Shown here: in pieces, positions 1 through 64,000 of the stretch
Position numbering within the stretch: position 1 is the stretch's first letter
Layout of the letters: the number at the start of each line of letters is the position of its first letter
Assembly (NCBI GenBank): GCA_017795025.1
Contig: CP051243.1
Coordinates: 3,372,897 to 3,436,896, forward strand
From: Flavobacteriales bacterium
Lineage (GTDB): Bacteria; Bacteroidota; Bacteroidia; Flavobacteriales; Schleiferiaceae
Length of the DNA stretch: 64,000 bases
Reading direction: 5' to 3'
Program-made: the position numbers and the translations under genes
Notes under the pieces: model-generated
The model's database searches: none
What the model saw: only the letters and a program-made list of their open reading frames with translations
Told to the model about the DNA's origin: nothing

Positions 1-1123
1 GGGCCGATTCTAATACCGCCTGGGCCATTACCGGTTTAAATACATTTAACTCGTAATGTCCATTAGAGCCGCCTACACTTACGGTAGTATCATTACCCAT
101 AACGCGTGCAGCAACCATGGTCATGGCTTCCGCCTGAGTAGGATTTACTTTGCCTGGCATGATAGAGGAGCCGGGTTCATTAGCAGGGATCAAAATCTCC
201 CCAATTCCAGCCCGTGGACCAGAGGCAAGTAAGCGAATGTCGTTGGCAATCTTCATTAAGGAAACGGCCATCTGCTTTAAAGCGCCATGAGTTTCCACCA
301 AGGCATCATGTGCGGCTAAGGCTTCAAATTTATTCTCGGCACTGCGGAAAGGTAAACCGGTGAATTCCGCAATTTTTTGTGCTACTAATTCGGCATATCC
401 TTCGGGGGTGTTAATACCCGTTCCTACTGCGGTGCCGCCAAGGGCTAGTTCCGAGAGGTGGTCTAAAGTGTTGTTTAAGGCCTTTAAGCCATGATCTAAT
501 TGCGAAACATAGCCGCTAAATTCCTGGCCCAAGGTTAATGGGGTGGCATCCATCAAGTGGGTACGCCCAATTTTAACCACATCCTTAAAGGCTTCCGATT
601 TTGCCGCCAGGGTATCGCGTAATTGTTTTACACCGGGAATAGTGGTTTCAACAATCATTTTGTAGGCCGCGATGTGCATCCCGGTAGGGAAGGTGTCGTT
701 GGAGGACTGGCTTTTATTTACATCATCATTAGGGTGAATGAAGCGCTCTCCTTCCCCCAGTTTATTTCCAGCAATAACGTGGGCGCGGTTGGCTACCACT
801 TCATTTACATTCATATTGCTTTGCGTTCCCGATCCGGTTTGCCACACTACTAATGGGAATTGGTCATCGAGGGAACCGCTTAAAATTTCGTCACAAACCT
901 TGGAAATTAAGTCGCGCTTTTCATTAGATAAGGCCCCAAGTTCGGCATTGGTGTGTGCGGCCGCTTTCTTAAGATAGGCGAAACCGCGAACGATTTCGAT
1001 GGGCATGCTCGCTGCCGCTCCGATTTTAAAGTTATTACGACTGCGCTCGGTTTGGGCGCCCCAATATTTATCGGCCGGCACCTGAACTTCGCCCATGGTG
1101 TCCTTTTCGATACGATAATTCAT
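1..1123 (-). CDS. fumC: Fumarate hydratase class II, C-terminus beyond window
   Basis: Catalyses the reversible hydration of fumarate to L-malate in the TCA cycle, in the cytoplasm. Translating the minus strand from ATG at 1123 gives 374 residues that run off the left edge; the family is about 465 long, so roughly 90 C-terminal residues are missing. The N-terminus [20 protein letters not shown], the [10 protein letters not shown] segment near residue 185 (active-site His region) and the signature [13 protein letters not shown] near residue 317 are all in register with class II fumarases. The last of these separates it from unrelated lyases; aspartase is the main alternative, but the early sequence fits fumarase better. 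It lies 18 bp downstream of a small membrane-protein gene on the same strand and is probably cotranscribed with it. Confidence 0.96.
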
Positions 1124-1141
1124 ACTGTTTATTTTGAGAGT

Positions 1142-1453
1142 TTAATAGCTAATAAACCATGTGCCTAGTAAGAGGCTAAGCATCATTAATCCGACAAAAA
1201 TACCGAGGTAAAGGCCCTTGCCCCAATTTTTACCTAAAAAATAAAGTATCAAGTTGCCTAAACCTAAAACAAGGGCCAATACCTTAAAGCCTAATTTCCA
1301 GTTTAAGGATTGGTTTTCGGGCAGCTCCCATGATGCTTGCAAAGCCGAAAACAACTTTTGCCAAAAAGGCTCATTAAGCCCCCATTGACCGAGATAAAAG
1401 AAAAACAAAGCGCAAATGAGACTACTGAGGACTAAAAAGATTCGTAATGACAT
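1142..1453 (-). CDS. Small integral membrane protein of unknown function
   Basis: Not recognised. A 103-residue protein starting MSLRIFLVLSS, with about three hydrophobic segments: residues 3-22, 55-72 and 78-100. A longer reading frame starts at 1519, but it would overlap the divergent small gene and add a charged non-conserved-looking extension, so the ATG at 1453 was chosen. It precedes fumC by 18 bp on the same strand. No catalytic motif is visible. Confidence 0.55.
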   Translation of the reverse strand: MSLRIFLVLSSLICALFFFYLGQWGLNEPFWQKLFSALQASWELPENQSLNWKLGFKVLALVLGLGNLILYFLGKNWGKGLYLGIFVGLMMLSLLLGTWFISY

Positions 1454-1521
1454 CAAAAATGGCTTTAGGGTTTTTACGAATTGAAATTTCGCGTATTTTA
1501 GCGGCCACAAATTTACCAAGG

Positions 1522-1698
1522 ATGTTTACCCAAGTACTCGGATTCTTTATCTTTTTGTTCATCTTTTTGATGGGATTCAGCATGTTGCTGTTTTTAGGAC
1601 TTTTTGTTGGTTACTGGTTAACCCTATTAGGCATTGAGTCTTTGTCGCCCAAATTGGCTTACAAAATGATTGGCCACAAAGAGGAAGAAGAAGCTTAA
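1522..1698 (+). CDS. Very small hydrophobic membrane protein
   Basis: Not recognised. A 58-residue protein beginning MFTQVLGFFIF with one long or two short membrane spans (residues 5-38) and an acidic tail ending EEEEEA. In-frame ATGs at 1447 and 1459 exist but would overlap the divergent gene; 1522 leaves a 68-bp divergent promoter region. A good terminator starts 26 bp after the stop, which supports it being a real transcription unit. The function is unknown. Confidence 0.45.
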   Translation: MFTQVLGFFIFLFIFLMGFSMLLFLGLFVGYWLTLLGIESLSPKLAYKMIGHKEEEEA

Positions 1699-1724
1699 TA
1701 AGCAGTACTTTACAATATAGAAAG

Positions 1725-1756
1725 AGCCGTTTCGAAACTTCGAGACGGCTTTTTTA
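1725..1756 (+). terminator. Rho-independent terminator
   Basis: The stem AGCCGT/ACGGCT is extended by T.CGA/TCG. pairs around a short loop and followed by TTTTTTA. It closes the small membrane-protein unit and separates it from the amidohydrolase promoter just downstream. Confidence 0.85.
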
Positions 1757-1793
1757 TTGGTCCTTTGCCAATAAAGTTGAGACCCTATCTTTA
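1754..1793 (+). promoter_or_regulatory. Promoter with a palindrome over the -33 box, before the amidohydrolase
   Basis: TTTG (1764-1767), an 18-bp spacer and TATCTTTA (1786-1793, one mismatch to TAnnTTTG) fit the Bacteroidota housekeeping promoter. A perfect inverted repeat, TTATTGG-N7-CCAATAA (1754-1774), is centred on the -33 box, so a repressor site there is plausible. The predicted start lies about 10 nt before the ATG at 1811. Confidence 0.5.
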
Positions 1794-1810
1794 AAGCAAA
1801 TTTGAGATTT

Positions 1811-3442
1811 ATGATGAAGCGTATCCTCCTGCTTGTTCTAAGCGCTGTCTTCTTTGGCGCATGTAATTCGGCCCCTGAAAAGGAAAAGGTTGACCTAATG
1901 ATTTTTGCCGAGAGCATTTACCTTTCGGAGGGAAATAGTGCTGAAGCCCTGGTGATTAAAGATGGTTTGGTCCTGGATTATGGTCGACGCGATAGTATGG
2001 ATTCGCGTTATCAAGCGAGGAATCTTAAAGTTTTTGACCGCATGCATGTGTATCCGGGTTTGAACGATGCCCATGCCCATTTCCTGGGTTACGCGCGCGG
2101 TCTGGGTCGGGTTAATCTGGTTGGCACCACTTCTTGGCAAGAATGCTTACAGCGAGTTCAAGCTTTCGCTGATGCGAATCCAAGTGACTTTATTGTAGGG
2201 CGCGGTTGGGATCAGAACGACTGGGCCGATAAGGAATTTCCTAGCAAGCTGGAATTGGATTCGATGTTTCCTCGCACTCCGGTGGTGTTAAATCGTATTG
2301 ATGGTCATGCCGCTCTCGCAAACCAAGCGGCCATAGATTATGCGGGGATTGATGCTGATACTCAAATTCCGGGAGGAACGATTTATCAGGTCAATGGTGA
2401 GATTACGGGAATCCTAATTGACAATGCAGTTGATTTGATTGAATTGCCCTCGAACTCCGAGGAGCGCGATCGAGACTTGATTTTAAAGGCTCAGGAGTTT
2501 TGTTTGCGAGCCGGTTTAACTTCCATCACCGATGCGGGTTTAAAGCGTAAGGATATTGAACTCATTCAAGCCCTATCGGAGGAAGGTCTCCTTAAATTAC
2601 GCTTAAACCTCATGGTTTCCGATGATTCCGCTTCATTGGCTTATTTCTTAAATCAAGAGCCCATTGAAGGGGAGCGCTTGAGAGTGAAAACCGTGAAATT
2701 TTATTTAGATGGGGCTTTAGGTTCACGAGGGGCCTTGCTTTTAGAGGATTACGCTGATGACCCCGGAAACTTAGGTTTGCAATTAAAACCTAGTTCCTAT
2801 TTTATGATGATGGCCGATTCACTCTCGCATTTGGGTTGGCAAATGGCCATGCATGCTATTGGCGATTCGGCCAATCGTCTCGCGACCGAGGTTTTCGGTA
2901 TCGGCTATATGCATAATCCCGATCACCGTTGGAGAATTGAGCATGCCCAAATTGTACATCCTGACGATTTGGAAAAAATGAAGGAAATCAAATTGATTCC
3001 TTCCATTCAACCTACACACGCCACCTCAGATATGTATTGGGCCGAGGATCGCCTAGGGGCCAATCGAATTAAGTATGCGTATTCGGCCAAAAGCTTTTTA
3101 AAAGCGGGCTTGGTCGTTCCTTTGGGAACCGATTTCCCGGTCGAAGACATTAATCCCTTCTACACCCTAAGAGCAGCAAAGTACCGTCAGGATGTGGCAG
3201 GGTACCCCCCGGGAGGATTTAGACCTGAGGAGGCTTTAAGTTTTGAGGAAGCCCTGAGGGGCATGACTTGGTCCGGTGCTTACGCCAGTTTTGAAGAGGA
3301 TAAAAAAGGACTCTTGGAGAAGGGTTACTACGCCGACTTTATAGTGGTGGAGCAGGACTTAGCTGAGGTTCCAGTAGAGGAGCTCGGAAATCTAGAAATT
3401 ATGGCCACCGCAATTGCGGGTGAGTTTCTTTACGGATTTTAG
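1811..3442 (+). CDS. Exported amidohydrolase, YtcJ-like (amidohydrolase family 3)
   Basis: A 543-residue metal-dependent hydrolase of the YtcJ group, which acts on C-N bonds of mostly unknown substrates. The N-terminus MMKRILLLVLSAVFFGAC is a lipoprotein signal with Cys18, so the enzyme is probably anchored in the periplasm or outer membrane. The family hallmarks are a first metal motif HAH at residues 88-90 (in PGLNDAHAHF), the YLDGALGSRGA segment, MHAIGDSANR, RIEHAQ and the late GTDFPVEDINPF aspartate. A TTG nine bases upstream is in frame, but the ATG at 1811 gives the proper signal peptide. A glycosyltransferase follows after 5 bp. The substrate cannot be inferred. Confidence 0.88.
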   Translation: MMKRILLLVLSAVFFGACNSAPEKEKVDLMIFAESIYLSEGNSAEALVIKDGLVLDYGRRDSMDSRYQARNLKVFDRMHVYPGLNDAHAHFLGYARGLGRVNLVGTTSWQECLQRVQAFADANPSDFIVGRGWDQNDWADKEFPSKLELDSMFPRTPVVLNRIDGHAALANQAAIDYAGIDADTQIPGGTIYQVNGEITGILIDNAVDLIELPSNSEERDRDLILKAQEFCLRAGLTSITDAGLKRKDIELIQALSEEGLLKLRLNLMVSDDSASLAYFLNQEPIEGERLRVKTVKFYLDGALGSRGALLLEDYADDPGNLGLQLKPSSYFMMMADSLSHLGWQMAMHAIGDSANRLATEVFGIGYMHNPDHRWRIEHAQIVHPDDLEKMKEIKLIPSIQPTHATSDMYWAEDRLGANRIKYAYSAKSFLKAGLVVPLGTDFPVEDINPFYTLRAAKYRQDVAGYPPGGFRPEEALSFEEALRGMTWSGAYASFEEDKKGLLEKGYYADFIVVEQDLAEVPVEELGNLEIMATAIAGEFLYGF

Positions 3443-3447
3443 ATAGC

Positions 3448-4326
3448 ATGATCTTTCGTATTCGGAATATCATTTTCAAATTAGGCTGTACCTGGCGGTT
3501 CTGGTTTAAACCCAAGTGTCGCAATGGGAAAATTGCCCTACACATGATGTTTCGAAACGAGGCCCCCTATTTAAGGGAGTGGATTGATTTCCACCTGTCG
3601 CAGGGAGTGGATTACATCTTCTTAACCAACGACGCGAGCACCGATGATTGGGAGCAGGTTTTAAAACCCTACAAGGAGGCAGGCCTTTTAGAGTATGAGA
3701 ATAGCATCAATCATCCTGATTTTTACCATCGGGAGGAGTCTCATAAAAACCGCACCCTTCGAAAGGCCAGTGCCAATTTTGAGTGGATTGCGTTTTTAGA
3801 TAGTGATGAATTTTGGTATTGCAGCGAACCCTATGCGGAAGTCCTGGGGCGCGCAGCAAAAAATGCCTCCGGCTTGGTTTTTAATTGGCTGCTCTACGGC
3901 ACCGCTCATGTTGAGCAATTAGGTCCAGATGACTTAATATTGGAAAAGATGAATCGTCGTTTTCCAGATGGACATGAGGAGCATTTTCAGTTGAAATCCG
4001 TTTTGCGCTCAGGCTTTGGAGCAGCATTTTTTAATAAGAATCCACATTATCCAAATTATACACCCCTGGCTCCCTTGTTTTGGTCAGATGGCCAAAGGTT
4101 TAGGCCGGGTCAACGCCGCTTTTTATTAGAGCCGGGTCACATCAAACATTATTGGTACCGCAGTGAGCGCTATTATAGGGAGCATAAGCGGGCGCGACGA
4201 AAATTCTTTGATGGAAAGGAACGTTCGCCTGTTTTGGAAGATTGGCATTATCGGCGATCCAATGCCGTATTAGACCCTTTTCCGCCCAAAGCGCTAAATG
4301 AACTCAAGGATTGGAGGGTGAAATAA
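3448..4326 (+). CDS. Glycosyltransferase, family 2/92-like
   Basis: A 292-residue protein with a GT-A fold signature: MMFRNEAPYLREWIDFHLSQG near residues 33-53, FLTNDASTDDW, and a DxD-type metal/nucleotide motif DSDEF at 118-122. This arrangement is typical of the GT92/glyco_tranf_2_4 group found in bacterial surface-polysaccharide synthesis. It has no signal peptide and no clear membrane span, so it is probably cytoplasmic or membrane-peripheral. It begins 5 bp after the amidohydrolase stop and is likely cotranscribed, though the functions look unrelated. The acceptor and donor sugars are unknown. Confidence 0.8.
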   Translation: MIFRIRNIIFKLGCTWRFWFKPKCRNGKIALHMMFRNEAPYLREWIDFHLSQGVDYIFLTNDASTDDWEQVLKPYKEAGLLEYENSINHPDFYHREESHKNRTLRKASANFEWIAFLDSDEFWYCSEPYAEVLGRAAKNASGLVFNWLLYGTAHVEQLGPDDLILEKMNRRFPDGHEEHFQLKSVLRSGFGAAFFNKNPHYPNYTPLAPLFWSDGQRFRPGQRRFLLEPGHIKHYWYRSERYYREHKRARRKFFDGKERSPVLEDWHYRRSNAVLDPFPPKALNELKDWRVK

Positions 4327-4433
4327 ACAATTAGGCTTAATTACGCTTAATTGCCGAAGAATAGCCAGAAGTGTAGACCTAACATTTATGGCTTTTCAAC
4401 TATATTTAGCCTTCAAAGTTTTTGAACCCGTTT

Positions 4434-6224
4434 ATGAAAGGAACAAGTCCCAGTCGCCTATTTGATTTTCCACGATATCAATTGGCCAATAAGCCCCTCC
4501 CTGATTCACTTGCCACCAAGGTAAATGGTAGTTGGAAAAAAATATCTACCCAAGAGTATATCGACTTAAGCGAGCAATTTGGTCGAGCGGTAATCGCCGC
4601 CGGACTGCAGCCAGGAGATAAGATTGCGGTGGCTTCAACTAATAATCGATATGAATGGAACATTTTGGATATCGGTACACTACAAGCCGGTTGTGTAGAT
4701 GTTCCTGTTTATCCCACCATTTCGGAAGATGACTATGAATACATCTTTAATGATGCTGGAGTAAAGCTGGTTTTTGTTTCGGATGAAGCCCTTTACGAAA
4801 AGGTGATTCACATAAAAGACAAGGTAGATGGCTTGGCCGAAATTTACACTTTTGATGAAGTGAAAGGGGCTCCCCATTGGATGGAGTTTATGGCTAAAGG
4901 GGAGGGAGATGCCCACCAAGCGGAGCTAGAGAAACGCATGGACGCCGTTGACTCCAAGGATCTTGCGACTTTAATCTATACCTCGGGGACCACCGGTCGA
5001 CCCAAAGGAGTAATGCTCTCTCATTGGAATATCGCTTCTAATAGCTTGGATTCTTTTCCTCGTATCCCCACCAAAGGAGATGATGAGTTAGCGCTTAGCT
5101 TCCTACCTCTTTGTCATGTATACGAGAGGATGCTGGTTTACCTCTATTGTTATGCTTGCGTGCCAATTTACTACGCCGAAAGCATGGAGGCGATTGGGGA
5201 TAATATTCGCGAAGTACATCCTACCATTTTTACTGCCGTGCCCCGTTTACTGGAAAAGATATACGACAAAATTGTAGCCAAAGGCTCGCAGCTTAGCGGA
5301 ATCAAAAAAAGCTTATTCTTTTGGGCCTTGGAGCTAGGAGAGGAGTATGAGTTAAGTGGTAAAAGCGCCTGGTATAACTTTCAATTGAAAATTGCCCGCA
5401 AGCTTATTTTCAGTAAGTGGTTAGAAGCTTTAGGTGGCAGAGTAAAGGCCATTGCGAGTGGTTCGGCAGCATTGAATCCTCGCTTGATTCGCATCTTTTC
5501 GGCTGCAGGAGTAAATATTCAGGAGGGTTATGGACTTACCGAAACCTCTCCGGTTATTTCTGTAAATGGACCAAACTTTGATTTGAAGCGTATTGGCACC
5601 GTGGGGAAATTAATAGACAATGTAGAGGTGAAAATTGCTGAAGACGGCGAAATCCTCTGCAAGGGTCCCAATGTAATGATGGGTTACTACAATAAACCCG
5701 AAGCTACCGCTGAGGTTCTTACTGAAGACGGCTGGTTCCATACCGGTGACATTGGTGAGTTTGTGGAAGGTGACTTCCTGAAAATTACCGATCGTAAAAA
5801 GGAAATCTTCAAAACGAGTGGGGGTAAATACATCGCTCCCCAATTGATGGAAACCCGTTATAAAGAATCACACTTCATTGAGCAGATAATGGTGATTGGC
5901 GAAGGAGAAAAGCATCCGGCAGCCATCATTCAACCCGACTTTGAATTCTTAAAATCCTATTGCGAACGAAAGGGAATTACCTATGGATCGGCGGCGGAAA
6001 TTGTGCAAAATGAGCGCATTCAATCTCGGATCAAAAAAGATATCGATGCCCTAAATGCCAATTTTGGAAAATGGGAGCAGGTTAAGAAGATTGAGCTCAG
6101 CGATCATCAGTGGACAGTAGATAGTGGTGAGTTAACCCCAACTATGAAACTAAAACGACGCATTGTTTTATCGCTGCATCAAGATCATTACGAACGCATT
6201 TATGGGCATAAGCCTGGAAAGTGA
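4434..6224 (+). CDS. fadD: Long-chain acyl-CoA synthetase (AMP-forming)
   Basis: Activates free fatty acids to acyl-CoA with ATP, feeding the beta-oxidation enzymes encoded at 18-28 kb. The 596 residues match the bacterial FadD15/long-chain ligase group in length. Visible motifs are LIYTSGTTGRPKGVM near residues 184-198 (AMP/phosphate loop), GYGLTETSPV, GWFHTGDIGE and DRKKEIFKTSGGKYIAP. A TTG at 4422 is in frame, but ATG at 4434 is the natural start. No copy of the 22-bp fad operator seen at 17931 and 26421 is present upstream, so its control may differ. The next gene overlaps by one base (TGATG junction). Confidence 0.93.
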   Translation: MKGTSPSRLFDFPRYQLANKPLPDSLATKVNGSWKKISTQEYIDLSEQFGRAVIAAGLQPGDKIAVASTNNRYEWNILDIGTLQAGCVDVPVYPTISEDDYEYIFNDAGVKLVFVSDEALYEKVIHIKDKVDGLAEIYTFDEVKGAPHWMEFMAKGEGDAHQAELEKRMDAVDSKDLATLIYTSGTTGRPKGVMLSHWNIASNSLDSFPRIPTKGDDELALSFLPLCHVYERMLVYLYCYACVPIYYAESMEAIGDNIREVHPTIFTAVPRLLEKIYDKIVAKGSQLSGIKKSLFFWALELGEEYELSGKSAWYNFQLKIARKLIFSKWLEALGGRVKAIASGSAALNPRLIRIFSAAGVNIQEGYGLTETSPVISVNGPNFDLKRIGTVGKLIDNVEVKIAEDGEILCKGPNVMMGYYNKPEATAEVLTEDGWFHTGDIGEFVEGDFLKITDRKKEIFKTSGGKYIAPQLMETRYKESHFIEQIMVIGEGEKHPAAIIQPDFEFLKSYCERKGITYGSAAEIVQNERIQSRIKKDIDALNANFGKWEQVKKIELSDHQWTVDSGELTPTMKLKRRIVLSLHQDHYERIYGHKPGK

Positions 6225-7168
6225 TGAGGGCCATCTGTAGAGTTACAATCCTCTCAATATTTCTTTTAGCAACTTCCTGTCAAGCGCAGGAACCGATTGA
6301 TTTTAAGCATCTTAGTTTAGAAGAGGCGGAGACCAAGTATTTATCGCTCCTCTTTAGAAATGGAGTTCCCGAAATTGGGCTTTTCACGGCAGATGAAGAG
6401 AATGCTGATTATTGGAAGTCTCTGGAGGTGATCTGGTATGATAGCTCTAGTCATGATTATACCTTACATCGTTTTGAACGCGTAGAGCCAGATAAAGCCT
6501 TAAATGGAGCTTACTACCACACCCAATCTATTGATAGTCTGGAGAGCTTAAAGCTTGCTAATAAGGTAGCTCATAAAAGCGATGCCGACCGAGACTTGAG
6601 TGTTCCTAGTCAAAACAGCATAATTTATCTTCCCATAAAGGTCTGGGGGGTATCTTTCAATCAAATGATTAGCGATAGCACAAGCTTCGATACATGGCAT
6701 ACTACGCCGTGCAACCGTCCGCGTTTAGGGGTTGCGTGCTTTAAGTTCGAGGAACGTCAGGCCGAAGCGGGATTGTTTAGCCGCCGAAACCCACGCATCC
6801 GCAGAATTGTAATGAAAGGGGTGAGCCAAGAAGAAGCTTTAGATCACTTAGATAGTCTCGTGCAAGATATTCAGGTGGAGCCTGAATACATCAATTGGAC
6901 TACATTCGCTAAAAAACCGCTGGTGCATGGCTACCAAATAGGTGATTTATTTACCCTCAGTGTAATTTTTCAGTCTACCTATCCCGCCTTTCGACTTATT
7001 TATACCTATCGCGCCTTAGGTGGCGAATTGGAAGTAAAGATTCAAAACACACGGCCAGATTATGGTCCGCAACCCAAACGAAAAAAGTTTTGCGCCTTCG
7101 GGCCAAATTCCGATTATGCCTGTGAGTTTTTAGATTATCCAAGCCTTTTGGCTAAACGAAATCCTTAG
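6224..7168 (+). CDS. Hypothetical exported protein, possible lipoprotein
   Basis: Not recognised. A 314-residue protein with an N-terminal signal, MRAICRVTILSIFLLATSCQAQ; the Cys may be lipidated (non-ideal lipobox ATSC) or cleavage may follow QAQ. The rest is soluble, with no repeats. Its ATG overlaps the acyl-CoA synthetase stop, which indicates translational coupling. The last 17 bp overlap the convergent glycosyltransferase gene. The function is unknown. Confidence 0.7.
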   Translation: MRAICRVTILSIFLLATSCQAQEPIDFKHLSLEEAETKYLSLLFRNGVPEIGLFTADEENADYWKSLEVIWYDSSSHDYTLHRFERVEPDKALNGAYYHTQSIDSLESLKLANKVAHKSDADRDLSVPSQNSIIYLPIKVWGVSFNQMISDSTSFDTWHTTPCNRPRLGVACFKFEERQAEAGLFSRRNPRIRRIVMKGVSQEEALDHLDSLVQDIQVEPEYINWTTFAKKPLVHGYQIGDLFTLSVIFQSTYPAFRLIYTYRALGGELEVKIQNTRPDYGPQPKRKKFCAFGPNSDYACEFLDYPSLLAKRNP

Positions 7169-8183
7169 CGTCTAATTCGGAGAAGCGTTTTTTGCCATGT
7201 GCGAAAAAGTCAAGAATGAGGCTGCGTTTGTAAACCCCTCTAGTATTCTTAAAGCTTTTTTGCTTTCGCTTGATGCGCTCCTGGTAAAGTTTATTGAACA
7301 GGCCATAAAAGCTAAAGTGGGCTTGAAGGATGGCTACTAAAAACCTCCATTTCCCCTGGCTTAAAAAGCGCAATCCGGCAATTCCATCCAGCAGTAGTCG
7401 GCTCAAAATGATACGCATGGCTTCCAAAGGTGGGAGGTTAAGGAACAGAATGATGAGATTATTGCGGAAGTTGAGGTAGGTCTTGCGTGGAGAAGCTGTT
7501 TCGAGAGTGGCCCCACCAAGATGAAAAACTACGCTCTTAGGCTCCACGGCCACCTTCCAGTCATGAAGTTGCATTTTCCAGCATAAATCAATTTCTTCCA
7601 TATGGGCAAAAAGGGGTTCATATAGTCCTCTTACTTGTTCAAAGGCTTCTCTTCGAACCGCTAAGCAGGCTCCTGTGGCCCAAAAACATTCTTGGTAGGA
7701 ATCGTACTGACCTTGATCTTCTTCCAAATCATCAAAAAGTCGACCCCGGCAAAAGGCATAGCCCAGTTTATCCATATAGCCTCCGCTAGCCCCGGCGTAT
7801 TCGAACTTGCCCCGGTCTTTTAGGTCTAGGATTTTTGGTTGTAAGGCCCCAAGTCTTGGCTCGGCCTCAAAACGTTTTGCAATCGGCTCCAGCCAGTTTT
7901 CGGTGGATTCTATATCTGAATTAATAAGAATTACAATCTCCTCTTTTAGCTCACGCAAAGCGCGGTTATAGCCACCCGCATAACCGTAGTTGCCGTCGAG
8001 CACCAGGTTTTTCACCTCTGGCAAATTTGCTTGGGTCCAAGCAACACTATCATCTGAACTTCCATTGTCGATAAGGTATACCTGAGCCAATGGGTTAGAA
8101 TCGTTAACCAATTTTGGTAAGTACTTTTTTAGCAGCTCCAGGCCATTCCAATTGAGCACAGCCACCGCAATCGACTTAGGCAT
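7152..8183 (-). CDS. Family 2 glycosyltransferase (rhamnosyltransferase-like)
   Basis: A 343-residue GT2 enzyme. The start MPKSIAVAVLNWNG was chosen because the family motif AVLNWNG begins there; an in-frame extension to 8231 would lie inside the upstream gene. The nucleotide-binding pattern includes YLIDNGSSDDSV, NYGYAGGYNRAL, a DxD equivalent in LINSDIEST and a later HMEEIDLCWKMQL acceptor region, as in WbbL-type O-antigen transferases. The basic tail (about residues 275-330) may be membrane-associated. It overlaps the acyltransferase stop by 8 bp, so it is the last gene of a three-gene minus-strand operon concerned with the cell envelope. Confidence 0.87.
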   Translation of the reverse strand: MPKSIAVAVLNWNGLELLKKYLPKLVNDSNPLAQVYLIDNGSSDDSVAWTQANLPEVKNLVLDGNYGYAGGYNRALRELKEEIVILINSDIESTENWLEPIAKRFEAEPRLGALQPKILDLKDRGKFEYAGASGGYMDKLGYAFCRGRLFDDLEEDQGQYDSYQECFWATGACLAVRREAFEQVRGLYEPLFAHMEEIDLCWKMQLHDWKVAVEPKSVVFHLGGATLETASPRKTYLNFRNNLIILFLNLPPLEAMRIILSRLLLDGIAGLRFLSQGKWRFLVAILQAHFSFYGLFNKLYQERIKRKQKSFKNTRGVYKRSLILDFFAHGKKRFSELDAKDFV

Positions 8184-9033
8184 ATTTCCATCTTTTATGA
8201 CTCCAAAGCCAATTGGCCGGATCAGATTCAATTAAATTTTCGAGGGCTTGAACGTGGGTGTCTGTAACCAAGTATTTGGGTAGGTCATCTGTTTTATCAA
8301 AAAGCAGATGGGCCTCAATTTCGTAGTAGCCTCGTTTTACGCGGTGAATGTCGATAAACACAACCGCTAAATCACATTTCTTACTCAGGTTTTCCACGCC
8401 CAAGTGCACTGGGGTATCTTGATTTAGAAATGAGGTTCGGTATTTTATTTTTCCTCTATGCGGACTTTGGTCGGCCATAAAAACGTAAAGCGGACGCGAA
8501 TCGGGGTTATTAAGCATAAAGGGGTAGGTGTCCTCCATTTTGAAGAGTTTCAAACCAAATTGCTCCCGAATTTTAACAATCAATTTATTAAAGCGCGCAT
8601 TTTTAAGAGGATGGTAAACCGCGTAGCATTTTTGCGGAACCACTAAGGGAATACTCATCGCGGTCCACTCGAAATTTGTATGATGCCCCATAACCATAAT
8701 AAGGCCCCGATCTCGATCGTAAAGATCTTGAAAAACCTCTGGGTTTCGCAGGACAAATCGCTTGCGCATGGTTTTCTTGGAGACACTTAGGCTTTTAAAC
8801 GATTCGACAATAATGTCGCTAAAATTTCGGTAGAGACGCTTGCGGATAAGCTTTCGCTCAGCGGACGACTTTTTGGGAAAGGAACGTTTTAGGTTCGCAT
8901 CAATGACCTCTTGGCGATAGTTGATTATCCGACCCAGTAGCCAGGCAATGAAATTACTAAGGCCATACAAGACTCCAAAAGGTAATATAGAAAGCAGGCG
9001 CCCAAAAAAGAGCGCCAGATAATAGCCAATCAT
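8176..9033 (-). CDS. Lysophospholipid/lipid A acyltransferase, LpxL/HtrB family
   Basis: Transfers an acyl chain to a lipid acceptor at the inner membrane, by family analogy a late lipid A acylation step. The 285 residues start with a membrane segment (residues 2-36), followed by the HX4E catalytic motif HHTNFE at 117-122, a FMADQSPHRGK segment and the conserved C-terminal WLWSHKRWK. A perfect TAAATTTG box lies exactly 4 nt before the ATG, overlapping the stop of the GWxTD gene. The gene could therefore have its own leaderless transcript as well as operon transcription. Confidence 0.88.
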   Translation of the reverse strand: MIGYYLALFFGRLLSILPFGVLYGLSNFIAWLLGRIINYRQEVIDANLKRSFPKKSSAERKLIRKRLYRNFSDIIVESFKSLSVSKKTMRKRFVLRNPEVFQDLYDRDRGLIMVMGHHTNFEWTAMSIPLVVPQKCYAVYHPLKNARFNKLIVKIREQFGLKLFKMEDTYPFMLNNPDSRPLYVFMADQSPHRGKIKYRTSFLNQDTPVHLGVENLSKKCDLAVVFIDIHRVKRGYYEIEAHLLFDKTDDLPKYLVTDTHVQALENLIESDPANWLWSHKRWKYA

Positions 9034-9037
9034 GCCG

Positions 9038-9045
9038 CAAATTTA
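9038..9045 (-). promoter_or_regulatory. -7 box 4 nt before the acyltransferase ATG
   Basis: On the minus strand, TAAATTTG (a perfect TAnnTTTG match) is followed by CGGC and the ATG at 9033. It overlaps the stop codon of the upstream gene. No TTTG -33 element is visible at 17-21 bp. The geometry would place the transcript start at the A of the ATG. Confidence 0.4.
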
Positions 9046-10557
9046 GCGGTTTCTTGTGTCGGCTCCGGTAGTTCCCAAAATGATGTTTTGGTTAGCTCGA
9101 CTCCCAAACTCTCTTTCATTGGGATCGTTGTTAGGATCAATGGTTCCAGGGCCACCATAGGCTCGGAAGTATAACTCTTGTTTCCAGTCGGGACTGTTGA
9201 TTTCGCCTATCGCTGTAGAGTGGATAAGCTTGAATATTCGGGTGGAAGGTTCGAACTCACCGAAGATAAAAATGCGGTTGTTTTGCGGTACGGTGAAAGG
9301 GGTTACAATATTGTCGTATTGCCAAATGATGTAGGGAGGCATATTAGGTTCCATGTCGCGACGCTCCACCTGACTAGGTTCACCGTACATCAGCCATACT
9401 CGACCGCGGTCGCTTTTATAGCCTTGACTTAGCCCTGAGGTAAACAGCTTATTGGCAATGCGCACTTGTTTGTGATATTCGCGCCAGGTCTCTTCGGCAG
9501 CGAGGGGTTTGCGGTTGTACCAAAAAGCGTAGAAATATTTCTTTAGCTGCTCTTCGTCTGCAGCCGCTAGTAGGTTTTCCTGCATGTCTTGCTCTCGTTC
9601 CGAAGAAATGGGGTAGAGGTAATCGACATATTTCACCATTGTATCGAGGTTACCCAATCGATCTACCCAGGTTCCTGCTACAGCTTGATTTTCGAAGCTC
9701 CCATCGAGGAGTTCGCCGTCATCATTACGGCGGTAAAAAAAGTTCTCGTGACTGATAACGGATTCCCCCTTGGCGTTTAGCGCTTCTACTACTAAGAGGT
9801 AATTTCCAGTTGGAAGTTCACTGATATCTATTTGCCCTAGGATGGGGTTTACAATGGCGGCATTGGCCCGTTGAAATCCACCGAATTGCGTGAGGGCTTT
9901 ACCGGTTGATTCGTCCTTTAAGTAATATTTGACCAGAAACTTACTATCCTTTCCCAGCGCTTGATCGAGGTTATAGAGCTCATTGTAGAAGGCTAAGCGT
10001 TGTAAGGATTGCGGCATAAAGGGAGTGCCGGTACTTATGATGGGGTACATTTCAAACCCTGAGCGCTGATAAGCCGCATTGGAATTTCCTTGGGCAGGTT
10101 TAAAATCTTCCAGATAGACTACTTGAGAATGGTCGGCGAAATTTTGGGTGATGGTAAGTTGCAAGGGGCGGTCGATGTGATAGGCTTCGGCAGTATCATT
10201 GATGTCAACGATATCCATGGTCATTCGGTATTTGCCCTTGGCTAAGAGGAAGCGATGCTGATGGTAGAGTAGTTCAGAGAGCTCGGCGGTATCGCTATAA
10301 TTTGGGCTGAGGATGCGAAATCGATCGGCACTCATGACCTCTGTGCCGCGATAAACGGCAAGGGTGACTTCCAATCCGCCGGTGAATCCTTCTGCTGTTT
10401 TTAGATAATCTAAACTGTTGCTGCTGATGCCAAAATTTATCTCAATGTAATTTTCTCGTTCACCGGTAAGGAACTCATTAAGAGAGATATATAGGTTGGT
10501 GGTTTTTGCTAAAACCAAGCTAGGACTAAGAATTAAAAGGAAAAGTAAACGCCGCAT
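9043..10557 (-). CDS. GWxTD domain-containing exported protein
   Basis: A 504-residue protein with a cleavable signal peptide MRRLLFLLILSPSLVLA. The C-terminal third has the features of the GWxTD domain common in Bacteroidota: FYAFWYNRKP, an RIANKLF segment, then GRVWLMYGEPSQVE, IIWQYDN and IFIFGEF. The N-terminal region looks like beta-sandwich repeats. The molecular role is not established. It is first in an operon with a lipid acyltransferase and a glycosyltransferase, which suggests an envelope role. Transcription runs away from tRNA-Ser. Confidence 0.85.
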   Translation of the reverse strand: MRRLLFLLILSPSLVLAKTTNLYISLNEFLTGERENYIEINFGISSNSLDYLKTAEGFTGGLEVTLAVYRGTEVMSADRFRILSPNYSDTAELSELLYHQHRFLLAKGKYRMTMDIVDINDTAEAYHIDRPLQLTITQNFADHSQVVYLEDFKPAQGNSNAAYQRSGFEMYPIISTGTPFMPQSLQRLAFYNELYNLDQALGKDSKFLVKYYLKDESTGKALTQFGGFQRANAAIVNPILGQIDISELPTGNYLLVVEALNAKGESVISHENFFYRRNDDGELLDGSFENQAVAGTWVDRLGNLDTMVKYVDYLYPISSEREQDMQENLLAAADEEQLKKYFYAFWYNRKPLAAEETWREYHKQVRIANKLFTSGLSQGYKSDRGRVWLMYGEPSQVERRDMEPNMPPYIIWQYDNIVTPFTVPQNNRIFIFGEFEPSTRIFKLIHSTAIGEINSPDWKQELYFRAYGGPGTIDPNNDPNEREFGSRANQNIILGTTGADTRNR

Positions 10558-10614
10558 ACTCTATGTTTTATAGAATCATCTACGAAGATAGACGGAAAAA
10601 GCAGCAAAAGGTTG

Positions 10615-10644
10615 TTTGCTGGGCTTAAAAATATTTTACATTTG
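10615..10644 (+). promoter_or_regulatory. Consensus Bacteroidota promoter of tRNA-Ser
   Basis: TTTG (10615-10618), an 18-bp spacer and TACATTTG (10637-10644) match the TTTG-N18-TAnnTTTG consensus without mismatch. The expected start, near 10650, leaves about 35 nt of 5' leader before the mature tRNA. It is the clearest promoter in the window and a reference for the others. Confidence 0.85.
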
Positions 10645-10685
10645 CAGCCCGAAATAAAAAATAGCGCCGCTAATTTTTGTTTCAT

Positions 10686-10770
10686 GGAGAGATGGCAGAG
10701 TGGTCGAATGCGGTGGTCTTGAAAACCATTGAGGGTCACACCTCCGGGGGTTCGAATCCCTCTCTCTCCG
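10686..10770 (+). tRNA. tRNA-Ser, anticodon UGA
   Basis: The acceptor arms GGAGAGA and TCTCTCC pair perfectly, with G73 as discriminator. The anticodon loop CTTGAAA places UGA at 10720-10722 in a TGGT/ACCA stem, the variable arm is long (class II tRNA), and the T loop is TTCGAAT. CCA is not encoded. The size, 85 nt, is normal for tRNA-Ser. It has its own consensus promoter and its own terminator, so it is a single-gene unit. Confidence 0.97.
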
Positions 10771-10774
10771 CAAG

Positions 10775-10808
10775 AATCCCGCACAGCGTAAGCTGATGCG
10801 GGATTTTT
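10775..10808 (+). terminator. Terminator of tRNA-Ser
   Basis: AATCCCGCA pairs with TGCGGGATT, with an inner CAGC-GTAA-GCTG stem carrying a GNRA-like tetraloop, followed by TTTTT. The T tract is also the left arm of a second 16-bp perfect inverted repeat (10804-10819 with 10843-10858) that runs into the first 143-bp repeat. Confidence 0.9.
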
Positions 10809-10815
10809 ATATGCA

Positions 10816-11101
10816 CCCCGACTCTGAGCGCAGCACAAGGGAGGGGTGCATATAAAAATACCAAGGCATTGAGCGTAGCGAGATGTTGGGATTCTTGGTG
10901 ACGGTATCCCCTTAGGGTTCAGCGACTGAAAGGAGCTAATCCCTTACCTAAGTAAATACCCCGACTCTGAGCGCAGCACAAGGGAGGGGTGCATATAAAA
11001 ATACCAAGGCATTGAGCGTAGCGAGATGTTGGGATTCTTGGTGACGGTATCCCCTTAGGGTTCAGCGACTGAAAGGAGCTAATCCCTTACCTAAGTAAAT
11101 A
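10816..11101. repeat. Two identical 143-bp tandem repeats (family A)
   Basis: Bases 10816-10958 and 10959-11101 are identical over 143 bp by direct reading. Each unit holds several short inverted repeats: ACCAAG with CTTGGT, GGGAT with ATCCC, and TTCAG-CGA-CTGAA. No open reading frame is evident. Two diverged relatives follow at 11102 and 11489. The unit is noncoding and lies just behind the tRNA terminator. Confidence 0.93.
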
Positions 11102-11230
11102 CCTCAATTATGAGCGCAGCTCAAGGGAGGGGTGTATAAAAAAATGCCAGGGCATTGAGCGTAGCGAGATGTCGGGATTCTTGAAGATGGTACCTCTTTA
11201 GGGCTCGGCGACCGGAGGGAGCCAATCTCT
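11102..11230. repeat. Diverged third copy of repeat family A
   Basis: It aligns along most of the 143-bp unit (shared blocks GAGCGCAGC, AAGGGAGGGGTG, GGCATTGAGCGTAGCGAGAT, GGGATTCTTG), with scattered substitutions. The small hairpin TTCAG/CTGAA of copies 1 and 2 becomes TCGG/CCGG here, a paired change. The end of the unit is replaced by CT-rich sequence that merges with a tRNA 3'-end match. Confidence 0.8.
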
Positions 11231-11237
11231 CTCTCTA

Positions 11238-11250
11238 CCTCTCTCTCCGC
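11238..11250 (+). other. 13-bp duplicate of the tRNA-Ser 3' end
   Basis: CCTCTCTCTCCGC is identical to 10759-10771, the last bases of the tRNA acceptor arm plus one base. Together the two copies bracket the three full family A repeats. This is what a short att-like duplication or an illegitimate tandem duplication at a tRNA would leave. The match is short and low in complexity, so chance is possible. Confidence 0.35.
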
Positions 11251-11309
11251 CTTTGCTTGCTGAAGCAAGCTACGGCGGACAAGGTCCGAGGTAGCAGCGA
11301 AAGCAATGC
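11249..11309 (+). repeat. Two-hairpin repeat, family B, copy 1
   Basis: It contains hairpin 1, GCTTGC-TGAA-GCAAGC (11255-11270), and hairpin 2, CGGAC-AAG-GTCCG (11276-11288), then GCGAAAGC-type sequence. A second copy with the same spacing lies at 11380. A terminator follows at 11322. It is noncoding. Confidence 0.7.
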
Positions 11310-11321
11310 TAACTTTTAAAG

Positions 11322-11350
11322 ATCCTCATCATTTTTGGTGGGGATTTTTT
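11322..11350 (+). terminator. Terminator-like hairpin after repeat B copy 1
   Basis: ATCCTCATCA pairs with TGGTGGGGAT (two G-T pairs) around TTTT and is followed by TTTTTTA. Its only upstream elements are the repeats, which suggests that the repeat region is, or was, transcribed rightwards. Confidence 0.6.
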
Positions 11351-11379
11351 ATTCCATTAATAAATGGGTCTGGGCTCAG

Positions 11380-11440
11380 AGCTTTGCTCGTTGTAGCGAG
11401 CTTCGGCGGACCATGTCCGTCAAGGTTGCGAAAGCGACAG
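11380..11440 (+). repeat. Two-hairpin repeat, family B, copy 2
   Basis: It aligns base for base with copy 1 through the shared TTGCT, TAGC and CGGCGGAC blocks. Hairpin 1 is GCTCGT-TGTA-GCGAGC (11386-11401) and hairpin 2 is CGGAC-CAT-GTCCG (11407-11419). Relative to copy 1, one T-A pair has become C-G and one C-G pair has become T-G, so the pairing is kept while the sequence changes. Confidence 0.7.
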
Positions 11441-11449
11441 GAAACAGAA

Positions 11450-11480
11450 AAGCCCATGCTTAATTGCAGGGGCTTTTTTT
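11450..11480 (+). terminator. Terminator-like hairpin after repeat B copy 2
   Basis: AAGCCC/GGGCTT with an inner TGC/GCA pairing around TTAATT is followed by TTTTTTT. As with copy 1, a terminator directly follows a family B element. Confidence 0.65.
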
Positions 11481-11488
11481 GTTAAAAC

Positions 11489-11562
11489 ATGTCAGGATTC
11501 TTGGTGCCGGCTCCCCTTTAAGGTTCAGCAACTGAAAGGAGCCAATCCTTTACCTAAGTAAA
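11489..11562. repeat. Partial fourth copy of repeat family A
   Basis: It matches the right half of the 143-bp unit (GGATTCTTGGTG, TTCAGCAACTGAAAGGAGC, TTACCTAAGTAAA), with several substitutions. The TTCAG-CAA-CTGAA hairpin is preserved. From 11563 to 11665 I see no further repeat or gene. Confidence 0.8.
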
Positions 11563-11665
11563 AACTACTTTAAACTTTTCCGCTAAAATTGTTGGTAGCA
11601 ATGGATGATTAATGCTAATTATGCTTTACTGATTTTAGTCGACAGCCTCAGCTTTCCAATTCTTT

Positions 11666-12610
11666 TTACAGAAGCTCTAGTTTTTCACATCGCACTGCCA
11701 TGACCTCCTTATAAGCCACTTTCATTTCCACCGACAAGAAGGACTGATCTATCCAATGCGATGCTTTAGACTGGTTTTTTAGCATTCGTTTGAAGGTGCC
11801 CTTTATCTGTTTGGGGCTGAGGCCTAATCCTTCCCCCAATTGCTCAAAATGTTCCCGCTTTAATTTCTTTTTCTTTCCACTTAGATTCAAGGCAAGCTCT
11901 TCCTTATCTTCAGGGAAAACGATGGCGACATTCAACAAATCATAAGCAGGAGCCAATCCCCAACCAGCCGGAGTTTCTATCATGGAGAAGTTCTTGAGGT
12001 GCATATCGTTATTGCCTACCAGAAAAGAAAATACGGCCAGGTCAAAGAAATAGGTCTTGTCCAGCAAAGTATTAGTCGAATATTCATCCAGGGCCTTACC
12101 CACTTTTTCCATGGAACTCTTGTACTTGTCAAAGGCCTCAGTAATCTGAAACATATCAAGCATGTGAACCTTTTCACTTGTTTCGGTGCGGTCGATACGC
12201 TTGGTTAGGTAGGATAGCTCTCCAGAGGCTAATCGAATTAAGGAAGAAGGTACCACAGGTATTCCGAAAGCTTCTGCCAATCGCATGGTGAGATGCTCAT
12301 TTTCTGGCATTTCCGGAAATCGGTTAGAAGGTGGTTTGAAAATGTAGTGTCCGCCTAATGCTCCCACTATGGTAAGTCTGGCATTTGGCTGATTAGTAGA
12401 TTTTGTCAACAGTGACATGGATAACTTGGGTTGAACACCTGGAACCGCCACGCTTCGCTCCACTACATTTATAGCAAGTTCCTCCATTTGATCCAATGTA
12501 TACTCTATTCGCGGGGGGATTGGTGTTCCGAAAAATTCTGAAGAGCACTTTTTATGAAAGTCTTTTTCCCCCTCTAGTGAATCATAGCAGTACAAGCATC
12601 TATTCTCCAT
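11666..12610 (-). CDS. HipT-like serine/threonine kinase toxin (HipA C-terminal domain)
   Basis: A 314-residue HipA-fold kinase lacking the N-subdomain 1 of classical HipA. It starts with a CxxC...H...C segment, CLYCYDSLEGEKDFHKKC (residues 5-22). The Gly-rich loop region RSVAVPGVQPKLS is at 52-64, the ATP-binding Lys92 is in YIFKPP, the catalytic loop GNNDMHLKN has Asp202 and Asn207, and the metal-binding Asp224 is in AYDLLN. All key kinase residues are present, so it should be active. By family knowledge, HipA phosphorylates GltX and HipT phosphorylates TrpS. ATG codons at 12616 and 12634 are alternatives. It overlaps the hipS-like gene by 11 bp and is the third gene of a tripartite operon. 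Confidence 0.88.
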   Translation of the reverse strand: MENRCLYCYDSLEGEKDFHKKCSSEFFGTPIPPRIEYTLDQMEELAINVVERSVAVPGVQPKLSMSLLTKSTNQPNARLTIVGALGGHYIFKPPSNRFPEMPENEHLTMRLAEAFGIPVVPSSLIRLASGELSYLTKRIDRTETSEKVHMLDMFQITEAFDKYKSSMEKVGKALDEYSTNTLLDKTYFFDLAVFSFLVGNNDMHLKNFSMIETPAGWGLAPAYDLLNVAIVFPEDKEELALNLSGKKKKLKREHFEQLGEGLGLSPKQIKGTFKRMLKNQSKASHWIDQSFLSVEMKVAYKEVMAVRCEKLELL

Positions 12611-12935
12611 CGTCATTAAGTATTGGATCAACACTCACCGCGCCAATGCAGTTCTTACAGCAAGCCAGCAGCAAGCCCATGCGGTCATTCTTATTGATTT
12701 TCCAGCTTTTTGATGCGATATCCAGCAGCCAACCTTCTGGAATTAATCCTTCAAAAAAGGGGAAGAGTCTTTTATCTTTATAGGGTTCTAAAGTAACTGG
12801 CATGGTAAAGGTGATGAAGTCATTGGGATGCTGATCAACGTATCGTGCGTAGTATTGAAAGACATATTCTCCTTCATCGGTTTCCGATATGATACCCGCC
12901 AGTATACCCTTGTAGAGCACATTTCCCTGTCTCAT
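12600..12935 (-). CDS. HipS-like stand-alone HipA N-subdomain 1
   Basis: A 111-residue protein matching the N-terminal subdomain of HipA: VLYKGILAGIISETDEGEYVFQY near residue 6 and LFPFFEGLIPEGWLLDI near residue 56. In HipA this part is fused to the kinase; here it is a separate gene between the HTH protein and the kinase, as in the HipBST systems, where HipS is the antitoxin. Its ATG overlaps the hipB-like stop (ATGA), and its 3' end overlaps the kinase start. Neutralising activity is inferred from the arrangement. Confidence 0.85.
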   Translation of the reverse strand: MRQGNVLYKGILAGIISETDEGEYVFQYYARYVDQHPNDFITFTMPVTLEPYKDKRLFPFFEGLIPEGWLLDIASKSWKINKNDRMGLLLACCKNCIGAVSVDPILNDDGE

Positions 12936-13141
12936 TCAATTAGTTCTTTACTGTTCACAGGGGCCAGTTCATGGCCAAACATTTTGAGAATCAGGTTAAC
13001 CTTCTCCATATTGAGGTTGGTTTTTCCCTGTTCTATTTTGCGCAACACAGTAAGGGCTACTCCAGCTCGTTCGGCAAACTCCTCCTGAGTGAGATTAACT
13101 TCTTTTCTACGCTTCTTCACAAAATCGGCTAATCTTGTCAT
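12932..13141 (-). CDS. HipB-like XRE-family transcriptional regulator
   Basis: A 69-residue protein that is almost entirely a helix-turn-helix domain: TQEEFAERAGVALTVLRKIE at residues 18-37, typical of HipB/Cro-CI repressors. It is first in the hipB-hipS-hipT operon and probably represses it by binding the AT-rich region upstream. In classical HipBA, HipB also neutralises the kinase; in tripartite systems it chiefly boosts HipS. Confidence 0.88.
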   Translation of the reverse strand: MTRLADFVKKRRKEVNLTQEEFAERAGVALTVLRKIEQGKTNLNMEKVNLILKMFGHELAPVNSKELIE

Positions 13142-13155
13142 TATATGTTTAGGGA

Positions 13156-13203
13156 TATAATTTTATTCAAATGTACTAAACTATATGCGAAAAAATATAA
13201 TTT
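13156..13203 (-). promoter_or_regulatory. hipB-type operon promoter and likely operator
   Basis: On the minus strand, TACATTTG (13168-13175) is a perfect -7 box, about 26 nt before the hipB-like ATG. ATATAATTT occurs on the plus strand at 13156 and again at 13195, flanking the box with about 39 bp between starts. Such paired AT-rich half sites suit an autoregulating XRE dimer. No good -33 TTTG is visible. Confidence 0.45.
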
Positions 13204-13753
13204 ATATGATTGAAGCCTTTTTATATGTTAAAACGTATACTCCTTCTTATGGAGTGAAGCGTGTCACATGTCGAAATGAACCCTTGGAAAAATCAGTTCT
13301 CCCTTTGCGAACCACTTTTTTATCCTCTACAGTTCAGTATTTATTTTAGAGAACCAATGCTAGCCTCCACAATTCCACCATTCCACCAATCCCACCATTC
13401 CACCAATCCCACCATTCCACCAATCCCCCAATTCCCCACTGCACCAATCCCCCCTCCAAGCCATACTCATTTCGGAAGTATTTAAATTTAAGCCTATTAC
13501 GATGCTAGTTCTAACCGTTTACTCAGAGGACATTTTAAATAAGGAGTCCTGTGGTTTTTGGTGAAACAAAGCTTTAGACTTTATAAAGCCTTGTTTTGTA
13601 GGGGCTTGAGGAGGCTTGCACCTGCTTCCAAATTTCAAATCCTCGTGCTCCTTTAAAAACAGGCTAAGGTTAAAATGGGTTTCGAATAATAAGTGACTAG
13701 CTTCAGTCCACCTCAAAAAACCTAACTTCTAGGAAATTTAATCCTCCTTTCCT
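13204..13753. other. Gene-free stretch with a short tandem repeat
   Basis: Apart from the 17-bp tandem repeat at 13375-13425, I see nothing that supports a gene. A 65-codon minus-strand frame (13519-13716) has no recognisable domain, and a plus-strand frame at 13261-13485 is only a translation of the repeat. The hairpins here are weak. The stretch separates the toxin-antitoxin operon from the secreted-protein genes. Confidence 0.5.
13375..13425. repeat. Three exact copies of a 17-bp tandem repeat
   Basis: The unit CCACCATTCCACCAATC occurs three times without change (13375, 13392, 13409), flanked by degenerate copies up to about 13453. The plus strand lacks G throughout the array, giving strong strand asymmetry. 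Confidence 0.9.
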
Positions 13754-15145
13754 ATGAAGTTTTATTATTCTCTGCTTTTTGCCTGCTTGTTTTTTACTAG
13801 TGAAGCCACTCATCTAATGGGCGGCGACATTACGATTCTTGAACTACCTAATGGAGAGCATTTAGTGAACCTGGTTGCCTACCGCGATACGGTAGGTATC
13901 AACATGGCTTCCTATGCGACCTTCGAGTTTAAAGGGCCCAATGGCTTATCCTTTTCGCGCATTACAGCCTACGATTCGGTGATTTCGGGCACGGTTCTTC
14001 CCATGTACCCTTACGGCGTGGAAATCTATTTTTTTAGTGATACCGTAAGTTTTCCAACTGCGGGAGAATGGCATGTGTCCTGGAAAAACTGTTGCCGAAA
14101 CGGGGCTATTCAAAATCTAAGTGCCCCATTGTCAGAGAGCATGTATCTATCTACCAATATTGTTATTGATAGTGTGAGCTCCAATTCGACCCCTTTCTTT
14201 TTAGTTCCAGCCGCCATTTATTTACCCCTAAACACGCCGTGGCAGTATAATCCTCTGCCATTTGATCCTGATGGGGATTCTCTCGTTTGGTCTCTTGATA
14301 GTCCCTTAAATGATTCGGCCCTTTACTGCCTCGGCTATACTGCACCACCTAGTGCAGCCAATAATCCGCTAAGTTTAGACTCTGCCACTGGTACCATTTC
14401 CTGGACGGCCAATACTATTGGGCACTTTGTGATTTCCATTTTAGTGGAGCAGTATCGCAACGGCGTTTGGCTCGGGGAAATTAGACGGGATATGCAACTT
14501 ATCGTAGTGCCTGCAGGGCAAGGTTTTCCTTACTGGTCGGCGTTTAATGGTCAAGCACCTCGGGATACTATTAGCATAGATGTTCCTGCTAACAGTACCT
14601 TAAGCTTTGATATTGAAGCCAGTCATTCCGATACTAGTCAGCCATTGTATATGGATGCTTATAGTTCTTTATTGAGGAAAGGAGTATCCAACGCAAGCTT
14701 TAGCGTAAGTCCAACGGGAGTGCAAAATAGTATTAGGGGCAGCTTCAGTTTTAATCCAGACTCGAGGCATGCTGGAAAAAGATATATCGTGGTATTCAGA
14801 TGTAGCGACCAGTATTTTACCAATGATCAGGCTGTTACTATTAATGTTACATCAGGCATTGGTTTAGAAGACTTAGGGGCTGCAGAGCGTTTTGGCAATT
14901 GGCAACTTTATCCAAACCCAGCCAGGGACTTTATTAATCTGTCCTTTGTTTCGGAGGATCAAGAGAAACTCAATATTGAAATTCTCGATCTAGAGGGTCG
15001 AGTTCTAAATGCACTTGAGGCCGATGCGCATGCTGGAGTCAATTTATTGCAATTAGATCAGCCTGATTTACAAAGTGGAATTTACTTAGTTCAAGTTAAA
15101 GCCGAAGATGGATTGCTCTGGTCAACAAAGATGATTAAACAGTAA
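13754..15145 (+). CDS. Secreted protein with T9SS type A sorting domain
   Basis: A 463-residue protein with the signal peptide MKFYYSLLFACLFFTSEA, followed by THLMGGDITI, an N-terminus seen in many large Bacteroidota surface adhesins with PKD or gliding-type repeats. The middle carries beta-sandwich segments such as FDPDGDSLVWSL (cadherin-like). The C-terminus, WQLYPNPARDFINLSF...GIYLVQVKAEDG...MIKQ, is a type A sorting domain, so the protein should cross the outer membrane by type IX secretion and be released or anchored. A UUCG-loop terminator follows. The ligand is unknown; no enzyme motif is seen. Confidence 0.88.
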   Translation: MKFYYSLLFACLFFTSEATHLMGGDITILELPNGEHLVNLVAYRDTVGINMASYATFEFKGPNGLSFSRITAYDSVISGTVLPMYPYGVEIYFFSDTVSFPTAGEWHVSWKNCCRNGAIQNLSAPLSESMYLSTNIVIDSVSSNSTPFFLVPAAIYLPLNTPWQYNPLPFDPDGDSLVWSLDSPLNDSALYCLGYTAPPSAANNPLSLDSATGTISWTANTIGHFVISILVEQYRNGVWLGEIRRDMQLIVVPAGQGFPYWSAFNGQAPRDTISIDVPANSTLSFDIEASHSDTSQPLYMDAYSSLLRKGVSNASFSVSPTGVQNSIRGSFSFNPDSRHAGKRYIVVFRCSDQYFTNDQAVTINVTSGIGLEDLGAAERFGNWQLYPNPARDFINLSFVSEDQEKLNIEILDLEGRVLNALEADAHAGVNLLQLDQPDLQSGIYLVQVKAEDGLLWSTKMIKQ

Positions 15146-15166
15146 ATATTCAAAATATCCTAAGAG

Positions 15167-15192
15167 GCCCTCTTTCGAGAGGGCTTTTTTTT
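15167..15192 (+). terminator. Rho-independent terminator
   Basis: GCCCTCT-TTCG-AGAGGGC followed by eight T closes the T9SS protein gene. Confidence 0.92.
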
Positions 15193-15401
15193 GGCCTTAG
15201 AATTAGATTTACTGAGGCACAGGGAATTTAGTATAAGCACTAATCACTATCAAGGAGTTTGGTGCTACTATTGCCTTGATTAGGAGACCGATGATTTAAA
15301 TGGATTTAGAGGGTAGCTAGGAATTCCTTGCCTGATTTTTAGTGGATTGGGACTTTTAAAATTCCTAATTAATTGTACCTTAAAGCCAAAATTTCCCAAC
15401 C

Positions 15402-17156
15402 ATGCAAAAAACTACCCGCGCCATAGCTATGGCATTTCTTGGAATGGCAAGCCTTAGCCTCTCTGCTCAGGAATCGCCGAGCGTTCATCAGGTGGAAGGA
15501 CGAACTTATGTGAATAAGGATTTACCTATCTATTTACAGTTTAAGACCGCACCCAATGGCAAGGCTTACGATTTAAAAAGCGAAAAGAATCCTCAGGATG
15601 CTAATCCATTATACTTGGATACGGAAGGTGTGAACTATATCCGCTCGAAGTGGGCAGTAGATTCGGCCACCGGTAAAACCATTTATCCTACCCGAGAGGT
15701 AATGATGGAAATTTACTGTGATGGATTGGCGCCCAGTACGTCGATTACCTTAAAAAACGCCCCGCGCTATTCTTCTGCTGGAACGGTTTATTATGGTAAA
15801 GGCCTAGTTATGGTCCTAAGTCCTAGTGATGGTTATGCTTTTGACGGTACCCGCGTTTCTAGTGACGGGGTTTCGGGTGTTAAGAGCACCAGCTACACTG
15901 TAAATGGCGCTCAGGCTACTTATAATTCGGAAGTGGCCATGAATAAGGAGGGACAGCAAAATGTTTCTTGGCAGAGTATAGACTATGTAGGCAATTTGGA
16001 AAGCCCAAAGAACCGGGTTTTTGTAATTGACCTTACCGCACCAAGCACGGGTATTTCTAAAAATGGAGATCAAAGTGGCGATATTTTTTCTGCCCGATCC
16101 ACCTTTTCCCTTTCGCCAAGCGATGCTTCAAGTGGGGTAGATTACACGACCTTTAGCTTTGACAATGGTACAAATAAGTATGGGACGCGCGTATCTTTAT
16201 CTGCCTTGAGCGATGGGGAACACACCATTACTTGGTACAGCGAGGATAATGTTGATAATTCCGAGGCTAAGAACTCCTATACTTTTTATCTCGACCGCAC
16301 GGCTCCGGTGAGTAGCATCGCTATTCAGGGCGATTTATGCGAAGGGCGATACGACTATATTAGCGAACGTTCAAAGTTTAATTTGAGCTCAACCGATAAT
16401 AAAGCCGGGGTGCAGTCCATTGAATACTCTATAAATGGCGGAGCCTACAGTACCTTTAATCAAGCTTTGAATTTACCTAACCAGAATGGCTTAGTTACGG
16501 TGCGTTTCCGAGCTACCGATAAGGTAAATAACCGCAGTGCAAGCAGTGCCAAAACCTATTACTTAGATAATATCGCACCCAATACCACCATTAGCTATGG
16601 GGCACCGCAATTCTTTAAACAAGGTGAACTTTTTATCACTTCCAATACACCTGTTACGCTAACCGCACGCGATAATGCATCGGGGGTAGATAAAACCACC
16701 TATAATACCGATGGCAGCGGCGGTGGAACTTACAGCAGTTCCTTTACCGTATCCAACGAGGGACCACATACCCTTAACTTCCAGTCTACGGATTGCGTGA
16801 AGAATCAAGAGGCTTCGAAGTCCAGTAAATGTCATGTTGATAACAGTCCGCCCGAAATTTACCATCACTTTAGTATCGAGCCTGTGGGAGAGAAAACCGT
16901 TGACGGAAAAACCGTTAAGGTTTATCCTAATTATACCCGCTTGTATTTAGGGGCAACTGATGTGAAAGTTGGAACCGACAAAATTGAGTATAGCATTAAT
17001 GGGGAGGCCTTCCGCGCTTATTCTTCTCCGCGTACTTTAGATATTTCGGAGTTGGATCAGTTTACCTCAGAAAAGGTGTACGAAGTTACCGTTCGGGCAA
17101 TTGATAAGCTTGGCAATAAAAGCGAACAAACCTTCATGTTTGCTATAGAGCGTTAA
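15402..17156 (+). CDS. Exported protein with repeated OmpL47/Ig-like domains
   Basis: A 584-residue protein with the signal peptide MQKTTRAIAMAFLGMASLSLSA. From about residue 100 it contains five repeats of 80-90 residues, each ending in a phrase such as VFVIDLTAP, FYLDRTAP, YYLDNIAP or CHVDNSPP and containing a GxxSxxYSINGG-like strand. This is the OmpL47-type beta-sandwich pattern. No T9SS sorting domain ends the protein; the C-terminus is simply the last domain (FAIER), so it is probably periplasmic or surface-associated. Adhesive or structural roles are possible but unproven. Confidence 0.8.
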   Translation: MQKTTRAIAMAFLGMASLSLSAQESPSVHQVEGRTYVNKDLPIYLQFKTAPNGKAYDLKSEKNPQDANPLYLDTEGVNYIRSKWAVDSATGKTIYPTREVMMEIYCDGLAPSTSITLKNAPRYSSAGTVYYGKGLVMVLSPSDGYAFDGTRVSSDGVSGVKSTSYTVNGAQATYNSEVAMNKEGQQNVSWQSIDYVGNLESPKNRVFVIDLTAPSTGISKNGDQSGDIFSARSTFSLSPSDASSGVDYTTFSFDNGTNKYGTRVSLSALSDGEHTITWYSEDNVDNSEAKNSYTFYLDRTAPVSSIAIQGDLCEGRYDYISERSKFNLSSTDNKAGVQSIEYSINGGAYSTFNQALNLPNQNGLVTVRFRATDKVNNRSASSAKTYYLDNIAPNTTISYGAPQFFKQGELFITSNTPVTLTARDNASGVDKTTYNTDGSGGGTYSSSFTVSNEGPHTLNFQSTDCVKNQEASKSSKCHVDNSPPEIYHHFSIEPVGEKTVDGKTVKVYPNYTRLYLGATDVKVGTDKIEYSINGEAFRAYSSPRTLDISELDQFTSEKVYEVTVRAIDKLGNKSEQTFMFAIER

Positions 17157-17177
17157 AATAGTGCGATTGAAAAATGT

Positions 17178-17205
17178 AAGGCCTCCACTTTTGGGGGCCT
17201 TTTTT
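17178..17205 (+). terminator. Rho-independent terminator
   Basis: AAGGCCTCC pairs with GGGGGCCTT (one G-T pair) around a 6-nt loop, followed by TTTTT. Confidence 0.85.
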
Positions 17206-17269
17206 AGTTAAAGATTGATTACTTTTTAGCCAGCTGCTCTTATAGCTGTTTCTAATTTTTTTAATCCTT

Positions 17270-17917
17270 ATGAATCGGATATCTTACTTAAGCCAATCTA
17301 TTGTGTCGGTACTGCTGTTGATGGTCCTATTTCAGGGATGTCATTCTTCAAGCGCTAAAAAGGAAAACCAGACTTCCCAGCAGGCTCTTGCGATAAGCGC
17401 CCCAATTGATGGTTTTTTAAAAGAACTATTAGTTAGTGAGGGGCAAAAGGTGGAACAAGGTCAGGTCTTAATCTTTATAGACACGACCAAAATTGCCTTG
17501 CAAAGAGCTTACCTTCGATCAGAAATGAACCGAATAAGTGCCACTATGCAATCGCCAGCGCAACCAACCGCCGCCCTTAGGGCTAAATTGGGGAACCTGT
17601 ATTACCAGCAGGGGCAGTATGAATCTAAATCCATTTCGGAGGTGAGCAAGGAGGATCGGATTCAGTTGGATTATGAAATTATTCATGCCAAGGAAGAGTT
17701 GGTGACCCTTCAAAAAGAGATTGAACAAAGAAATTCGGCGCTTAAATATGAAATGCAGGGAATTGAGATTCAAATGCGGATCCTTGATCAAGAAATGAAG
17801 CGCCATGTACTAAGAGCACCCATCGCAGGGGAAATAATGGGTGTAAATGTGTACAATGGCAAGTGGTTGGATCAAGGAAGCAGGCTTCTTTCTATTCAAG
17901 GGGATTCTATTCAGTAG
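17270..17917 (+). CDS. HlyD-like periplasmic adaptor, orphan and short
   Basis: A 215-residue protein with an N-terminal signal or lipobox (LLMVLFQGC). A biotinyl-lipoyl-like half (SAPIDGFLKELLVSEGQKVEQGQVLIFIDT, residues 43-72) is followed by an alpha-helical hairpin (residues 75-170) and the second lipoyl half (LRAPIAGEIMGVNVYNGKWLDQGSRLLSI). This is the core of membrane-fusion proteins, but the beta-barrel and membrane-proximal domains are missing (typical length 330-450). No ABC, MFS or RND pump gene is adjacent. It ends just before the fad operator. It may be a specialised adaptor or a remnant. Confidence 0.7.
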   Translation: MNRISYLSQSIVSVLLLMVLFQGCHSSSAKKENQTSQQALAISAPIDGFLKELLVSEGQKVEQGQVLIFIDTTKIALQRAYLRSEMNRISATMQSPAQPTAALRAKLGNLYYQQGQYESKSISEVSKEDRIQLDYEIIHAKEELVTLQKEIEQRNSALKYEMQGIEIQMRILDQEMKRHVLRAPIAGEIMGVNVYNGKWLDQGSRLLSIQGDSIQ

Positions 17918-17930
17918 ATTGATTGATGCG

Positions 17931-17966
17931 AATTTACTATGCGTGCATAATTTTTTCATATCTTAG
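17931..17966 (+). promoter_or_regulatory. fad-type operator and promoter of the MarR-fadN-fadA operon
   Basis: Bases 17931-17952 are identical, in reverse complement, to 26421-26442 before fadE. The core TTTACTATGCGTGCATAA contains the dyad TATGC-GT-GCATA. The -7-like box TATCTTAG (17959-17966, one mismatch) follows 6 bp later, so the operator covers the -33 region and spacer. A repressor bound here would block the polymerase. The neighbouring MarR protein is the natural candidate. Confidence 0.75.
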
Positions 17967-17990
17967 CCGTGCTCCTAAAAAATATAGCTT

Positions 17991-18440
17991 TTGAAACCTG
18001 AAGAAACGGTTGATTTTCATATCAAGAGAACCTGGCAAAGCATAGCTAAAATGTACAATGAGGTAGCGGCTGGATATGGTGCCACCATGGCGACCGGATA
18101 CGTGCTCCTCAATATCGATAAAGAAAAAGGTACACCCAGCACAGCCTTGGGCCCAAAGATGGGTATGGAGGCCACCAGTTTATCCCGCATCTTAAAAAGT
18201 ATGGAAGAGAAAGGACTGATTGAACGAAAGCCGAATCCGGCGGACGGTCGCTCGGTCCTTGTTTTTTTAACTCCTTTTGGAATTGAAAAGCGTGCAGATG
18301 CTAAGGCGGCGGTGATTGGTTTTAATCAGCAGGTTTTTAATCGTTTCCCTCAACATGAACTAGACCTGTTTTTTAAGGTGATTCAAGGCATTGAATCAAT
18401 GCTTCAGGAGAACAAATTGGCAACTCAAGAAATTAAATAA
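17991..18440 (+). CDS. MarR-family regulator of beta-oxidation genes
   Basis: A 149-residue winged-helix protein of the MarR type. Recognition-helix region: TPSTALGPKMGMEATSLSRILKSMEEKGLIERKPNP (roughly residues 43-80), then the wing, DGRSVLVFLTPFG. The start codon is TTG: the N-terminus MKPEETVDFHIKRTWQSIAKMYN is what this Bacteroidota group usually shows and no suitable ATG precedes residue 21. It is first in an operon with fadN (4-bp gap). By analogy with other fatty-acid regulators, acyl-CoA may be the ligand; that is inference. Confidence 0.88.
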   Translation: MKPEETVDFHIKRTWQSIAKMYNEVAAGYGATMATGYVLLNIDKEKGTPSTALGPKMGMEATSLSRILKSMEEKGLIERKPNPADGRSVLVFLTPFGIEKRADAKAAVIGFNQQVFNRFPQHELDLFFKVIQGIESMLQENKLATQEIK

Positions 18441-18444
18441 TTGT

Positions 18445-20850
18445 ATGAGAAAATCTATTAAACACGCAACGGTAATTGGCTCTGGAATTATGGGAAGTCA
18501 AATTGCCTGCCATCTCGCGAATATTGGTCTGCGAGTTTTGTTATTGGATATAGTACCCCGCGAGCTTAGCGAGAAAGAGGAAAAAGCTGGCTTGAGTTTA
18601 GAGGATGCCCAGGTTCGGAATCGGATTGTAAATGAGAGTCTGGCTAAGGCAGTTAAGATGAACCCTGCACCTTTATTCGATAAGTCGTATGCCTCGCGCA
18701 TCAGCACCGGGAATATTGATGATGATTTAAACCAAGTGGCCAAGACCGATTGGATTATTGAGGTGGTCGTGGAACGTTTGGACATCAAGCAAAGCTTATT
18801 CGAAAAGATTGAAAAATATCGGAAACCAGGGACCCTTATTTCTTCCAATACTTCTGGAATTCCTATTCATTTAATGACCGAAGGTCGGTCGGAAGATTTT
18901 CAAAAGCATTTCTTGGGAACTCACTTCTTTAACCCTCCTCGCTACTTAGAGTTATTGGAGATTATCCCAACGCCCAAAACCGATCCTGAGGTAGTGGACT
19001 TCTTTATGCACTATGGAGATCGTTTTCTGGGGAAAACTACCGTATTATGTAAGGATACTCCAGCTTTTATCGCCAATAGGGTGGGTATTTTTGCCATTAT
19101 GGACCTCTTCCATAAGGTTCAGGATATGGGTCTTTCCGTAGAGGACATCGATAAGCTGACAGGTCCCTTAATTGGTCGTCCTAAATCGGCTACCTTCCGA
19201 ACAGCAGATGTGGTGGGCCTAGATACCCTAATACATGTAGCTAATGGATTAGCGAAAGCGGTTCCCCACGATGAAAAGAAGGATAAATTCCTTTTACCCG
19301 ATTTCTTGCAAAAAATGCAAGAGAATAATTGGTTGGGATCCAAAACCGGACAAGGTTTTTACAAAAAGATTAAAGGCGAAGGCGGTAAATCTGAAATCCT
19401 ATCCCTTGATCTCGATACCCTGGAATACACCCCGCAAAAGAAATCCAAATTCCCAACGCTCGAATTAACCAAAACCATCGATGATGTTAAAGAACGCTGG
19501 AAAGTATTAATCGGAGGAAAGGATAAGGCCGGAGAATTTTACCGTCGCAGTTTAGCCGGGGTCTTGGCCTATGCGGCTAATCGAATTCCAGAGATAGCCG
19601 ACGATCTTTTCCGGATTGATCAGGGTATGCGTGCCGGCTTTGGCTGGAAGCATGGACCCTTCGAAATTTGGGATGCCATCGGTTTAGATAAGGGTATTAA
19701 GCTTATCGAGGCTGAGGGTTTGGGCCTAGCCGATTGGGTGAAGAATCTTAAAGCGGCCGGCAAAGAATCTTTTTATACCGTTAAGGATGGTCAAGGCTAT
19801 TTTTATCATATCGGTGATGGAGACTACAAGGCCTTACCAGGCGGAAAGAGCTTTATTGTTCTTGATCATATCCGCCCCAGCAGTACCGTTTGGAAGAATA
19901 AGGAGTGCGCGGTCGAAGACCTTGGCGATGGTATTCTGAACATCGAGTTCCGCTCTAAAATGAACTCTTTAGGGAGTGGTGTTTTAGCGGGGATAAACAA
20001 GGGCATTGAATTGGCCGAAAAGGATTTCCAGGGCGTGGTGATTTCTAATCAAGGAGATAACTTTTCGGTGGGCGCCAATCTGGCCATGATCTTTATGATG
20101 GCCATTGAACAGGAGTTCGATGAGCTCAACTTTGCCATTAAGTACTTCCAAGATAGTATGATGCGGGTTCGTTACTCCTCGGTTCCGGTGGTAGTTGCGC
20201 CTCATCAAATGGCTTTAGGTGGAGGTTGCGAAATGTCGCTTCACGCGGATGCGGTTCAGGCTGCAGCTGAGACCTACATCGGATTAGTAGAATTTGGGGT
20301 TGGAGTAATCCCTGGAGGGGGCGGAACCAAGGAGCTCACCCGCAGAGCCGCACAGCGATACCTTAAAGACGATATTGAAACCAATGCTTATCGGGAAAAC
20401 CTTTTTATGATTGGTCAGGCGCAAGTCGCTAAATCAGCCAAGGAAGCTTTTAATATGGGGCTCTTTGTGGAAGGTAGAGATGGTATTTCTTTAAATCGAC
20501 ATCGTCTTATTGCCGACGCCAAGGAAAAGGCCATTGCTTTAGCAGAAACGGGTTATACCATGCCTGTGAAGGAAAAAGATATTAAGGTTTTAGGTCGCCA
20601 AGGACTGGGAATGTTTACAGTGGGCGCGAATACCATGTTGGAAGGAGGGTATATTACCCCTCATGAAAAGAAGATGGTAGAAAAGCTCGCTTACGTAATG
20701 TGTGGTGGCGATTTATCAGCCCCTACCATGGTTTCAGAACAGTATCTCCTCGATTTAGAACGGGAAGCATTCTTAAGTCTTTGTGGCGAAAAGAAAACCC
20801 TAGAGCGCATTCAACATATGTTGAAGACTGGGAAGCCGTTGAGGAATTAA
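18445..20850 (+). CDS. fadN: 3-hydroxyacyl-CoA dehydrogenase/enoyl-CoA hydratase, FadN type
   Basis: A bifunctional beta-oxidation enzyme of 801 residues: hydration of trans-2-enoyl-CoA and NAD-dependent oxidation of 3-hydroxyacyl-CoA. The NAD-binding motif GSGIMGS is at residues 12-18 and the HAD C-terminal segments follow (HFFNPPRYLELLEII, KDTPAFIANR). The enoyl-CoA hydratase/isomerase part is C-terminal, with GGGCEMSLHADAVQ and VGVIPGGGGTKE. This HAD-first order is that of Bacillus FadN and the reverse of E. coli FadB. ATG at 18445 was chosen over an in-frame start inside marR, since the Rossmann fold begins there. The end, HMLKTGKPLRN, looks complete. Confidence 0.94.
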   Translation: MRKSIKHATVIGSGIMGSQIACHLANIGLRVLLLDIVPRELSEKEEKAGLSLEDAQVRNRIVNESLAKAVKMNPAPLFDKSYASRISTGNIDDDLNQVAKTDWIIEVVVERLDIKQSLFEKIEKYRKPGTLISSNTSGIPIHLMTEGRSEDFQKHFLGTHFFNPPRYLELLEIIPTPKTDPEVVDFFMHYGDRFLGKTTVLCKDTPAFIANRVGIFAIMDLFHKVQDMGLSVEDIDKLTGPLIGRPKSATFRTADVVGLDTLIHVANGLAKAVPHDEKKDKFLLPDFLQKMQENNWLGSKTGQGFYKKIKGEGGKSEILSLDLDTLEYTPQKKSKFPTLELTKTIDDVKERWKVLIGGKDKAGEFYRRSLAGVLAYAANRIPEIADDLFRIDQGMRAGFGWKHGPFEIWDAIGLDKGIKLIEAEGLGLADWVKNLKAAGKESFYTVKDGQGYFYHIGDGDYKALPGGKSFIVLDHIRPSSTVWKNKECAVEDLGDGILNIEFRSKMNSLGSGVLAGINKGIELAEKDFQGVVISNQGDNFSVGANLAMIFMMAIEQEFDELNFAIKYFQDSMMRVRYSSVPVVVAPHQMALGGGCEMSLHADAVQAAAETYIGLVEFGVGVIPGGGGTKELTRRAAQRYLKDDIETNAYRENLFMIGQAQVAKSAKEAFNMGLFVEGRDGISLNRHRLIADAKEKAIALAETGYTMPVKEKDIKVLGRQGLGMFTVGANTMLEGGYITPHEKKMVEKLAYVMCGGDLSAPTMVSEQYLLDLEREAFLSLCGEKKTLERIQHMLKTGKPLRN

Positions 20851-20853
20851 AAT

Positions 20854-20884
20854 GAGATGTGAGATGTGAGATGTGAGATGTGAG
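20854..20884 (+). repeat. Left 7-bp repeats flanking the four-helix-bundle gene
   Basis: Four tandem copies of GAGATGT plus GAG, starting 4 bp after the fadN stop. Their reverse complement (TCTCACA/TCTCAAA units) lies directly behind the next gene at 21261-21290, so the two arrays form imperfect terminal inverted repeats around it. Confidence 0.85.
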
Positions 20885-20897
20885 AAAAATTTTAAAA

Positions 20898-21260
20898 ATG
20901 CACAATTTCAAAGAGTTGAAGATTTGGCAATTTGGAATTCAAATTGCAGAAGAGGTTTATCTAATTAGCAAAGGCTTTCCCCAAGAGGAGCAGTTTGGCT
21001 TAACTAGCCAGTTGAGACGGGCTGCCATTTCAATACCTTCCAATATTGCAGAAGGAGCCGGTCGTAAAACAGATAAGGATTTTAATAGGTTTTTAGACAT
21101 GGCGAATGGATCAATCAATGAGGTAGAAACGCAGGTGCTATTAGCCCTAAGACTTGGCTTTGTTGAACCCTCGGAAAAGATTGATGAATTACTCAAGCGT
21201 TTGGATGAAGTGCAAAAAATGATCTTTTCCCTTCAAAAGTCCTTAATTACAAGACCCTAG
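20898..21260 (+). CDS. Four-helix-bundle protein (23S rRNA intervening-sequence type)
   Basis: A 120-residue all-helical protein of the S23/IVS four-helix-bundle family, with the hallmarks FKELKIWQFGIQIAEEVY, FGLTSQLRRAAISIPSNIAEG and a final helix region LDEVQKMIFSLQKSL. Related proteins were first found encoded within intervening sequences of 23S rRNA genes and are often multicopy; the biochemical role is unknown. ATG at 20898 was used, since MHNFKELKIW is the usual beginning. It interrupts the fadN-fadA pair and is bordered by inverted GAGATGT-type repeats, so a recent insertion is likely. Confidence 0.88.
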   Translation: MHNFKELKIWQFGIQIAEEVYLISKGFPQEEQFGLTSQLRRAAISIPSNIAEGAGRKTDKDFNRFLDMANGSINEVETQVLLALRLGFVEPSEKIDELLKRLDEVQKMIFSLQKSLITRP

Positions 21261-21290
21261 TCTCAAATCTCACATCTCAAATCTCACATC
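21261..21290 (-). repeat. Right 7-bp repeats flanking the four-helix-bundle gene
   Basis: Alternating TCTCAAA and TCTCACA units begin at the base after the stop codon. On the minus strand they read GAGATGT and GAGATTT, matching the left array at 20854-20884 in inverted orientation. Confidence 0.82.
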
Positions 21291-21325
21291 CGACACCAAA
21301 AAAATAAAACTTTAAGATAATATTT

Positions 21326-22501
21326 ATGAATGCATACATCGTAGCCGCAAAACGCACAGCAGTAGGAAAGGCCCCTAAAGGAGTATTTCGCTTTACCCGT
21401 CCCGATAATTTGGCGGGGACGCTTATCCGCGAAATTATGAAGGACCTCCCGCAATTGGATAAAGAGCGTATCGACGACGTAATTGTAGGTAATGCCATGC
21501 CCGAAGCGGAGCAAGGAATGAATATGGCCCGCTTGGTGTCCTTAATGGGTTTAGATACCGTAAAGGTTCCAGGTGTAACGGTTAATCGCTGGTGTGCCAG
21601 TGGTTTAGAAACCATTGCCATGGCTTCGGCTAAAATTCATGCCGGTATTGCCGATTGTATCATCGCTGGGGGAGTGGAAAGCATGAGCTACATTCCCATG
21701 GGTGGTTTTAAACAGGTTCCGAGTTATGAATTAGCGAAGGAGCACGCCGATTATTACAATAATATGGGCCTTACGGCAGAAGCAGTAGCGGAGAAGTACA
21801 AGGTTTCGAGGGAGGATCAGGATCAATTTGGATTTGATTCGCACATGAAGGCTTTGGCTGCTATCGAAAGTGGTCGCTTTAAAGATGATATCGTACCCAT
21901 AGAAGTGGAGGAGGTTTACCTCGATGAAAATGAAAAACGGCAGGTACGTACCTACACCGTAGACACGGATGAAGGACCGCGTAAGGGAACTAATGTAGAG
22001 GCCATGTCCAAATTACGTCCCGTTTTTGCAGCCAAAGGTTCCGTTACGGCGGGTAACTCCTCTCAAATGAGTGATGGCGCAGCCTTTGTGGTAGTGATGA
22101 GCGAAAAGATGGTAAATGAATTAGGTTTAAAACCCATTGCCCGATTACTCAATTACCAGGTTGTAGGAGTGGAACCCCGAATCATGGGAATTGGACCGGT
22201 GGATGCCATTCCCAAGGCTTTAAAGGCAGCTGGAATGAAAAAGGATGATATCGATTTATTCGAGCTAAACGAAGCTTTTGCCTCTCAGTCTCTCGCTGTA
22301 ATTCGAGAATTGGATTTAGATCCGAGCAAAGTGAATGTGAATGGTGGGGCTATTGCCATGGGACATCCATTAGGCTGTACGGGCGCTAAGCTTTCCGTGC
22401 AAATTTTTAATGAACTTAAAAAACGCGACCAGAAATACGGCATGGTGACCATGTGCGTAGGTGAGGGTCAAGGAGCAGCAGGAATTTACGAGCTGCTATA
22501 A
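21326..22501 (+). CDS. fadA: Acetyl-CoA C-acyltransferase (thiolase)
   Basis: Cleaves 3-ketoacyl-CoA with CoA to give acetyl-CoA, the last step of beta-oxidation. The 391 residues are full length. The acylated Cys is in [11 protein letters not shown] near residue 90, and the C-terminal motifs are [18 protein letters not shown] and [13 protein letters not shown], with the catalytic His and second Cys. It is the third enzyme-operon gene after marR and fadN and is separated from fadN by the inserted four-helix-bundle gene. A terminator follows. Confidence 0.95.
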
Positions 22502-22521
22502 ATTTAATTGTGATTAGATTC

Positions 22522-22563
22522 ATAAGCCTCTGCTGCATTTTGCGGTAGGGGCTTATTTTTTTT
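22522..22563 (+). terminator. Rho-independent terminator of the fad operon
   Basis: ATAAGCC pairs with GGCTTAT across an imperfect inner stem, followed by a run of eight T. Confidence 0.8.
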
Positions 22564-22632
22564 CATTCCCTTTGTCCCTTTCTTGGGTCGCTATTCGTAT
22601 TAGCTAGTACAAGAATCAAAATCTCTTATAAA

Positions 22633-24186
22633 ATGAAGAAATTAGTACTTAGCCTCTTATGCATGTTTAGCCTTAGTGCTTTTGCTCAGGGGAACCTTAC
22701 CGTAACAGTATCCGACAGTGGTGTAGTAGCCCCTGGGGTAGCTGTTTTCTATTTTAACTCCCCCGCCAGCTTTTATCCTAATGGATATAATAATCCGCCG
22801 GTAATCGAAAACTTCGATGCTTGGGGATATACGAGCAACAATGGTGTAGCAACCTTTGGACTTTGGAATGTAGCCATGAACGATACCGTTTTTTGGGCTA
22901 CTAAGGATTGCGCCGGAAACGTGGTTTGGGGTGCAGGAACGCCAACGACCATGATGCCAAGTATTAGCGGCACCTTATGGCTAGGCTGTTTACCGGGAGA
23001 TTGTGACGTGGTATTAACTGTGGACAGTGCTGCTACTCCAGCGGCCAACTATGGTATCATCCAGGCTTTCCCTTTACGTAACTTCACTAATACCAGTTTA
23101 CCAGGTAATATACCATCATTATGGTCGGTAAATGGTAACTATTCTTCAGGATTTACCAGTGCGAATTACGATAGTATCACCTTTAATATGAATACGGTTT
23201 CAGCACCTTACACTGTTACCTATTCTCGTGTGGATAGCCTTTGTTTACCTACAACTGTAAGCTTTGGTGGCACCGGTGGTGGTGGCGGTACCAATGTTAC
23301 TTGTAATCCTGCTTTCTTTGCCGATACTTTAGGGCAAACCGGATCAGGATACGGAATGTTATTCCGCGATGCTTCCATTAGCAATGGGACAATCATAAAC
23401 TACATGTGGGACTTTGGTGATGGTAATGCTTTAAATGGTACTACCTCAAACCCTACTCACACTTACGCCAATAGCGGAACTTATGCCGTTTGCTTAACGA
23501 TTACTGCAGTGTTAGGTTCGGATACCTGTAGTTCTACTTATTGCGACAGCGCCGTGTTTGTACCAGCCGGAGGTGGAGGTGGAAACCCAAATCCAATTAC
23601 CTGTAATGCAAGTTATATGGTAGATACCGTGAACTCTGGTCTATTCCAAAATCAATTAGTGATTTGGGAAACCTCTACATCTACCGGTAATATCATCAGC
23701 TACAGCTGGGACTTTGGCGACGGAACCGTTATTAACACCCAATACCCAAGCCATACTTATGCTAACACTGGCGTGTACCCCGTATGCCTAAGCATCGTAG
23801 CTATTGACAGTGCGGGAGTGGATACTTGTATGACTACTTTCTGCGATTCTATTGGATTTGATGCCAACGGTAATCTTGTATACAAGGAAGGTCAAAATGG
23901 CTTTACCATTAATGTTATCGATCCTGCTACGGTAGGTTTAGAGGACTTACTCTTAAACGAAAGTTTAGCCATGTATCCAAACCCTGCACAAGGTCGTGTG
24001 AACTTATCTTGGGATGCTTCACTAGAAGTTCAAACGGTAGCGGTTTATACCATTAGCGGACAACAAGTGATGGACCTTAAAGCCGAGGGCTCTGAAATGG
24101 AGATTAGCAATTTACCTGCAGGTGCTTACCTGGTACGAGTGAATGCTGCTTCAGCAAGCAAGACCTTGCGTTTAATTGTACAATAA
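22633..24186 (+). CDS. Secreted PKD-domain protein with T9SS type A sorting domain
   Basis: A 517-residue protein with the signal peptide MKKLVLSLLCMFSLSAFA. Two PKD domains are clear: WDFGDGNALNGTTSNPTHTY (about residue 260) and WDFGDGTVINTQYPSHTYA (about residue 355), each ending in a CLTI/CLSI strand and Cys-rich loop. They are separated by Gly-rich linkers (GGTGGGGGTN, AGGGGGNP). The C-terminus, LAMYPNPAQGRVNLSWD...LPAGAYLVRVNAAS...LIVQ, is a type A sorting domain, so the protein should be exported by type IX secretion. It is placed between the fad operon and the sigma-factor pair; a shared function is not evident. Confidence 0.88.
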   Translation: MKKLVLSLLCMFSLSAFAQGNLTVTVSDSGVVAPGVAVFYFNSPASFYPNGYNNPPVIENFDAWGYTSNNGVATFGLWNVAMNDTVFWATKDCAGNVVWGAGTPTTMMPSISGTLWLGCLPGDCDVVLTVDSAATPAANYGIIQAFPLRNFTNTSLPGNIPSLWSVNGNYSSGFTSANYDSITFNMNTVSAPYTVTYSRVDSLCLPTTVSFGGTGGGGGTNVTCNPAFFADTLGQTGSGYGMLFRDASISNGTIINYMWDFGDGNALNGTTSNPTHTYANSGTYAVCLTITAVLGSDTCSSTYCDSAVFVPAGGGGGNPNPITCNASYMVDTVNSGLFQNQLVIWETSTSTGNIISYSWDFGDGTVINTQYPSHTYANTGVYPVCLSIVAIDSAGVDTCMTTFCDSIGFDANGNLVYKEGQNGFTINVIDPATVGLEDLLLNESLAMYPNPAQGRVNLSWDASLEVQTVAVYTISGQQVMDLKAEGSEMEISNLPAGAYLVRVNAASASKTLRLIVQ

Positions 24187-24205
24187 GATCAATTAACCCT
24201 ATGGG

Positions 24206-24245
24206 AAGGAAGTGCGTCTTGGAATTTTTCCGAGACGCTTTCCTT
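24206..24245. terminator. Long hairpin after the PKD gene
   Basis: AAGGAA..GCGTCT.GGAA pairs with TTCC.AGACGC..TTCCTT around a T-rich loop. There is no long T run, so it may be an inefficient terminator or an mRNA-end stabiliser. The ECF sigma gene begins 13 bp later. Confidence 0.55.
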
Positions 24246-24258
24246 ACCTTGAGTTTTA

Positions 24259-24828
24259 ATGGACAGGCAGCTTCAGAAAATTATAAAGAAGTGCCGGAAG
24301 AACGATCGCCAAGCACAATTTGATCTTTATCATTCTTGCTTCGATTACCTTCTGGCTATTTGCTTTCGCTACCAGCGTCAGCGTGAAGATGCCGTGTCGC
24401 TACTAAACGAGGCCTTTTTAAAAATCCTGCTCAACCTGGACTCTTATGATTCTAAAAAGGATTTTAAGCCATGGGCAGCTACCATTACGGTGCGTACGGC
24501 CATAGACCAATATCGCAGCGAGCAAAGCTATAAGGAGAATACCGACTTTAAAGAAAGTGATGCCGACCTAGAGGAGGTGCAGCTAGGGCCCGCTCAACAA
24601 AAGTTGATGGAGGGTTTAAGTGCCGATGATGTTCAAGACCTCATTTTTGGTTTACCTGAACGCGATCGAATGGTATTCGTTTTACATGAGTGGGAGGGCT
24701 ACCAACATTATGAAATAGCCCAAAAGTTGAATTGCTCCGAGCGCAGTTCAAAGCGCTACTTAAGAGCAGCAAAAGATAAATTAAGGAAAGAGCTGAGCCA
24801 TATGCAAGCCTTAAAAAAAGTGATCTAA
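24259..24828 (+). CDS. RNA polymerase sigma factor, ECF subfamily
   Basis: A 189-residue sigma-70 family protein. Region 2 is visible as FDLYHSCFDYLLAICFRYQRQREDAVSLLNEAFLKILLNLDSY (residues 22-64) and region 4 as LPERDRMVFVLHEWEGYQHYEIAQKLNCSERSSKRYL (residues 132-170). The acidic linker between them is longer than usual. It overlaps the next gene by one base (TAATG), so the downstream membrane protein is translationally coupled and could be its partner or inhibitor. Confidence 0.9.
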   Translation: MDRQLQKIIKKCRKNDRQAQFDLYHSCFDYLLAICFRYQRQREDAVSLLNEAFLKILLNLDSYDSKKDFKPWAATITVRTAIDQYRSEQSYKENTDFKESDADLEEVQLGPAQQKLMEGLSADDVQDLIFGLPERDRMVFVLHEWEGYQHYEIAQKLNCSERSSKRYLRAAKDKLRKELSHMQALKKVI

Positions 24829-26336
24829 TGGCCGAGAATTGGAATAAATTAAAAGATAAAATTGGTGCTGATGCCCAAGGTCCGACCCCTGCGGACTGGG
24901 AGGCTATGCAAGCCAAAATTGATGCACAGCCCTCGCTTAGGCCAGCGGTAGCATCAAAACTTTGGGTTAACTGGTTAGTGGCAGGATCTCTAGGAATTTT
25001 GCTGGGTATTGCAGTGGTTTATTTTTGGCCCAATGCTTCAGGGGAGCAGGGCTTAGAAGTAAATGATGCCCAAGCAATGCCTGCGCTTAGTAAAGGGGAT
25101 GAGGAAGCTAGCGAAGTAGCAGCAAAGCGGAAAAGGGAGAATGTCGCCTTCGAAGAGAATAGCACATCTTCTACCGAGCATTCGGTAAATCAAAATGAAA
25201 TTCAAGCTACTGAGATTAGGGAGCTTAATCTTAACCAATCCGTGACCACTGTAAATGTGGTCGATCAAGAGGAAGATATTGCCGCGAACCGAGAACAAAA
25301 TCAAGAAATCACTCGAGCGGAACCGGAGGTAAATGGTTTTAAAGCCTTCCCGAATCAGGACTTTAGTAGTGGAGCTACACCAGAAATTACGGAGGAAGGG
25401 TCTGACTTTGCCGCTGCTAATGCAAGCCAAGAGCTAGCGAGTCCCTCAGCCAGTAATATGGAGGCGGAAACGGAAGCGGATGATAATCCATCAGGCGAAA
25501 GCCTAATGGCCAATGCAGATCTGCCTAGCATTGATTCGAGCGCAGGTCAAACAAAAGCCTTTAGGGCCGAGCAACAAGATTCCTCAGAGGCTGCTGTGAT
25601 CGAAAACGCTGAGGGGGCTGCCAATGCGGCATTCATCCCTCCAAGCACAGGTTTTAAACTGGAACGAGCAAATTTACTTCTGGGACTTAATCACGACTTA
25701 CAATCGCCGGCAACATCCGCGTATGGATTTGGACTTGAGTTGCAATGGCAAAAGAAGGCGCAATTTTTTATTGCGGGAATTGGGTATTACCGAATTGAGC
25801 AGGGACTTCGGTTCGAAAGCTTAGCTCAAACGACCCGACTGGATAGTACTTGGAAAGAGGAAATTGGTACCAAGGAAATCAAGGAGGTTAGCCGGATTTG
25901 GGTAATTGACTCCTTCCAAGCTGGGCATTATGTATATGATACTACCCTGCGCATTGTGGCCGACACCAACATTATTTTAAATGTAGATACAAACCAATAC
26001 CAGACAAAAATCGTAAACCAAACAGTAAGGCCTTACTATTATGCCGAATTGCCACTCCTATATGGTTATCAATTCGGTCGCGGCCCTTGGCAATTCCAAG
26101 TGGCTGGTGGTTTAGCTTTACAACAGGCCATTGCCTACAGTAATGATGAAGATGGCAGTCGGTCGCTGTTTGGTATGTCAGCATTAATGCAACCTGCATT
26201 AGCATGGCGCTTCAGTGATCGTTGGTCGGCTTTGGCCCGCGTGCAATTGCGCTATCCGCTAAAACAGGATGTCGCCCTGTACGAAGAACCCGCTTTTAGG
26301 TATTCTTTCCAGTTGGGCGTATCCTTCCGCTGGTAA
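24828..26336 (+). CDS. Inner-membrane-anchored protein with outer-membrane-like beta-barrel domain
   Basis: A 502-residue protein. Residues 1-43 are soluble and cytoplasmic-like, with a PTPADWEAMQAKID segment of the kind seen in Bacteroidota sigma-partner proteins. A transmembrane helix spans about 44-66 (LWVNWLVAGSLGILLGIAVVYF). Residues 70-280 are low-complexity, acidic, Ala/Glu/Ser-rich. The last 220 residues alternate in the manner of an outer-membrane beta-barrel (ANLLLGLNHDL, FGLELQWQKKAQFFIAGIGYY, final strand FRYSFQLGVSFRW). There is no cleavable signal peptide. Coupled to the ECF sigma gene, it may be an anti-sigma factor with a sensing domain; that role is inferred. Confidence 0.7.
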   Translation: MAENWNKLKDKIGADAQGPTPADWEAMQAKIDAQPSLRPAVASKLWVNWLVAGSLGILLGIAVVYFWPNASGEQGLEVNDAQAMPALSKGDEEASEVAAKRKRENVAFEENSTSSTEHSVNQNEIQATEIRELNLNQSVTTVNVVDQEEDIAANREQNQEITRAEPEVNGFKAFPNQDFSSGATPEITEEGSDFAAANASQELASPSASNMEAETEADDNPSGESLMANADLPSIDSSAGQTKAFRAEQQDSSEAAVIENAEGAANAAFIPPSTGFKLERANLLLGLNHDLQSPATSAYGFGLELQWQKKAQFFIAGIGYYRIEQGLRFESLAQTTRLDSTWKEEIGTKEIKEVSRIWVIDSFQAGHYVYDTTLRIVADTNIILNVDTNQYQTKIVNQTVRPYYYAELPLLYGYQFGRGPWQFQVAGGLALQQAIAYSNDEDGSRSLFGMSALMQPALAWRFSDRWSALARVQLRYPLKQDVALYEEPAFRYSFQLGVSFRW

Positions 26337-26370
26337 GGATTTGTAGATTACAAAGGATACTCTGCAAAGG

Positions 26371-26404
26371 AGGTGCTTCTTGAAAAAGAAGCACCTTTTT
26401 TTTT
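26371..26404 (+). terminator. Strong Rho-independent terminator
   Basis: AGGTGCTTCTT-GAAA-AAGAAGCACCT is a perfect 11-bp stem with a GAAA loop followed by T residues to 26404. It insulates the fadE promoter. Confidence 0.95.
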
Positions 26405-26420
26405 GAATTCACCCTGATTT

Positions 26421-26454
26421 AATTATGCACGCATAGTAAATTTTAGTATTTTTG
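26421..26454 (+). promoter_or_regulatory. fad-type operator and promoter of fadE
   Basis: Bases 26421-26442 are the exact reverse complement of 17931-17952 (core here TTATGCACGCATAGTAAA). A perfect -7 box TATTTTTG (26447-26454) follows 4 bp later. As at the marR promoter, the site takes the place of the -33 box. The predicted start is near 26460, giving a leader of about 18 nt to the ATG at 26478. Confidence 0.75.
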
Positions 26455-26477
26455 GGCAAATCCAAAAAATCCCTGTG

Positions 26478-28280
26478 ATGGCAGAAGTCGATAAAAAGTC
26501 CTTTATAAAAGGTGGTGAGTTTTTAATTCGTGAAGTAGTAAGTGATGAGGTGTTTATTCCCGAGGAATTTGGGGAGGAACAAAAAATGATGGCTCAAGCC
26601 ACCAGCGATTTCATTGATAAGGAGGTAGCACCCCAAAGGGAGCGATTTGAGGCTAAAGACTATGCTTTTACCGAAGAGGTGATGAAAAAAGCTGGAGAGC
26701 TGGGTTTATTAGGAATTAGTGTGCCTGAGCAATACGGCGGATTGGGAATGGATTTCAATACTTCAATGTTGGTATGTGACCGTATTTCGGGGATCTCCGG
26801 TTCTTTATCAACTGCCTATGGTGCCCATACCGGAATTGGCACCCTTCCCATTCTATTATATGGAACCGAGGAACAAAAGCAAAAATACTTACCTGGCTTG
26901 GCTTCAGGCGAACTGATGGGGGCTTACTGTCTTACAGAGCCCGGTGCCGGTTCCGATGCCAATAGCGGGAAAACGAAGGCGGAGCTTAGCGCAGATGGAA
27001 AAACGTATAAGATTAACGGTCAGAAAATTTGGATTTCTAATGCTGGCTTTGCCGATGTGTTCACGGTTTTTGCTCGGATTGAAGACGATAAATACCTCAC
27101 CGCTTTTATAGTAGATAAGGGTAATCCCGGAATGAGCTTTGGTGAGGAAGAGAATAAACTGGGAATTCGTGCGAGTTCCACCCGACAGGTGTTTTTCAAT
27201 GACTGCGAGGTTCCATTAGAAGCAATGTTGGGCGAAAGAAATGGCGGTTTTAAAATTGCCATGAACGCCTTAAACTATGGTCGAATCAAATTATCAGTAG
27301 CCTGTTTAGATGCCGCGCGCAGGGTTACCACTCATGCTGTTTCTTATGCCAATGAGCGGAAGCAGTTCGGCACGGCCATTTCTTCCTTTGGGGCCATTCA
27401 ACAGAAATTAGCGGATATGGCCACTAAAACATGGGTGGCAGAGTCGGCTACTTACCGGGCTGGTCAGGATGTTGAGAATAACATTAGTCGCCTCATGGAA
27501 TCGGGAATGGATCAAGGTGAAGCGAAATTAAAAGGGGTGGAAGAATATGCCATCGAATGTGCTATTCTTAAAGTCCTAGGCTCGGAAGCTGGAAGTTTTG
27601 TGGCCGACGAAGGTTTACAGATATACGGTGGAATGGGCTACAGCGCCGATGCCCCGCTAGAGGCCGCTTACCGCGATATGCGAATTGCCCGTATCTATGA
27701 GGGTACCAATGAGATTAATCGCCTACACTCGGTAGCGATGTTGCTCAAGAAAGCCCTTAAAGGGGAGCTAGACTTAATGAGTCCCGCTATGGCCGTAGCC
27801 AACGAATTGATGGAGATTCCATCTTTTGATACGCCAGATTACGACAGCCTTTTTGCAGAAGAAAAGGAGTATGTCGCCAAAATGAAGAAAGCCATCTTAA
27901 TGGTGGCCGGTAAGGCGGTTGAAACTTTTGGGATGGACCTCGAGCAGGAGCAGGAAATCATTATGAATGCTGCTGATATGATTATTGAAGTTTATGCCGC
28001 AGAGTCGGCTATTTTGAGAGCCGAAAAGCTGGCCTCCCAAAATGGAGAAGCCGCTCATGAGGTAGAAATAGCGATGGCTAAATTGTACTTGCATTGGGCT
28101 CAAGAAGCGGTGGCCAATAAAGGACGAGAGGCCATTTATAGCTTTATCGAAGGGGATGAGCAAAGAATGATGCTTATCGGCTTAAAGCGATTTACTAAGC
28201 CCAGTAATCCGGTAAATGTGAAGGCTTTACGCCGAGTAATTGCCGCACGGGTAATTGATCAAAATAAATATCCTTTCTAG
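26478..28280 (+). CDS. fadE: Acyl-CoA dehydrogenase, long-chain type
   Basis: An FAD-dependent enzyme that makes trans-2-enoyl-CoA, the first step of beta-oxidation. The 600 residues are the long form, with an extra C-terminal helical domain as in Bacillus FadE and VLCAD/ACAD9. Motifs are GAYCLTEPGAGSDANSGKTKA, WISNAGFADVFTVFARI, YANERKQFG, LQIYGGMGYSADAPLEAAYRD and IYEGTNEINRLH, the last with the catalytic-base Glu near residue 413. A GTG at 26475 is in frame; ATG at 26478 is preferred. It is a monocistronic unit with its own operator and terminator. Confidence 0.94.
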   Translation: MAEVDKKSFIKGGEFLIREVVSDEVFIPEEFGEEQKMMAQATSDFIDKEVAPQRERFEAKDYAFTEEVMKKAGELGLLGISVPEQYGGLGMDFNTSMLVCDRISGISGSLSTAYGAHTGIGTLPILLYGTEEQKQKYLPGLASGELMGAYCLTEPGAGSDANSGKTKAELSADGKTYKINGQKIWISNAGFADVFTVFARIEDDKYLTAFIVDKGNPGMSFGEEENKLGIRASSTRQVFFNDCEVPLEAMLGERNGGFKIAMNALNYGRIKLSVACLDAARRVTTHAVSYANERKQFGTAISSFGAIQQKLADMATKTWVAESATYRAGQDVENNISRLMESGMDQGEAKLKGVEEYAIECAILKVLGSEAGSFVADEGLQIYGGMGYSADAPLEAAYRDMRIARIYEGTNEINRLHSVAMLLKKALKGELDLMSPAMAVANELMEIPSFDTPDYDSLFAEEKEYVAKMKKAILMVAGKAVETFGMDLEQEQEIIMNAADMIIEVYAAESAILRAEKLASQNGEAAHEVEIAMAKLYLHWAQEAVANKGREAIYSFIEGDEQRMMLIGLKRFTKPSNPVNVKALRRVIAARVIDQNKYPF

Positions 28281-28319
28281 CTTACTAGATACTTTTTCAT
28301 AAACAAAGGATGTGCTAAG

Positions 28320-28347
28320 GCCTCTGCTTCGCGGAGGCTTTTTTTTT
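28320..28347 (+). terminator. Rho-independent terminator of fadE
   Basis: GCCTCTG-CTTCG-CGGAGGC followed by nine T. Confidence 0.93.
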
Positions 28348-28384
28348 GCCTTAAAATGTCAGTTCTACACTTTATTGCTAAATT

Positions 28385-28411
28385 GATATATCTTTGCTAA
28401 ATAAGTATATC
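28385..28411 (+). promoter_or_regulatory. Promoter and possible autoregulatory site of the zinc-ribbon regulator
   Basis: A perfect -7 box TATCTTTG (28389-28396) lies between the arms of an inverted repeat GATATA-N15-TATATC (28385-28390 and 28406-28411). The arms straddle the expected transcript start. No TTTG -33 box is seen. Autoregulation is an inference from the position. Confidence 0.45.
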
Positions 28412-28419
28412 TATTTCTT

Positions 28420-28836
28420 ATGGTAGGAGTTTGTCCAAATTGTGGCGCTGAAGAAGCTACTAAATCTGGTGTAGTTAAGGGGCGGCAACGTTATAAATGT
28501 AAAAACTGCGCGTATCATTATACGGTCTCGAGGTTAGGTAAGCGCATTGATGATTACTACGTTACTAAAGCCTTACAACTTTATCTCGAAGGGCTTAGCT
28601 ATAGGGAGATAGAGCGAATTTTGGGAGTGTCTCATGTTAGTGTGATTAACTGGGTTCGTCAGCACAAGGTGAAGCGTCCTTTTAAGTCGAACTACCATCC
28701 AACCTATCGAATTTTAACCCATGAGGAGCTCTTGAAGTTTTATCAAGATGCCAGCAACCTTAAAGGAGCCGGTATGGTGGTCACTGAACTCGGGGATAAG
28801 TATATGCTGATTCGCTGGGAACGCTTTAAAGAATAG
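28420..28836 (+). CDS. Transposase-derived zinc-ribbon/HTH protein, putative regulator
   Basis: A 138-residue protein with an IS1 InsA/IS1595-type zinc ribbon at the N-terminus (Cys5, Cys8, Cys27, Cys30) and a helix-turn-helix around residues 55-76 (EGLSYREIERILGVSHVSVINWVRQH). No DDE catalytic domain, no InsB partner and no terminal inverted repeats are visible. The C-terminal 40 residues (LKGAGMVVTELGDKYMLIRWERF) do not look like transposase. It directly precedes the acetate-transport genes on the same strand. The likely job is DNA-binding control of that module, from context rather than direct evidence. Confidence 0.75.
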   Translation: MVGVCPNCGAEEATKSGVVKGRQRYKCKNCAYHYTVSRLGKRIDDYYVTKALQLYLEGLSYREIERILGVSHVSVINWVRQHKVKRPFKSNYHPTYRILTHEELLKFYQDASNLKGAGMVVTELGDKYMLIRWERFKE

Positions 28837-28967
28837 AAGCTTAGCTTCATTAAAACCTCGAATTACCGAAAAACTATACTATTTTTCATTCTCAAAGAGA
28901 TTTGTCGAACCTTGCCTCAGCCAAAAGCAAGAGCTCTAGGCACCTGTTAACCAAACTCTTTGATCCA

Positions 28968-30287
28968 ATGAAAAAATCATTAGTACTTCTCCTGATCTTA
29001 TTTTTCGCGAGCTCCTTTACCTATGGGCAAGGTTTTGCCGATTACAATGGAGGGCTTAAAGTAAGTCTCGACGATGAAGGCTCTAAGTATTTCCGCCTGA
29101 TTACCTGGCATCAGGTATGGCTTCGTTACAATCAGAATAATGAGGGGAGCACCCGAGCTGGGGTAGCACAAGACGCGACTACCGATGTGGGTTTGCGACG
29201 TTCTCGATTTTTGATGTATAGTCAGCTCAATAAACGTTTTCTCATTGTAACCCACTTTGGAATTAACAACCAGAATGCCGTAAGTGGTGGCTACCTTGGG
29301 GTAGATGGTAAAAAGCCCCAGCTCTATATGCACGATGCTTGGGTAGATTATACGGTGATTCCGAAATATCTTAACATCGGGGGTGGACTGCACTATTGGA
29401 ATGGCTTAAGCCGGATGACCAATGCCTCCACCCTTAATTTAATGTCTTTTGATGCTCCGATTTTAAACTGGGCTACTATCGAAGCAACCGATCAGTTTGC
29501 GCGGAAGCTGGGCTTGTTCGCCAAAGGCCGACTCGGAAAACTCGCCTATCAAGTAGCCATTAATGATCCTTTTGAAACCAATACCGGTGGGACCATTGCA
29601 AATAATCGGGCCAATTACAGTCCGAATAATACCTCCAAGGTATATGAAGGCTATTTCCAATACGAGTTTTGGGATGCCGAAGGAAACCTGCTTCCTTACC
29701 GTGTGGGCACCTACTTAGGAACGAAGCGAGTATTTAATATCGGAGCAGGCTTCATTAGTAATGCAGATGCCATGTGGTATACCGAGGATAATGGGGATAC
29801 CACTACTGTGGGCATGAACCTGTTTTCGGTAGATGCCTTTTTAGATCTACCCCTTAAAAACGGGGGAGCCCTTACGGCTTATGCGGCGGCCTATTTCAAT
29901 GATTTCGGACCAAACAATGTGCGCAGTATTGGGATTCTTAATCCTGCCGATGGCTCCACTCAGGCATTTGGCCTCCGGGGAAATTCCTTCCCAACCTTAG
30001 GAACCGGAACCAGTATTTACACCCAAGTAGGCTACATGTTGCCCAAAAAGCGCGACGACTTGATTTGGCAACCCTATGTCGCTTTGATTTACAACGACTT
30101 TGAAGGCGTTCAAGATGCCAATGGCAATAAAGTAGCGGTGAGTGTTTTTGACCTCGGCCTCAATATGTACCTCGCCGGTCATCATTCTAAATTGACGCTT
30201 AACTACCGCAGCCGTCCCGATTTTACTAATGCAAGCGATGTAAGCCGCAAGAGCGAAATCACCCTACAGGCTATGGTTTACCTATAA
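28968..30287 (+). CDS. Outer-membrane porin of the acetate module
   Basis: A 439-residue protein with the signal peptide MKKSLVLLLILFFASSFTYG. The body alternates short strands typical of a 16-18-strand porin (FRLITWHQVWLRYNQNN, RSRFLMYSQLNKRFLIVTHFGINNQNA) and ends with an aromatic-poor but beta-like strand, EITLQAMVYL. Some features recall the OprO/OprP or phosphate-selective porin group. A longer frame starts at 28902, but the signal peptide defines ATG at 28968. It is the first gene of the porin-DUF4212-symporter set and probably admits small carboxylates; the substrate is inferred from context. Confidence 0.78.
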   Translation: MKKSLVLLLILFFASSFTYGQGFADYNGGLKVSLDDEGSKYFRLITWHQVWLRYNQNNEGSTRAGVAQDATTDVGLRRSRFLMYSQLNKRFLIVTHFGINNQNAVSGGYLGVDGKKPQLYMHDAWVDYTVIPKYLNIGGGLHYWNGLSRMTNASTLNLMSFDAPILNWATIEATDQFARKLGLFAKGRLGKLAYQVAINDPFETNTGGTIANNRANYSPNNTSKVYEGYFQYEFWDAEGNLLPYRVGTYLGTKRVFNIGAGFISNADAMWYTEDNGDTTTVGMNLFSVDAFLDLPLKNGGALTAYAAAYFNDFGPNNVRSIGILNPADGSTQAFGLRGNSFPTLGTGTSIYTQVGYMLPKKRDDLIWQPYVALIYNDFEGVQDANGNKVAVSVFDLGLNMYLAGHHSKLTLNYRSRPDFTNASDVSRKSEITLQAMVYL

Positions 30288-30337
30288 TCCTTAGGCTCCT
30301 GTCTAAACAGTTTTCAACCAATTTAATACGCAACAAA

Positions 30338-30598
30338 ATGAAAGATCACACTGAAGCGCATAAATACTGGCGCGCCAATTTAAAGCTACTCACCATACTC
30401 TTAAGTATATGGTTCATTGTCTCTTACGGGGCAGGAATCCTCTTCGTGGATGCCCTAAACGAATTCAACCTCGGCGGCTTTCCCTTAGGTTTTTGGTTCG
30501 CACAGCAAGGATCAATTATCACTTTCGTGATTTTGATTTTCGTGTATGTCTACAAAATGAATAAGCTCGACGCCAAATTTGGCTATACCGAGGAATAA
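30338..30598 (+). CDS. DUF4212 small subunit of a Na+/solute symporter
   Basis: An 86-residue membrane protein with two spans (about residues 17-37 and 51-71) and the family phrases YWRANLKLL, GFPLGFWFAQQGSI and YVYKMNKLD. DUF4212 proteins are encoded just before VC_2705-type Na+/solute symporters and are taken to be their small subunit. The large subunit follows after 19 bp. Confidence 0.92.
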   Translation: MKDHTEAHKYWRANLKLLTILLSIWFIVSYGAGILFVDALNEFNLGGFPLGFWFAQQGSIITFVILIFVYVYKMNKLDAKFGYTEE

Positions 30599-30617
30599 TA
30601 TTTAAAGCAGCAGAACA

Positions 30618-32324
30618 ATGGATATTCAAATCATGACCTACATCATCGTAGGTATCACTTTTGCCCTTTATATCGGTATCGCCATTTGGAGCCGTGCCGG
30701 ATCTACTAAAGAATTTTATGTGGCCGGTGGTGGTGTTTCACCGCTTGCCAATGGTTTAGCCACGGCGGCCGACTGGATGAGTGCCGCTTCCTTTATCTCC
30801 ATGGCAGGCTTAATTTCAACCCAGGGATACGATGGCTCGGTCTACCTTATGGGTTGGACCGGAGGTTACGTTTTACTGGCCCTCCTATTAGCGCCTTATT
30901 TGCGGAAGTTCGGCAAGTTTACCGTGCCCGATTTTATTGGTGATCGCTATTACAGTAATACCGCACGGATGGTTGCGATTATCTCGGCCTTATTTGTGTC
31001 CTTCACCTATGTGGCAGGTCAAATGCGTGGAGTAGGGGTGGTGTTTTCACGCTTCCTTGAAGTAGACGTTACTACGGGTGTTATCATCGGCATGGTAATC
31101 GTGTTGATTTATGCCGTATTAGGCGGAATGAAGGGAATCACCTACACCCAAGTGGCTCAATACTGTGTATTGATATTCGCTTTTATGGTTCCGGCCATTT
31201 TTATTTCGATGATGCTTACGGGCAATGTTATTCCTCAATTCGGAATGGGCGGTAAACTGCAAGACGGCACCTATCTCCTGGATAAGCTTAATCAGCTCAA
31301 TACCGACCTGGGTTTTGCCGCTTATACGGATGGTTCTAAAACCAAAATTGACGTGTTTTTTATTACCGCCGCTCTAATGCTCGGTACAGCAGGTTTACCT
31401 CACGTTATTGTACGTTTCTTTACCGTACCTAAGGTGCGCGATGCACGAAAGTCGGCCGGTTATGCCCTTTTGTTTATCGCCATCTTATATACCACTGCTC
31501 CAGCCATCGCGGTTTTTGCAAGAACTAACCTTATTCAAACGGTACATGACAAGCCCTATAGCGAGATGCCTGAATGGGTAGGGAACTGGGAGCAAACCGG
31601 TTTATTAGCCTGGGAGGATAAAAACGGAGATGGAAAAGTGCAGATGCATAAGTCGGCCGAGACGAATGAGTTTATGGTAGATAAGGATATCATTGTATTG
31701 GCCAACCCCGAAATTGCCAACCTTCCAGTATGGGTAATTGCCCTGGTGGCTGCCGGTGGTTTAGCCGCGGCACTATCAACAGCTGCAGGTTTGCTATTGG
31801 TAATCTCTACTGCCATCTCTCACGATCTATTAAAGAAGCAATTGATGCCTGATATTTCGGAGCGTGGAGAGCTTTTAGCCGCTCGTTTTTCTGCCTTTAT
31901 TGCGGTTTCAGTTGCCGGTTACTTCGGGATTAATCCTCCCGATTACGTAGCAGCGGTAGTAGCCCTAGCTTTTGGATTAGCAGCAGCATCCTTCTTCCCA
32001 GCTATTATCCTCGGTATCTTTATGAAAAAGATGAACAAAGAAGGTGCCGTTGCAGGTATGATTGCCGGCTTGGCTAGTATGTGCTTCTACATCTTGAAAT
32101 TTAAATTTGGTGTATTCGACGGAGGCATGGAAGCGGTTCCAGCACTAAAAGCCGACTGGTGGTTTGGTATCAGTCCCGAAGGTTTTGGTACCGTGGCCAT
32201 GCTTATAAACCTTGTGGTTAGTTTGGTGGTAATGCGCTTTACCCCCGAAACCCCCGAAGATGTGCAGGAATTAGTAGAAGACATCCGGATTCCCTCTGGA
32301 GCTGGTGAGGCACACACCCATTAA
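30618..32324 (+). CDS. actP: Na+/acetate-type symporter, SSS family (VC_2705 subfamily)
   Basis: A 568-residue transporter of the SLC5 fold with about 13 membrane spans. The first loop, REAL family phrase STKEFYVAGGGVSPLANGLATAADWMSAASFI, and the later GLPHVIVRFFTVPK are typical of acetate permeases. A hydrophilic loop (about residues 300-355, with DKNGDGKVQMHK) is longer than in E. coli ActP and resembles a single EF-hand calcium loop. The partner DUF4212 subunit precedes it, and acetyl- and propionyl-CoA synthetases lie downstream, which supports short-chain carboxylate uptake. The exact substrate is not proven by sequence. Confidence 0.88.
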   Translation: MDIQIMTYIIVGITFALYIGIAIWSRAGSTKEFYVAGGGVSPLANGLATAADWMSAASFISMAGLISTQGYDGSVYLMGWTGGYVLLALLLAPYLRKFGKFTVPDFIGDRYYSNTARMVAIISALFVSFTYVAGQMRGVGVVFSRFLEVDVTTGVIIGMVIVLIYAVLGGMKGITYTQVAQYCVLIFAFMVPAIFISMMLTGNVIPQFGMGGKLQDGTYLLDKLNQLNTDLGFAAYTDGSKTKIDVFFITAALMLGTAGLPHVIVRFFTVPKVRDARKSAGYALLFIAILYTTAPAIAVFARTNLIQTVHDKPYSEMPEWVGNWEQTGLLAWEDKNGDGKVQMHKSAETNEFMVDKDIIVLANPEIANLPVWVIALVAAGGLAAALSTAAGLLLVISTAISHDLLKKQLMPDISERGELLAARFSAFIAVSVAGYFGINPPDYVAAVVALAFGLAAASFFPAIILGIFMKKMNKEGAVAGMIAGLASMCFYILKFKFGVFDGGMEAVPALKADWWFGISPEGFGTVAMLINLVVSLVVMRFTPETPEDVQELVEDIRIPSGAGEAHTH

Positions 32325-32344
32325 CCAAACCTTAAGTGAAAGGT

Positions 32345-32379
32345 CCGACATGCTGATTTTCAGTATGTCGGGCTTTTTT
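32345..32379 (+). terminator. Rho-independent terminator after the symporter
   Basis: CCGACATGCTGA pairs with TCAGTATGTCGG (one G-T pair), a short loop, then GGC and TTTTTT. It separates the transport unit from the sensor unit. Confidence 0.9.
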
Positions 32380-32432
32380 AGCTCATGATAATTATCAGTC
32401 AAGTACTGCCAAGAAATTTCAATATTTGAAAG

Positions 32433-32612
32433 ATGGAGAAGCTGTTTGCCCGAAATGCACTAATTGTTGTCCTTAGCTTAACGGTTATTTCTCCGCTTTT
32501 TTGGGCTTTCTTCGAAGGCTCCTTGAGCTTTATCATCTACCTCTTTGGGCTGTTTGTATTATGGGTGATCTTTTTAATGCGAACGGCTCGTAAAATCGAC
32601 AAGCAGGAATGA
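32433..32612 (+). CDS. 59-aa membrane protein coupled to the sensor kinase
   Basis: A short frame starting MEKLFARNALIVVLSLTVIS, with two predicted membrane spans (residues 9-28 and 31-49) and a charged C-terminal tail RTARKIDKQE. Its stop overlaps the kinase start in an ATGA junction, so the two are translationally coupled. An AATATTTG sequence (one mismatch to TAnnTTTG) ends 4 nt before its ATG. The layout resembles the DUF4212-symporter pair, where a small two-span protein accompanies a large SLC5 protein. Here the large partner is the SLC5-like sensor, so it may be an accessory subunit. It is not recognised as a known family. Confidence 0.72.
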   Translation: MEKLFARNALIVVLSLTVISPLFWAFFEGSLSFIIYLFGLFVLWVIFLMRTARKIDKQE

Positions 32613-35296
32613 CGGTCCTCTTAATCGTCATAGGAACAGCTTACTTAGGTTTCATATTTGGAGCGGCCTGGTATTTTGAGAAGCGTTTGAGCAACCTGGG
32701 CTATCGCAAATGGATGCCCTATATCTATGCCTTGGCCCTGGCGGTATATTGCACCGCCTGGACCTTCTACGGAAGTATCGGTCGGGCAGCCGAATCTGGT
32801 TTCGATTTTTTACTGATTTACATCGGTCCCACCTTAGCCCTTTTCCTCTGGTACCCCATTGCCCGAAAACTATATTTCCTAAAGGTGAATCAAGGGATTG
32901 GTTCCTTGGCCGATTTGCTTTCTGCCCGCTACGGTAAGGATGCCCGTTTAGGGAAATTAGTGGCGACCTTATCCTTGGTAGGTGTGCTTCCCTATATCTC
33001 TTTACAGATTAAAGCCATCAGCGAAAGCTTTGATGTTTTAAGCCAAAGGGAAACACAGTACAATGCTGGTTTTTCCTTAGAAGACCCAGCCCTTTATGTT
33101 ACCCTGGTAATGGTGGCCTTTACCGTGCTCTTTGGTACGCGTTATGTGCAAAACAATCGTCCCAAAGCCGGGCTCATTGGAACCATTGCCTTCGAAAGCC
33201 TCTTCAAACTCTTGGCCTTCCTCATCGTTGGGTTTATTGGGCTTAATTCTTTTTTAAAAGATGAGCGTTTTTTTACGGCCTTAGATCGATTTTCTAATCA
33301 ATCGGTAGCCATCCCAACGGCCGAATGGGCTTCTATTCTTTTGATTTCGGCCTTCTCTTTTATGCTTCTTCCCCGTCAATTTCAAATGGGCGTGGTGGAG
33401 AACACGAGCGTGAAAAATATTCCGAAGGCACTTTGGCTAGTACCCCTCTATATGTTGGTGCTCAACTTGTTTGTGGTTCCTTTTGCGCTAATGGGTCCCA
33501 GTTTAGCCCCCGATACTAAACCCGATTTTTACCTGCTTAGCTTGAGTTTACAAGCGGGTGGACCAGCCACCGCTGCCTTGGCCTTTTTGGGTGGGCTTTC
33601 GGCAGCTACTTCTATGATCATTGTTTCTACCCTGGCCTTAGCCAATATGGTGAGTACCCATGTTTTAGTTCCGCAGATAGTTTGGAAAAAGGAAAAGCCT
33701 TTAGATCGCCGAATTATTGGTTTACGCCGCTGGGCCATTTTAGGCATATTGATTTTAGCTTATTTCTATTACCATTACATCGCTGCCAAAGAATCCTTGG
33801 TGAGTATTGGCATGGTTTCCTTTGTGGCCATCAGTCAGTTTGCCCCGGCCTTTTTAGGAGCGCTGTTTTGGAAGCAAGCGCACCGTCGGGCGGCAATCGA
33901 ATCTATATCGGTGGGCTTCGGTGTTTGGTTTTACTTTTTGGTACTCCCCGAAATCCTTACCGTGATCACCGGAGATCGTCACTTTCTCGGTTTTTGGTCT
34001 CCGCAAATCCTAGCTGCTGAGATGAATATCAGCATTTTAAGTGCAGCGACCATCTTTAGCCTATTGATGAATTCCATTGTTTTCATTTGGCGAAGTTTAA
34101 GTTTAGAAGCCAGTCAAGAAGAGGAAAATCAAGCGACGCTTTTTGTTCAGGCAAATAGTTTATTGCAAGGTCCCAATGCCCCGGAGGTTTACCGCGGAAC
34201 GGCACCTTTTCCAAATATTAAAAGTTTATTAATCAACTTCTTAGGGAATCGTCGAACCGAGGAGGTGCTGGATCGCTATGCACGATTAAACAATATTGAT
34301 TGGAGTAGTTCTCCAACCGCCGACAGCCGAGTAATTAGCTATGCCGAGCGTTTACTGGCTGAGGCCATTGGTCCGGCCAGTGCTAAGATTATGATTTCTT
34401 CGGTGGTGCAAAGGGAAGAATTAAGTCGTAGTGAAGTACTTAATATTTTAGAGGAAAGTCAGAAGGTATTGCAATTAAACCGAGAATTAAGCTCTCGCAG
34501 CGAAGCCTTGCGCTTGGCCACGGAGGAATTGCGCAATGCCAATGAAAAGCTTCAGGAGATTACCGAACTCAAGGATGAGTTTTTGTACACCGTTACCCAT
34601 GAGCTTCGCACCCCGCTTACCGCTATTCGCACCCAGGCCGAATTAGTGCAAGACGACCCCGAAATGCCCGAGGAAGATCGGCAGCGTTTTATTGGCAATA
34701 TTGTAAGCGACTGTGATCGGTTAACCCGCCTGATTGGCAATGTGCTAGATTTGGAAAAATTTGAATCGGGTAGCCAGAAACTAAGTCTTAGCAAATTAGA
34801 CTTAGGTGCCCTTTTAAGAGATACCGAAAGGCAATTTCAGGCCTTAGCTAAAAAACGGGGGCATATACTTCGCTGTGAAATCTCGGCCCCATTAATGGCT
34901 ACCTATGCTGATGTAGATCGCATTACCCAAGTACTGCATAATTTAATTGGGAATGCCCTAAAGTACGCTGCAGCCGAAAACGGGCAGGTATGGATTACCG
35001 CCTATCAATTGGATCAAGACCTAAAGGTTAATATTCACGACAATGGAAAGGGAATTCCAGATGCTGATCGCGAACTGGTTTTTGATAAATTTTACCAGGT
35101 TCGAAACCAAACACGGCGTAAACCTAGTGGTAGCGGACTTGGCCTAGCCATTTGTAAGAATATCATTCAGATGCACAAGGGCCGTATTTGGATAGAAGAC
35201 AATCCTGGTGGTGGAACTAAAATATCCTTTACCCTCCCATTATATCAAGAAGCTCAAAAATTGAAACCTACTAAGAACTCAGAAGATGCGCAGTAA
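32609..35296 (+). CDS. Histidine kinase with SLC5 transporter-like sensor domain (CbrA type)
   Basis: An 895-residue protein. Residues 1 to about 500 form 12-13 membrane spans of the Na+/solute symporter fold (YCTAWTFYGSIGRAAESG, SFMLLPRQFQMGVVEN, GGLSAATSMIIVSTLALANM). A linker with a coiled-coil stretch (about 600-655) leads to the dimerisation/phosphoacceptor motif TVTHELRTPL with His664 and the ATPase domain (NALKYAA, DNGKGIPDAD, SGSGLGLAICKNII, GGGTKISFTL). This is the architecture of CbrA-like sensors, where the transporter part senses or carries the substrate. Its location between the acetate symporter and Acs genes points to carboxylate sensing. A receiver gene overlaps the 3' end by 11 bp. 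Confidence 0.92.
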   Translation: MTVLLIVIGTAYLGFIFGAAWYFEKRLSNLGYRKWMPYIYALALAVYCTAWTFYGSIGRAAESGFDFLLIYIGPTLALFLWYPIARKLYFLKVNQGIGSLADLLSARYGKDARLGKLVATLSLVGVLPYISLQIKAISESFDVLSQRETQYNAGFSLEDPALYVTLVMVAFTVLFGTRYVQNNRPKAGLIGTIAFESLFKLLAFLIVGFIGLNSFLKDERFFTALDRFSNQSVAIPTAEWASILLISAFSFMLLPRQFQMGVVENTSVKNIPKALWLVPLYMLVLNLFVVPFALMGPSLAPDTKPDFYLLSLSLQAGGPATAALAFLGGLSAATSMIIVSTLALANMVSTHVLVPQIVWKKEKPLDRRIIGLRRWAILGILILAYFYYHYIAAKESLVSIGMVSFVAISQFAPAFLGALFWKQAHRRAAIESISVGFGVWFYFLVLPEILTVITGDRHFLGFWSPQILAAEMNISILSAATIFSLLMNSIVFIWRSLSLEASQEEENQATLFVQANSLLQGPNAPEVYRGTAPFPNIKSLLINFLGNRRTEEVLDRYARLNNIDWSSSPTADSRVISYAERLLAEAIGPASAKIMISSVVQREELSRSEVLNILEESQKVLQLNRELSSRSEALRLATEELRNANEKLQEITELKDEFLYTVTHELRTPLTAIRTQAELVQDDPEMPEEDRQRFIGNIVSDCDRLTRLIGNVLDLEKFESGSQKLSLSKLDLGALLRDTERQFQALAKKRGHILRCEISAPLMATYADVDRITQVLHNLIGNALKYAAAENGQVWITAYQLDQDLKVNIHDNGKGIPDADRELVFDKFYQVRNQTRRKPSGSGLGLAICKNIIQMHKGRIWIEDNPGGGTKISFTLPLYQEAQKLKPTKNSEDAQ

Positions 35297-35642
35297 AATA
35301 TTAATTGTCGACGATGAAATAAACATCCTCATGTCTTTAGAATACCTCTTTAAACGCAAGGGGTATGAGGTTTACATCGCCCGAAATGGAGCCGAGGCCA
35401 AGGCTTTAGCCGATGCTAATAAGCCCGACCTGGTATTATTGGATATCATGATGCCAGACGTTGATGGCTACGAAGTTTGCGACTATTTAAAGGCAAAAGT
35501 TCCCGCACCTAAAGTGGTTTTCCTTTCGGCAAAAAGCAAAAAAGATGATGTGCAAAAGGGCTATGATCACGGCGCTGACCTCTACTTATTAAAACCCTTC
35601 TCCAATAAAGACCTCCTTCAACATATTCAAGAATTAATTTAA
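35286..35642 (+). CDS. Single-domain response regulator (receiver only)
   Basis: A 118-residue CheY-like receiver: acidic pocket VDDE near residue 9, phospho-acceptor Asp53 in LVLLDIMMPD, the FLSAKS switch Ser/Thr, and the LLKPF Lys. No output domain follows. It overlaps the kinase gene by 11 bp, so it is the cognate partner. With no DNA-binding part it must act through another protein; the zinc-ribbon/HTH protein at 28420 is one candidate, a downstream phosphorelay another. Confidence 0.92.
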   Translation: MRSKILIVDDEINILMSLEYLFKRKGYEVYIARNGAEAKALADANKPDLVLLDIMMPDVDGYEVCDYLKAKVPAPKVVFLSAKSKKDDVQKGYDHGADLYLLKPFSNKDLLQHIQELI

Positions 35643-35647
35643 GAACC

Positions 35648-37540
35648 ATGTCTTACCAAACCGAATACCTTAACAGCCTTAAAGACCCTGAGGGGTTTTG
35701 GGCGGAGCAAGCCAAAAGAATCGACTGGTACCGCCCGGCCGATAAAATTTTATCAACCGATCAAGACGGACTTTACCGATGGTATCAAGGGGCCATGACC
35801 AATACATCGTATTTGGCCTTGGATAACCATGTTGAAAATGGTCGAGGGGATCAAGTAGCGCTCTATTACGATTCGCCGGTAACTCAAACGAAGGCTTCCT
35901 TTACTTATCGTGAGATGCGCGATGAGGTAGCTCGCATAGCTGGTGGCTTAAAAAAGCTTGGGGTTCAAAAAGGCGATACGGTAATTATTTACATGCCCAT
36001 GATTCCACAAGCGGTTATGTCTATGTTGGCCTGTGCACGCCTGGGAGCGGTTCATTCGGTGGTGTTTGGAGGCTTTGCCCCCCATGAACTGGCCATTCGA
36101 ATTGATGATGCCAAACCTAAAGTATTGATTACCGCCTCTTCGGGGATAGAGGTTGATCGTATTATTCCCTACAAGCCAATGGTGGATAAGGCGATGGAGC
36201 TGGCCAATTATAAGCCCGAGAAAGTAGTGATCTATCAGCGAAAGCTGGGTGCCCTAGTGCCTAGTAAAAATTATGATGTAGATTTTGACCAAATGCTTGC
36301 TGAGGCCGATACCGTGGGCTGTGTGCCGGTAGAAGCTACCGACCCGCTCTATATTTTATATACCAGTGGTACAACTGGTAAGCCCAAAGGGGTAGTGCGT
36401 GATAATGGTGGACACGCTGTGGCGTTGCGCTACAGTATGGAAGCGATTTATGGCATTAAACCCGGCGATGTTTACTGGGCAGCCTCGGATATAGGCTGGG
36501 TGGTTGGTCACTCTTACATTGTATATGCGCCCCTTTTAACTGGCGCAACTACCGTGTTATTTGAAGGTAAGCCGATTCGTACGCCCGATGCATCAACCTT
36601 TTGGCGAATTATTTCAGAATACAAAGTGAAGGTGATGTTTACAGCACCAACAGCAATTCGAGCTATTCGTAAGGAGGACCCGCAGGGAAATTTTATTAAG
36701 CAATATGATCTTAGCAGTTTGAAGTATCAGTTCTTGGCGGGAGAGCGTTGCGACGTCGACACTTTAAAGTGGTTGCAGTCGCAGCTAGGTGTTCCCGTTA
36801 TTGACCACTGGTGGCAAACCGAGAGTGGTTGGCCGATGTTAGCGAACTTCCCTGGTATCGAATTGCTTCCTATAAAACCAGGTTCGGTAAGTAAGCCAGT
36901 GGCCGGTTACGATTTACAAATCCTGGCCGAAGATGGCAGCTTAGTTTCCCCCATGGAAGAAGGTTATGTGGCGGTAAAGCTGCCCCTCCCTCCAGGTTGC
37001 TTGCCGAGCTTATGGAATAATGCCCAAGGATTTAAAGACTCCTATTTAGAACGCTTTCCGGGCTATTACTTTAGTGGAGACGGCGGCTTTAAGGATGAAG
37101 AAGGCTTCACCTTTATTACCGGCCGGGTAGATGATGTTATTAATGTGGCGGGCCATCGCCTTTCAACCGTTGAAATGGAGGAAATTGTTGCCGCTCATCC
37201 TGCAGTAGCCGAATGCGCGGTTATTGGTGCTAACGATAGCCTGAAAGGTCAAATACCCATGGCCCTAGTAGTTTGCAATCAAGACTCCAAAACCTTTCAT
37301 GAGGTTGCCGAGGAAATAGTTGCGGCCGTTCGCTCCGAGATTGGCGCGGTGGCCGCCCTAAAGAAGGTGTACCAAGTGCAACGATTACCAAAAACACGGT
37401 CCGGAAAAACATTGCGTAAATTGCTTCGAGCGATTGTAAATGGCGAAGAAATTAAAATACCCTCCACCATTGATGATCCCGCAATCGTGCAAGAAATAGA
37501 CGAAATTATTCACCCTAGTATAAAACAAATAACCAGCTAA
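35648..37540 (+). CDS. prpE: Propionyl-CoA-type synthetase (PrpE/ACSS3-like)
   Basis: An AMP-forming short-chain acyl-CoA synthetase of 630 residues. Motifs: LYILYTSGTTGKPKGVVRDNGG, the substrate/CoA region DHWWQTESGWPM (where Acs has DTWWQTETGG), YFSGDGGFKDEEGF, and RLPKTRSGKTLRKLLR with the conserved C-terminal Lys subject to acetylation in this family. The TSGTTG and GWPM variants fit the PrpE/ACSS3 branch better than Acs. It is placed 5 bp after the receiver gene and 2 bp before acsA. Propionate preference is inferred from subfamily resemblance. Confidence 0.85.
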   Translation: MSYQTEYLNSLKDPEGFWAEQAKRIDWYRPADKILSTDQDGLYRWYQGAMTNTSYLALDNHVENGRGDQVALYYDSPVTQTKASFTYREMRDEVARIAGGLKKLGVQKGDTVIIYMPMIPQAVMSMLACARLGAVHSVVFGGFAPHELAIRIDDAKPKVLITASSGIEVDRIIPYKPMVDKAMELANYKPEKVVIYQRKLGALVPSKNYDVDFDQMLAEADTVGCVPVEATDPLYILYTSGTTGKPKGVVRDNGGHAVALRYSMEAIYGIKPGDVYWAASDIGWVVGHSYIVYAPLLTGATTVLFEGKPIRTPDASTFWRIISEYKVKVMFTAPTAIRAIRKEDPQGNFIKQYDLSSLKYQFLAGERCDVDTLKWLQSQLGVPVIDHWWQTESGWPMLANFPGIELLPIKPGSVSKPVAGYDLQILAEDGSLVSPMEEGYVAVKLPLPPGCLPSLWNNAQGFKDSYLERFPGYYFSGDGGFKDEEGFTFITGRVDDVINVAGHRLSTVEMEEIVAAHPAVAECAVIGANDSLKGQIPMALVVCNQDSKTFHEVAEEIVAAVRSEIGAVAALKKVYQVQRLPKTRSGKTLRKLLRAIVNGEEIKIPSTIDDPAIVQEIDEIIHPSIKQITS

Positions 37541-37542
37541 TT

Positions 37543-39447
37543 ATGAAGGCAAAATTCCGTGTAAACTCCTTTGAAGAGTATCAGGAACAATATCAATTAA
37601 GTACCCAGCAGCCCGAGGCTTTTTGGGAACAGATTGCCCAAAACTATCAATGGCAAAAGCCTTGGGACAAAACCTTAGAATGGGAATTCGACAGCCCGGA
37701 TGTAAAATGGTTCACCAATGCTAAGCTTAATATAACCGAGAATTGTTTGGATCGTCACCTCGAAACCAGAGGGAATAAACTGGCCCTAATTTGGGAGCCC
37801 AATGACCCTAAGGAGCGCTTTGTGCGTATGACCTATCGGGAGTTGCATGAGGAGGTTTGTAAAACGGCCAATGTGCTAAAAAAGCACGGCGTTGTAAAAG
37901 GCGACCGGGTGGCCATTTATATGCCGATGATTCCAGAACTTACCGTTACCGTTTTGGCTTGCGCCCGGATTGGTGCCGTTCATTCGGTAGTTTTTGCGGG
38001 CTTTTCTGCCCATGCTTTGGCAGATCGGATAAACGATTCCTCCTGTAAAATGGTGGTTACCGCCGATGGTATGTATCGTGGCGCAAAGGAAATTCCTTGT
38101 AAAGCAGTGGTTGATGAGGCCTTGAAGTCTTGCACTTCTGTAGAGAAGGTTATTGTTGCCGAACGTACTCAGTGGAATGTTCACATGAAGGAAGGTCGCG
38201 ACTATTGGTTGCATCAAGAACTACAAGGTGTGGACCGCGATTGCCCAGCAGAACCCATGGATAGTGAGGACTTATTATTTATCCTCTACACCTCGGGTTC
38301 TACCGGTAAACCCAAAGGGGTAGTGCATACTTGTGGCGGCTATATGGTTTATGCGGGCTACAGTTTTGCCAATGTATTTCAATACGATGAAAGTGATGTG
38401 TACTGGTGTACCGCAGATATTGGTTGGATTACCGGTCATTCCTATATCGTTTATGGACCGCTATTAAATGGAGCTACCACCCTAATGTTTGAAGGTGTAC
38501 CAACTTATCCTGATCCAGGTCGTTTTTGGCAAGTGTGTGATAAACATGGTGTAAATCAATTCTATACCGCACCAACAGCCATTCGCGCCTTAATGGCTAA
38601 AGGGGAGGACCATGTTTTAAGCTACGGTTTATATTCTTTAAAAGTATTGGGCACCGTAGGGGAGCCTATCAATGAAGAAGCTTGGGAATGGTATCATATT
38701 CACGTTGGTAAGGAACGCTGCCCCATTGTTGATACTTGGTGGCAAACGGAAACGGGTGGTATTATGATTTCTGGTTTAGGGAATCATAGCCCTATGAAAC
38801 CTTCCCATGCGGGTTATCCCTTACCGGGAATTCAGCCTGTTTTATTGGATCAAGATGGCAGGGAAATAGAGGGTAATGATAAAGAGGGCTACTTAGCGAT
38901 GCGCTTCCCTTGGCCCTCCATGCTTCGCACTACCTATGGCGATCACGAGCGCTGCAAGAATACCTACTTCTCCCATTATAAAGGCTATTACTTTACTGGT
39001 GATGGTGCCCGTAGGGATGAAAATGGAATGTACCGCATTATTGGCCGAGTAGATGATGTAATCAATGTGAGTGGTCATCGATTTGGTACCGCGGAGATTG
39101 AAAATGCTATTAACTCGAATGATCATATTGTTTCCGAATCTGCCGTTGTGGGCTACCCACACGATATTAAGGGACAAGGGATTTATGCCTATGTGATTAC
39201 CAAGGAAGCCCCATCAAACCCCGAGAAATTGCGCGCGGAAATTGTGGAGACCGTGGTTGAGGAAATTGGTAAAATCGCCAAACCCGATAAGATTCAATTT
39301 GTAAGTGGCTTACCAAAAACCCGCTCGGGAAAAATTATGCGTCGAATATTACGGAAGATCGCCGAGGGAGATACCTCCAATCTGGGCGACACCTCGACCT
39401 TACTCGACCCCGATGTAGTGGAGGAAATAAAGGGAGGAGCCCTCTAG
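37543..39447 (+). CDS. acsA: Acetyl-CoA synthetase
   Basis: Converts acetate, ATP and CoA to acetyl-CoA, AMP and PPi. The 634 residues agree with the family. Motifs: LFILYTSGSTGKPKGVVHTCGG, DTWWQTETGGIMISGLG, YYFTGDGARRDENGMYRIIGRVDDVINVSGHR and the C-terminal GLPKTRSGKIMRRILRKIA with the regulatory Lys. It is the last gene of the sensor-synthetase operon, closed by a strong terminator. Its product and PrpE activate what the symporter imports. Confidence 0.96.
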   Translation: MKAKFRVNSFEEYQEQYQLSTQQPEAFWEQIAQNYQWQKPWDKTLEWEFDSPDVKWFTNAKLNITENCLDRHLETRGNKLALIWEPNDPKERFVRMTYRELHEEVCKTANVLKKHGVVKGDRVAIYMPMIPELTVTVLACARIGAVHSVVFAGFSAHALADRINDSSCKMVVTADGMYRGAKEIPCKAVVDEALKSCTSVEKVIVAERTQWNVHMKEGRDYWLHQELQGVDRDCPAEPMDSEDLLFILYTSGSTGKPKGVVHTCGGYMVYAGYSFANVFQYDESDVYWCTADIGWITGHSYIVYGPLLNGATTLMFEGVPTYPDPGRFWQVCDKHGVNQFYTAPTAIRALMAKGEDHVLSYGLYSLKVLGTVGEPINEEAWEWYHIHVGKERCPIVDTWWQTETGGIMISGLGNHSPMKPSHAGYPLPGIQPVLLDQDGREIEGNDKEGYLAMRFPWPSMLRTTYGDHERCKNTYFSHYKGYYFTGDGARRDENGMYRIIGRVDDVINVSGHRFGTAEIENAINSNDHIVSESAVVGYPHDIKGQGIYAYVITKEAPSNPEKLRAEIVETVVEEIGKIAKPDKIQFVSGLPKTRSGKIMRRILRKIAEGDTSNLGDTSTLLDPDVVEEIKGGAL

Positions 39448-39463
39448 TTAATCCAAATTTTAT

Positions 39464-39494
39464 AAAGCCGCTTTTGCCCAAAGCGGCTTTTTTT
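39464..39494 (+). terminator. Rho-independent terminator of the acetate operon
   Basis: AAAGCCGCTTT-TGCCC-AAAGCGGCTTT with a run of T to 39494. Confidence 0.94.
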
Positions 39495-39579
39495 ATTCGA
39501 TTAAACAGCCAACGATAGCGGACGCTCATTCGTTTTACTTAAAGTAGCATAGGACACCAAAAAACAAACCTTGCTAGCC

Positions 39580-39587
39580 TAATTTTG
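39580..39587 (+). promoter_or_regulatory. -7 box 4 nt before the Cys-containing small-protein ATG
   Basis: TAATTTTG (a perfect TAnnTTTG match), then ATAC, then the ATG at 39592. The strong terminator upstream means this unit needs a promoter of its own. No TTTG is found at the usual -33 distance. The transcript would start at or beside the ATG. Confidence 0.45.
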
Positions 39588-39591
39588 ATAC

Positions 39592-39960
39592 ATGCCTCGA
39601 TTATCGGCCATAGTATTCCTTTTCAGCCTGCTGTTCTCTAGCCTGTATAATTCTATGCTGTGGTTGGAGTTTGAAATGCATCAGCAATACTACGCCGAAG
39701 AGAAATGTGTGCTAAAGGACGTGGAGGGCAATGATTGTCAAGGTAGCTGTCAGATTAAGGCTATCCTGCAAGGCGATACCCATGAGGAGCCCATTAGCGA
39801 GCCTTCCTATATAGAGGAATCCCTTAGCCTTTTTGAAAGCTCTAGCTTTGCCTGGACCACAATCCCCTTTTTTAGTGGCTCTAGAATAAATCCATATTTC
39901 CCAAACTTGAATTTAAGCTCGGGATTGCAAACCGGCATTTGGCGGCCGCCGAAGGTATAA
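39592..39960 (+). CDS. Small exported Cys-containing protein beside the MbnP/MbnH genes
   Basis: A 122-residue protein with an N-terminal hydrophobic segment (residues 4-26) and a Cys cluster, EKCVLKDVEGNDCQGSCQIK (Cys39, Cys49, Cys53). Similar short proteins with a C-x(9)-C-x(3)-C spacing and a CNGKC-like motif are common upstream of copper-related genes in Bacteroidota, but no function is established. It may bind metal. It is followed after 40 bp by the MbnP-like gene. Confidence 0.6.
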   Translation: MPRLSAIVFLFSLLFSSLYNSMLWLEFEMHQQYYAEEKCVLKDVEGNDCQGSCQIKAILQGDTHEEPISEPSYIEESLSLFESSSFAWTTIPFFSGSRINPYFPNLNLSSGLQTGIWRPPKV

Positions 39961-40000
39961 GTCGACCTATCGATTTATTAACCATTTAAATTCAATACTA

Positions 40001-40792
40001 ATGAGATTCAAATATTTTTCCCTGGCCCTTTTGGCCGCTAGCCTTATGGCATCTTGTGATGACGATGATAATACCACGCAAGATCCCCCCAAAGAAGAGA
40101 AAGCTTACGTTCAGCTGCATTATGACTTCAATTATGATGGCAATGCCTTCGCACTGAACCAAAATTATACGACCGATAGTGGCTATACAATTCGCTACAC
40201 CCTAGCAAGCTTCTATCTATCTAAGCCGGTAATTATGGACGATGCCGACAATAGTACCGCGCTAAGTCCGGAATATTATATCATTCGTCCCGATGTGATG
40301 ATGAGCGATATGGGAACCATTGCTCCTGGCCATGCCCATATGTTCAATGTGAGCATTGGAGTAGATGAAGCCACCAATACGGAAGCGGGCAGCACAGGCA
40401 TGCAGCCAACAGACTTCACGGATGCCAATCACCCCTTGGCGCCCCAAGCTGAGGGGATGTACTGGTCTTGGGCCTCTGGCTATATCTTCGTGAAGATTGA
40501 AGGTGAGGTAGATTATGAAGGCGATGGAACTTTCGACCAAACCTTCAAATATCATTTGGGAACCAACGAATTCCGAAAAGATCGCTCTACTATGATTCAC
40601 CAAGACCTGTCTGATGGTGATACCCTTAAAATAACCATGGCCGTTGACTATAAGAAGTTCCTCGATGGAATAAACTTATATGATGAAGTCCTCACCATGT
40701 CCATGGGTGATGCGCGTCCATTAGGCTTCAAAATGATGGATCAATTTGATGCGGCGACCACATTCTCAGTTGGTGGTCATGGTAAAAAGTAA
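40001..40792 (+). CDS. MbnP-like lipoprotein (copper-binding protein family)
   Basis: A 263-residue lipoprotein (lipobox LMASC, Cys19, then an acidic DDDDN tract typical of surface-exposed Bacteroidota lipoproteins). The hallmarks HPLAPQAEGMYWSWASGYIFVKIEG near residues 143-168 and the beta-rich NYDGNAFALNQNY start match MbnP/AZL_007950 proteins. In methanotrophs, MbnP binds copper after a Trp is oxidised to kynurenine by the di-haem enzyme MbnH; the Trp residues of YWSW are candidates here. The MbnH-like gene overlaps by 14 bp. No methanobactin precursor is seen. Confidence 0.85.
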   Translation: MRFKYFSLALLAASLMASCDDDDNTTQDPPKEEKAYVQLHYDFNYDGNAFALNQNYTTDSGYTIRYTLASFYLSKPVIMDDADNSTALSPEYYIIRPDVMMSDMGTIAPGHAHMFNVSIGVDEATNTEAGSTGMQPTDFTDANHPLAPQAEGMYWSWASGYIFVKIEGEVDYEGDGTFDQTFKYHLGTNEFRKDRSTMIHQDLSDGDTLKITMAVDYKKFLDGINLYDEVLTMSMGDARPLGFKMMDQFDAATTFSVGGHGKK

Positions 40793-41840
40793 GGCACATA
40801 AATTGAAGTTTAAAGCCCCTTTTGGAACGCTAGTTCTATTGGGGGCTTTAAGCCTTGCCTTAAATGCTTGTCGAAAGGATGAAATTTCGAGGACTGAGGA
40901 TACTGCTCCAGTAAAGCTTAGTATTGAGATTCCTCATTTTCCTGAGATGCCTTTGGAAGCCGATAAATTTTTGAGCAGGGAACGCGTGGCCTTAGGCAAA
41001 GAATTGTTTTTTGATCCTATTCTTAGTCGTAATAGAGATATCTCCTGCGCCACTTGTCATCTCCCGCATTTGGCTTTTACCGATGGCCTGCCGGTTTCAG
41101 TGGGTACCGAAGGAAGAATGCACAATCGCAATTCTCCAAGCTTATTTAATGTGGCATGGCAGCCTTACCTCTTTATGGATGGTGGGAACCCTAGTTTGGA
41201 AAGTCAGGTGATTGGCCCCATTGAAGAGCATCGTGAAATGGATTTACCCTTTACCGAGGCCTTGGCAAGGGTAGGGGCGATAGCCTCTTATCAAGAAAAA
41301 TTTCAAAAGGCGTTTAACCAAGATGTGAACCCCTATTCCTTGAGTTTGGCTTTAGCAAGCTATGAGCGCGCTTTAGTTTCCTACGATTCGCCTTTTGATC
41401 GTTATTATTATCAGGGTGATTCATCTGCTTTAAGCGAATCGGCAAAAGCGGGTCTGGCACTGTTTATAAGCCCAGACTTGAATTGCGTGGCTTGTCATAG
41501 TTTTCCGCTCACCACCGATTTTAGTTTCCGTAACAACGGTTTAAAAGAGTTTTACCTCGACTCGGGAAGAGCTAGGGTGACTAATAATCTCCTAGAGCAT
41601 GAAGGACAATTTAAAGTAGCTACTTTAAGAAATATTGCCTTAACCGCTCCCTACATGCACGATGGATCTTTACATAGCCTGGGAGAAGTGGTTGATCATT
41701 ATGCTTCCGGTGGAAGTGATCACCGCCTTAAGGACTCTTTGATAGGCGGCTTTAGCTTAAGCGCTCATCAAAAGCAAAATTTAATTGCTTTCCTAGAAGC
41801 CCTTACGGATACGAGTAGTTATAAGCAGTACACTCAATAA
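40779..41840 (+). CDS. Di-haem cytochrome c peroxidase family enzyme, MbnH-like
   Basis: A 353-residue lipoprotein (LALNAC, Cys31) with two haem c motifs, CATCH at residues 90-94 and CVACH at 236-240, and the family end KVATLRNIALTAPYMHDGSLHSLGEVVDHYASGG. This is the MauG/CcpA superfamily. Pairing with an MbnP-like gene suggests that it modifies that partner, as MbnH does, rather than being a plain peroxide scavenger. ATG at 40779 gives a short charged lead and a good lipoprotein signal; ATG at 40749 is possible. It is convergent with the thioesterase gene, one base apart. Confidence 0.85.
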   Translation: MVKSKAHKLKFKAPFGTLVLLGALSLALNACRKDEISRTEDTAPVKLSIEIPHFPEMPLEADKFLSRERVALGKELFFDPILSRNRDISCATCHLPHLAFTDGLPVSVGTEGRMHNRNSPSLFNVAWQPYLFMDGGNPSLESQVIGPIEEHREMDLPFTEALARVGAIASYQEKFQKAFNQDVNPYSLSLALASYERALVSYDSPFDRYYYQGDSSALSESAKAGLALFISPDLNCVACHSFPLTTDFSFRNNGLKEFYLDSGRARVTNNLLEHEGQFKVATLRNIALTAPYMHDGSLHSLGEVVDHYASGGSDHRLKDSLIGGFSLSAHQKQNLIAFLEALTDTSSYKQYTQ

Positions 41841-41841
41841 T

Positions 41842-42228
41842 CTAGTCTAGGCGGTCCTTTACATAGGTGATTTCCGTTTTGCCGTGAGGCAATGCTTTAC
41901 CATCCGCATCAAGGTTTACAAAAACCAGTTTATCTATTTTGAGGATGGGTTCACGCGTTAATTTATTGCGAACCTCACAACGCATGGTAATGGAAGTTCG
42001 TCCAAAGGCGGTGGCTTCAATACCCAATTCTACAATATCCCCTTGCCTTGGGGCAGAAATGAAATCTATTTCGGAGATGTATTTGGTGACCACATGTTTG
42101 TTCTCCAGTTGAACGATGGCATAAATAACCGCCTCTTCATCAATCCAGGCGAGCATTCGACCCCCAAATAAAGTTTCGTTGGGATTAAGGTCTTCGGGTT
42201 TTACCCATTTTCGAGTGTGGAAATTCAT
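41842..42228 (-). CDS. Acyl-CoA thioesterase, hotdog fold (YciA-like)
   Basis: A 128-residue protein. The hotdog motif LNPNETLFGGRMLAWIDEEAVIYA (residues 14-37) and the strand pattern VTKYISEIDFISAPRQGDIVELGIE are those of cytosolic acyl-CoA hydrolases. It releases CoA from acyl-CoA; the chain length is unknown. The start MNFHTRKWVKPEDLN was chosen; a longer frame to 42303 would read back through the dps terminator. The ATG lies only 11 bp after that hairpin. Confidence 0.87.
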   Translation of the reverse strand: MNFHTRKWVKPEDLNPNETLFGGRMLAWIDEEAVIYAIVQLENKHVVTKYISEIDFISAPRQGDIVELGIEATAFGRTSITMRCEVRNKLTREPILKIDKLVFVNLDADGKALPHGKTEITYVKDRLD

Positions 42229-42239
42229 AGTAGGAGTAT

Positions 42240-42267
42240 AAAAAAAGAGCGGCTCAAAGGCCGCTCT
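42240..42267 (-). terminator. Rho-independent terminator of dps
   Basis: On the minus strand, AGAGCGGC-CTTTGA-GCCGCTCT followed by TTTTT. It sits between dps and the thioesterase ATG, so the latter depends on read-through or a start within the dps 3' end. Confidence 0.9.
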
Positions 42268-42275
42268 AAGTTCGA

Positions 42276-42743
42276 TTATTTTAAAAAGGCGCTGTACATC
42301 CAAACACTCTTTTCTTGTTCTCGGATGTAATCACTCATCAATGCGTTGGTACCTTCATCGTCAGCCTCATCGGAAATGTCTAAGATTTCACGCTCCAATT
42401 CTAAAAGGGTTTTGTAACCGTCCAAAACCGCTTGAACCGAAGCTCGGGCTTCAGAAATATGGGAAGCTTCTTTAATGCTGCCTTGCTTTAAGTAGTCGGT
42501 GAAAGTGTGGAGAGGGGTATGACCTAAGGTTAAAATGCGCTCGGCAATTTCATCTACTTTCTCAAAGGAGTCTAGATAGAGTTCTTCAAACTTTTGATGA
42601 AGCTCAAAGAATTTTTCGCCTTTAATATTCCAGTGCAAAGCACGAGAGTTAGCATAAAAAATTTGATAGTTGGCTAGGAGCACATTGAGTTTCTCTGCTA
42701 AGGCCTCTGATTTATCTTTTGCGAGTCCGATTTGATTATTCAT
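42276..42743 (-). CDS. dps: Dps-family ferritin-like DNA-protection protein
   Basis: A 155-residue Dps protein that stores iron and protects DNA under oxidative or starvation stress; it forms dodecamers. Ferroxidase ligands are visible with the exact family spacing: His37 (in HWNIKG), His49, Asp64 and Glu68. The N-terminal tail is short with few Lys, so direct DNA binding may be weak. A -7 box TATTTTTG lies 23 nt upstream and a strong terminator lies downstream, so it forms its own unit. Confidence 0.94.
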   Translation of the reverse strand: MNNQIGLAKDKSEALAEKLNVLLANYQIFYANSRALHWNIKGEKFFELHQKFEELYLDSFEKVDEIAERILTLGHTPLHTFTDYLKQGSIKEASHISEARASVQAVLDGYKTLLELEREILDISDEADDEGTNALMSDYIREQEKSVWMYSAFLK

Positions 42744-42766
42744 CTCTATTGGTTTTTAATTCGGTT

Positions 42767-42774
42767 CAAAAATA
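42767..42774 (-). promoter_or_regulatory. -7 box of dps
   Basis: On the minus strand, TATTTTTG (a perfect TAnnTTTG match), 23 nt before the dps ATG. A TAGTTAATAACTA dyad overlaps its upstream side and could be a regulator site. The -33 box is not clear. Confidence 0.5.
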
Positions 42775-42840
42775 GTTATTAACTATTGATTTTTAATTGG
42801 TGATAGCTGTTGATGATATCTTTATCCTTGGTATCAATAA

Positions 42841-42875
42841 AAAAGGCCATCTGCTAAAATGCGGATGACCTTTTT
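42841..42875 (-). terminator. Terminator of the peptide transporter gene
   Basis: On the minus strand, GGTCATCCGC and GCAGATGGCC pair around ATTTTA, flanked by A and T runs on both sides, so it could work in both directions. It lies 21 bp after the transporter stop. Confidence 0.85.
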
Positions 42876-42895
42876 AAATTTATGGATAAGGGAGT

Positions 42896-44782
42896 TTATT
42901 CCACTCCGTGCATCAATTTCTTAAGTGGCTTATTAAAGATCATAATGACTACCGAGAAGCCAATGAGAACAAAGCCAATGTTAGAGAACACATCGGTGTA
43001 CTTGTTTAGTCCTTGCTCCATACGTTGCAAACGATGCTTTTCGTAGACCTCAGCGAGGCTGCCATCTGCATCTTCAAAATCTTCTATGGCCTCACGGAAA
43101 TAAATCCAAGTTTCGATGTTAATTCCCGATTCTGTCTCTTTATCCAGTTTAAGAATAGAGTCGTAGGAAGTTCCGAGTTTTTGCCAGTTCTCCTTCACTA
43201 GCCATTCTTCGGCCGAGCCTAAAGGAGTGTTCAGACTACGATTTGCTTTCCACTCCACAAAATTCATGTTCGCTTGGTAAGCCTTACGGAACTCCACCCA
43301 GTCTTGGATGTCCATATACTTTCCTAGGGTGATATTCACCGGCATGTCCTCGGCAAGGGGGTCCCAATCTGTAAAGCTTATGGTGTTTACATCATTAGCG
43401 GCATCCATAACGGTCGTGCTCATTGGGAATTCCAATTCGGGACCATTATCGTCGCCGTGGGTTCCGGTAAGCGTAGCGATTTGCCCGCCTAAGAAGTTAC
43501 CAATGGCAAAGCTTAAGAACCATCCACCCATGGCTGTTCCAGAGATTTTTGGTGGTGCTAATTTGGTTACCATACTTAGGCCAATGGGCGAAAGGAAAAG
43601 CTCGCCGGTAGTATGCAATAAGTAAAGGAATACAAGGGTAAGCAAAGGAACTTGGAAGCCTTCTGCAAAGGTTAAACCTAAAAGGGTTACCAAGAAACCT
43701 AATCCAAGTTGAAGGATACCGAAAGCAAACTTCATGGGTATGCTCGGGTTTTTACCCGCTTCAGAAAGCTTCACCCACATTACACTAAAGATGGATCCAA
43801 AGAGTACAATGAAGAATGGATTGAAAAACTGGGTCATCGAGGCGGGCATTACCCAACCAAAAATTTCGCGGTTCACATTACGGTCGGCGAAAAGGGTAAG
43901 TGAGGTTCCTGCTTGTTCGAAGAAGGCCCAAAACACAATGTTGATTAAAATGAAGATTACCAGGGCAATCATTCGATCGCGCCAAATTTTACCTTCTTTG
44001 GCGCCGGCATTAATCAGGTTAAAGGCTACCAGAACAAATAAGCCAGTAAGTAAATATTGCAAAATTTCATTCTTGCTAATAAGGATGTAGCAAACTGGAA
44101 TTAGCGCAATACTGATAAGGGTGATGAGGTGCACATAGTTAATTGGCCCTACAATTTTTTTCTTACCTGCTTCGGTAATGTCCAGGCCATCGGCTTCTGC
44201 GTAACGATCGCGACCGAAGTAGAAAATTAGGAAGCCTAACAGCATACCAACACCGGCTAAGCCGAATCCCCATCTAAAACCATAGGTTTCTCCAACATAG
44301 GCTACTACTGAGGTGGCTAAAAGTGCCCCCACATTAATACCGATATAAAAAATGGTAAACCCAGAATCTCGACGCGGGTCATTCTCTTCATAAAGCTTAC
44401 CGACAATAGTCGAGATATTAGCTTTAAAATAACCATTACCAATAATGATGGCCCCCATACCGGCTAAAAGCCAAAATTCGGTTCCGCCTAAAATCATAAA
44501 TTCTCCAATGGCCATTAAAATTGCACCAAGGATAATTGCAAACCGATACCCTAAGAATTGGTCGGCCATTCGACCACCAAGCACTGGAGCGGCATATACT
44601 AATCCGGTATAAGCGCCATAAATAACGGCGGCTTCGGCATCTCCCTTAAATAAGGCTTTAACTAGATATAAGGTTAAAAGGGTTCGCATTCCGTAGTAAC
44701 AGAAACGCTCCCACATTTCGGAGAAAAACAGAATGTACAGGCCGTTTGGGTGTCCTTGTTTCGCTAGATCGGTGTTTGACAT
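42896..44782 (-). CDS. Proton-dependent oligopeptide transporter (POT/PTR family)
   Basis: A 628-residue MFS transporter importing di- and tripeptides. The family motif SEMWERFCYYGMRTLLTLYL is at residues 22-41, and later FYIGINVGALLAT and FLSPIGLSMVTKLAPPKISGTAMGGW. It is longer than E. coli DtpA (500) because of a 150-residue soluble insertion before the last span (about residues 450-600), a form common in Bacteroidota. ATG at 44782 (MSNTDLAKQGHP) is preferred over an extension to 44815. The dipeptidyl peptidase gene lies upstream on the same strand, which links peptide release and uptake. Confidence 0.93.
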   Translation of the reverse strand: MSNTDLAKQGHPNGLYILFFSEMWERFCYYGMRTLLTLYLVKALFKGDAEAAVIYGAYTGLVYAAPVLGGRMADQFLGYRFAIILGAILMAIGEFMILGGTEFWLLAGMGAIIIGNGYFKANISTIVGKLYEENDPRRDSGFTIFYIGINVGALLATSVVAYVGETYGFRWGFGLAGVGMLLGFLIFYFGRDRYAEADGLDITEAGKKKIVGPINYVHLITLISIALIPVCYILISKNEILQYLLTGLFVLVAFNLINAGAKEGKIWRDRMIALVIFILINIVFWAFFEQAGTSLTLFADRNVNREIFGWVMPASMTQFFNPFFIVLFGSIFSVMWVKLSEAGKNPSIPMKFAFGILQLGLGFLVTLLGLTFAEGFQVPLLTLVFLYLLHTTGELFLSPIGLSMVTKLAPPKISGTAMGGWFLSFAIGNFLGGQIATLTGTHGDDNGPELEFPMSTTVMDAANDVNTISFTDWDPLAEDMPVNITLGKYMDIQDWVEFRKAYQANMNFVEWKANRSLNTPLGSAEEWLVKENWQKLGTSYDSILKLDKETESGINIETWIYFREAIEDFEDADGSLAEVYEKHRLQRMEQGLNKYTDVFSNIGFVLIGFSVVIMIFNKPLKKLMHGVE

Positions 44783-44842
44783 AGGTGTTTTTTTATTTGA
44801 CCGTCGAATTAACAAAAATTAATCCAATGATAGATGAAGGCT

Positions 44843-47029
44843 TTAAAGGTTCTCTTCGATGAAATTGGTCATCTTGGTAAATAGGTGATAGCGCGTGTTA
44901 CCGCCGTAAATCCCGTGATTTTTATCGGGGTATATAAATAAGTCGAACTGCTTATTGGCCGCCACTAAGGCCGAAATCATGCGCATGGTATTCTGAACAT
45001 GCACATTGTCATCCGCACTACCGTGTACCAATAAGTAAGCTCCTTTTAACTTGTCGACGTGATTTATTGGGCTATTATCGTCGTAGCCATTCGCATTTTC
45101 TTGAGGGGTACGCATGTAGCGCTCGGTATATATATTGTCGTAAAACCGCCAGTTGGTCACAGGGGCCACGGCCATCGCCATTTTAAATACATCGGCGCCC
45201 TTGGTAATACCCAAGCTGCTCATGTAGCCTCCATAACTCCAGCCCCAAATTCCAATGCGGTCGCCATCCACATACTTTTGATTAGCGAGCCATTTTGCGG
45301 CTGCAATTTGATCTTCGGTTTCAAGCTTGCCGAGTTGCTGATAGGTTTGCGTCCGGAAATCACGACCCCGCGCACCCGTTCCGCGATTGTCAACACTCAC
45401 AATAATATATCCTTTGGCGGCGAGGGATTGATACCAAAAACCATTACCTGCATCGTATTGATCCTTCACGGTTTGAGAGCCTGGTCCACCGTAAACAAAC
45501 ATGAGTACCGGGTAATTCTTGGCTGGATCAAAATCCTGGGGCTTAATCATCCAGGCATTTAAAAGGGTGCCGTTTTCGTTTGGAATTTGTAAAAACTCTT
45601 TTGCGGAAAGTTGGTATTCGGCCAAGCGCTTCACTAAGGCATCATTATCATTCAATACCCGTACTTCTTCGCCATTGGAGCGATGTAAACTTTCGTAAGT
45701 AGGCCTTTCGGCAGAGGAAAAGCGGTTGATGTAAAACTGGAAGCCTTTGCTAAAGGTGGCACTATTCCAACCTTTGCGGCTGCTCAACTTTTCCTTTTTT
45801 CGGCCTTTCAGATTGATGCGGTAAACGGCCCGATTAATAGGCGCCTCCTCAGCACTTTGATAGTATAAGTAACCGCTTTCTTCATCGATGCCGTAAAACT
45901 CGGTAACATCCCAGTCACCTTTGGTGATTTGTCGTTTAAGCTTACCGTCCTTATTATAGTGGTAAATGTGATTGTAACCCGATTGCTCAGAAGTCCAGAT
46001 GAAACTACCATCCGCTAAAAATCGAAGATTATCATTAATCTCTAAATAGGCAGGCGCTTTCTCGGTAAACAAAGGATTTACATGAATACCGTCTTTCATA
46101 TCCATTTCCACTTTCCAAAGCATCAAAAGGTCCTGATGACGATTGAGGGTGGTGATGATGAGTTCATCATCCTCTTGTGTCCATTTAATACGCGGATAAT
46201 ACTCGATTTCCTCACCTGCGAATCCAACTACATAGTCCTTGTTGTTATGAACATCATATATATGAATGCTCACTTTGGAGTTTACTTCTCCCGCTTTTGG
46301 GTATTTAAATACATCCTGATTAGGGTACAATCCTTTTCCGTAAACATCCATACTAAAGGTGGGAACCTCCGACTCGTCGAATTGATAATAAGCGATGTAG
46401 TTTCCACCGGGCGACCAATAGAATCCTTTGTGGAAGCTAAATTCTTCTTCATAAACCCAATCCACCGCACCAGCGATTAGGGCATCTTCTTTCCCCTGTC
46501 CAAAGCTTACCGTTTCACCGCCTTCTTCCAAATCCTGGATATGCATACGGTTTTTGTAAACATAGGCCACTTTATTCTCGGTAGGGGATAAATCGGCTAA
46601 TTGCTGTTTTCCATCGGCCTGGATTTTATCAAGGCTACCTGATTTTAGGTCGTAAATAAAGTAGTAGCTCTTGGAGGAGTGACGGTAAATAGACTCGGTT
46701 TGGGTGCCTAACAGTACCTTGTCTTCAGTGGCATTAAACTGGTAACTATCAAAATTGATTTTTTCTCCCGATTGGGCTTCAATTTCGGCGGTACTCAAAA
46801 TGGTGGCCACCTTTTCCCCGGTTTCATAACTGTATTTGTCAATACTACCTTCCGAGCGATTTAAAACGGTAAAGTGAATGCCGTCGTTCATGCTACGTAA
46901 GCCCCCCGTGCTGCGCGCGTAAAATTTGCCGCGCATAACGTCTTCCAAGCTCACGGTTTTTTCTTGAGCATTAACCGTGCTAGCGTTTAACAGAATTCCA
47001 AAAACTATAAGTAAGTTGCGATAGAACAT
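44843..47029 (-). CDS. Dipeptidyl peptidase IV (S9B family)
   Basis: Removes X-Pro or X-Ala dipeptides from peptide N-termini, in the periplasm. The 728 residues begin with a signal peptide, MFYRNLLIVFGILLNASTVNA, then the beta-propeller with the double-Glu motif DWVYEEEF that holds the substrate N-terminus. The hydrolase domain follows, with Ser598 in GWSYGG, Asp in HGSADDNVH and His in DKNHGIYGG. All catalytic residues are present. The peptide symporter lies 60 bp downstream on the same strand, so a peptide-utilisation pair is likely. Confidence 0.95.
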   Translation of the reverse strand: MFYRNLLIVFGILLNASTVNAQEKTVSLEDVMRGKFYARSTGGLRSMNDGIHFTVLNRSEGSIDKYSYETGEKVATILSTAEIEAQSGEKINFDSYQFNATEDKVLLGTQTESIYRHSSKSYYFIYDLKSGSLDKIQADGKQQLADLSPTENKVAYVYKNRMHIQDLEEGGETVSFGQGKEDALIAGAVDWVYEEEFSFHKGFYWSPGGNYIAYYQFDESEVPTFSMDVYGKGLYPNQDVFKYPKAGEVNSKVSIHIYDVHNNKDYVVGFAGEEIEYYPRIKWTQEDDELIITTLNRHQDLLMLWKVEMDMKDGIHVNPLFTEKAPAYLEINDNLRFLADGSFIWTSEQSGYNHIYHYNKDGKLKRQITKGDWDVTEFYGIDEESGYLYYQSAEEAPINRAVYRINLKGRKKEKLSSRKGWNSATFSKGFQFYINRFSSAERPTYESLHRSNGEEVRVLNDNDALVKRLAEYQLSAKEFLQIPNENGTLLNAWMIKPQDFDPAKNYPVLMFVYGGPGSQTVKDQYDAGNGFWYQSLAAKGYIIVSVDNRGTGARGRDFRTQTYQQLGKLETEDQIAAAKWLANQKYVDGDRIGIWGWSYGGYMSSLGITKGADVFKMAMAVAPVTNWRFYDNIYTERYMRTPQENANGYDDNSPINHVDKLKGAYLLVHGSADDNVHVQNTMRMISALVAANKQFDLFIYPDKNHGIYGGNTRYHLFTKMTNFIEENL

Positions 47030-47064
47030 TGCCTTAATTTTAAGCGCGCCTAAAATAGAATATT

Positions 47065-48486
47065 TTGCAGAGACCGAAGGAGTATTCTCAAGTGGATAAA
47101 GAGGATATCAGCCATTTTCAGAGCTTTTTGTCTGAAGCAGAAATCCTAAGCGAAGCCGAGGACATGCACGATTATGGTCGAGATGAAACCGAAGACTTTC
47201 ATTTTCAGCCAGAACTCGTCCTTAAACCCTCATCTGCGGAAGCGGTAGCCCAAATTTTAGCCTACTGTAATAAAAGGCGAATCCCCATTTATACCAGTGG
47301 GGCTCGTACCGGTTTAAGTGGAGGCGCTCTGCCGGTCTTTGGTGGAGTGGTATTAAGCACTGAAAAGCTCAATAGAATTATAGAAATCGACGAACGGAAT
47401 TTACAAGCAACCGTAGAGCCTGGGGTGATTAATCAGGTTTTTCATGATGCCTGTAAAGCCAAGAATTTATTTTATCCGCCCGACCCCAGTAGTTGGGGTT
47501 CCTGCACCCTAGGCGGAAATTTGGCCTTAAATGCCGGTGGCCCCAAGGCGGTTAAATATGGGGTAACCAATGCCTATGTACTTGACTTAGAGATTGCCCT
47601 TACCGATGGCAGTTTAATTCGCACCGGAGCGCGGGTATTAAAAAACAGCACAGGTTATAATTTAACCCAATTAATGGTGGGTAGCGAGGGAACCTTGGCC
47701 GTGATTACCAAAGCGGTATTTCGCCTAATACCCTATCCTCAACATGATCGCTTAATGTTAATTCCATTCCGTTCCTCGGAGCAGGCATGTGCGGCGGTTT
47801 CGGCGATTTTTCAAGCTGGGATTACGCCTTCGGCTATGGAGTTTATGGAGCGTGATGCGATAGACTATACCTTGAAATTTGTTGATGGTGTTCAAGTTCC
47901 AATTGGTCCTGAAGTGGCCGCTCATCTCTTGGTTGAGGTCGATGGCAACGATCCTAATCAGCTGATGGACGAATGTGTGAAAATCGCAGATATTGTGGCC
48001 ACATTTGATGCGGGTGAAGTGCTATTTGCTGAAAGTGCGCAAGAAAAAGCATCCCTCTGGCAATTGCGGCGCAAAGTAGGAGAAGCTGTTAAATCGCATT
48101 CCATTTATAAAGAGGAAGACACTGTAGTTCCCCGGGCCGAACTACCAGCCCTCTTAAAAGGAGTAAAGGAAATAGGCCATCGCTACGGATTCCATTCCGT
48201 TTGTTATGGTCATGCCGGAGATGGTAATTTGCACGTAAATATCTTGAAGAATGATATGACGGACCAAGCCTGGGAGGAAGATTTACCTAAAGGCATTCGT
48301 GAGCTGTTTAGCCTAGTTAAGCAATTAGGCGGAACCATTAGCGGCGAACACGGCATTGGACTGGTGCAAAAGGATTACCTCGACATTGTTTTTAGCCCCG
48401 TTTCCCTAGCCATGCAAAAAGCCGTGAAAGCTGTTTTTGACCCTAATGCTATCTTAAACCCGGGTAAGATTTTCCCCGAAACCTAA
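47065..48486 (+). CDS. FAD-linked oxidoreductase, GlcD/D-lactate dehydrogenase type
   Basis: A 473-residue flavoprotein oxidising a 2-hydroxy acid such as D-lactate or glycolate. The PCMH-type FAD domain is seen in PIYTSGARTGLSGGALPVFGG, PPDPSSWGSCTLGGNLALNAGGP and TGYNLTQLMVGSEGTLAVITKA; the C-terminal cap in YGHAGDGNLHVNI, GEHGIG and DPNAILNPGKIF. The start is uncertain: TTG at 47065 gives full length, and GTG at 47092 is the next choice; no ATG occurs before the FAD domain. It is divergent from the peptidase gene with a 35-bp gap. Confidence 0.88.
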   Translation: MQRPKEYSQVDKEDISHFQSFLSEAEILSEAEDMHDYGRDETEDFHFQPELVLKPSSAEAVAQILAYCNKRRIPIYTSGARTGLSGGALPVFGGVVLSTEKLNRIIEIDERNLQATVEPGVINQVFHDACKAKNLFYPPDPSSWGSCTLGGNLALNAGGPKAVKYGVTNAYVLDLEIALTDGSLIRTGARVLKNSTGYNLTQLMVGSEGTLAVITKAVFRLIPYPQHDRLMLIPFRSSEQACAAVSAIFQAGITPSAMEFMERDAIDYTLKFVDGVQVPIGPEVAAHLLVEVDGNDPNQLMDECVKIADIVATFDAGEVLFAESAQEKASLWQLRRKVGEAVKSHSIYKEEDTVVPRAELPALLKGVKEIGHRYGFHSVCYGHAGDGNLHVNILKNDMTDQAWEEDLPKGIRELFSLVKQLGGTISGEHGIGLVQKDYLDIVFSPVSLAMQKAVKAVFDPNAILNPGKIFPET

Positions 48487-48530
48487 GCTGGGTAACCATC
48501 AAATCTTATTGAATTTCAGTATATTAAAGG

Positions 48531-48570
48531 CTAATTCTTTGGCTATGGATTAAAAGAATTAGTACCTTAG
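48531..48570 (+). promoter_or_regulatory. Promoter with a 10-bp perfect inverted repeat before the GAF/PAS kinase
   Basis: TTTG (48538-48541), 21 bp and TACCTTAG (48563-48570, one mismatch) form a promoter. CTAATTCTTT (48531-48540) and AAAGAATTAG (48553-48562) are exact inverted repeats with arm centres 22 bp apart, about two helical turns. One arm covers -33 and the other abuts -7, which is the layout of a dimeric repressor site. Confidence 0.55.
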
Positions 48571-48581
48571 GGCGAATCATT

Positions 48582-50540
48582 ATGAAAACTACTGACTCCA
48601 TTGACGCTTCTATTTTAGAATTAGTCGGCAATCTCAAACATGAACATCGGGCCGTATTTGATGCCCAGTTTAATTTGCTCTATTCTAATAGAACCTATCG
48701 CGAATACCTTCGTAAGTTGGGCTTCGACTCCATCAATAATTTATCCTTACTCGATATTTACAATAGTGAAGCGAAGGAGCATGCCTCGCTATGGCTAGAT
48801 GGTTTTAAGACCCTAAACCCCTTAAAGCCAAGCTATGCCTTTTCGGCCTTTGATAAGGTCCGCGAAGAGAACTACCGAATCGATGCCGAGGTACAAGCCC
48901 TTTTTAAAGCCAATCAAGTACTGGCCTATGCCTTGGGTTTCGATGAACTTACCGATACCTATTTGGAAAACCGATTTAATCGCCTCAAGTCTGATTTTTT
49001 GGCTAAAGCCCTGATGGTAAAAGATACCAATGAGCTCATGTGGGTGATGACCGATGAAATTTTGGCCAAGCTCTATTTAGGGGATGCCTTAATTCTGGAG
49101 CGACAAGGAAACGTACTGGCGCCCATAGCGGCTTATGGCTCGCAGCGCAAGGGGAGGCGAGAAGTTGCAGAAGGATTAAAGGTTAGCTTTTCGCAAGGAA
49201 TAACGGGTTATGTGGCCACAACGGCTATGCCTTACATGACAGGCGATAGTCGTAAGGACCCGCATTACATTCAGGAGCATTTTGCTGCTGGATCGGAAGT
49301 AGCCGTGCCCATTATTGTAAGGGGGAAGGTTTTTGGCGTAATCAATTGTGAAAGCGAACAGTTCAATTTCTTCCGTCCTATTCATCAAGAACTGTTGCAA
49401 CGAACCGCTGAGGTACTCAGTGCCCGAATCGAAGAAATGAATTCGAGGCAAGAATTGGAGCTTCTGGAACAGCGACATCTGGCCATTATTAATTCTACGC
49501 CGAATAGTTTTTTACTGTTCGACCCTTCCTATCGGATTATGTCCTTTAATACGGCCGCAACTAAATCTTGGCGCTATTTTACGGGCTTAAACATTGAGGT
49601 AGGTACGGATTATAAAAAAGTGGTTCCAAAAGAATTACTCGGGAAATTTGAGAACCTTGCGCGACAGAGCTTGCAAGGTGGCAAGGCCGAGGAGTACTTA
49701 AGCTGGGAGCATGAGGACAATCACTACCGACTAAAAGTCAATTTTGCCCCGGCCTTGGATCGGGAAGGGAAGATTTTTGGATTCACCTTGTTGGTAGAAG
49801 ATGTTTCCGAGCTTTATCATGCCAATCAAACGCTCCGAGCTAAGAACCTTGACCTAGAGCAAGGAAATCGAGAGCTCGATAAATTTGTATATAGCATTTC
49901 CCACGACCTTCGTGCTCCACTTTCCAGTATGATGGGTTTGGTTAACCTAATCGAAAATGCCCAACAACTGCCAGAGACGAAGATTTATGCCAAAATGCTG
50001 CAGGATGCGGCGGAGAGTATGGATAGCTATATTCGAAATATTCTGGAGTACTCTCGAAACAAGCGCTTTGAAATTGACTTGGAGGAGGTCGACTTGGAGG
50101 AGCTTTTCCGTGATTTGGAACAGAAGTTTAAATTCATTCCAGGTTATCGGGAATTGAACTTTGAGACCGACCTAAGCTTAAAACGCATTCATAGCGATCC
50201 CTACCGAATGGAGATCATCCTTAATAACCTTATTAGTAATGCGATTAAGTATCGCGATATAGCCAAATCCAAATCTTGGTGCAAGGTGAGCATTTCCGAA
50301 AGGGAGGAGCAGTATGAAATAAAGGTGGCAGATAATGGAATTGGTATCCCTAAGGCCAAGCAAGCGAATTTATTCGACATGTTTTTTAAGGTCCAAAGTG
50401 ATCATCCTGGTTCAGGCCTAGGACTTTACATTCTAAAAGAAGTTGTAAATAATTTGGGAGGCGAAATTGAGGTGCAGTCAAAAGAGAAAAAAGGTAGTAC
50501 CTTTAGCATTCTATTACCCAAAAATCCCCCCAATGCCTAA
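48582..50540 (+). CDS. Cytoplasmic sensor histidine kinase with GAF and PAS domains
   Basis: A 652-residue protein without membrane spans. A PAS-like N-terminal part precedes a GAF domain (about 130-290: LGDALILERQG, QGITGYVATTAMPYMTGDSRKDPHY, AVPIIVRGKVFGVINCES), a second PAS (about 297-420) and the phosphoacceptor motif YSISHDLRAPL with His441. The ATPase follows (NNLISNAIKYRD, DNGIGIPKAK, GSGLGLYILKEVV). It senses an intracellular signal. The receiver gene overlaps its 3' end by 8 bp. Confidence 0.92.
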   Translation: MKTTDSIDASILELVGNLKHEHRAVFDAQFNLLYSNRTYREYLRKLGFDSINNLSLLDIYNSEAKEHASLWLDGFKTLNPLKPSYAFSAFDKVREENYRIDAEVQALFKANQVLAYALGFDELTDTYLENRFNRLKSDFLAKALMVKDTNELMWVMTDEILAKLYLGDALILERQGNVLAPIAAYGSQRKGRREVAEGLKVSFSQGITGYVATTAMPYMTGDSRKDPHYIQEHFAAGSEVAVPIIVRGKVFGVINCESEQFNFFRPIHQELLQRTAEVLSARIEEMNSRQELELLEQRHLAIINSTPNSFLLFDPSYRIMSFNTAATKSWRYFTGLNIEVGTDYKKVVPKELLGKFENLARQSLQGGKAEEYLSWEHEDNHYRLKVNFAPALDREGKIFGFTLLVEDVSELYHANQTLRAKNLDLEQGNRELDKFVYSISHDLRAPLSSMMGLVNLIENAQQLPETKIYAKMLQDAAESMDSYIRNILEYSRNKRFEIDLEEVDLEELFRDLEQKFKFIPGYRELNFETDLSLKRIHSDPYRMEIILNNLISNAIKYRDIAKSKSWCKVSISEREEQYEIKVADNGIGIPKAKQANLFDMFFKVQSDHPGSGLGLYILKEVVNNLGGEIEVQSKEKKGSTFSILLPKNPPNA

Positions 50541-50901
50541 GGTTGTCCTATTGGTAGACGATAATCCTATTGATCTGATGATCAATGAGAAGACCTTACA
50601 ACGCTACGATGATTCCGTGGTTATTTTTAAGGCGAATAGTGGCGAGCAGGCCTTAGAAATGCTCAAGTCTGGCGCCTGCAATCCGACTTGTCTTTTACTG
50701 GATATAAAAATGCCCACCATGAACGGCTTTGAATTCCTCGATGCCCTAGCTCAAACCGAGGTGGAAGTTAAATTCGGTATCCATATGCTTTCTTCCAGCA
50801 TTGATCCATCAGATTTACAACAGGCAGAAGAGCGTGAGGTAGTGCGGAGCTATATCGAGAAGCCCCTTTCCGCAGCCAAGCTCGAGAAAATCAAACTTTA
50901 A
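50533..50901 (+). CDS. Single-domain response regulator
   Basis: A 122-residue receiver, with Asp57 in CLLLDIKMPTMNG, the acidic pair VDDNPID, LSSSID and the IEKPLS Lys. This group usually partners a GAF/PAS kinase and takes part in phosphorelays. The start MPKVVLLVDD was chosen since the upstream in-frame part lies within the kinase gene. The last 11 bp overlap the convergent aminotransferase gene. Confidence 0.9.
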   Translation: MPKVVLLVDDNPIDLMINEKTLQRYDDSVVIFKANSGEQALEMLKSGACNPTCLLLDIKMPTMNGFEFLDALAQTEVEVKFGIHMLSSSIDPSDLQQAEEREVVRSYIEKPLSAAKLEKIKL

Positions 50902-52081
50902 GTTCGGCAATCGCTTCTTGAATCTGATTGCAAGCCCAGCGAATATCCTCCTCGCTAATATTGAGGGGTGGCGCAATTCGAAAACTATTTGGGCAACTCA
51001 GGAACCAAAAACTTAGTACCCCCCTTTTGATTAAGCTCTGTACTATTATTTGTACCTCTTCAGCTGTTTCGAAATCAATGGCAAAGAATAAGCCTCGGCG
51101 CCTAATTTCCTTTATCCGTGGATTTTGAATAAGGTTTTCAATGAGGACCCCTTTTTGTTCAACCCCCTCCAGAATCTGCTCCTTCTCAATAACCTCCAAA
51201 CTGGCTAAAGCGGCGGCACATGCCAGGGGATTACCTCCAAAGGTGGTAATATGACCCAACATTGGTTTTTCGGTAAAATGAGCCATCAAATCCTGATCGG
51301 CAATAAAGGCCCCTAAGGGAAGTCCACCACCTAAAGCCTTTGCGGTACATAAAATATCGGGTACAATACCAAACTGTTCAAAGGCAAACCAGCTGCCCGT
51401 ACGACCAATCCCGGTTTGGATTTCGTCTAAAATTAATAAAGCACCCACCTCCTTGCAGCGTTGGGACAAAGCCTGCATATAGCTTACATCGGGAATGCGT
51501 ACTCCCGCATCTCCTTGAATGGTTTCCACAACTACCGCGGCAGTGCTTTTACTTATTTGAGGCAGATCTGCTGGCTCATTAAATCTCAAAAAACGAACAT
51601 CTGGAAGTAGGGGGCGAAAAGCCTGCTTTTTGGTTTCGTTTCCACTCACGCTCAAAGCGCCATGTGTGCTCCCATGATAGGATCCTCGAAAAGCTACCAG
51701 CTCTGTTCTGCCGGTAACGCGCTTGGCTAGTTTTAAAGCCCCTTCAATAGATTCGGCCCCGCTATTTACAAAGTAGCAGCAGTTTAAACTTTCGGGTAAA
51801 ATGGCGCTTAGCTTTTGGGCCAAGCCATTCGGGCTCGATTGCACATATTCGCCATACACCATCGTATGCAAGTGCTTCTCCGTTTGCTCGTGAATAGCTG
51901 CTTTAATATGGGGATGTCCATGCCCAAGGTTACTTACCGAAATGCCACTAATAAAATCTAAATACCGTTCGCCATTTGGTCCGTAAAGCCAGGAGCCTTG
52001 TGCGGATTCAATCTCTATCCCAATCGGGAAGGGCGTGGTCATGGCCAAATGCTTTCGGAAAATCTCACCAGCCGTTTTCAT
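50891..52081 (-). CDS. Class III PLP-dependent aminotransferase
   Basis: A 396-residue aminotransferase of the acetylornithine/ornithine group. It shows [21 protein letters not shown], the [17 protein letters not shown] loop, [14 protein letters not shown] with the cofactor Asp, and [14 protein letters not shown] with the Schiff-base Lys near residue 246. The physiological substrate is not clear; no arginine or lysine biosynthesis genes are near. A perfect -7 box TACTTTTG ends 4 nt before the ATG. The VTT protein gene is 24 bp upstream on the same strand. Confidence 0.9.
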
Positions 52082-52085
52082 CCTT

Positions 52086-52093
52086 CAAAAGTA
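52086..52093 (-). promoter_or_regulatory. -7 box 4 nt before the aminotransferase ATG
   Basis: On the minus strand, TACTTTTG, then AAGG, then the ATG at 52081. It is a perfect TAnnTTTG with the same 4-nt spacing as at 9038, 39580 and 61294. The -33 box is not visible. Confidence 0.4.
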
Positions 52094-52105
52094 AGCTTAT
52101 GATTC

Positions 52106-52735
52106 TTAGATTTTGAAAAGAAAGTAAGCGTAAAGAAAAAAGCGAAGTAGGCGACTTAATGCCAACAGCGAATATTTCTGGCGGGGATATTCTAAGCTTC
52201 CGCTGATGATAGAGATTGGGGAAAAAGGCAAAGGGGTTAAGGCGCCGAGAAGGATTACTAAGGCCCCAAATTTTTTAAACTGAAGGATGCTGCCTTCGTA
52301 TTTTTTATGAATCCATTGATGAAAGCGAGGAATGTGATTAATCCATCTTCCCAATTGAAAGGAAACCTGGCCCCCTCCATAACTTAGTACACTTAATAGA
52401 CCAACGGCTAACCAAGGCTCGGAAAGGCTTTTGGTCCAGATAATAAATAGGTCCGGTGGAATTAGTCCTAAAAAGCTTTCACTCAAGCTAAAAACTAGGT
52501 AAACCTGAATTTCATTTAAATGGGCCAAATTAGCCGCCATCCAAGCATCAATGTCAATCAGATAATGATTAACCAGAAATAAAGCCAATCCCAAAACTCC
52601 GATGCTTAAGGCAAGCTGAAGCATATTTTTACCCACAAATCGGTAGCTGCCTTTGCGGCGATGATAGTGGTGTTGCAATTTGCTTTTTTGGACCAAGCTG
52701 CGTTTGCGAACTTGTAAGGAAGACTTTTGATTCAT
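52106..52735 (-). CDS. VTT/DedA-like membrane protein
   Basis: A 209-residue protein with a basic N-terminal tail (KRKLQHHYHRRK type) and four to five membrane spans. The segment SESFLGLIPPDLFIIWTKS and the later LGALTPLPFSPISIISGSLEY match the SNARE-associated/VTT fold of DedA/YqaA proteins, which act on membrane lipids or as flippase-like carriers. MNQKSSLQVRK at 52735 was taken as the start; the longer frame to 52834 would overlap the divergent ligase gene and its promoter. Confidence 0.8.
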   Translation of the reverse strand: MNQKSSLQVRKRSLVQKSKLQHHYHRRKGSYRFVGKNMLQLALSIGVLGLALFLVNHYLIDIDAWMAANLAHLNEIQVYLVFSLSESFLGLIPPDLFIIWTKSLSEPWLAVGLLSVLSYGGGQVSFQLGRWINHIPRFHQWIHKKYEGSILQFKKFGALVILLGALTPLPFSPISIISGSLEYPRQKYSLLALSRLLRFFLYAYFLFKI

Positions 52736-52753
52736 TCGAGGCAGAGTAGAGTG

Positions 52754-52761
52754 CAAATTTA
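52754..52761 (-). promoter_or_regulatory. -7 box of the VTT protein gene
   Basis: On the minus strand, TAAATTTG is a perfect -7 match 18 nt before the ATG at 52735. It lies in the 74-bp divergent region shared with the O-antigen ligase gene, where the plus strand has TACATTAG (52787-52794). Confidence 0.45.
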
Positions 52762-52809
52762 GAAACGAATAAGCTTTTTGAATGTTTACATTAGCACAAA
52801 TTCTAAGGC

Positions 52810-54711
52810 ATGGCAAAGTCTGGCGGTAAATCAAACCCCATTATTTTAGGACTACTTTGGGCGATATTTTTACTTCTACCAATCTTAAAACTGGAAGCGC
52901 TTCAAGATAAAAGTCTACTATCCAGACATCTACTTCTTGGATTCGGAGCAGTGGTTTACCTGATCTTCGATGCTAAGATCCTTAAAACCAAAATGCCCTT
53001 GTGGCCAAGTATTTTACTATTGGTATTAGGGCTGTTTACCTTAATTTCTAATTCTTGGGCTTACAATGGATCGGAGGCCTACGGAGTTGCCGCTCGTTTC
53101 TTTGCCTTTATCCCTTGGTTTTTCCTTTTGTATCGAATGTTGGAAGCACAATTTATCGATGCTAAGGCCTTGCTTAAGGGATTGGTCATTTTTGCAGCCG
53201 GGGCCGCTGTACCCACTTTATTGGAACTATTTAAAGCTTTAGGGAGCGGTGCCTTTTTCGATGATATTTATGTGATTAAAGCCTTTTTTAGTCATAAGAA
53301 CCTCCTCGCTTCTGCGCTCATGCTCAGTTTCCCATTCGTATTAGCGGCCTGGGTTGTGCTCGAAAAAACCTGGTCACGAGTGGCCATGTTTTTAGCCTTT
53401 ATCATGCTAATTGAAATGTTCGTTTTACGAACGCGAGGGGTGTGGTTAGGGCTTTTTATCGCTGCCTTTGTAAGCTTAGGGATTATTCAAATCAAAAAGC
53501 AATCCGTACTGCAAGTGCCCCGAAAGTGGCTCTTGATTTTCTTCGGGCTTTCTCTTTCCATCTTGATGGCTCTATTTTTTTCGCCTCAAATAAAGGCGGG
53601 CTTTACCAATAGCAGCAATGTGCAAAAGCGTTTGGTGTACTGGGAAAATAGTATGGAGATGATCCAAGAGCATCCGGCCTTAGGTGTGGGAGCCGGTAAT
53701 TGGAAACTGCTCTTTCCTAAATACGGCTTAGGGCAGGTGGACGAAAACACCATGCAGGGAATCACGCATATTCAAAGGCCGCATAATGACTTTATATGGC
53801 TGTGGGCCGAGCTTGGTCCATTAGGATTAATCCTTTATTTGGGTCTTTTCTTGTGGGCCTTTGTCACCTTAGTGGCCTCCCTGGGCAATGCGGCCTCTAA
53901 AGAAGAAAGTGTGATCAGCCTAGCTGCTCTATTTGCCTTGGTTTCCTTAGGGGTGTTCTCCTTTAGTGATTTCCCATTAGAGCGGGCGGTACACATGTTT
54001 TTGTTCATGCTCATCTTAGCCTGGGCGGCCTACAGTTCGAAAAAGGCGCCCGCTCTTAATTATGTGCCCTATCTCATTCCAGTTCTCTTAGTGATTGGCT
54101 TGTTTGTAAACTTCCAACGCTATTCCTCTGCTATCAAAATGAACGACGTTTTAGTGGCCAATCAACAGCGCAACGCCGCCGGTTTGATAAAGGCTACTGA
54201 TGCGGCTTTCGACGAGAAATGGTATACGGTAGATAATTATGCGAACCCCTTGCCTTATTATCGCGGTAAAGGTTTAATGGTACAGCAAAATCTTGATTTA
54301 GCTTATCAGGATATCAGTTTGGCCAAGGAGTATGCACCCTACAATATTTTAGTTTTAGATGCTCTAGTTCAGTACTATGCCATTGCGGGAGATGCCGATC
54401 AGGCCCTGGCTTGGGCAGATTCGGCCTTGCAGGTTTCTCCACAATTTAAGAATGTAATTTTACTAAAGGCCGACCTTCACTTACAACGCAAGGAGTTTGC
54501 TGATGCTTTAGGGGTGCTCAACATGTTTGAGCCGAGCAGTAATAATCAACGTTACCTAAACAGCTTAGCGGTAGCCTTAAGAGGAGCCCTAAGAACCTAT
54601 CCGGAGCATGGTCGCTTTAAGCCGATGATGGAGCATCTGCAAAATAGCGGAAGCCTGCAGCAACCTATGGATTACATCAATGCCTACCGACGCAAAAGGG
54701 GGGTGAATTAA
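52810..54711 (+). CDS. O-antigen ligase-like membrane protein with C-terminal TPR
   Basis: A 633-residue protein. About 12 membrane spans fill residues 10-435, and the Wzy_C/O-antigen ligase signature RPHNDFIWLWAELGPLGLILYLG is at about residue 320. Residues 440-633 are soluble, with tetratricopeptide-like helices (LDALVQYYAIAGDADQALAWADSALQVSP, then LKADLHLQRKEFADALGVL). Ligases of this build join O-polysaccharide to lipid A or glycosylate secreted proteins. In Bacteroidota such a protein may attach polysaccharide to T9SS cargo. The neighbouring glycosyltransferases and Wzm/Wzt exporter favour O-antigen work. Confidence 0.83.
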   Translation: MAKSGGKSNPIILGLLWAIFLLLPILKLEALQDKSLLSRHLLLGFGAVVYLIFDAKILKTKMPLWPSILLLVLGLFTLISNSWAYNGSEAYGVAARFFAFIPWFFLLYRMLEAQFIDAKALLKGLVIFAAGAAVPTLLELFKALGSGAFFDDIYVIKAFFSHKNLLASALMLSFPFVLAAWVVLEKTWSRVAMFLAFIMLIEMFVLRTRGVWLGLFIAAFVSLGIIQIKKQSVLQVPRKWLLIFFGLSLSILMALFFSPQIKAGFTNSSNVQKRLVYWENSMEMIQEHPALGVGAGNWKLLFPKYGLGQVDENTMQGITHIQRPHNDFIWLWAELGPLGLILYLGLFLWAFVTLVASLGNAASKEESVISLAALFALVSLGVFSFSDFPLERAVHMFLFMLILAWAAYSSKKAPALNYVPYLIPVLLVIGLFVNFQRYSSAIKMNDVLVANQQRNAAGLIKATDAAFDEKWYTVDNYANPLPYYRGKGLMVQQNLDLAYQDISLAKEYAPYNILVLDALVQYYAIAGDADQALAWADSALQVSPQFKNVILLKADLHLQRKEFADALGVLNMFEPSSNNQRYLNSLAVALRGALRTYPEHGRFKPMMEHLQNSGSLQQPMDYINAYRRKRGVN

Positions 54712-55580
54712 AACTTTAGCCCGAGGGTGTTGAGGATTCGCAGCCCCAAGATTTTTAAACTCTTGCTGTCCGCAACCGAATAGTAGTGTTGTGCTTCATG
54801 ATGCTTCCCACGTTTTTGGTAGAAGCGAGCGGCCTCGTAATACTTGCGCTGAGTAGCTTGTTCAAATTGGCGCTTACTAATCTTGCTTTGCGAATAAAAG
54901 TATTCATAAACCGCAATCACCCTCTTTAGGTGGTCATCAATTCGGCTGCTCATTCCGCCGTCTTCACGGTAATAGCTTAAAGCTTCGGGCCAGTATTGAA
55001 GGCTTATTCCTCGACTTAAAAGTTCCAACCACAGGTACAAATCCTCAGCGCCGTGAAAATCCAAATTGGTTTGAAAGGGGAAGTCCAAGGCCACTTTAGT
55101 TTGGAGGATGCTGGCCGATGGAACTAAGGGACAGCCCTTGTTGATGATGTCTTCCAAATCCTTAATGGGAAAGGTTTTACGACTTCCGCTTTCTGCACGG
55201 CCAAAGTTTTCGACCGCATGATAAAGTACGGCCGTTTCGGGGGCCGCCTTTAAAAAGGAATAACAAGAAGCGAGTTTCTCGGGATGCCAAAGGTCATCGG
55301 CATCTAAAAGCGCGCAAAACTTACCGCTGGCATGCTCTATTCCCCGGTTACGCGCCGCTCCTAATCCTTTATTCTCTTGTTCCAAGAGGCTAAACCGAAG
55401 TCCGGGCTTTTCCTCCGCCCAGGTGCTTGCCCAGTCCGCTGTGTCATCCTCAGAACCATCATTGACCAAAATGATTTCATAATCCGAAAAACTTTGATCC
55501 CAAACAGATTCCAAGCAGTCTTCCAAGGTTTCCAGGGCATTATAAGCCGGAATAATGACACTGTAAAAAGGCTTAGTCAT
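54708..55580 (-). CDS. Family 2 glycosyltransferase
   Basis: A 290-residue GT-A enzyme: SVIIPAYNALETLEDCLESVWDQSFSDYEIILVNDGSEDDT at residues 6-46 and the DxD equivalent ALLDADDLWHPEKL near residue 92. It is the last gene of a minus-strand operon; its ATG overlaps the stop of the upstream glycosyltransferase (ATGA). The C-terminal 4 bp overlap the convergent ligase gene. The donor sugar is unknown. Confidence 0.9.
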   Translation of the reverse strand: MTKPFYSVIIPAYNALETLEDCLESVWDQSFSDYEIILVNDGSEDDTADWASTWAEEKPGLRFSLLEQENKGLGAARNRGIEHASGKFCALLDADDLWHPEKLASCYSFLKAAPETAVLYHAVENFGRAESGSRKTFPIKDLEDIINKGCPLVPSASILQTKVALDFPFQTNLDFHGAEDLYLWLELLSRGISLQYWPEALSYYREDGGMSSRIDDHLKRVIAVYEYFYSQSKISKRQFEQATQRKYYEAARFYQKRGKHHEAQHYYSVADSKSLKILGLRILNTLGLKF

Positions 55581-56602
55581 TGGTTCCAATATTTACCAGG
55601 AAAAATTTGACCACGGAGTTTTTTTAAAGGCTTTAAGATACCCATCCAAGCTAGGAAATCCCTCAGATAAGAAATAAGGAAGGTGAGAAAAATCCGCCAG
55701 GCTAAATTGTTCTTATACTTTCGGAAATAGCGATAATGATGCGCATTTAGCCTTCGGTTTTCCGCATTCCAAGAATGGTAAGGTAAATTGCCAATCCACC
55801 AATTACCAATTTCGCTAATAGCGGCATCTGCTTCGTTCTGGGCCTCGGGCAATGACTGGCGCAGCAGTTCATTTATAGCAATTAACTCCCGGTACACGGA
55901 GGCTCGCTTGCGCGATTGAGAACGCTGCGTGGAGGAATGTACCCTAAAGTAATTGCGGATTTCGGCTGTAAAGGCTAAATCATATTGCAGTAGGATTTTA
56001 GCGTAGAGGTGCCAATCACCATTCAATCGCATTTTTGGGTCACCACCGCCTACCGCTTGATAGGCCGATTTCCTAAATAGTACGGCACTGGCATTGGGAA
56101 TAGGGTTGTGAAAGAAGAGCCATTTGCGACAAGCCTCCTTGCCAGGGATGGTAAAGTCCTTTTGCCAGGCTTCCGTTTTATAAAGAAAACGCAAATTCTC
56201 TTCGTAGGAATTTAGCTCTTGACCAGCTTCATCGATCAACATCGACTGGGCATAGGCCAAGCCAACTTGCTCTTGATTTTCTAAAAGAGGCAACAAATCC
56301 TTCAACAAATCGGGATGCGCGATATCATCACTTTCGGCGATCCATAAATACTTCCCTTGGGCCAGGGCTACTCCTTTGTTCCATTGCTTAAAGGGACTGC
56401 CGCTATTTTCCGAATTGGGAATAAACCGCCATTGATAGCGCTGGGCATATTCGGCCAAAATTGCCGAGCTGCCATCGGTACTGGCGTCATCTAATAAGAG
56501 CACTTCATAGTCGGTAAAGCTTTGGGCGGCAATACTATCCAGGCGCTTTCGCAGATAGGGCTCATGCTGATAGTTAGGGACAATGATGCTTATTTTCGGC
56601 AT
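55577..56602 (-). CDS. Family 2 glycosyltransferase
   Basis: A 341-residue GT2 enzyme: KISIIVPNYQHEPYLRKRLDSIAAQSFTDYEVLLLDDASTDGS at residues 3-45 and the metal-binding WIAESDDIAHPDLL near residue 95. A C-terminal amphipathic/hydrophobic stretch (AWRIFLTFLISYLRDFLAWMGIL) may anchor it to the membrane. It is tightly coupled at both ends: TAATG with the sulfotransferase gene upstream and ATGA with the glycosyltransferase downstream. Confidence 0.9.
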   Translation of the reverse strand: MPKISIIVPNYQHEPYLRKRLDSIAAQSFTDYEVLLLDDASTDGSSAILAEYAQRYQWRFIPNSENSGSPFKQWNKGVALAQGKYLWIAESDDIAHPDLLKDLLPLLENQEQVGLAYAQSMLIDEAGQELNSYEENLRFLYKTEAWQKDFTIPGKEACRKWLFFHNPIPNASAVLFRKSAYQAVGGGDPKMRLNGDWHLYAKILLQYDLAFTAEIRNYFRVHSSTQRSQSRKRASVYRELIAINELLRQSLPEAQNEADAAISEIGNWWIGNLPYHSWNAENRRLNAHHYRYFRKYKNNLAWRIFLTFLISYLRDFLAWMGILKPLKKLRGQIFPGKYWNQ

Positions 56603-57255
56603 TAGCGGAAGTACCTTTTAAGGTTGGCCGAGATGGATTTTCCGGTAAACGCTTCTAGGGCTTGGATGCTTTGCTTCTCCTTATTTTTTAAGTCCTCATA
56701 CGCCAAGCTTAGATATCGACTGCCTAAGGAAGTCGCATAAGAATTGGCCTGATTTTGATATTGCCGGCAAAGTTCGCGAGCATAGTTGGCATCATCCAAT
56801 TCTGGTGCATGGACTTCACCTTCTATTTTATTCCGCTTTTGAAGGGAAGCAATAATGGCCTCTTCGTTTCGGTGCAGGTGAATCACCTTGGCTCCAGGGA
56901 ACTTGGCCAACCACATATCGAGGGTAAAGGTGTTACGAGGGTCTTTCCAACCCCAGTCTTCGTTGCGCAGGGCTTGCTTTAATTGAGCCCAGCGGCCATT
57001 AAGACGAAAGTGTTCCCGGTAAAGTTCATGGGCCGGAATAGCATGCCAATGCTCCTTTGGCGGTACACCTGGTTTATGCCAGTCGTAGCCGCTTTTCCAC
57101 ATTACCTGCTGGTTAATGCTAAGGAAATGCATAGCCTCGTAATTGGGATCTTTAACCACTCCCATGAAGATGCCGGATTTCTCCAGTACTTTTGTGAGGA
57201 TAGAAGTCCCGCTGCGGTGCATTCCAATAATAATGTAGGGCGGACGCATGAGCAT
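56602..57255 (-). CDS. Sulfotransferase family protein
   Basis: A 217-residue protein with the 5'-phosphosulfate loop YIIIGMHRSGTSILTKVLEKSG at residues 7-28 and the 3'-phosphate region VIHLHRNEEAIIASLQKR near residue 125, typical of PAPS-dependent sulfotransferases. It would sulfate a sugar or lipid acceptor. The start is ATG at 57255 or 57249; a longer frame to 57339 would overlap the divergent gene. It heads an operon with two glycosyltransferases, so sulfated surface polysaccharide is a reasonable reading. Confidence 0.82.
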   Translation of the reverse strand: MLMRPPYIIIGMHRSGTSILTKVLEKSGIFMGVVKDPNYEAMHFLSINQQVMWKSGYDWHKPGVPPKEHWHAIPAHELYREHFRLNGRWAQLKQALRNEDWGWKDPRNTFTLDMWLAKFPGAKVIHLHRNEEAIIASLQKRNKIEGEVHAPELDDANYARELCRQYQNQANSYATSLGSRYLSLAYEDLKNKEKQSIQALEAFTGKSISANLKRYFR

Positions 57256-57258
57256 TTT

Positions 57259-57981
57259 ATGAGTACTCAAAGAAAGATAATTTTTCTCCACCTGCCTAAA
57301 ACCGGCGGTAGCTCTTTGGTTAATATTCTGCATCAGCATTATGGACTAGCGAATGCTCAACTCATTGCCGGGGACGAGGATCCTAGATTAGCAGGAGCGA
57401 TTCGTGAGGGCCAAGCCTTTATCCATGGACATTTTAGTGCAAATGCTCTTGATCAGGCCAAGGACTACTTCAAAGCGAGCTTATTAAGGCAAGCCGGAGA
57501 TCGTGTGATTTCTCGCTTTGTGCACATTGCCCATTCTAAAGAAGAGAGACTTAAAAAAGAATACCAGAACTATCAAGGTTTTGAAGATTTCTTAAAAAGC
57601 ACTTATGCCGATAATTGGCAAACCCGAATGTTGGCTGGCGTTTGGCATCAGGGGCGCGTAAATGAAGAAACTTATATCAAGGCCGTAGACCGACTATACG
57701 AATTGGATTGGGTAGCTTCTTCGGCACAGATGCCGATAGCAGCCCTGGATTTAAGTCAGAAACTAGGCTTTCGATCTTTTTACCATCCACAGCTAAATAA
57801 GCGGGCATCCCAAGCAATGTGGTTAGACATTGATGCCAAGTATCGAGCAGACATCGAAACCTTAAATCGTTTCGATGCCCAATTGGTTCGGGAGGCTGAA
57901 GCACTTTTCTTGCGCCGAAAATCCGTTTCCTTAATGGATTCCATTATCTTGAAGGCTAAACAATTAGGCTCAAGGGGCTAA
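57259..57981 (+). CDS. Sulfotransferase-like protein (family 2 type)
   Basis: A 240-residue protein that begins MSTQRKIIFLHLPKTGGSSLVNIL, the 5'-PSB loop of the sulfotransferase_2/Gal-3-O type. FIHGHFSAN and a LLRQAGDRVISRFVHI stretch (usually LRDPVERVISHY) form the second cofactor region. The usual Asp-Pro after LR is replaced by Gln-Ala, so cofactor binding may be altered. Its ATG is 3 bp from the divergent sulfotransferase start. A small membrane-protein gene follows after 5 bp. Confidence 0.78.
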   Translation: MSTQRKIIFLHLPKTGGSSLVNILHQHYGLANAQLIAGDEDPRLAGAIREGQAFIHGHFSANALDQAKDYFKASLLRQAGDRVISRFVHIAHSKEERLKKEYQNYQGFEDFLKSTYADNWQTRMLAGVWHQGRVNEETYIKAVDRLYELDWVASSAQMPIAALDLSQKLGFRSFYHPQLNKRASQAMWLDIDAKYRADIETLNRFDAQLVREAEALFLRRKSVSLMDSIILKAKQLGSRG

Positions 57982-57986
57982 GTTTA

Positions 57987-58331
57987 TTGAAAACCAAGGA
58001 ACGTCTTTCTAAGGTAGTTTTTGCTTTAAATGCTTTTCTGTTTCTTTTAAGTGCCATTGGCTTAGGGGAGCAGGAAAAGTGGTTATTGGCAGCAATTCAA
58101 GGCCTGGCAGCGGCTTTAAATATTATGCTCTTACTACGGTTTTTGAGTATGAGGTCGCGTAAGCTTTTAGGACAAGCTGTATTCATAATGAATGTCTTAG
58201 TCTGCTTATCAGTCGCTATCGACTATCAATCTTCTGGCAGTAATTACATTCACTTGGCCTGGTATTTAGCCGCTCTTATTTCTTTGATTGCCATTTTTTT
58301 TAATCGGAGGAAAGCAAAACCAAGCCCATAA
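57987..58331 (+). CDS. Small membrane protein of unknown function
   Basis: Not recognised. A 114-residue protein with four likely membrane spans (residues 9-26, 32-52, 63-81, 87-106) and a basic tail (NRRKAKPSP). The start codon appears to be TTG, 5 bp after the sulfotransferase-like stop; the next ATG is inside the second span. Probably cotranscribed with the gene before it. Confidence 0.55.
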   Translation: MKTKERLSKVVFALNAFLFLLSAIGLGEQEKWLLAAIQGLAAALNIMLLLRFLSMRSRKLLGQAVFIMNVLVCLSVAIDYQSSGSNYIHLAWYLAALISLIAIFFNRRKAKPSP

Positions 58332-58393
58332 GTTTTGAGGCATTATTCTTGAATAGAATTTAAAACTAGGTCTTCCATCTTAATTCGAGGAAA

Positions 58394-59310
58394 ATGAGCT
58401 TTGGTTCCTACCGGCTTAAAAATTTGATTCTGTTTTGTTTCATCTTGTGTACTTGGAAGATGCATGGGCAGTATACTTTACCCAAGCCAGAAGTTTTAGC
58501 ACAAAAAGGCATTCAGAAACTCACCATTCATAAAACTCCCGTTCGCTATTTGATGGGAGCGGGCACCATTCCTGTTGATACAAATGACTTAGGCCAGACC
58601 CAAGCTTTGATTCGTTATTATTTTAATTCCTCGGGAAAGATCGATTCGGTTTATCATTATCCCACCACTACGGCTACTTTAAAAAGGACATCCTGCGGTA
58701 CGACAGCCTTGACCGCTTGGTGGAAATTAAAACCATAGATCGCGATGGAAAAGTGTTGAATCGCGGTCTCGTGCAATCGATGGACTCTGCCGGATGTTGG
58801 TATTCGGCATCTTGGAGCCAGGGGGTTTTGAAGTATGAGCATTTTATTACCGCCGACAGTATCGTTTTTAAATACATTATGTATCGTGGTAGTGAAAGGT
58901 ATCCCTCCCTTATGGTTTATCGATACGATTTTGAACAAGAGATGCGTTCGGAAACTTGGTTTAGGCAAGGGGAAATGACCATAAAGCGCAGTTGGCAATG
59001 GATTGCTATTGAAGGAAGGCCGCAGCGCTTTATTTTTCAGGAGTATTTAAAAGAAGGGGAGCCCGATCCGGATGTTGAGATTTATGAAGTGGATAGCTCC
59101 GGAAAGGTGATTAATGATCAAAATGGATTTTTTACGGATCCCTTTATGTCGCATAATTACTTTGAGCGTTTTCGAGAATTTAAAGGGATTCAACACGCCC
59201 ATCAAAGTCTGATGAATCAAGATTCCTTGCCAGACTTTCAGCTCCATAAACAGCTTTGGACTTTTGATGGAACCCGATTGGAAGTCCGCTACGACTTTAG
59301 TTACCAATAA
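58394..59310 (+). pseudogene. Exported protein gene split by a -1 frameshift (broken or programmed)
   Basis: The first frame (58394-58738) encodes 114 residues with a signal peptide (MSFGSYRLKNLILFCFILCTWKMHG). The downstream frame stays open to 59310 and reads FKKDILRYDSLDRLVEIKTI through the junction, well before any start codon. The two join naturally by a -1 shift at T TTA AAA (58678-58684): TLK continues as KDILRYDS. A 5-bp stem GCGGT/ACCGC (58695-58716) lies 10 nt downstream. A lost A in the five-A run would give the same picture. The joined product would be about 305 residues; no known domain is recognised. I use the pseudogene type for lack of a better one. Confidence 0.7.
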
Positions 59311-59313
59311 GTT

Positions 59314-60450
59314 CTAGGCTTCGCTTAACCAATTGGCCTCAAGCACTATTCCGGGGTTTTGTCTTTGAGCCGCTATTTCATTGGCTTCCCAATCTTTACC
59401 GATAACTTCAAAGTAAACTGCTCGACCTACAAAGTCGGCTCGGATACCATCTAAATAGAGGTGGACATTAAAGAAAAAGCGCCCGGGCATTAAGGGTACC
59501 TTAGTAAGCTTTAGACTGCATTGTTTTTGCTTGGGGCTTAAGTCATGTTTAAAACTGCTTAAGTAATTCCCCCGACTATTAAATAAGTGTAATTCAATCC
59601 TTTGGCTTTTTGCTTCGGAATTGCTTTGCCAACTTAGGTCTACTTGCAGCGGACCATTTTGTGCAATCGATTTCTTAGCCTCGCCATTATGCGCTTCAAG
59701 GCTGGTCAATCGGGCTCGTCCGTCACCCTCTCTATCCCTGCGATCGGCAATAGCAATATCGGCTTGCAAGGTTTCTAAGCCCTTTAAATAGGCCTCAATA
59801 ACCGCACTGGGCTCCCCAATCTGTTTAATTTGGCCTTGGTCGAGCCAAGCCACTTGATCGCAAAGCCCAGAAATGGCCCCCATATTATGGCTTACAAAAA
59901 TGATACTGCGGGCTTTTTCCTTGGCCAAGCTATCCATCCTTTGCAAACAACGCTTTTGGAAATCGGCATCTCCAACCGCTAAGACTTCGTCAATTAAAAG
60001 AATCTCGGCATCGAGGTGGGCTGCTACCGCAAAAGCGAGACGCACGAACATTCCACTGCTGTAGCGTTTAACGGGCATGTCCAAAAATCGCTCTACCCCC
60101 GCAAAGTCTACAATTGCATCAAATTGCTTCCGTATGGAAGCCCGACTCATTCCTAAAATGCTTCCGTTGAGGTAAATGTTTTCTCGACCGCTAAGCTCGG
60201 GATGAAAGCCAGTGCCTACTTCCAGTAAGGAGGCCATTTTTCCGTAGGCGAGAACCCGCCCTTCGCTGGGGGCCGTAATGCGTGATAGGATTTTTAGGAG
60301 GGTAGATTTGCCGGCTCCATTGGCTCCGATTAGGCCCAGCACAGATCCTTCTTCCAAGCTTAGGTTCACGTTCTTTAAAGCCCAAAAATGCTCCTTGCCG
60401 GCGATGCGATACTGCTTGCCTAAATTCTCTATGGATAAGGCCTTTGTCAT
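59314..60450 (-). CDS. wzt: Polysaccharide ABC exporter ATPase, Wzt type
   Basis: A 378-residue ATPase energising export of O-antigen-like polysaccharide. The nucleotide-binding domain has the Walker A motif GANGAGKST near residue 42, the signature YSSGMFVRL and Walker B ILLIDEVLAVGD, all in the form of the Wzt/TagH group. The C-terminal domain (about 250-378) is beta-rich with RIELHLFNSRGNYLSSF and would bind the glycan terminus as in Wzt. Its ATG overlaps the permease stop by 4 bp. The convergent frameshifted gene ends 3 bp away. Confidence 0.92.
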   Translation of the reverse strand: MTKALSIENLGKQYRIAGKEHFWALKNVNLSLEEGSVLGLIGANGAGKSTLLKILSRITAPSEGRVLAYGKMASLLEVGTGFHPELSGRENIYLNGSILGMSRASIRKQFDAIVDFAGVERFLDMPVKRYSSGMFVRLAFAVAAHLDAEILLIDEVLAVGDADFQKRCLQRMDSLAKEKARSIIFVSHNMGAISGLCDQVAWLDQGQIKQIGEPSAVIEAYLKGLETLQADIAIADRRDREGDGRARLTSLEAHNGEAKKSIAQNGPLQVDLSWQSNSEAKSQRIELHLFNSRGNYLSSFKHDLSPKQKQCSLKLTKVPLMPGRFFFNVHLYLDGIRADFVGRAVYFEVIGKDWEANEIAAQRQNPGIVLEANWLSEA

Positions 60451-61289
60451 AGCAAGTCTGCCATTTTACGTTCTGATTTCTGAAAGTAAATCCAGCCGCT
60501 AATAAATAAACTGAAGCACCAAATGATACCCCACCAGGGTAAATCACTAAGGGTCAAATTTTCCAGTTCAAAAAGTGGCGCCCGCCACATTTCAAGAATC
60601 CCCATCATAGGGTTTAAGTAGAGAAGGTCCTGATATTTTAATGGGATGGATTCTGTCCATAAATCTGGACTGTAGGCAATGGGGCTCAAGAAAAACAGCA
60701 TTTGGCTGATAAAGGGAATCAATTGCTGTAAATCGCGAAAGCGAACACTAAGAGCAGCAAACCAAAGGGCCAATCCTTGCGAGGCTAAAAGGCTAAGGAT
60801 AAGTGCTCCCAGGAATCCGGCTAAAGTGGCGAAGCTAAAATGCGCATCTGCGAAAGCGACAAAAAGGAAAATGAGCAAAACAAAAAGAAGGTCCACCAGC
60901 GCCACTAAACTTTTAGATAAAACCAGAAGTAGGCGTGGGAAGTAAATCTTTTGCAGCATGCCACGGGCTTGAATAAGCGAGGCCGATCCTTGACTGAGAT
61001 TGAAATTAAAGAAGCCCCAAAAGATGAGTCCGCTAAGGGTGTAGCTAATAAAAGGAACGCCTTCGGTATTGGCATTTAAGGCTTTTTGGAAAACCAGGTA
61101 TAGCACCCCCAGAGACAGGAGCGGTTGAAGTAGTGCCCATAAAGGTCCTAAGAAGGTTTGGGCGTAGCGAACTTGGAAATCTCGCTTGGCAAAGCTGATG
61201 CCCAGTCCTCGGTACTGCCATAATTCGTTCACTTGCTTGCGCAAGCTGCTACCTTTAGCACTTATTTCGAGGCTGGGAGATTTTGCCAT
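60447..61289 (-). CDS. wzm: Polysaccharide ABC exporter permease, Wzm type
   Basis: A 280-residue ABC-2 type permease with six membrane spans. The N-terminal amphipathic segment ELWQYRGLGISFAKRDFQVRYAQTFLGPLWALLQPLL is typical of Wzm/TagG/KpsM. It works with the ATPase encoded next. A perfect -7 box TATATTTG lies 4 nt before the ATG and terminators lie upstream, so this two-gene unit has its own promoter. Confidence 0.92.
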   Translation of the reverse strand: MAKSPSLEISAKGSSLRKQVNELWQYRGLGISFAKRDFQVRYAQTFLGPLWALLQPLLSLGVLYLVFQKALNANTEGVPFISYTLSGLIFWGFFNFNLSQGSASLIQARGMLQKIYFPRLLLVLSKSLVALVDLLFVLLIFLFVAFADAHFSFATLAGFLGALILSLLASQGLALWFAALSVRFRDLQQLIPFISQMLFFLSPIAYSPDLWTESIPLKYQDLLYLNPMMGILEMWRAPLFELENLTLSDLPWWGIIWCFSLFISGWIYFQKSERKMADLL

Positions 61290-61293
61290 GCTA

Positions 61294-61301
61294 CAAATAT
61301 A
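61294..61301 (-). promoter_or_regulatory. -7 box 4 nt before the wzm ATG
   Basis: On the minus strand, TATATTTG, then TAGC, then the ATG at 61289. Two terminators lie just upstream, so transcription of wzm-wzt must start here or nearby. This is the best case for a leaderless mRNA in the window. Confidence 0.5.
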
Positions 61302-61326
61302 GCGGCCTTAAAGGATTGGCGGTCTT

Positions 61327-61356
61327 AAAAAAAGCAGGGCGATCCGAAGATCGCCC
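61327..61356 (-). terminator. Second terminator of the hairpin-rich region
   Basis: On the minus strand, GGGCGATC-TTCG-GATCGCCC, then TGC and TTTTTTT. It lies 26 bp upstream of the wzm -7 box. Confidence 0.88.
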
Positions 61357-61361
61357 TTATT

Positions 61362-61390
61362 GCTTCCTTGCAGGGGGTGCGCAAGGAAGC
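61362..61390. other. Perfect 10-bp hairpin between two terminators
   Basis: GCTTCCTTGC and GCAAGGAAGC pair perfectly around a 9-nt loop (61372-61380). No T run follows on either strand, so it is not a terminator by itself. Confidence 0.7.
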
Positions 61391-61397
61391 GAATCTT

Positions 61398-61437
61398 AAA
61401 AAAATAGAAGTCCCGATCTCCCCAAACCGGGACTTCT
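61398..61437 (-). terminator. First terminator after the dehydrogenase-like gene
   Basis: On the minus strand, AGAAGTCCCG and CGGGACTTCT pair perfectly around a 12-nt loop and are followed by ATTTTTTT. Confidence 0.88.
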
Positions 61438-61519
61438 GATTGAATCCACTAGGATTCTCGGTTATCCTCCTCGCGGAGTGTCCTTCCTCCCCTAGGCAGT
61501 GATCTATCTTATACTGCCT
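61438..61519 (-). other. Structured 3' region, possible small RNA
   Basis: Read on the minus strand it holds AGGCAGT...ACTGCCT (61513-61519 with 61494-61500, the first arm inside the upstream gene), a GAGG/CCTC-rich stretch with CTCC-GCGA-GGAG, and GAATCC-TAGT-GGATTC (61443-61458), ending at the terminator at 61437. The density of pairing is much above the rest of the window. No match to a known RNA family is recognised. Confidence 0.4.
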
Positions 61520-62363
61520 TCTTAAGAAGTCTTTGTTCTAATACGCCCTCCAATTCTGATTTAATCCCAAATTGAAGGACTAAATCGAAAAAACGCTTCC
61601 AGTTTACATGGGTTTCGGTACTCAAGCGTAAGTGGGTGTAAGCGTCAAGAAATTTTTTATTGATGCTGAGTTCAACAAACTCTTGGAAGGTTTCGCGGGT
61701 CATATCATTGAGCATAGGAATCCATAGCTCTTGGATTTTTCCCTTAATCCGTTTTAGTTCGTTGTCGAGGTTTTGATAATTAATCTGATTGGAATCAAAT
61801 TCATTTACCTTTTTAATATTAAGGATTTCCTCTACTTGATTCACAATAAGGTTATGCGACATTTTCATCTCATTACCCATGCGATCAAAGTTATGCTGTC
61901 CAATCACTGCTGGGTGGAAGGCAATTTCGAAGCCATTACCCAAGCGTAGGCCACTGTTTTTTTGAATCACTTCTAAGAGAACTACTTCGGCCAGGTCGGG
62001 ATCGATATGCGGTCCGAAGATGACCCAATCACCGGCATTTAAACTCTTACCAATTAAAGAGGCGGCATCTTTAACGCTGCCCCAATCGAGCATGGAAGTA
62101 CTCAATCCATTGAGGTAAAAGATCCCTGCAGCCCGAAGGTCACCAGCCTGATTGGCTAAAATTAGTTTGTGCTTATCTAGGTTTACTTCTAAACCACGAC
62201 TTTCTAAAAACTCGTTTAGATTAATAGTGCTTGGCACCACTTTATCGTGAATCATAGTCGAAAAACGACTTGAGAAGTCGAGGGCATAACGGATGCCTTC
62301 GGTGTTTAGACCTAAGACCGCAATGTGGGTCTCTTTACGTTTTAATTCTGCATATCGGTTCAT
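61509..62363 (-). CDS. Degenerate nucleotide-sugar-dehydrogenase-like protein
   Basis: A 284-residue protein. Its N-terminal half resembles the NAD domain of UDP-sugar dehydrogenases: THIAVLGLNTEGIRYALDFS (residues 12-31; the family has GLGYVG), then GDWVIFGPHIDPDLAEVVLLEVIQKNSGLRLGNGFEIAFHPAVI, which parallels the TVPVGTTE...SGL..G.DF..AYSPE segment. The Gly-rich loop is altered (NTEG) and the catalytic Cys domain of about 200 residues is absent, replaced by a helical C-terminus. Enzymatic activity is doubtful; a sugar-nucleotide-binding or regulatory role is possible. Placement next to wzm/wzt fits a polysaccharide theme. Confidence 0.55.
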   Translation of the reverse strand: MNRYAELKRKETHIAVLGLNTEGIRYALDFSSRFSTMIHDKVVPSTINLNEFLESRGLEVNLDKHKLILANQAGDLRAAGIFYLNGLSTSMLDWGSVKDAASLIGKSLNAGDWVIFGPHIDPDLAEVVLLEVIQKNSGLRLGNGFEIAFHPAVIGQHNFDRMGNEMKMSHNLIVNQVEEILNIKKVNEFDSNQINYQNLDNELKRIKGKIQELWIPMLNDMTRETFQEFVELSINKKFLDAYTHLRLSTETHVNWKRFFDLVLQFGIKSELEGVLEQRLLKKAV

Positions 62364-62484
62364 GATAGATACTTTTTGGGGTCATTATCTGAAGCGAAAG
62401 TATCCTGGAACCGAAAGTGATTTTAGATTATTAGTTTGATGAGCAAGCTTTCCCGACGAATGGTAGAAAATACCGGATGAATGA

Positions 62485-63219
62485 TTAGAGGGTATTCAAT
62501 CGGCTTAAAAGCAGGCTGCGATTGGCTCTGCTCACGGGGATGGCTTTTTTTTGGATGTTGATGGAGGTTTCTTCTACCTCGTCGATTTGCTCCAAATTTA
62601 CGACGAAGCTGCGGTGCACCTGCATAAATTGATCCTCGCTTAATTTATCGGCTACCTTTTTTAGGGTAGAGTAGATCACGAAGCTTTCCTTAAGGGTTTT
62701 TATGAGCACATAATCGCCTTTGGCCTCCGCGTAGCAAATTTCACCGCGCTTTATTTTCACCAGGCGTTGATCCACCTTTAAGTAGAGATGATCATTAAGC
62801 ACCATGGGTGCTACTGGATCTTTACCCTGAATTTCATTAAAAAGGCGGTAATTAGACATGGCCACTTCAATGCCAGCCATAATGTCTTTAACGCCATAGG
62901 GCTTTACGATATATCCATAGGGACCTTCGGCTTTTGCACGGGTGATGGTTTCTTCATCTGCGTAAGCGGTAGTGAAAATGAAGGGGATATTGTATTTCTG
63001 CCGAATGAGGCGCGCCAATTCTACGCCATCCATTTTACCACGAAGCTGAATATCGAGTAGCAGTAAATCAGGCTCCTGTTGCATTAATTGCATCACCGCT
63101 TCTTCACCACTTTCGGCAACACTTAAAACTTCATGATCTAAGAGCTCCAGCATTTCGCTTAGGCTCTCGGCAATCATTGGTTCATCTTCAACCACTAAAA
63201 TTTTAAGCTTGTCCATCAT
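62485..63219 (-). CDS. LytTR-family response regulator
   Basis: A 244-residue regulator. The receiver (residues 4-120) has VVEDEPMIAESL and the phospho-Asp in LLLLDIQLRGKMDG, with TTAYAD and VKPYG. The LytTR DNA-binding domain (about 145-244) contains ICYAEAKGDYVLIKT and FMQVHRSFVVNLEQIDEVE. Its ATG overlaps the kinase stop (TAATG), so the two form a two-component pair. An ATG 3 bp downstream is equally possible. Confidence 0.93.
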   Translation of the reverse strand: MMDKLKILVVEDEPMIAESLSEMLELLDHEVLSVAESGEEAVMQLMQQEPDLLLLDIQLRGKMDGVELARLIRQKYNIPFIFTTAYADEETITRAKAEGPYGYIVKPYGVKDIMAGIEVAMSNYRLFNEIQGKDPVAPMVLNDHLYLKVDQRLVKIKRGEICYAEAKGDYVLIKTLKESFVIYSTLKKVADKLSEDQFMQVHRSFVVNLEQIDEVEETSINIQKKAIPVSRANRSLLLSRLNTL

Positions 63220-64000
63220 TATAAATCCAAAGGTATATCGATTACGAATTCTGAGCCTTCATTTTCCTGACTAAAAAAGCGCAGATTTAGGTTTTGCATA
63301 TCGGCCATTTGCTTCACCACCGATAAGCCCATCCCACTTCCTTGAATTCCCCGTGTATTATCGGCTCTAAAGAAAGAGTTGAAAATCTTATTTTGATCCT
63401 CCTCAGGTATGCCGATGCCATAGTCCTTTACACTTAGGCGAACCACTGCGTCTTGGTATTGCAGGTGCAGCTCAGGGTTTGGAGCTCCTTCCGAATATTT
63501 AAAGGCGTTGCCCACTAAGTTCTGAATGATATGCTCCATCAACTCGGGGTCAATTTTCACCAGCTTTGGTCCGCCTATTAATTTGATGTTCAAATCCCGA
63601 CCATCTGCCTGAGAAGCAAAATGGCGATCGCGTATATCTTGCACAAAACCCACTAAATCGATGGACTTGCGACTGATTTTAATTTTACCCGACTCTAAGC
63701 GACCCAGCACGAGAATATCGGTCATGATATTACTCAAGCGATTGGTTTCCCTATTTAATCGTTCCAAATATTTCAAGGCTTTCGCCTGATGATTTTCGGG
63801 GATTTTTTGGGTCCAAAGCTCCAGCATCTCGGCATTGGCTTTAATAGTAGTAAGAGGCGTACGGAACTCATGAGAGGCCATGGAAATAAGTCGGGATTTC
63901 ATGCGGGCCAGTTCCTTTTGCTGCTCCAAGGCAAGGTTCATATCCTCCTCCGCTTGTTTACGGGCGGTAATATCGCGTAGGAAGGAAGAGAAATAGTGTT
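63219..64000 (-). CDS. PAS-containing sensor histidine kinase, N-terminus beyond window
   Basis: The minus-strand frame stays open to the right edge; the part upstream of the first internal ATG (63941) reads HYFSSFLRDITARKQAEED, the end of a PAS/PAC domain, so the gene extends past 64000. Visible are the HisKA motif SMASHEFRTPLTTIKANAEML, the ATPase boxes NLVGNAFKYSEG, DYGIGIPEEDQNK and GSGMGLSVVKQM, and the end EFVIDIPLDL. It is the partner of the LytTR regulator that follows. Confidence 0.92.
   Translation of the reverse strand, partial: HYFSSFLRDITARKQAEEDMNLALEQQKELARMKSRLISMASHEFRTPLTTIKANAEMLELWTQKIPENHQAKALKYLERLNRETNRLSNIMTDILVLGRLESGKIKISRKSIDLVGFVQDIRDRHFASQADGRDLNIKLIGGPKLVKIDPELMEHIIQNLVGNAFKYSEGAPNPELHLQYQDAVVRLSVKDYGIGIPEEDQNKIFNSFFRADNTRGIQGSGMGLSVVKQMADMQNLNLRFFSQENEGSEFVIDIPLDL

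Follow-up and report, generated by a model that had tools for sequence, protein, structure and literature searches.

How do Bacteroidota, which are abundant degraders of organic matter, regulate the use of fatty acids? The question is raised by a locus in which two promoters of fatty-acid genes share the same short sequence in opposite orientation. For Proteobacteria, there is already a good account of how fat catabolism is controlled (passages of PMC5343134). Among the top-ranked matches in the open literature there was no Bacteroidota equivalent of FadR, nor a description of the operator or the MarR regulon presented here. Very probably, judging from the sequence, each site is a copy of a single switch by which a MarR-type protein turns on fat-degradation genes jointly; this switch recurs in front of such genes throughout the order Flavobacteriales. 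We put a probability of roughly 0.8 on the following reading: the protein is an autoregulated repressor, an analogue of FadR, whose operator lies behind the control of marR, fadE and etfBA and which is released by acyl-CoA. The parts of this reading that we infer are binding, repression and the ligand.

Within the window (the whole 64 kb stretch of DNA that we analysed), positions 17931-17952 are the exact reverse complement of positions 26421-26442. This 22-mer, AATTTACTATGCGTGCATAATT, is the sole source of exact inverted matches of at least 20 bp in the window, and the bases flanking its two copies are unlike. A preliminary description had called the pair an inverted operator. Direct comparison bears out the exact inverted 22-mers and their differing flanks, but the better unit is a 22-bp palindromic frame with shifted coordinates (Table 1). 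It is centred on the dyad TATGC-RY-GCATA and has the consensus TTTAYTATGC-RY-GCATARTAAA. Because the site is best read as a palindromic frame, the inverted orientation of the copies means little. Both window sites are imperfect palindromes, with 12 and 16 symmetric positions out of 22.

Table 1. Predicted operators, promoter boxes and genes of the marR-fadN-fadA and fadE loci (window positions).
Feature	Position	Strand	Remarks
Predicted MarR operator, marR-fadN-fadA promoter	17933..17954	+	22-bp palindromic frame; core TATGCGTGCATA at 17938-17949
-7-like box TATCTTAG of marR-fadN-fadA	17959..17966	+	6 bp after repeat; spacing compared in relatives
marR, MarR family regulator	17991..18440	+	TTG start; TTG or ATG at the equivalent place in relatives
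fadN, 3-hydroxyacyl-CoA dehydrogenase / enoyl-CoA hydratase	18445..20850	+	
fadA, acetyl-CoA acyltransferase (thiolase)	21326..22501	+	
Predicted MarR operator, fadE promoter	26419..26440	+	Palindromic frame; core TATGCACGCATA
-7-like box TATTTTTG of fadE	26447..26454	+	4 bp after repeat
fadE, acyl-CoA dehydrogenase	26478..28280	+	NCBIfam NF058590, score over cut-off

Could the two copies be a chance or repeat-derived match without any regulatory role? Palindromes like the ATGCAT-type one within the motif can recur randomly, and the genome also holds other short repeats. Yet the 18-bp core, with up to three mismatches, is found twice in the window where 0.04 matches are expected, which upholds the earlier view that a chance match is very unlikely. 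In ten Flavobacteriaceae genomes the site matches 51 times on each strand, whereas the reversed pattern, the independent control for these counts, matches 1 and 2 times; the placement relative to the promoter is conserved. A chance repeat is rejected by the expected count, by the reversed-pattern control and by the window having no other inverted 20-mer matches, and it is also contradicted by the conservation in relatives and the co-occurrence with MarR described below; we give this explanation next to no credence.

The genome record carries both sites twice: 7246 and 15736 duplicate 3390829 and 3399319, and the 3-kb regions around them are identical. Genome-wide counts therefore need correction. 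After correction there are two exact copies, one copy with two mismatches (before etfBA) and five with three mismatches. Four unique places have the exact pattern TATGC-RY-GCATA: the promoters of marR, fadE and etfBA, and one further promoter. The copies are few and non-random. We reject the idea of many unrelated copies: the three remaining unique TATGC-NN-GCATA places (297560, 1123952 and 1127035) lie inside ORFs and have different centres. The site at the fourth promoter, which may or may not be linked to fat use, is conserved in the genus.

At the marR-fadN-fadA promoter the predicted operator occupies the position where a -33 element would be expected. The repeat had been placed 4-6 bp upstream of the -7 boxes, and the measured distances are the two ends of this range. 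The listed fadN ORF opens at 18391 and its ATG at 18445 comes after the marR stop, while the fadE ORF opens at GTG 26475 and close relatives favour the ATG at 26478. The genes had also been read as a beta-oxidation set. This is right, and the electron acceptor ETF, encoded outside the window, has to be added to it. The acyl-CoA ligase (4422-6224) does indeed lack the site; its best match in the 400 bp scanned upstream has seven mismatches, and we reject an operator for this gene.

If the palindrome is a true operator, relatives should keep it. In the family Schleiferiaceae there were 47 matches for marR, 37 for fadE and 57 for etfB; for each gene we scored the upstream regions of the 30 best loci, with a threshold of 31 (the 99% point of single-base shuffles is 30). 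Since sites were chosen by a core-weighted score, the invariance of their cores is partly selection. Of the 30 loci read per gene, 26 have the palindrome before marR, 25 before fadE and 18 before etfB, the etfB of the window's genome included; the expected conservation at equivalent genes is present, though 12 of the 30 etfB loci have no site. Where fadA lies directly upstream of fadE (11 loci), six loci carry a site and five do not; the other 19 all carry one.

The spacing is conserved as well, with the dyad mostly 17 bp from the box (fadE, 16 of 25; marR, 53 of 75 loci, plus 15 at 18). The etfB operator is different in that a -33-like element follows it, and the distance from dyad to -7 box is 33 in 11 of 18 loci and 22 in four. 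The -7 boxes in relatives are the best by a simple score, a few of them doubtful. Simple occlusion may fail at etfB, where activation is possible.

Beyond the family, the palindrome precedes marR in all 80 further loci, mostly from Flavobacteriaceae. They are the 80 top-scoring loci out of 581, and include five (L114-L118) on contigs of genomes that the family counts already cover; 52 of 75 of these sites are perfect 22/22 palindromes. In ten named Flavobacteriaceae, the site lies close to the start of marR or of a lipid, ETF, outer-membrane or related gene in 50 of 52 site-bearing stretches, or 52 of 54 places; the genes include etfB, thioesterase, KAS III, TonB-receptor, fadD and fadL genes. 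The gene classes were drawn from the same loci, which makes this count a description of the regulon and not an independent enrichment test. KAS III genes, of the kind used in synthesis, carry the site in some genomes. Two GDSL-like lipoproteins among the site-bearing genes score below the Pfam cut-off. At the class level, eight of 16 marR upstream regions were read: four have the exact core, two a near match by eye, and two have no site.

Which protein reads the palindrome? From sequence context, we think the MarR protein is strongly favoured. An alternative is that another regulator, co-inherited with the fad genes, reads the site, and that the neighbouring MarR has a different target. All support for MarR is correlation, and three genomes of the genus g9 keep MarR and the operon while the palindrome was not found upstream of marR; an alternative operator there is rejected, since by eye the three upstream regions have no palindrome common to all. 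Against another reader stand the sites at marR's own promoter (the family and wider counts above) and the distribution of the site, which follows the presence of MarR across the phylum. In 247 Bacteroidota genomes, the core site occurs in 41 of 46 with this MarR versus 29 of 201 without (p = 2e-22); for the family the corresponding counts are 39 of 45 and 3 of 15 (p = 4e-6, Fisher test). Furthermore, two genera lack a MarR match in 12 genomes, and in all 12 the exact core site is missing as well, though nine of them keep etfB. Because these 12 also lack a close fadE, target loss and regulator loss are partly confounded in them. The three family genomes with sites and no MarR match are fragmented and 80-92% complete. 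Outside the order, the exact core site is absent from five of the 16 genomes that bear MarR. On balance we consider a different reader very improbable.

Two genomes (G021 and G030) have the same changed AA/TT centre in their marR, fadE and etfB sites, as expected if a single protein reads all sites; their etfB sites also depart elsewhere in the core. Three additional g3 genomes all have the marR palindrome, two with the AA/TT centre. We reject a single recognition-helix residue as setting the centre dinucleotide: L363 has Asn at the helix position changed in the G021/G030 MarR, yet a normal operator centre. One genome (G014) has only a weak palindrome before marR, and another (G039) a group of site matches on one contig.

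The window protein has a MarR winged-helix domain (PF01047, 46.1 bits against a cut-off of 24.6). Its AlphaFold2 model has a pLDDT of 89.7, and the matches that Foldseek lists on top are MarR-type proteins. Among the top PDB matches are CouR (6c2s with DNA, 5cyv with p-coumaroyl-CoA) and HcaR (4rgx), at about 22% identity when structurally aligned. For none of the named NCBIfam MarR equivalogs (Saro_0803, BilQ, HpaR, SlyA and others) does the score pass the curated cut-off, the best being Saro_0803 with 50.7 bits against 200. Sequence comparison with the PDB turned up MarR relatives of a general kind, none of which pointed clearly to a ligand.

How would such a switch work? A MarR dimer would bind TTTAYTATGC-RY-GCATARTAAA. 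The operator lies over the -33 place at marR-fadN-fadA and fadE, a geometry that suggests promoter occlusion: bound MarR would block RNA polymerase and also repress its own gene. Incoming fatty acids would be activated by the acyl-CoA ligase, itself without a site in the window's genome. An acyl-CoA, most likely long-chain, would then bind MarR, which would leave the operator. The beta-oxidation enzymes would rise jointly with EtfBA, whose operator sits just upstream of a -33-like element. That acyl-CoA is the inducer is suggested by pathway logic and by known MarR proteins that sense CoA thioesters.

MarR might also bind the site and respond to something else, such as redox state, acyl-ACP, hydroxyacyl-CoA or a free fatty acid, and at some promoters, etfB above all, it might activate. 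The upstream position of the etfB operator fits this, as do the synthesis-type KAS III genes with sites and FabT, a MarR protein aided by acyl-ACP (in the extracts of PMC9083066 and PMC5487221). On the other side, the marR and fadE sites overlap the -33 place at near-constant spacing, as is usual for a repressor; for a regulon of mainly catabolic genes a ligase-made inducer is the simplest logic; and a MarR protein that senses CoA thioesters exists in CouR (PMC5487221, in part), among the closest folds listed. We regard another inducer or activation as unlikely, and keep to the repressor released by acyl-CoA.

We lean towards a broader reading in which this MarR is a master regulator of fatty-acid use in Flavobacteriales and parts of the wider class. 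One switch would govern uptake (FadL, TonB receptors), activation (FadD), beta-oxidation including enzymes for unsaturated fat, ETF, thioesterase and KAS III. It would take the part that GntR and TetR regulators play elsewhere, with a near-constant operator and repeatedly rebuilt targets. If so, KAS III under the switch could return acyl-CoA to synthesis, and a fadE split from the operon carries its own operator. A defined operator and regulator make the control of fat catabolism in Bacteroidota directly testable in culturable Zobellia, Cellulophaga, Maribacter and Flavobacterium. The site also gives functional hints for the unassigned outer-membrane receptors and KAS III paralogues that bear it, and could supply a fatty-acid-responsive promoter for Bacteroidota.

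How does the predicted system compare with known ones? In Bacillus, FadR of the TetR family regulates fadNAE, and the fadN-fadA-fadE order of the window is that of Bacillus. In Proteobacteria, fatty-acid degradation is regulated by FadR (GntR), PsrA and FadP (TetR), according to the extract of PMC5343134. Like these, the predicted system has one regulator and, as a sequence pattern, a common operator before scattered beta-oxidation genes. Unlike them and Bacillus FadR, the window regulator is a MarR-family protein, is encoded within the fad operon and comes from Bacteroidota; the models that it matched are all of the MarR type or of related winged-helix types, with no GntR or TetR domain among them. 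In streptococci and enterococci, fatty-acid synthesis is regulated by FabT, a MarR protein whose binding is aided by acyl-ACP (PMC9083066 and PMC5487221, in part). The window regulator, whose control is predicted, shares with FabT the family, a palindromic operator (here a predicted one, conserved at its own promoter, where MarR-family dimers often bind) and the place as first gene of a lipid operon (PMC13046290, in part). In contrast to FabT, which represses the synthesis genes of the fab operon, the genes downstream of marR are fadN-fadA(-fadE), a beta-oxidation operon. The likeness to FadR-type and FabT systems is drawn from descriptions of these systems. CouR, HcaR and FerC are MarR-family catabolic regulators linked to hydroxycinnamoyl-CoA (PMC5487221, in part). 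The window protein resembles them in fold (CouR and HcaR) and in a pathway that runs via CoA thioesters, but the structural alignments show only about 22% identity, and their substrates are aromatic where those here would be fatty.

The repeat is real. The two 22-bp copies in the window were described as exact reverse complements, and they are so at every position; the window contains no other pair of exact inverted 20-mers. A chance origin had been judged very unlikely, which agrees with our count for the 18-bp core at up to three mismatches (2 found versus 0.04 expected). Profile matches bear out the gene names proposed downstream of the two copies: marR (PF01047), fadN, fadA and fadE. Bacteroidota promoters are of the -33/-7 type. 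Because -7-like boxes follow 6 and 4 bp after the repeats, the repeat fills the -33 position, as the preliminary description had it. We are highly confident that the repeat is regulatory. The best explanation makes it the predicted operator of a regulator from the MarR family that governs fatty-acid use.

Features of the fad region (window positions) and further sites (genome positions)
Feature	Position	Remark
Repeat, marR promoter	17931-17952	
-7-like box, marR promoter	17959-17966	TATCTTAG
Repeat, fadE promoter	26421-26442	
-7-like box, fadE promoter	26447-26454	TATTTTTG
Four-helix-bundle ORF	20880-21260	PF05635 (23S rRNA intervening-sequence protein family), between fadN and fadA
Region with inverted 7-bp repeat arrays	20853-21290	brackets PF05635 ORF; TGAGATG x4.7 left, TCTCAAA x4.3 right
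Genes between fadA and fadE	22633-26336	PKD protein with secretion-tail domain, ECF sigma factor, 502-aa ORF
IS1-family transposase-like ORF	28420-28836	immediately behind fadE; NCBIfam NF033558, 73.6 bits, under cut-off 100
Direct repeats of at least 20 bp	10815-10980	e.g. 10815 and 10958
Third site (genome)	3296240	upstream of two ETF-family genes, etfB and etfA (PF01012)
Fourth site (genome)	2441773	RY-centred core 35 bp ahead of ORF with LpoB-like match (26 bits, cut-off 22.3)

The genome record is a single contig of 3,439,134 bases. Sites at 7246 and 15736 duplicate those at 3390829 and 3399319, with identical 3-kb surroundings in the two stretches compared. The equal offsets between the duplicated sites suggest that the contig ends overlap by about 55 kb. 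The contig is probably an untrimmed circular assembly with the same region at both ends, in the window from about 10.7 kb on. Corrected for this duplication, two exact sites remain in the genome, plus a single one (third site) that has two mismatches. A whole-genome search at up to two mismatches had been expected to reveal the site before other fatty-acid genes. ETF accepts electrons from acyl-CoA dehydrogenases. Divergent from etfBA lies a pyruvate dehydrogenase beta-like gene with transketolase domains. At the fourth site the LpoB-like product is probably secreted, and a divergent ORF starts 192 bp away; site and ORFs recur in five more genomes of the genus (fetched stretches L202, L207, L237, L238, L240; own copy L044:1466-1512). 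The remaining three exact TATGC-NN-GCATA places fall within ORFs.

As predicted, relatives conserve the site at the same genes. In the family, which includes contigs labelled Schleiferiaceae and Owenweeksia, the palindrome lies at most 300 bp upstream of marR in 26/30 loci, fadE in 25/30 and etfB in 18/30. Ten core bases are invariant in all selected sites (26/26 marR, 25/25 fadE), and the centre is RY except in two fadE sites. Among the 30 marR loci the palindrome is absent from genomes G008, G025 and G034, and G014 has a weak match. The former three form genus g9 (L030, L029 and L031 being the loci of G034, G008 and G025), which keeps MarR, fadA and fadE in order; no own operator was found there. 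Five fadE loci (G004, G008, G018, G025, G034) lack a site; all of them have fadA directly upstream, with gaps of 20-34 bases (142 in G018), and fadE lies 4.05-4.7 kb from marR. For both reasons these loci can share the marR promoter. The site is present in six other fadE loci with fadA directly upstream and in 19/19 loci where fadA was not found beside fadE, some of these stretches ending at contig ends.

In a wider set, we read the best 80 of 581 marR loci (Maribacter, Arenibacter, Eudoraea, Aquimarina, Zobellia, Cellulophaga, a Flavobacterium and others, including some whose titles say just Bacteroidetes or Bacteroidia). All 80 have the palindrome ahead of marR, and it is perfect over 22 bp in 52/75. 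The commonest order, fadD, operator, marR-fadN-fadA-fadE, occurs in 69 loci, cases with an extra small ORF included; the other 11 carry a subset. Unlike in the window, fadE comes right after fadA in most of these loci. The window's arrangement, with fadE separate under its own operator, looks derived.

Across 247 sampled Bacteroidota genomes, MarR occurs in 46, all of them within the class: 30 belong to the order, with the own genome counted, and 16 to the rest of the class. The core pattern accompanies MarR in 41/46 genomes (30/30 in the order, 11/16 in the rest of the class) versus 29/201 without MarR (Fisher p = 2e-22), where it never exceeds two per strand. Within the family the core occurs in 39/45 genomes with MarR versus 3/15 without (p = 4e-6), the three being fragmented, incomplete assemblies. 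The other 12 MarR-less genomes, which make up genera g12 and g13, lack both an exact core site and a close fadE; etfB is retained in 9/12.

In ten named Flavobacteriaceae genomes 51 matches are listed per strand, whereas the reversed pattern gives 1 and 2. We read 52 stretches covering 54 listed places, with Pfam run on representatives. In 50 stretches (52 places) the site is close to the start of a gene of the following classes; in two (L317, L343) none of these is near. MarR and EtfB have the site in all 10 genomes. A 4HBT thioesterase, one type of TonB-dependent receptor and KAS III (7 instances) have it in 6 each. Nitronate monooxygenase has it five times (four divergent from the thioesterase), an SDR read as dienoyl-CoA-reductase type and a GDSL-like lipoprotein under the Pfam cut-off twice. 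FadD, acyl-CoA dehydrogenase, a flavin oxidoreductase read as FadH-like, FadL/OMPP1 and three other TonB receptor types appear once each. In the window's family, extra sites stand before genes for a thioesterase, alpha/beta hydrolases, a patatin-like protein and TonB receptors; several others precede genes without evident lipid link.

Co-occurrence with MarR and the place of the site at MarR's own promoter, which would allow autoregulation, point to MarR as the probable reader. In addition, in G021 and G030 an AA/TT centre replaces RY at the marR, fadE and etfB sites alike. Because sites on separate contigs changed together, the pattern fits a single trans-acting protein. The MarR recognition helices of both genomes are unlike most others, and their etfB sites deviate elsewhere in the core too. 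G039 has a TT centre at etfB, and MarR was not found in that genome. A one-residue rule for the centre dinucleotide is unsupported, locus L363 being a counter-example.

The dyad centre mostly lies 17 bases before the -7 box (fadE 16/25; marR 53/75, with 15/75 at 18), and 13-15 at marR in the window's genus. At etfB the distance is 33 in 11/18 and 22 in 4/18; there the operator lies right next to a -33-like element, on the upstream side of it. From this spacing, MarR would repress the marR and fadE promoters through occlusion, and its effect at etfB may be weaker or different. EtfB serves other dehydrogenases as well. Some marR promoters carry tandem operators or near-operators about 28 bp apart (measured at L330:1523-1562; by eye at L356, L357, L359).

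The fad region has other features. Of the same 80 loci, 17 have a relative of the PF05635 ORF between fadN and fadA, and 10 have one between fadA and fadE, as if it inserted repeatedly in the operon. The genome has similar heptamer arrays in other places too; seven further stretches that were read contain no relative of the ORF. The 502-aa ORF has no Pfam or NCBIfam match.

The conservation record of this system is unusually wide and clean. Among the matches listed in searches of the open literature, nothing concerns this operator or a MarR-type beta-oxidation regulator in Bacteroidota. Of six motif strings sought in open text, one appears in one nematode paper, another in three plant papers, and the other four gave no match. 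The MarR structure was modelled with confidence (pLDDT 89.7). Among the near folds of the model is CouR, both bound to DNA and with p-coumaroyl-CoA, which makes a CoA-thioester a plausible but unproven ligand.
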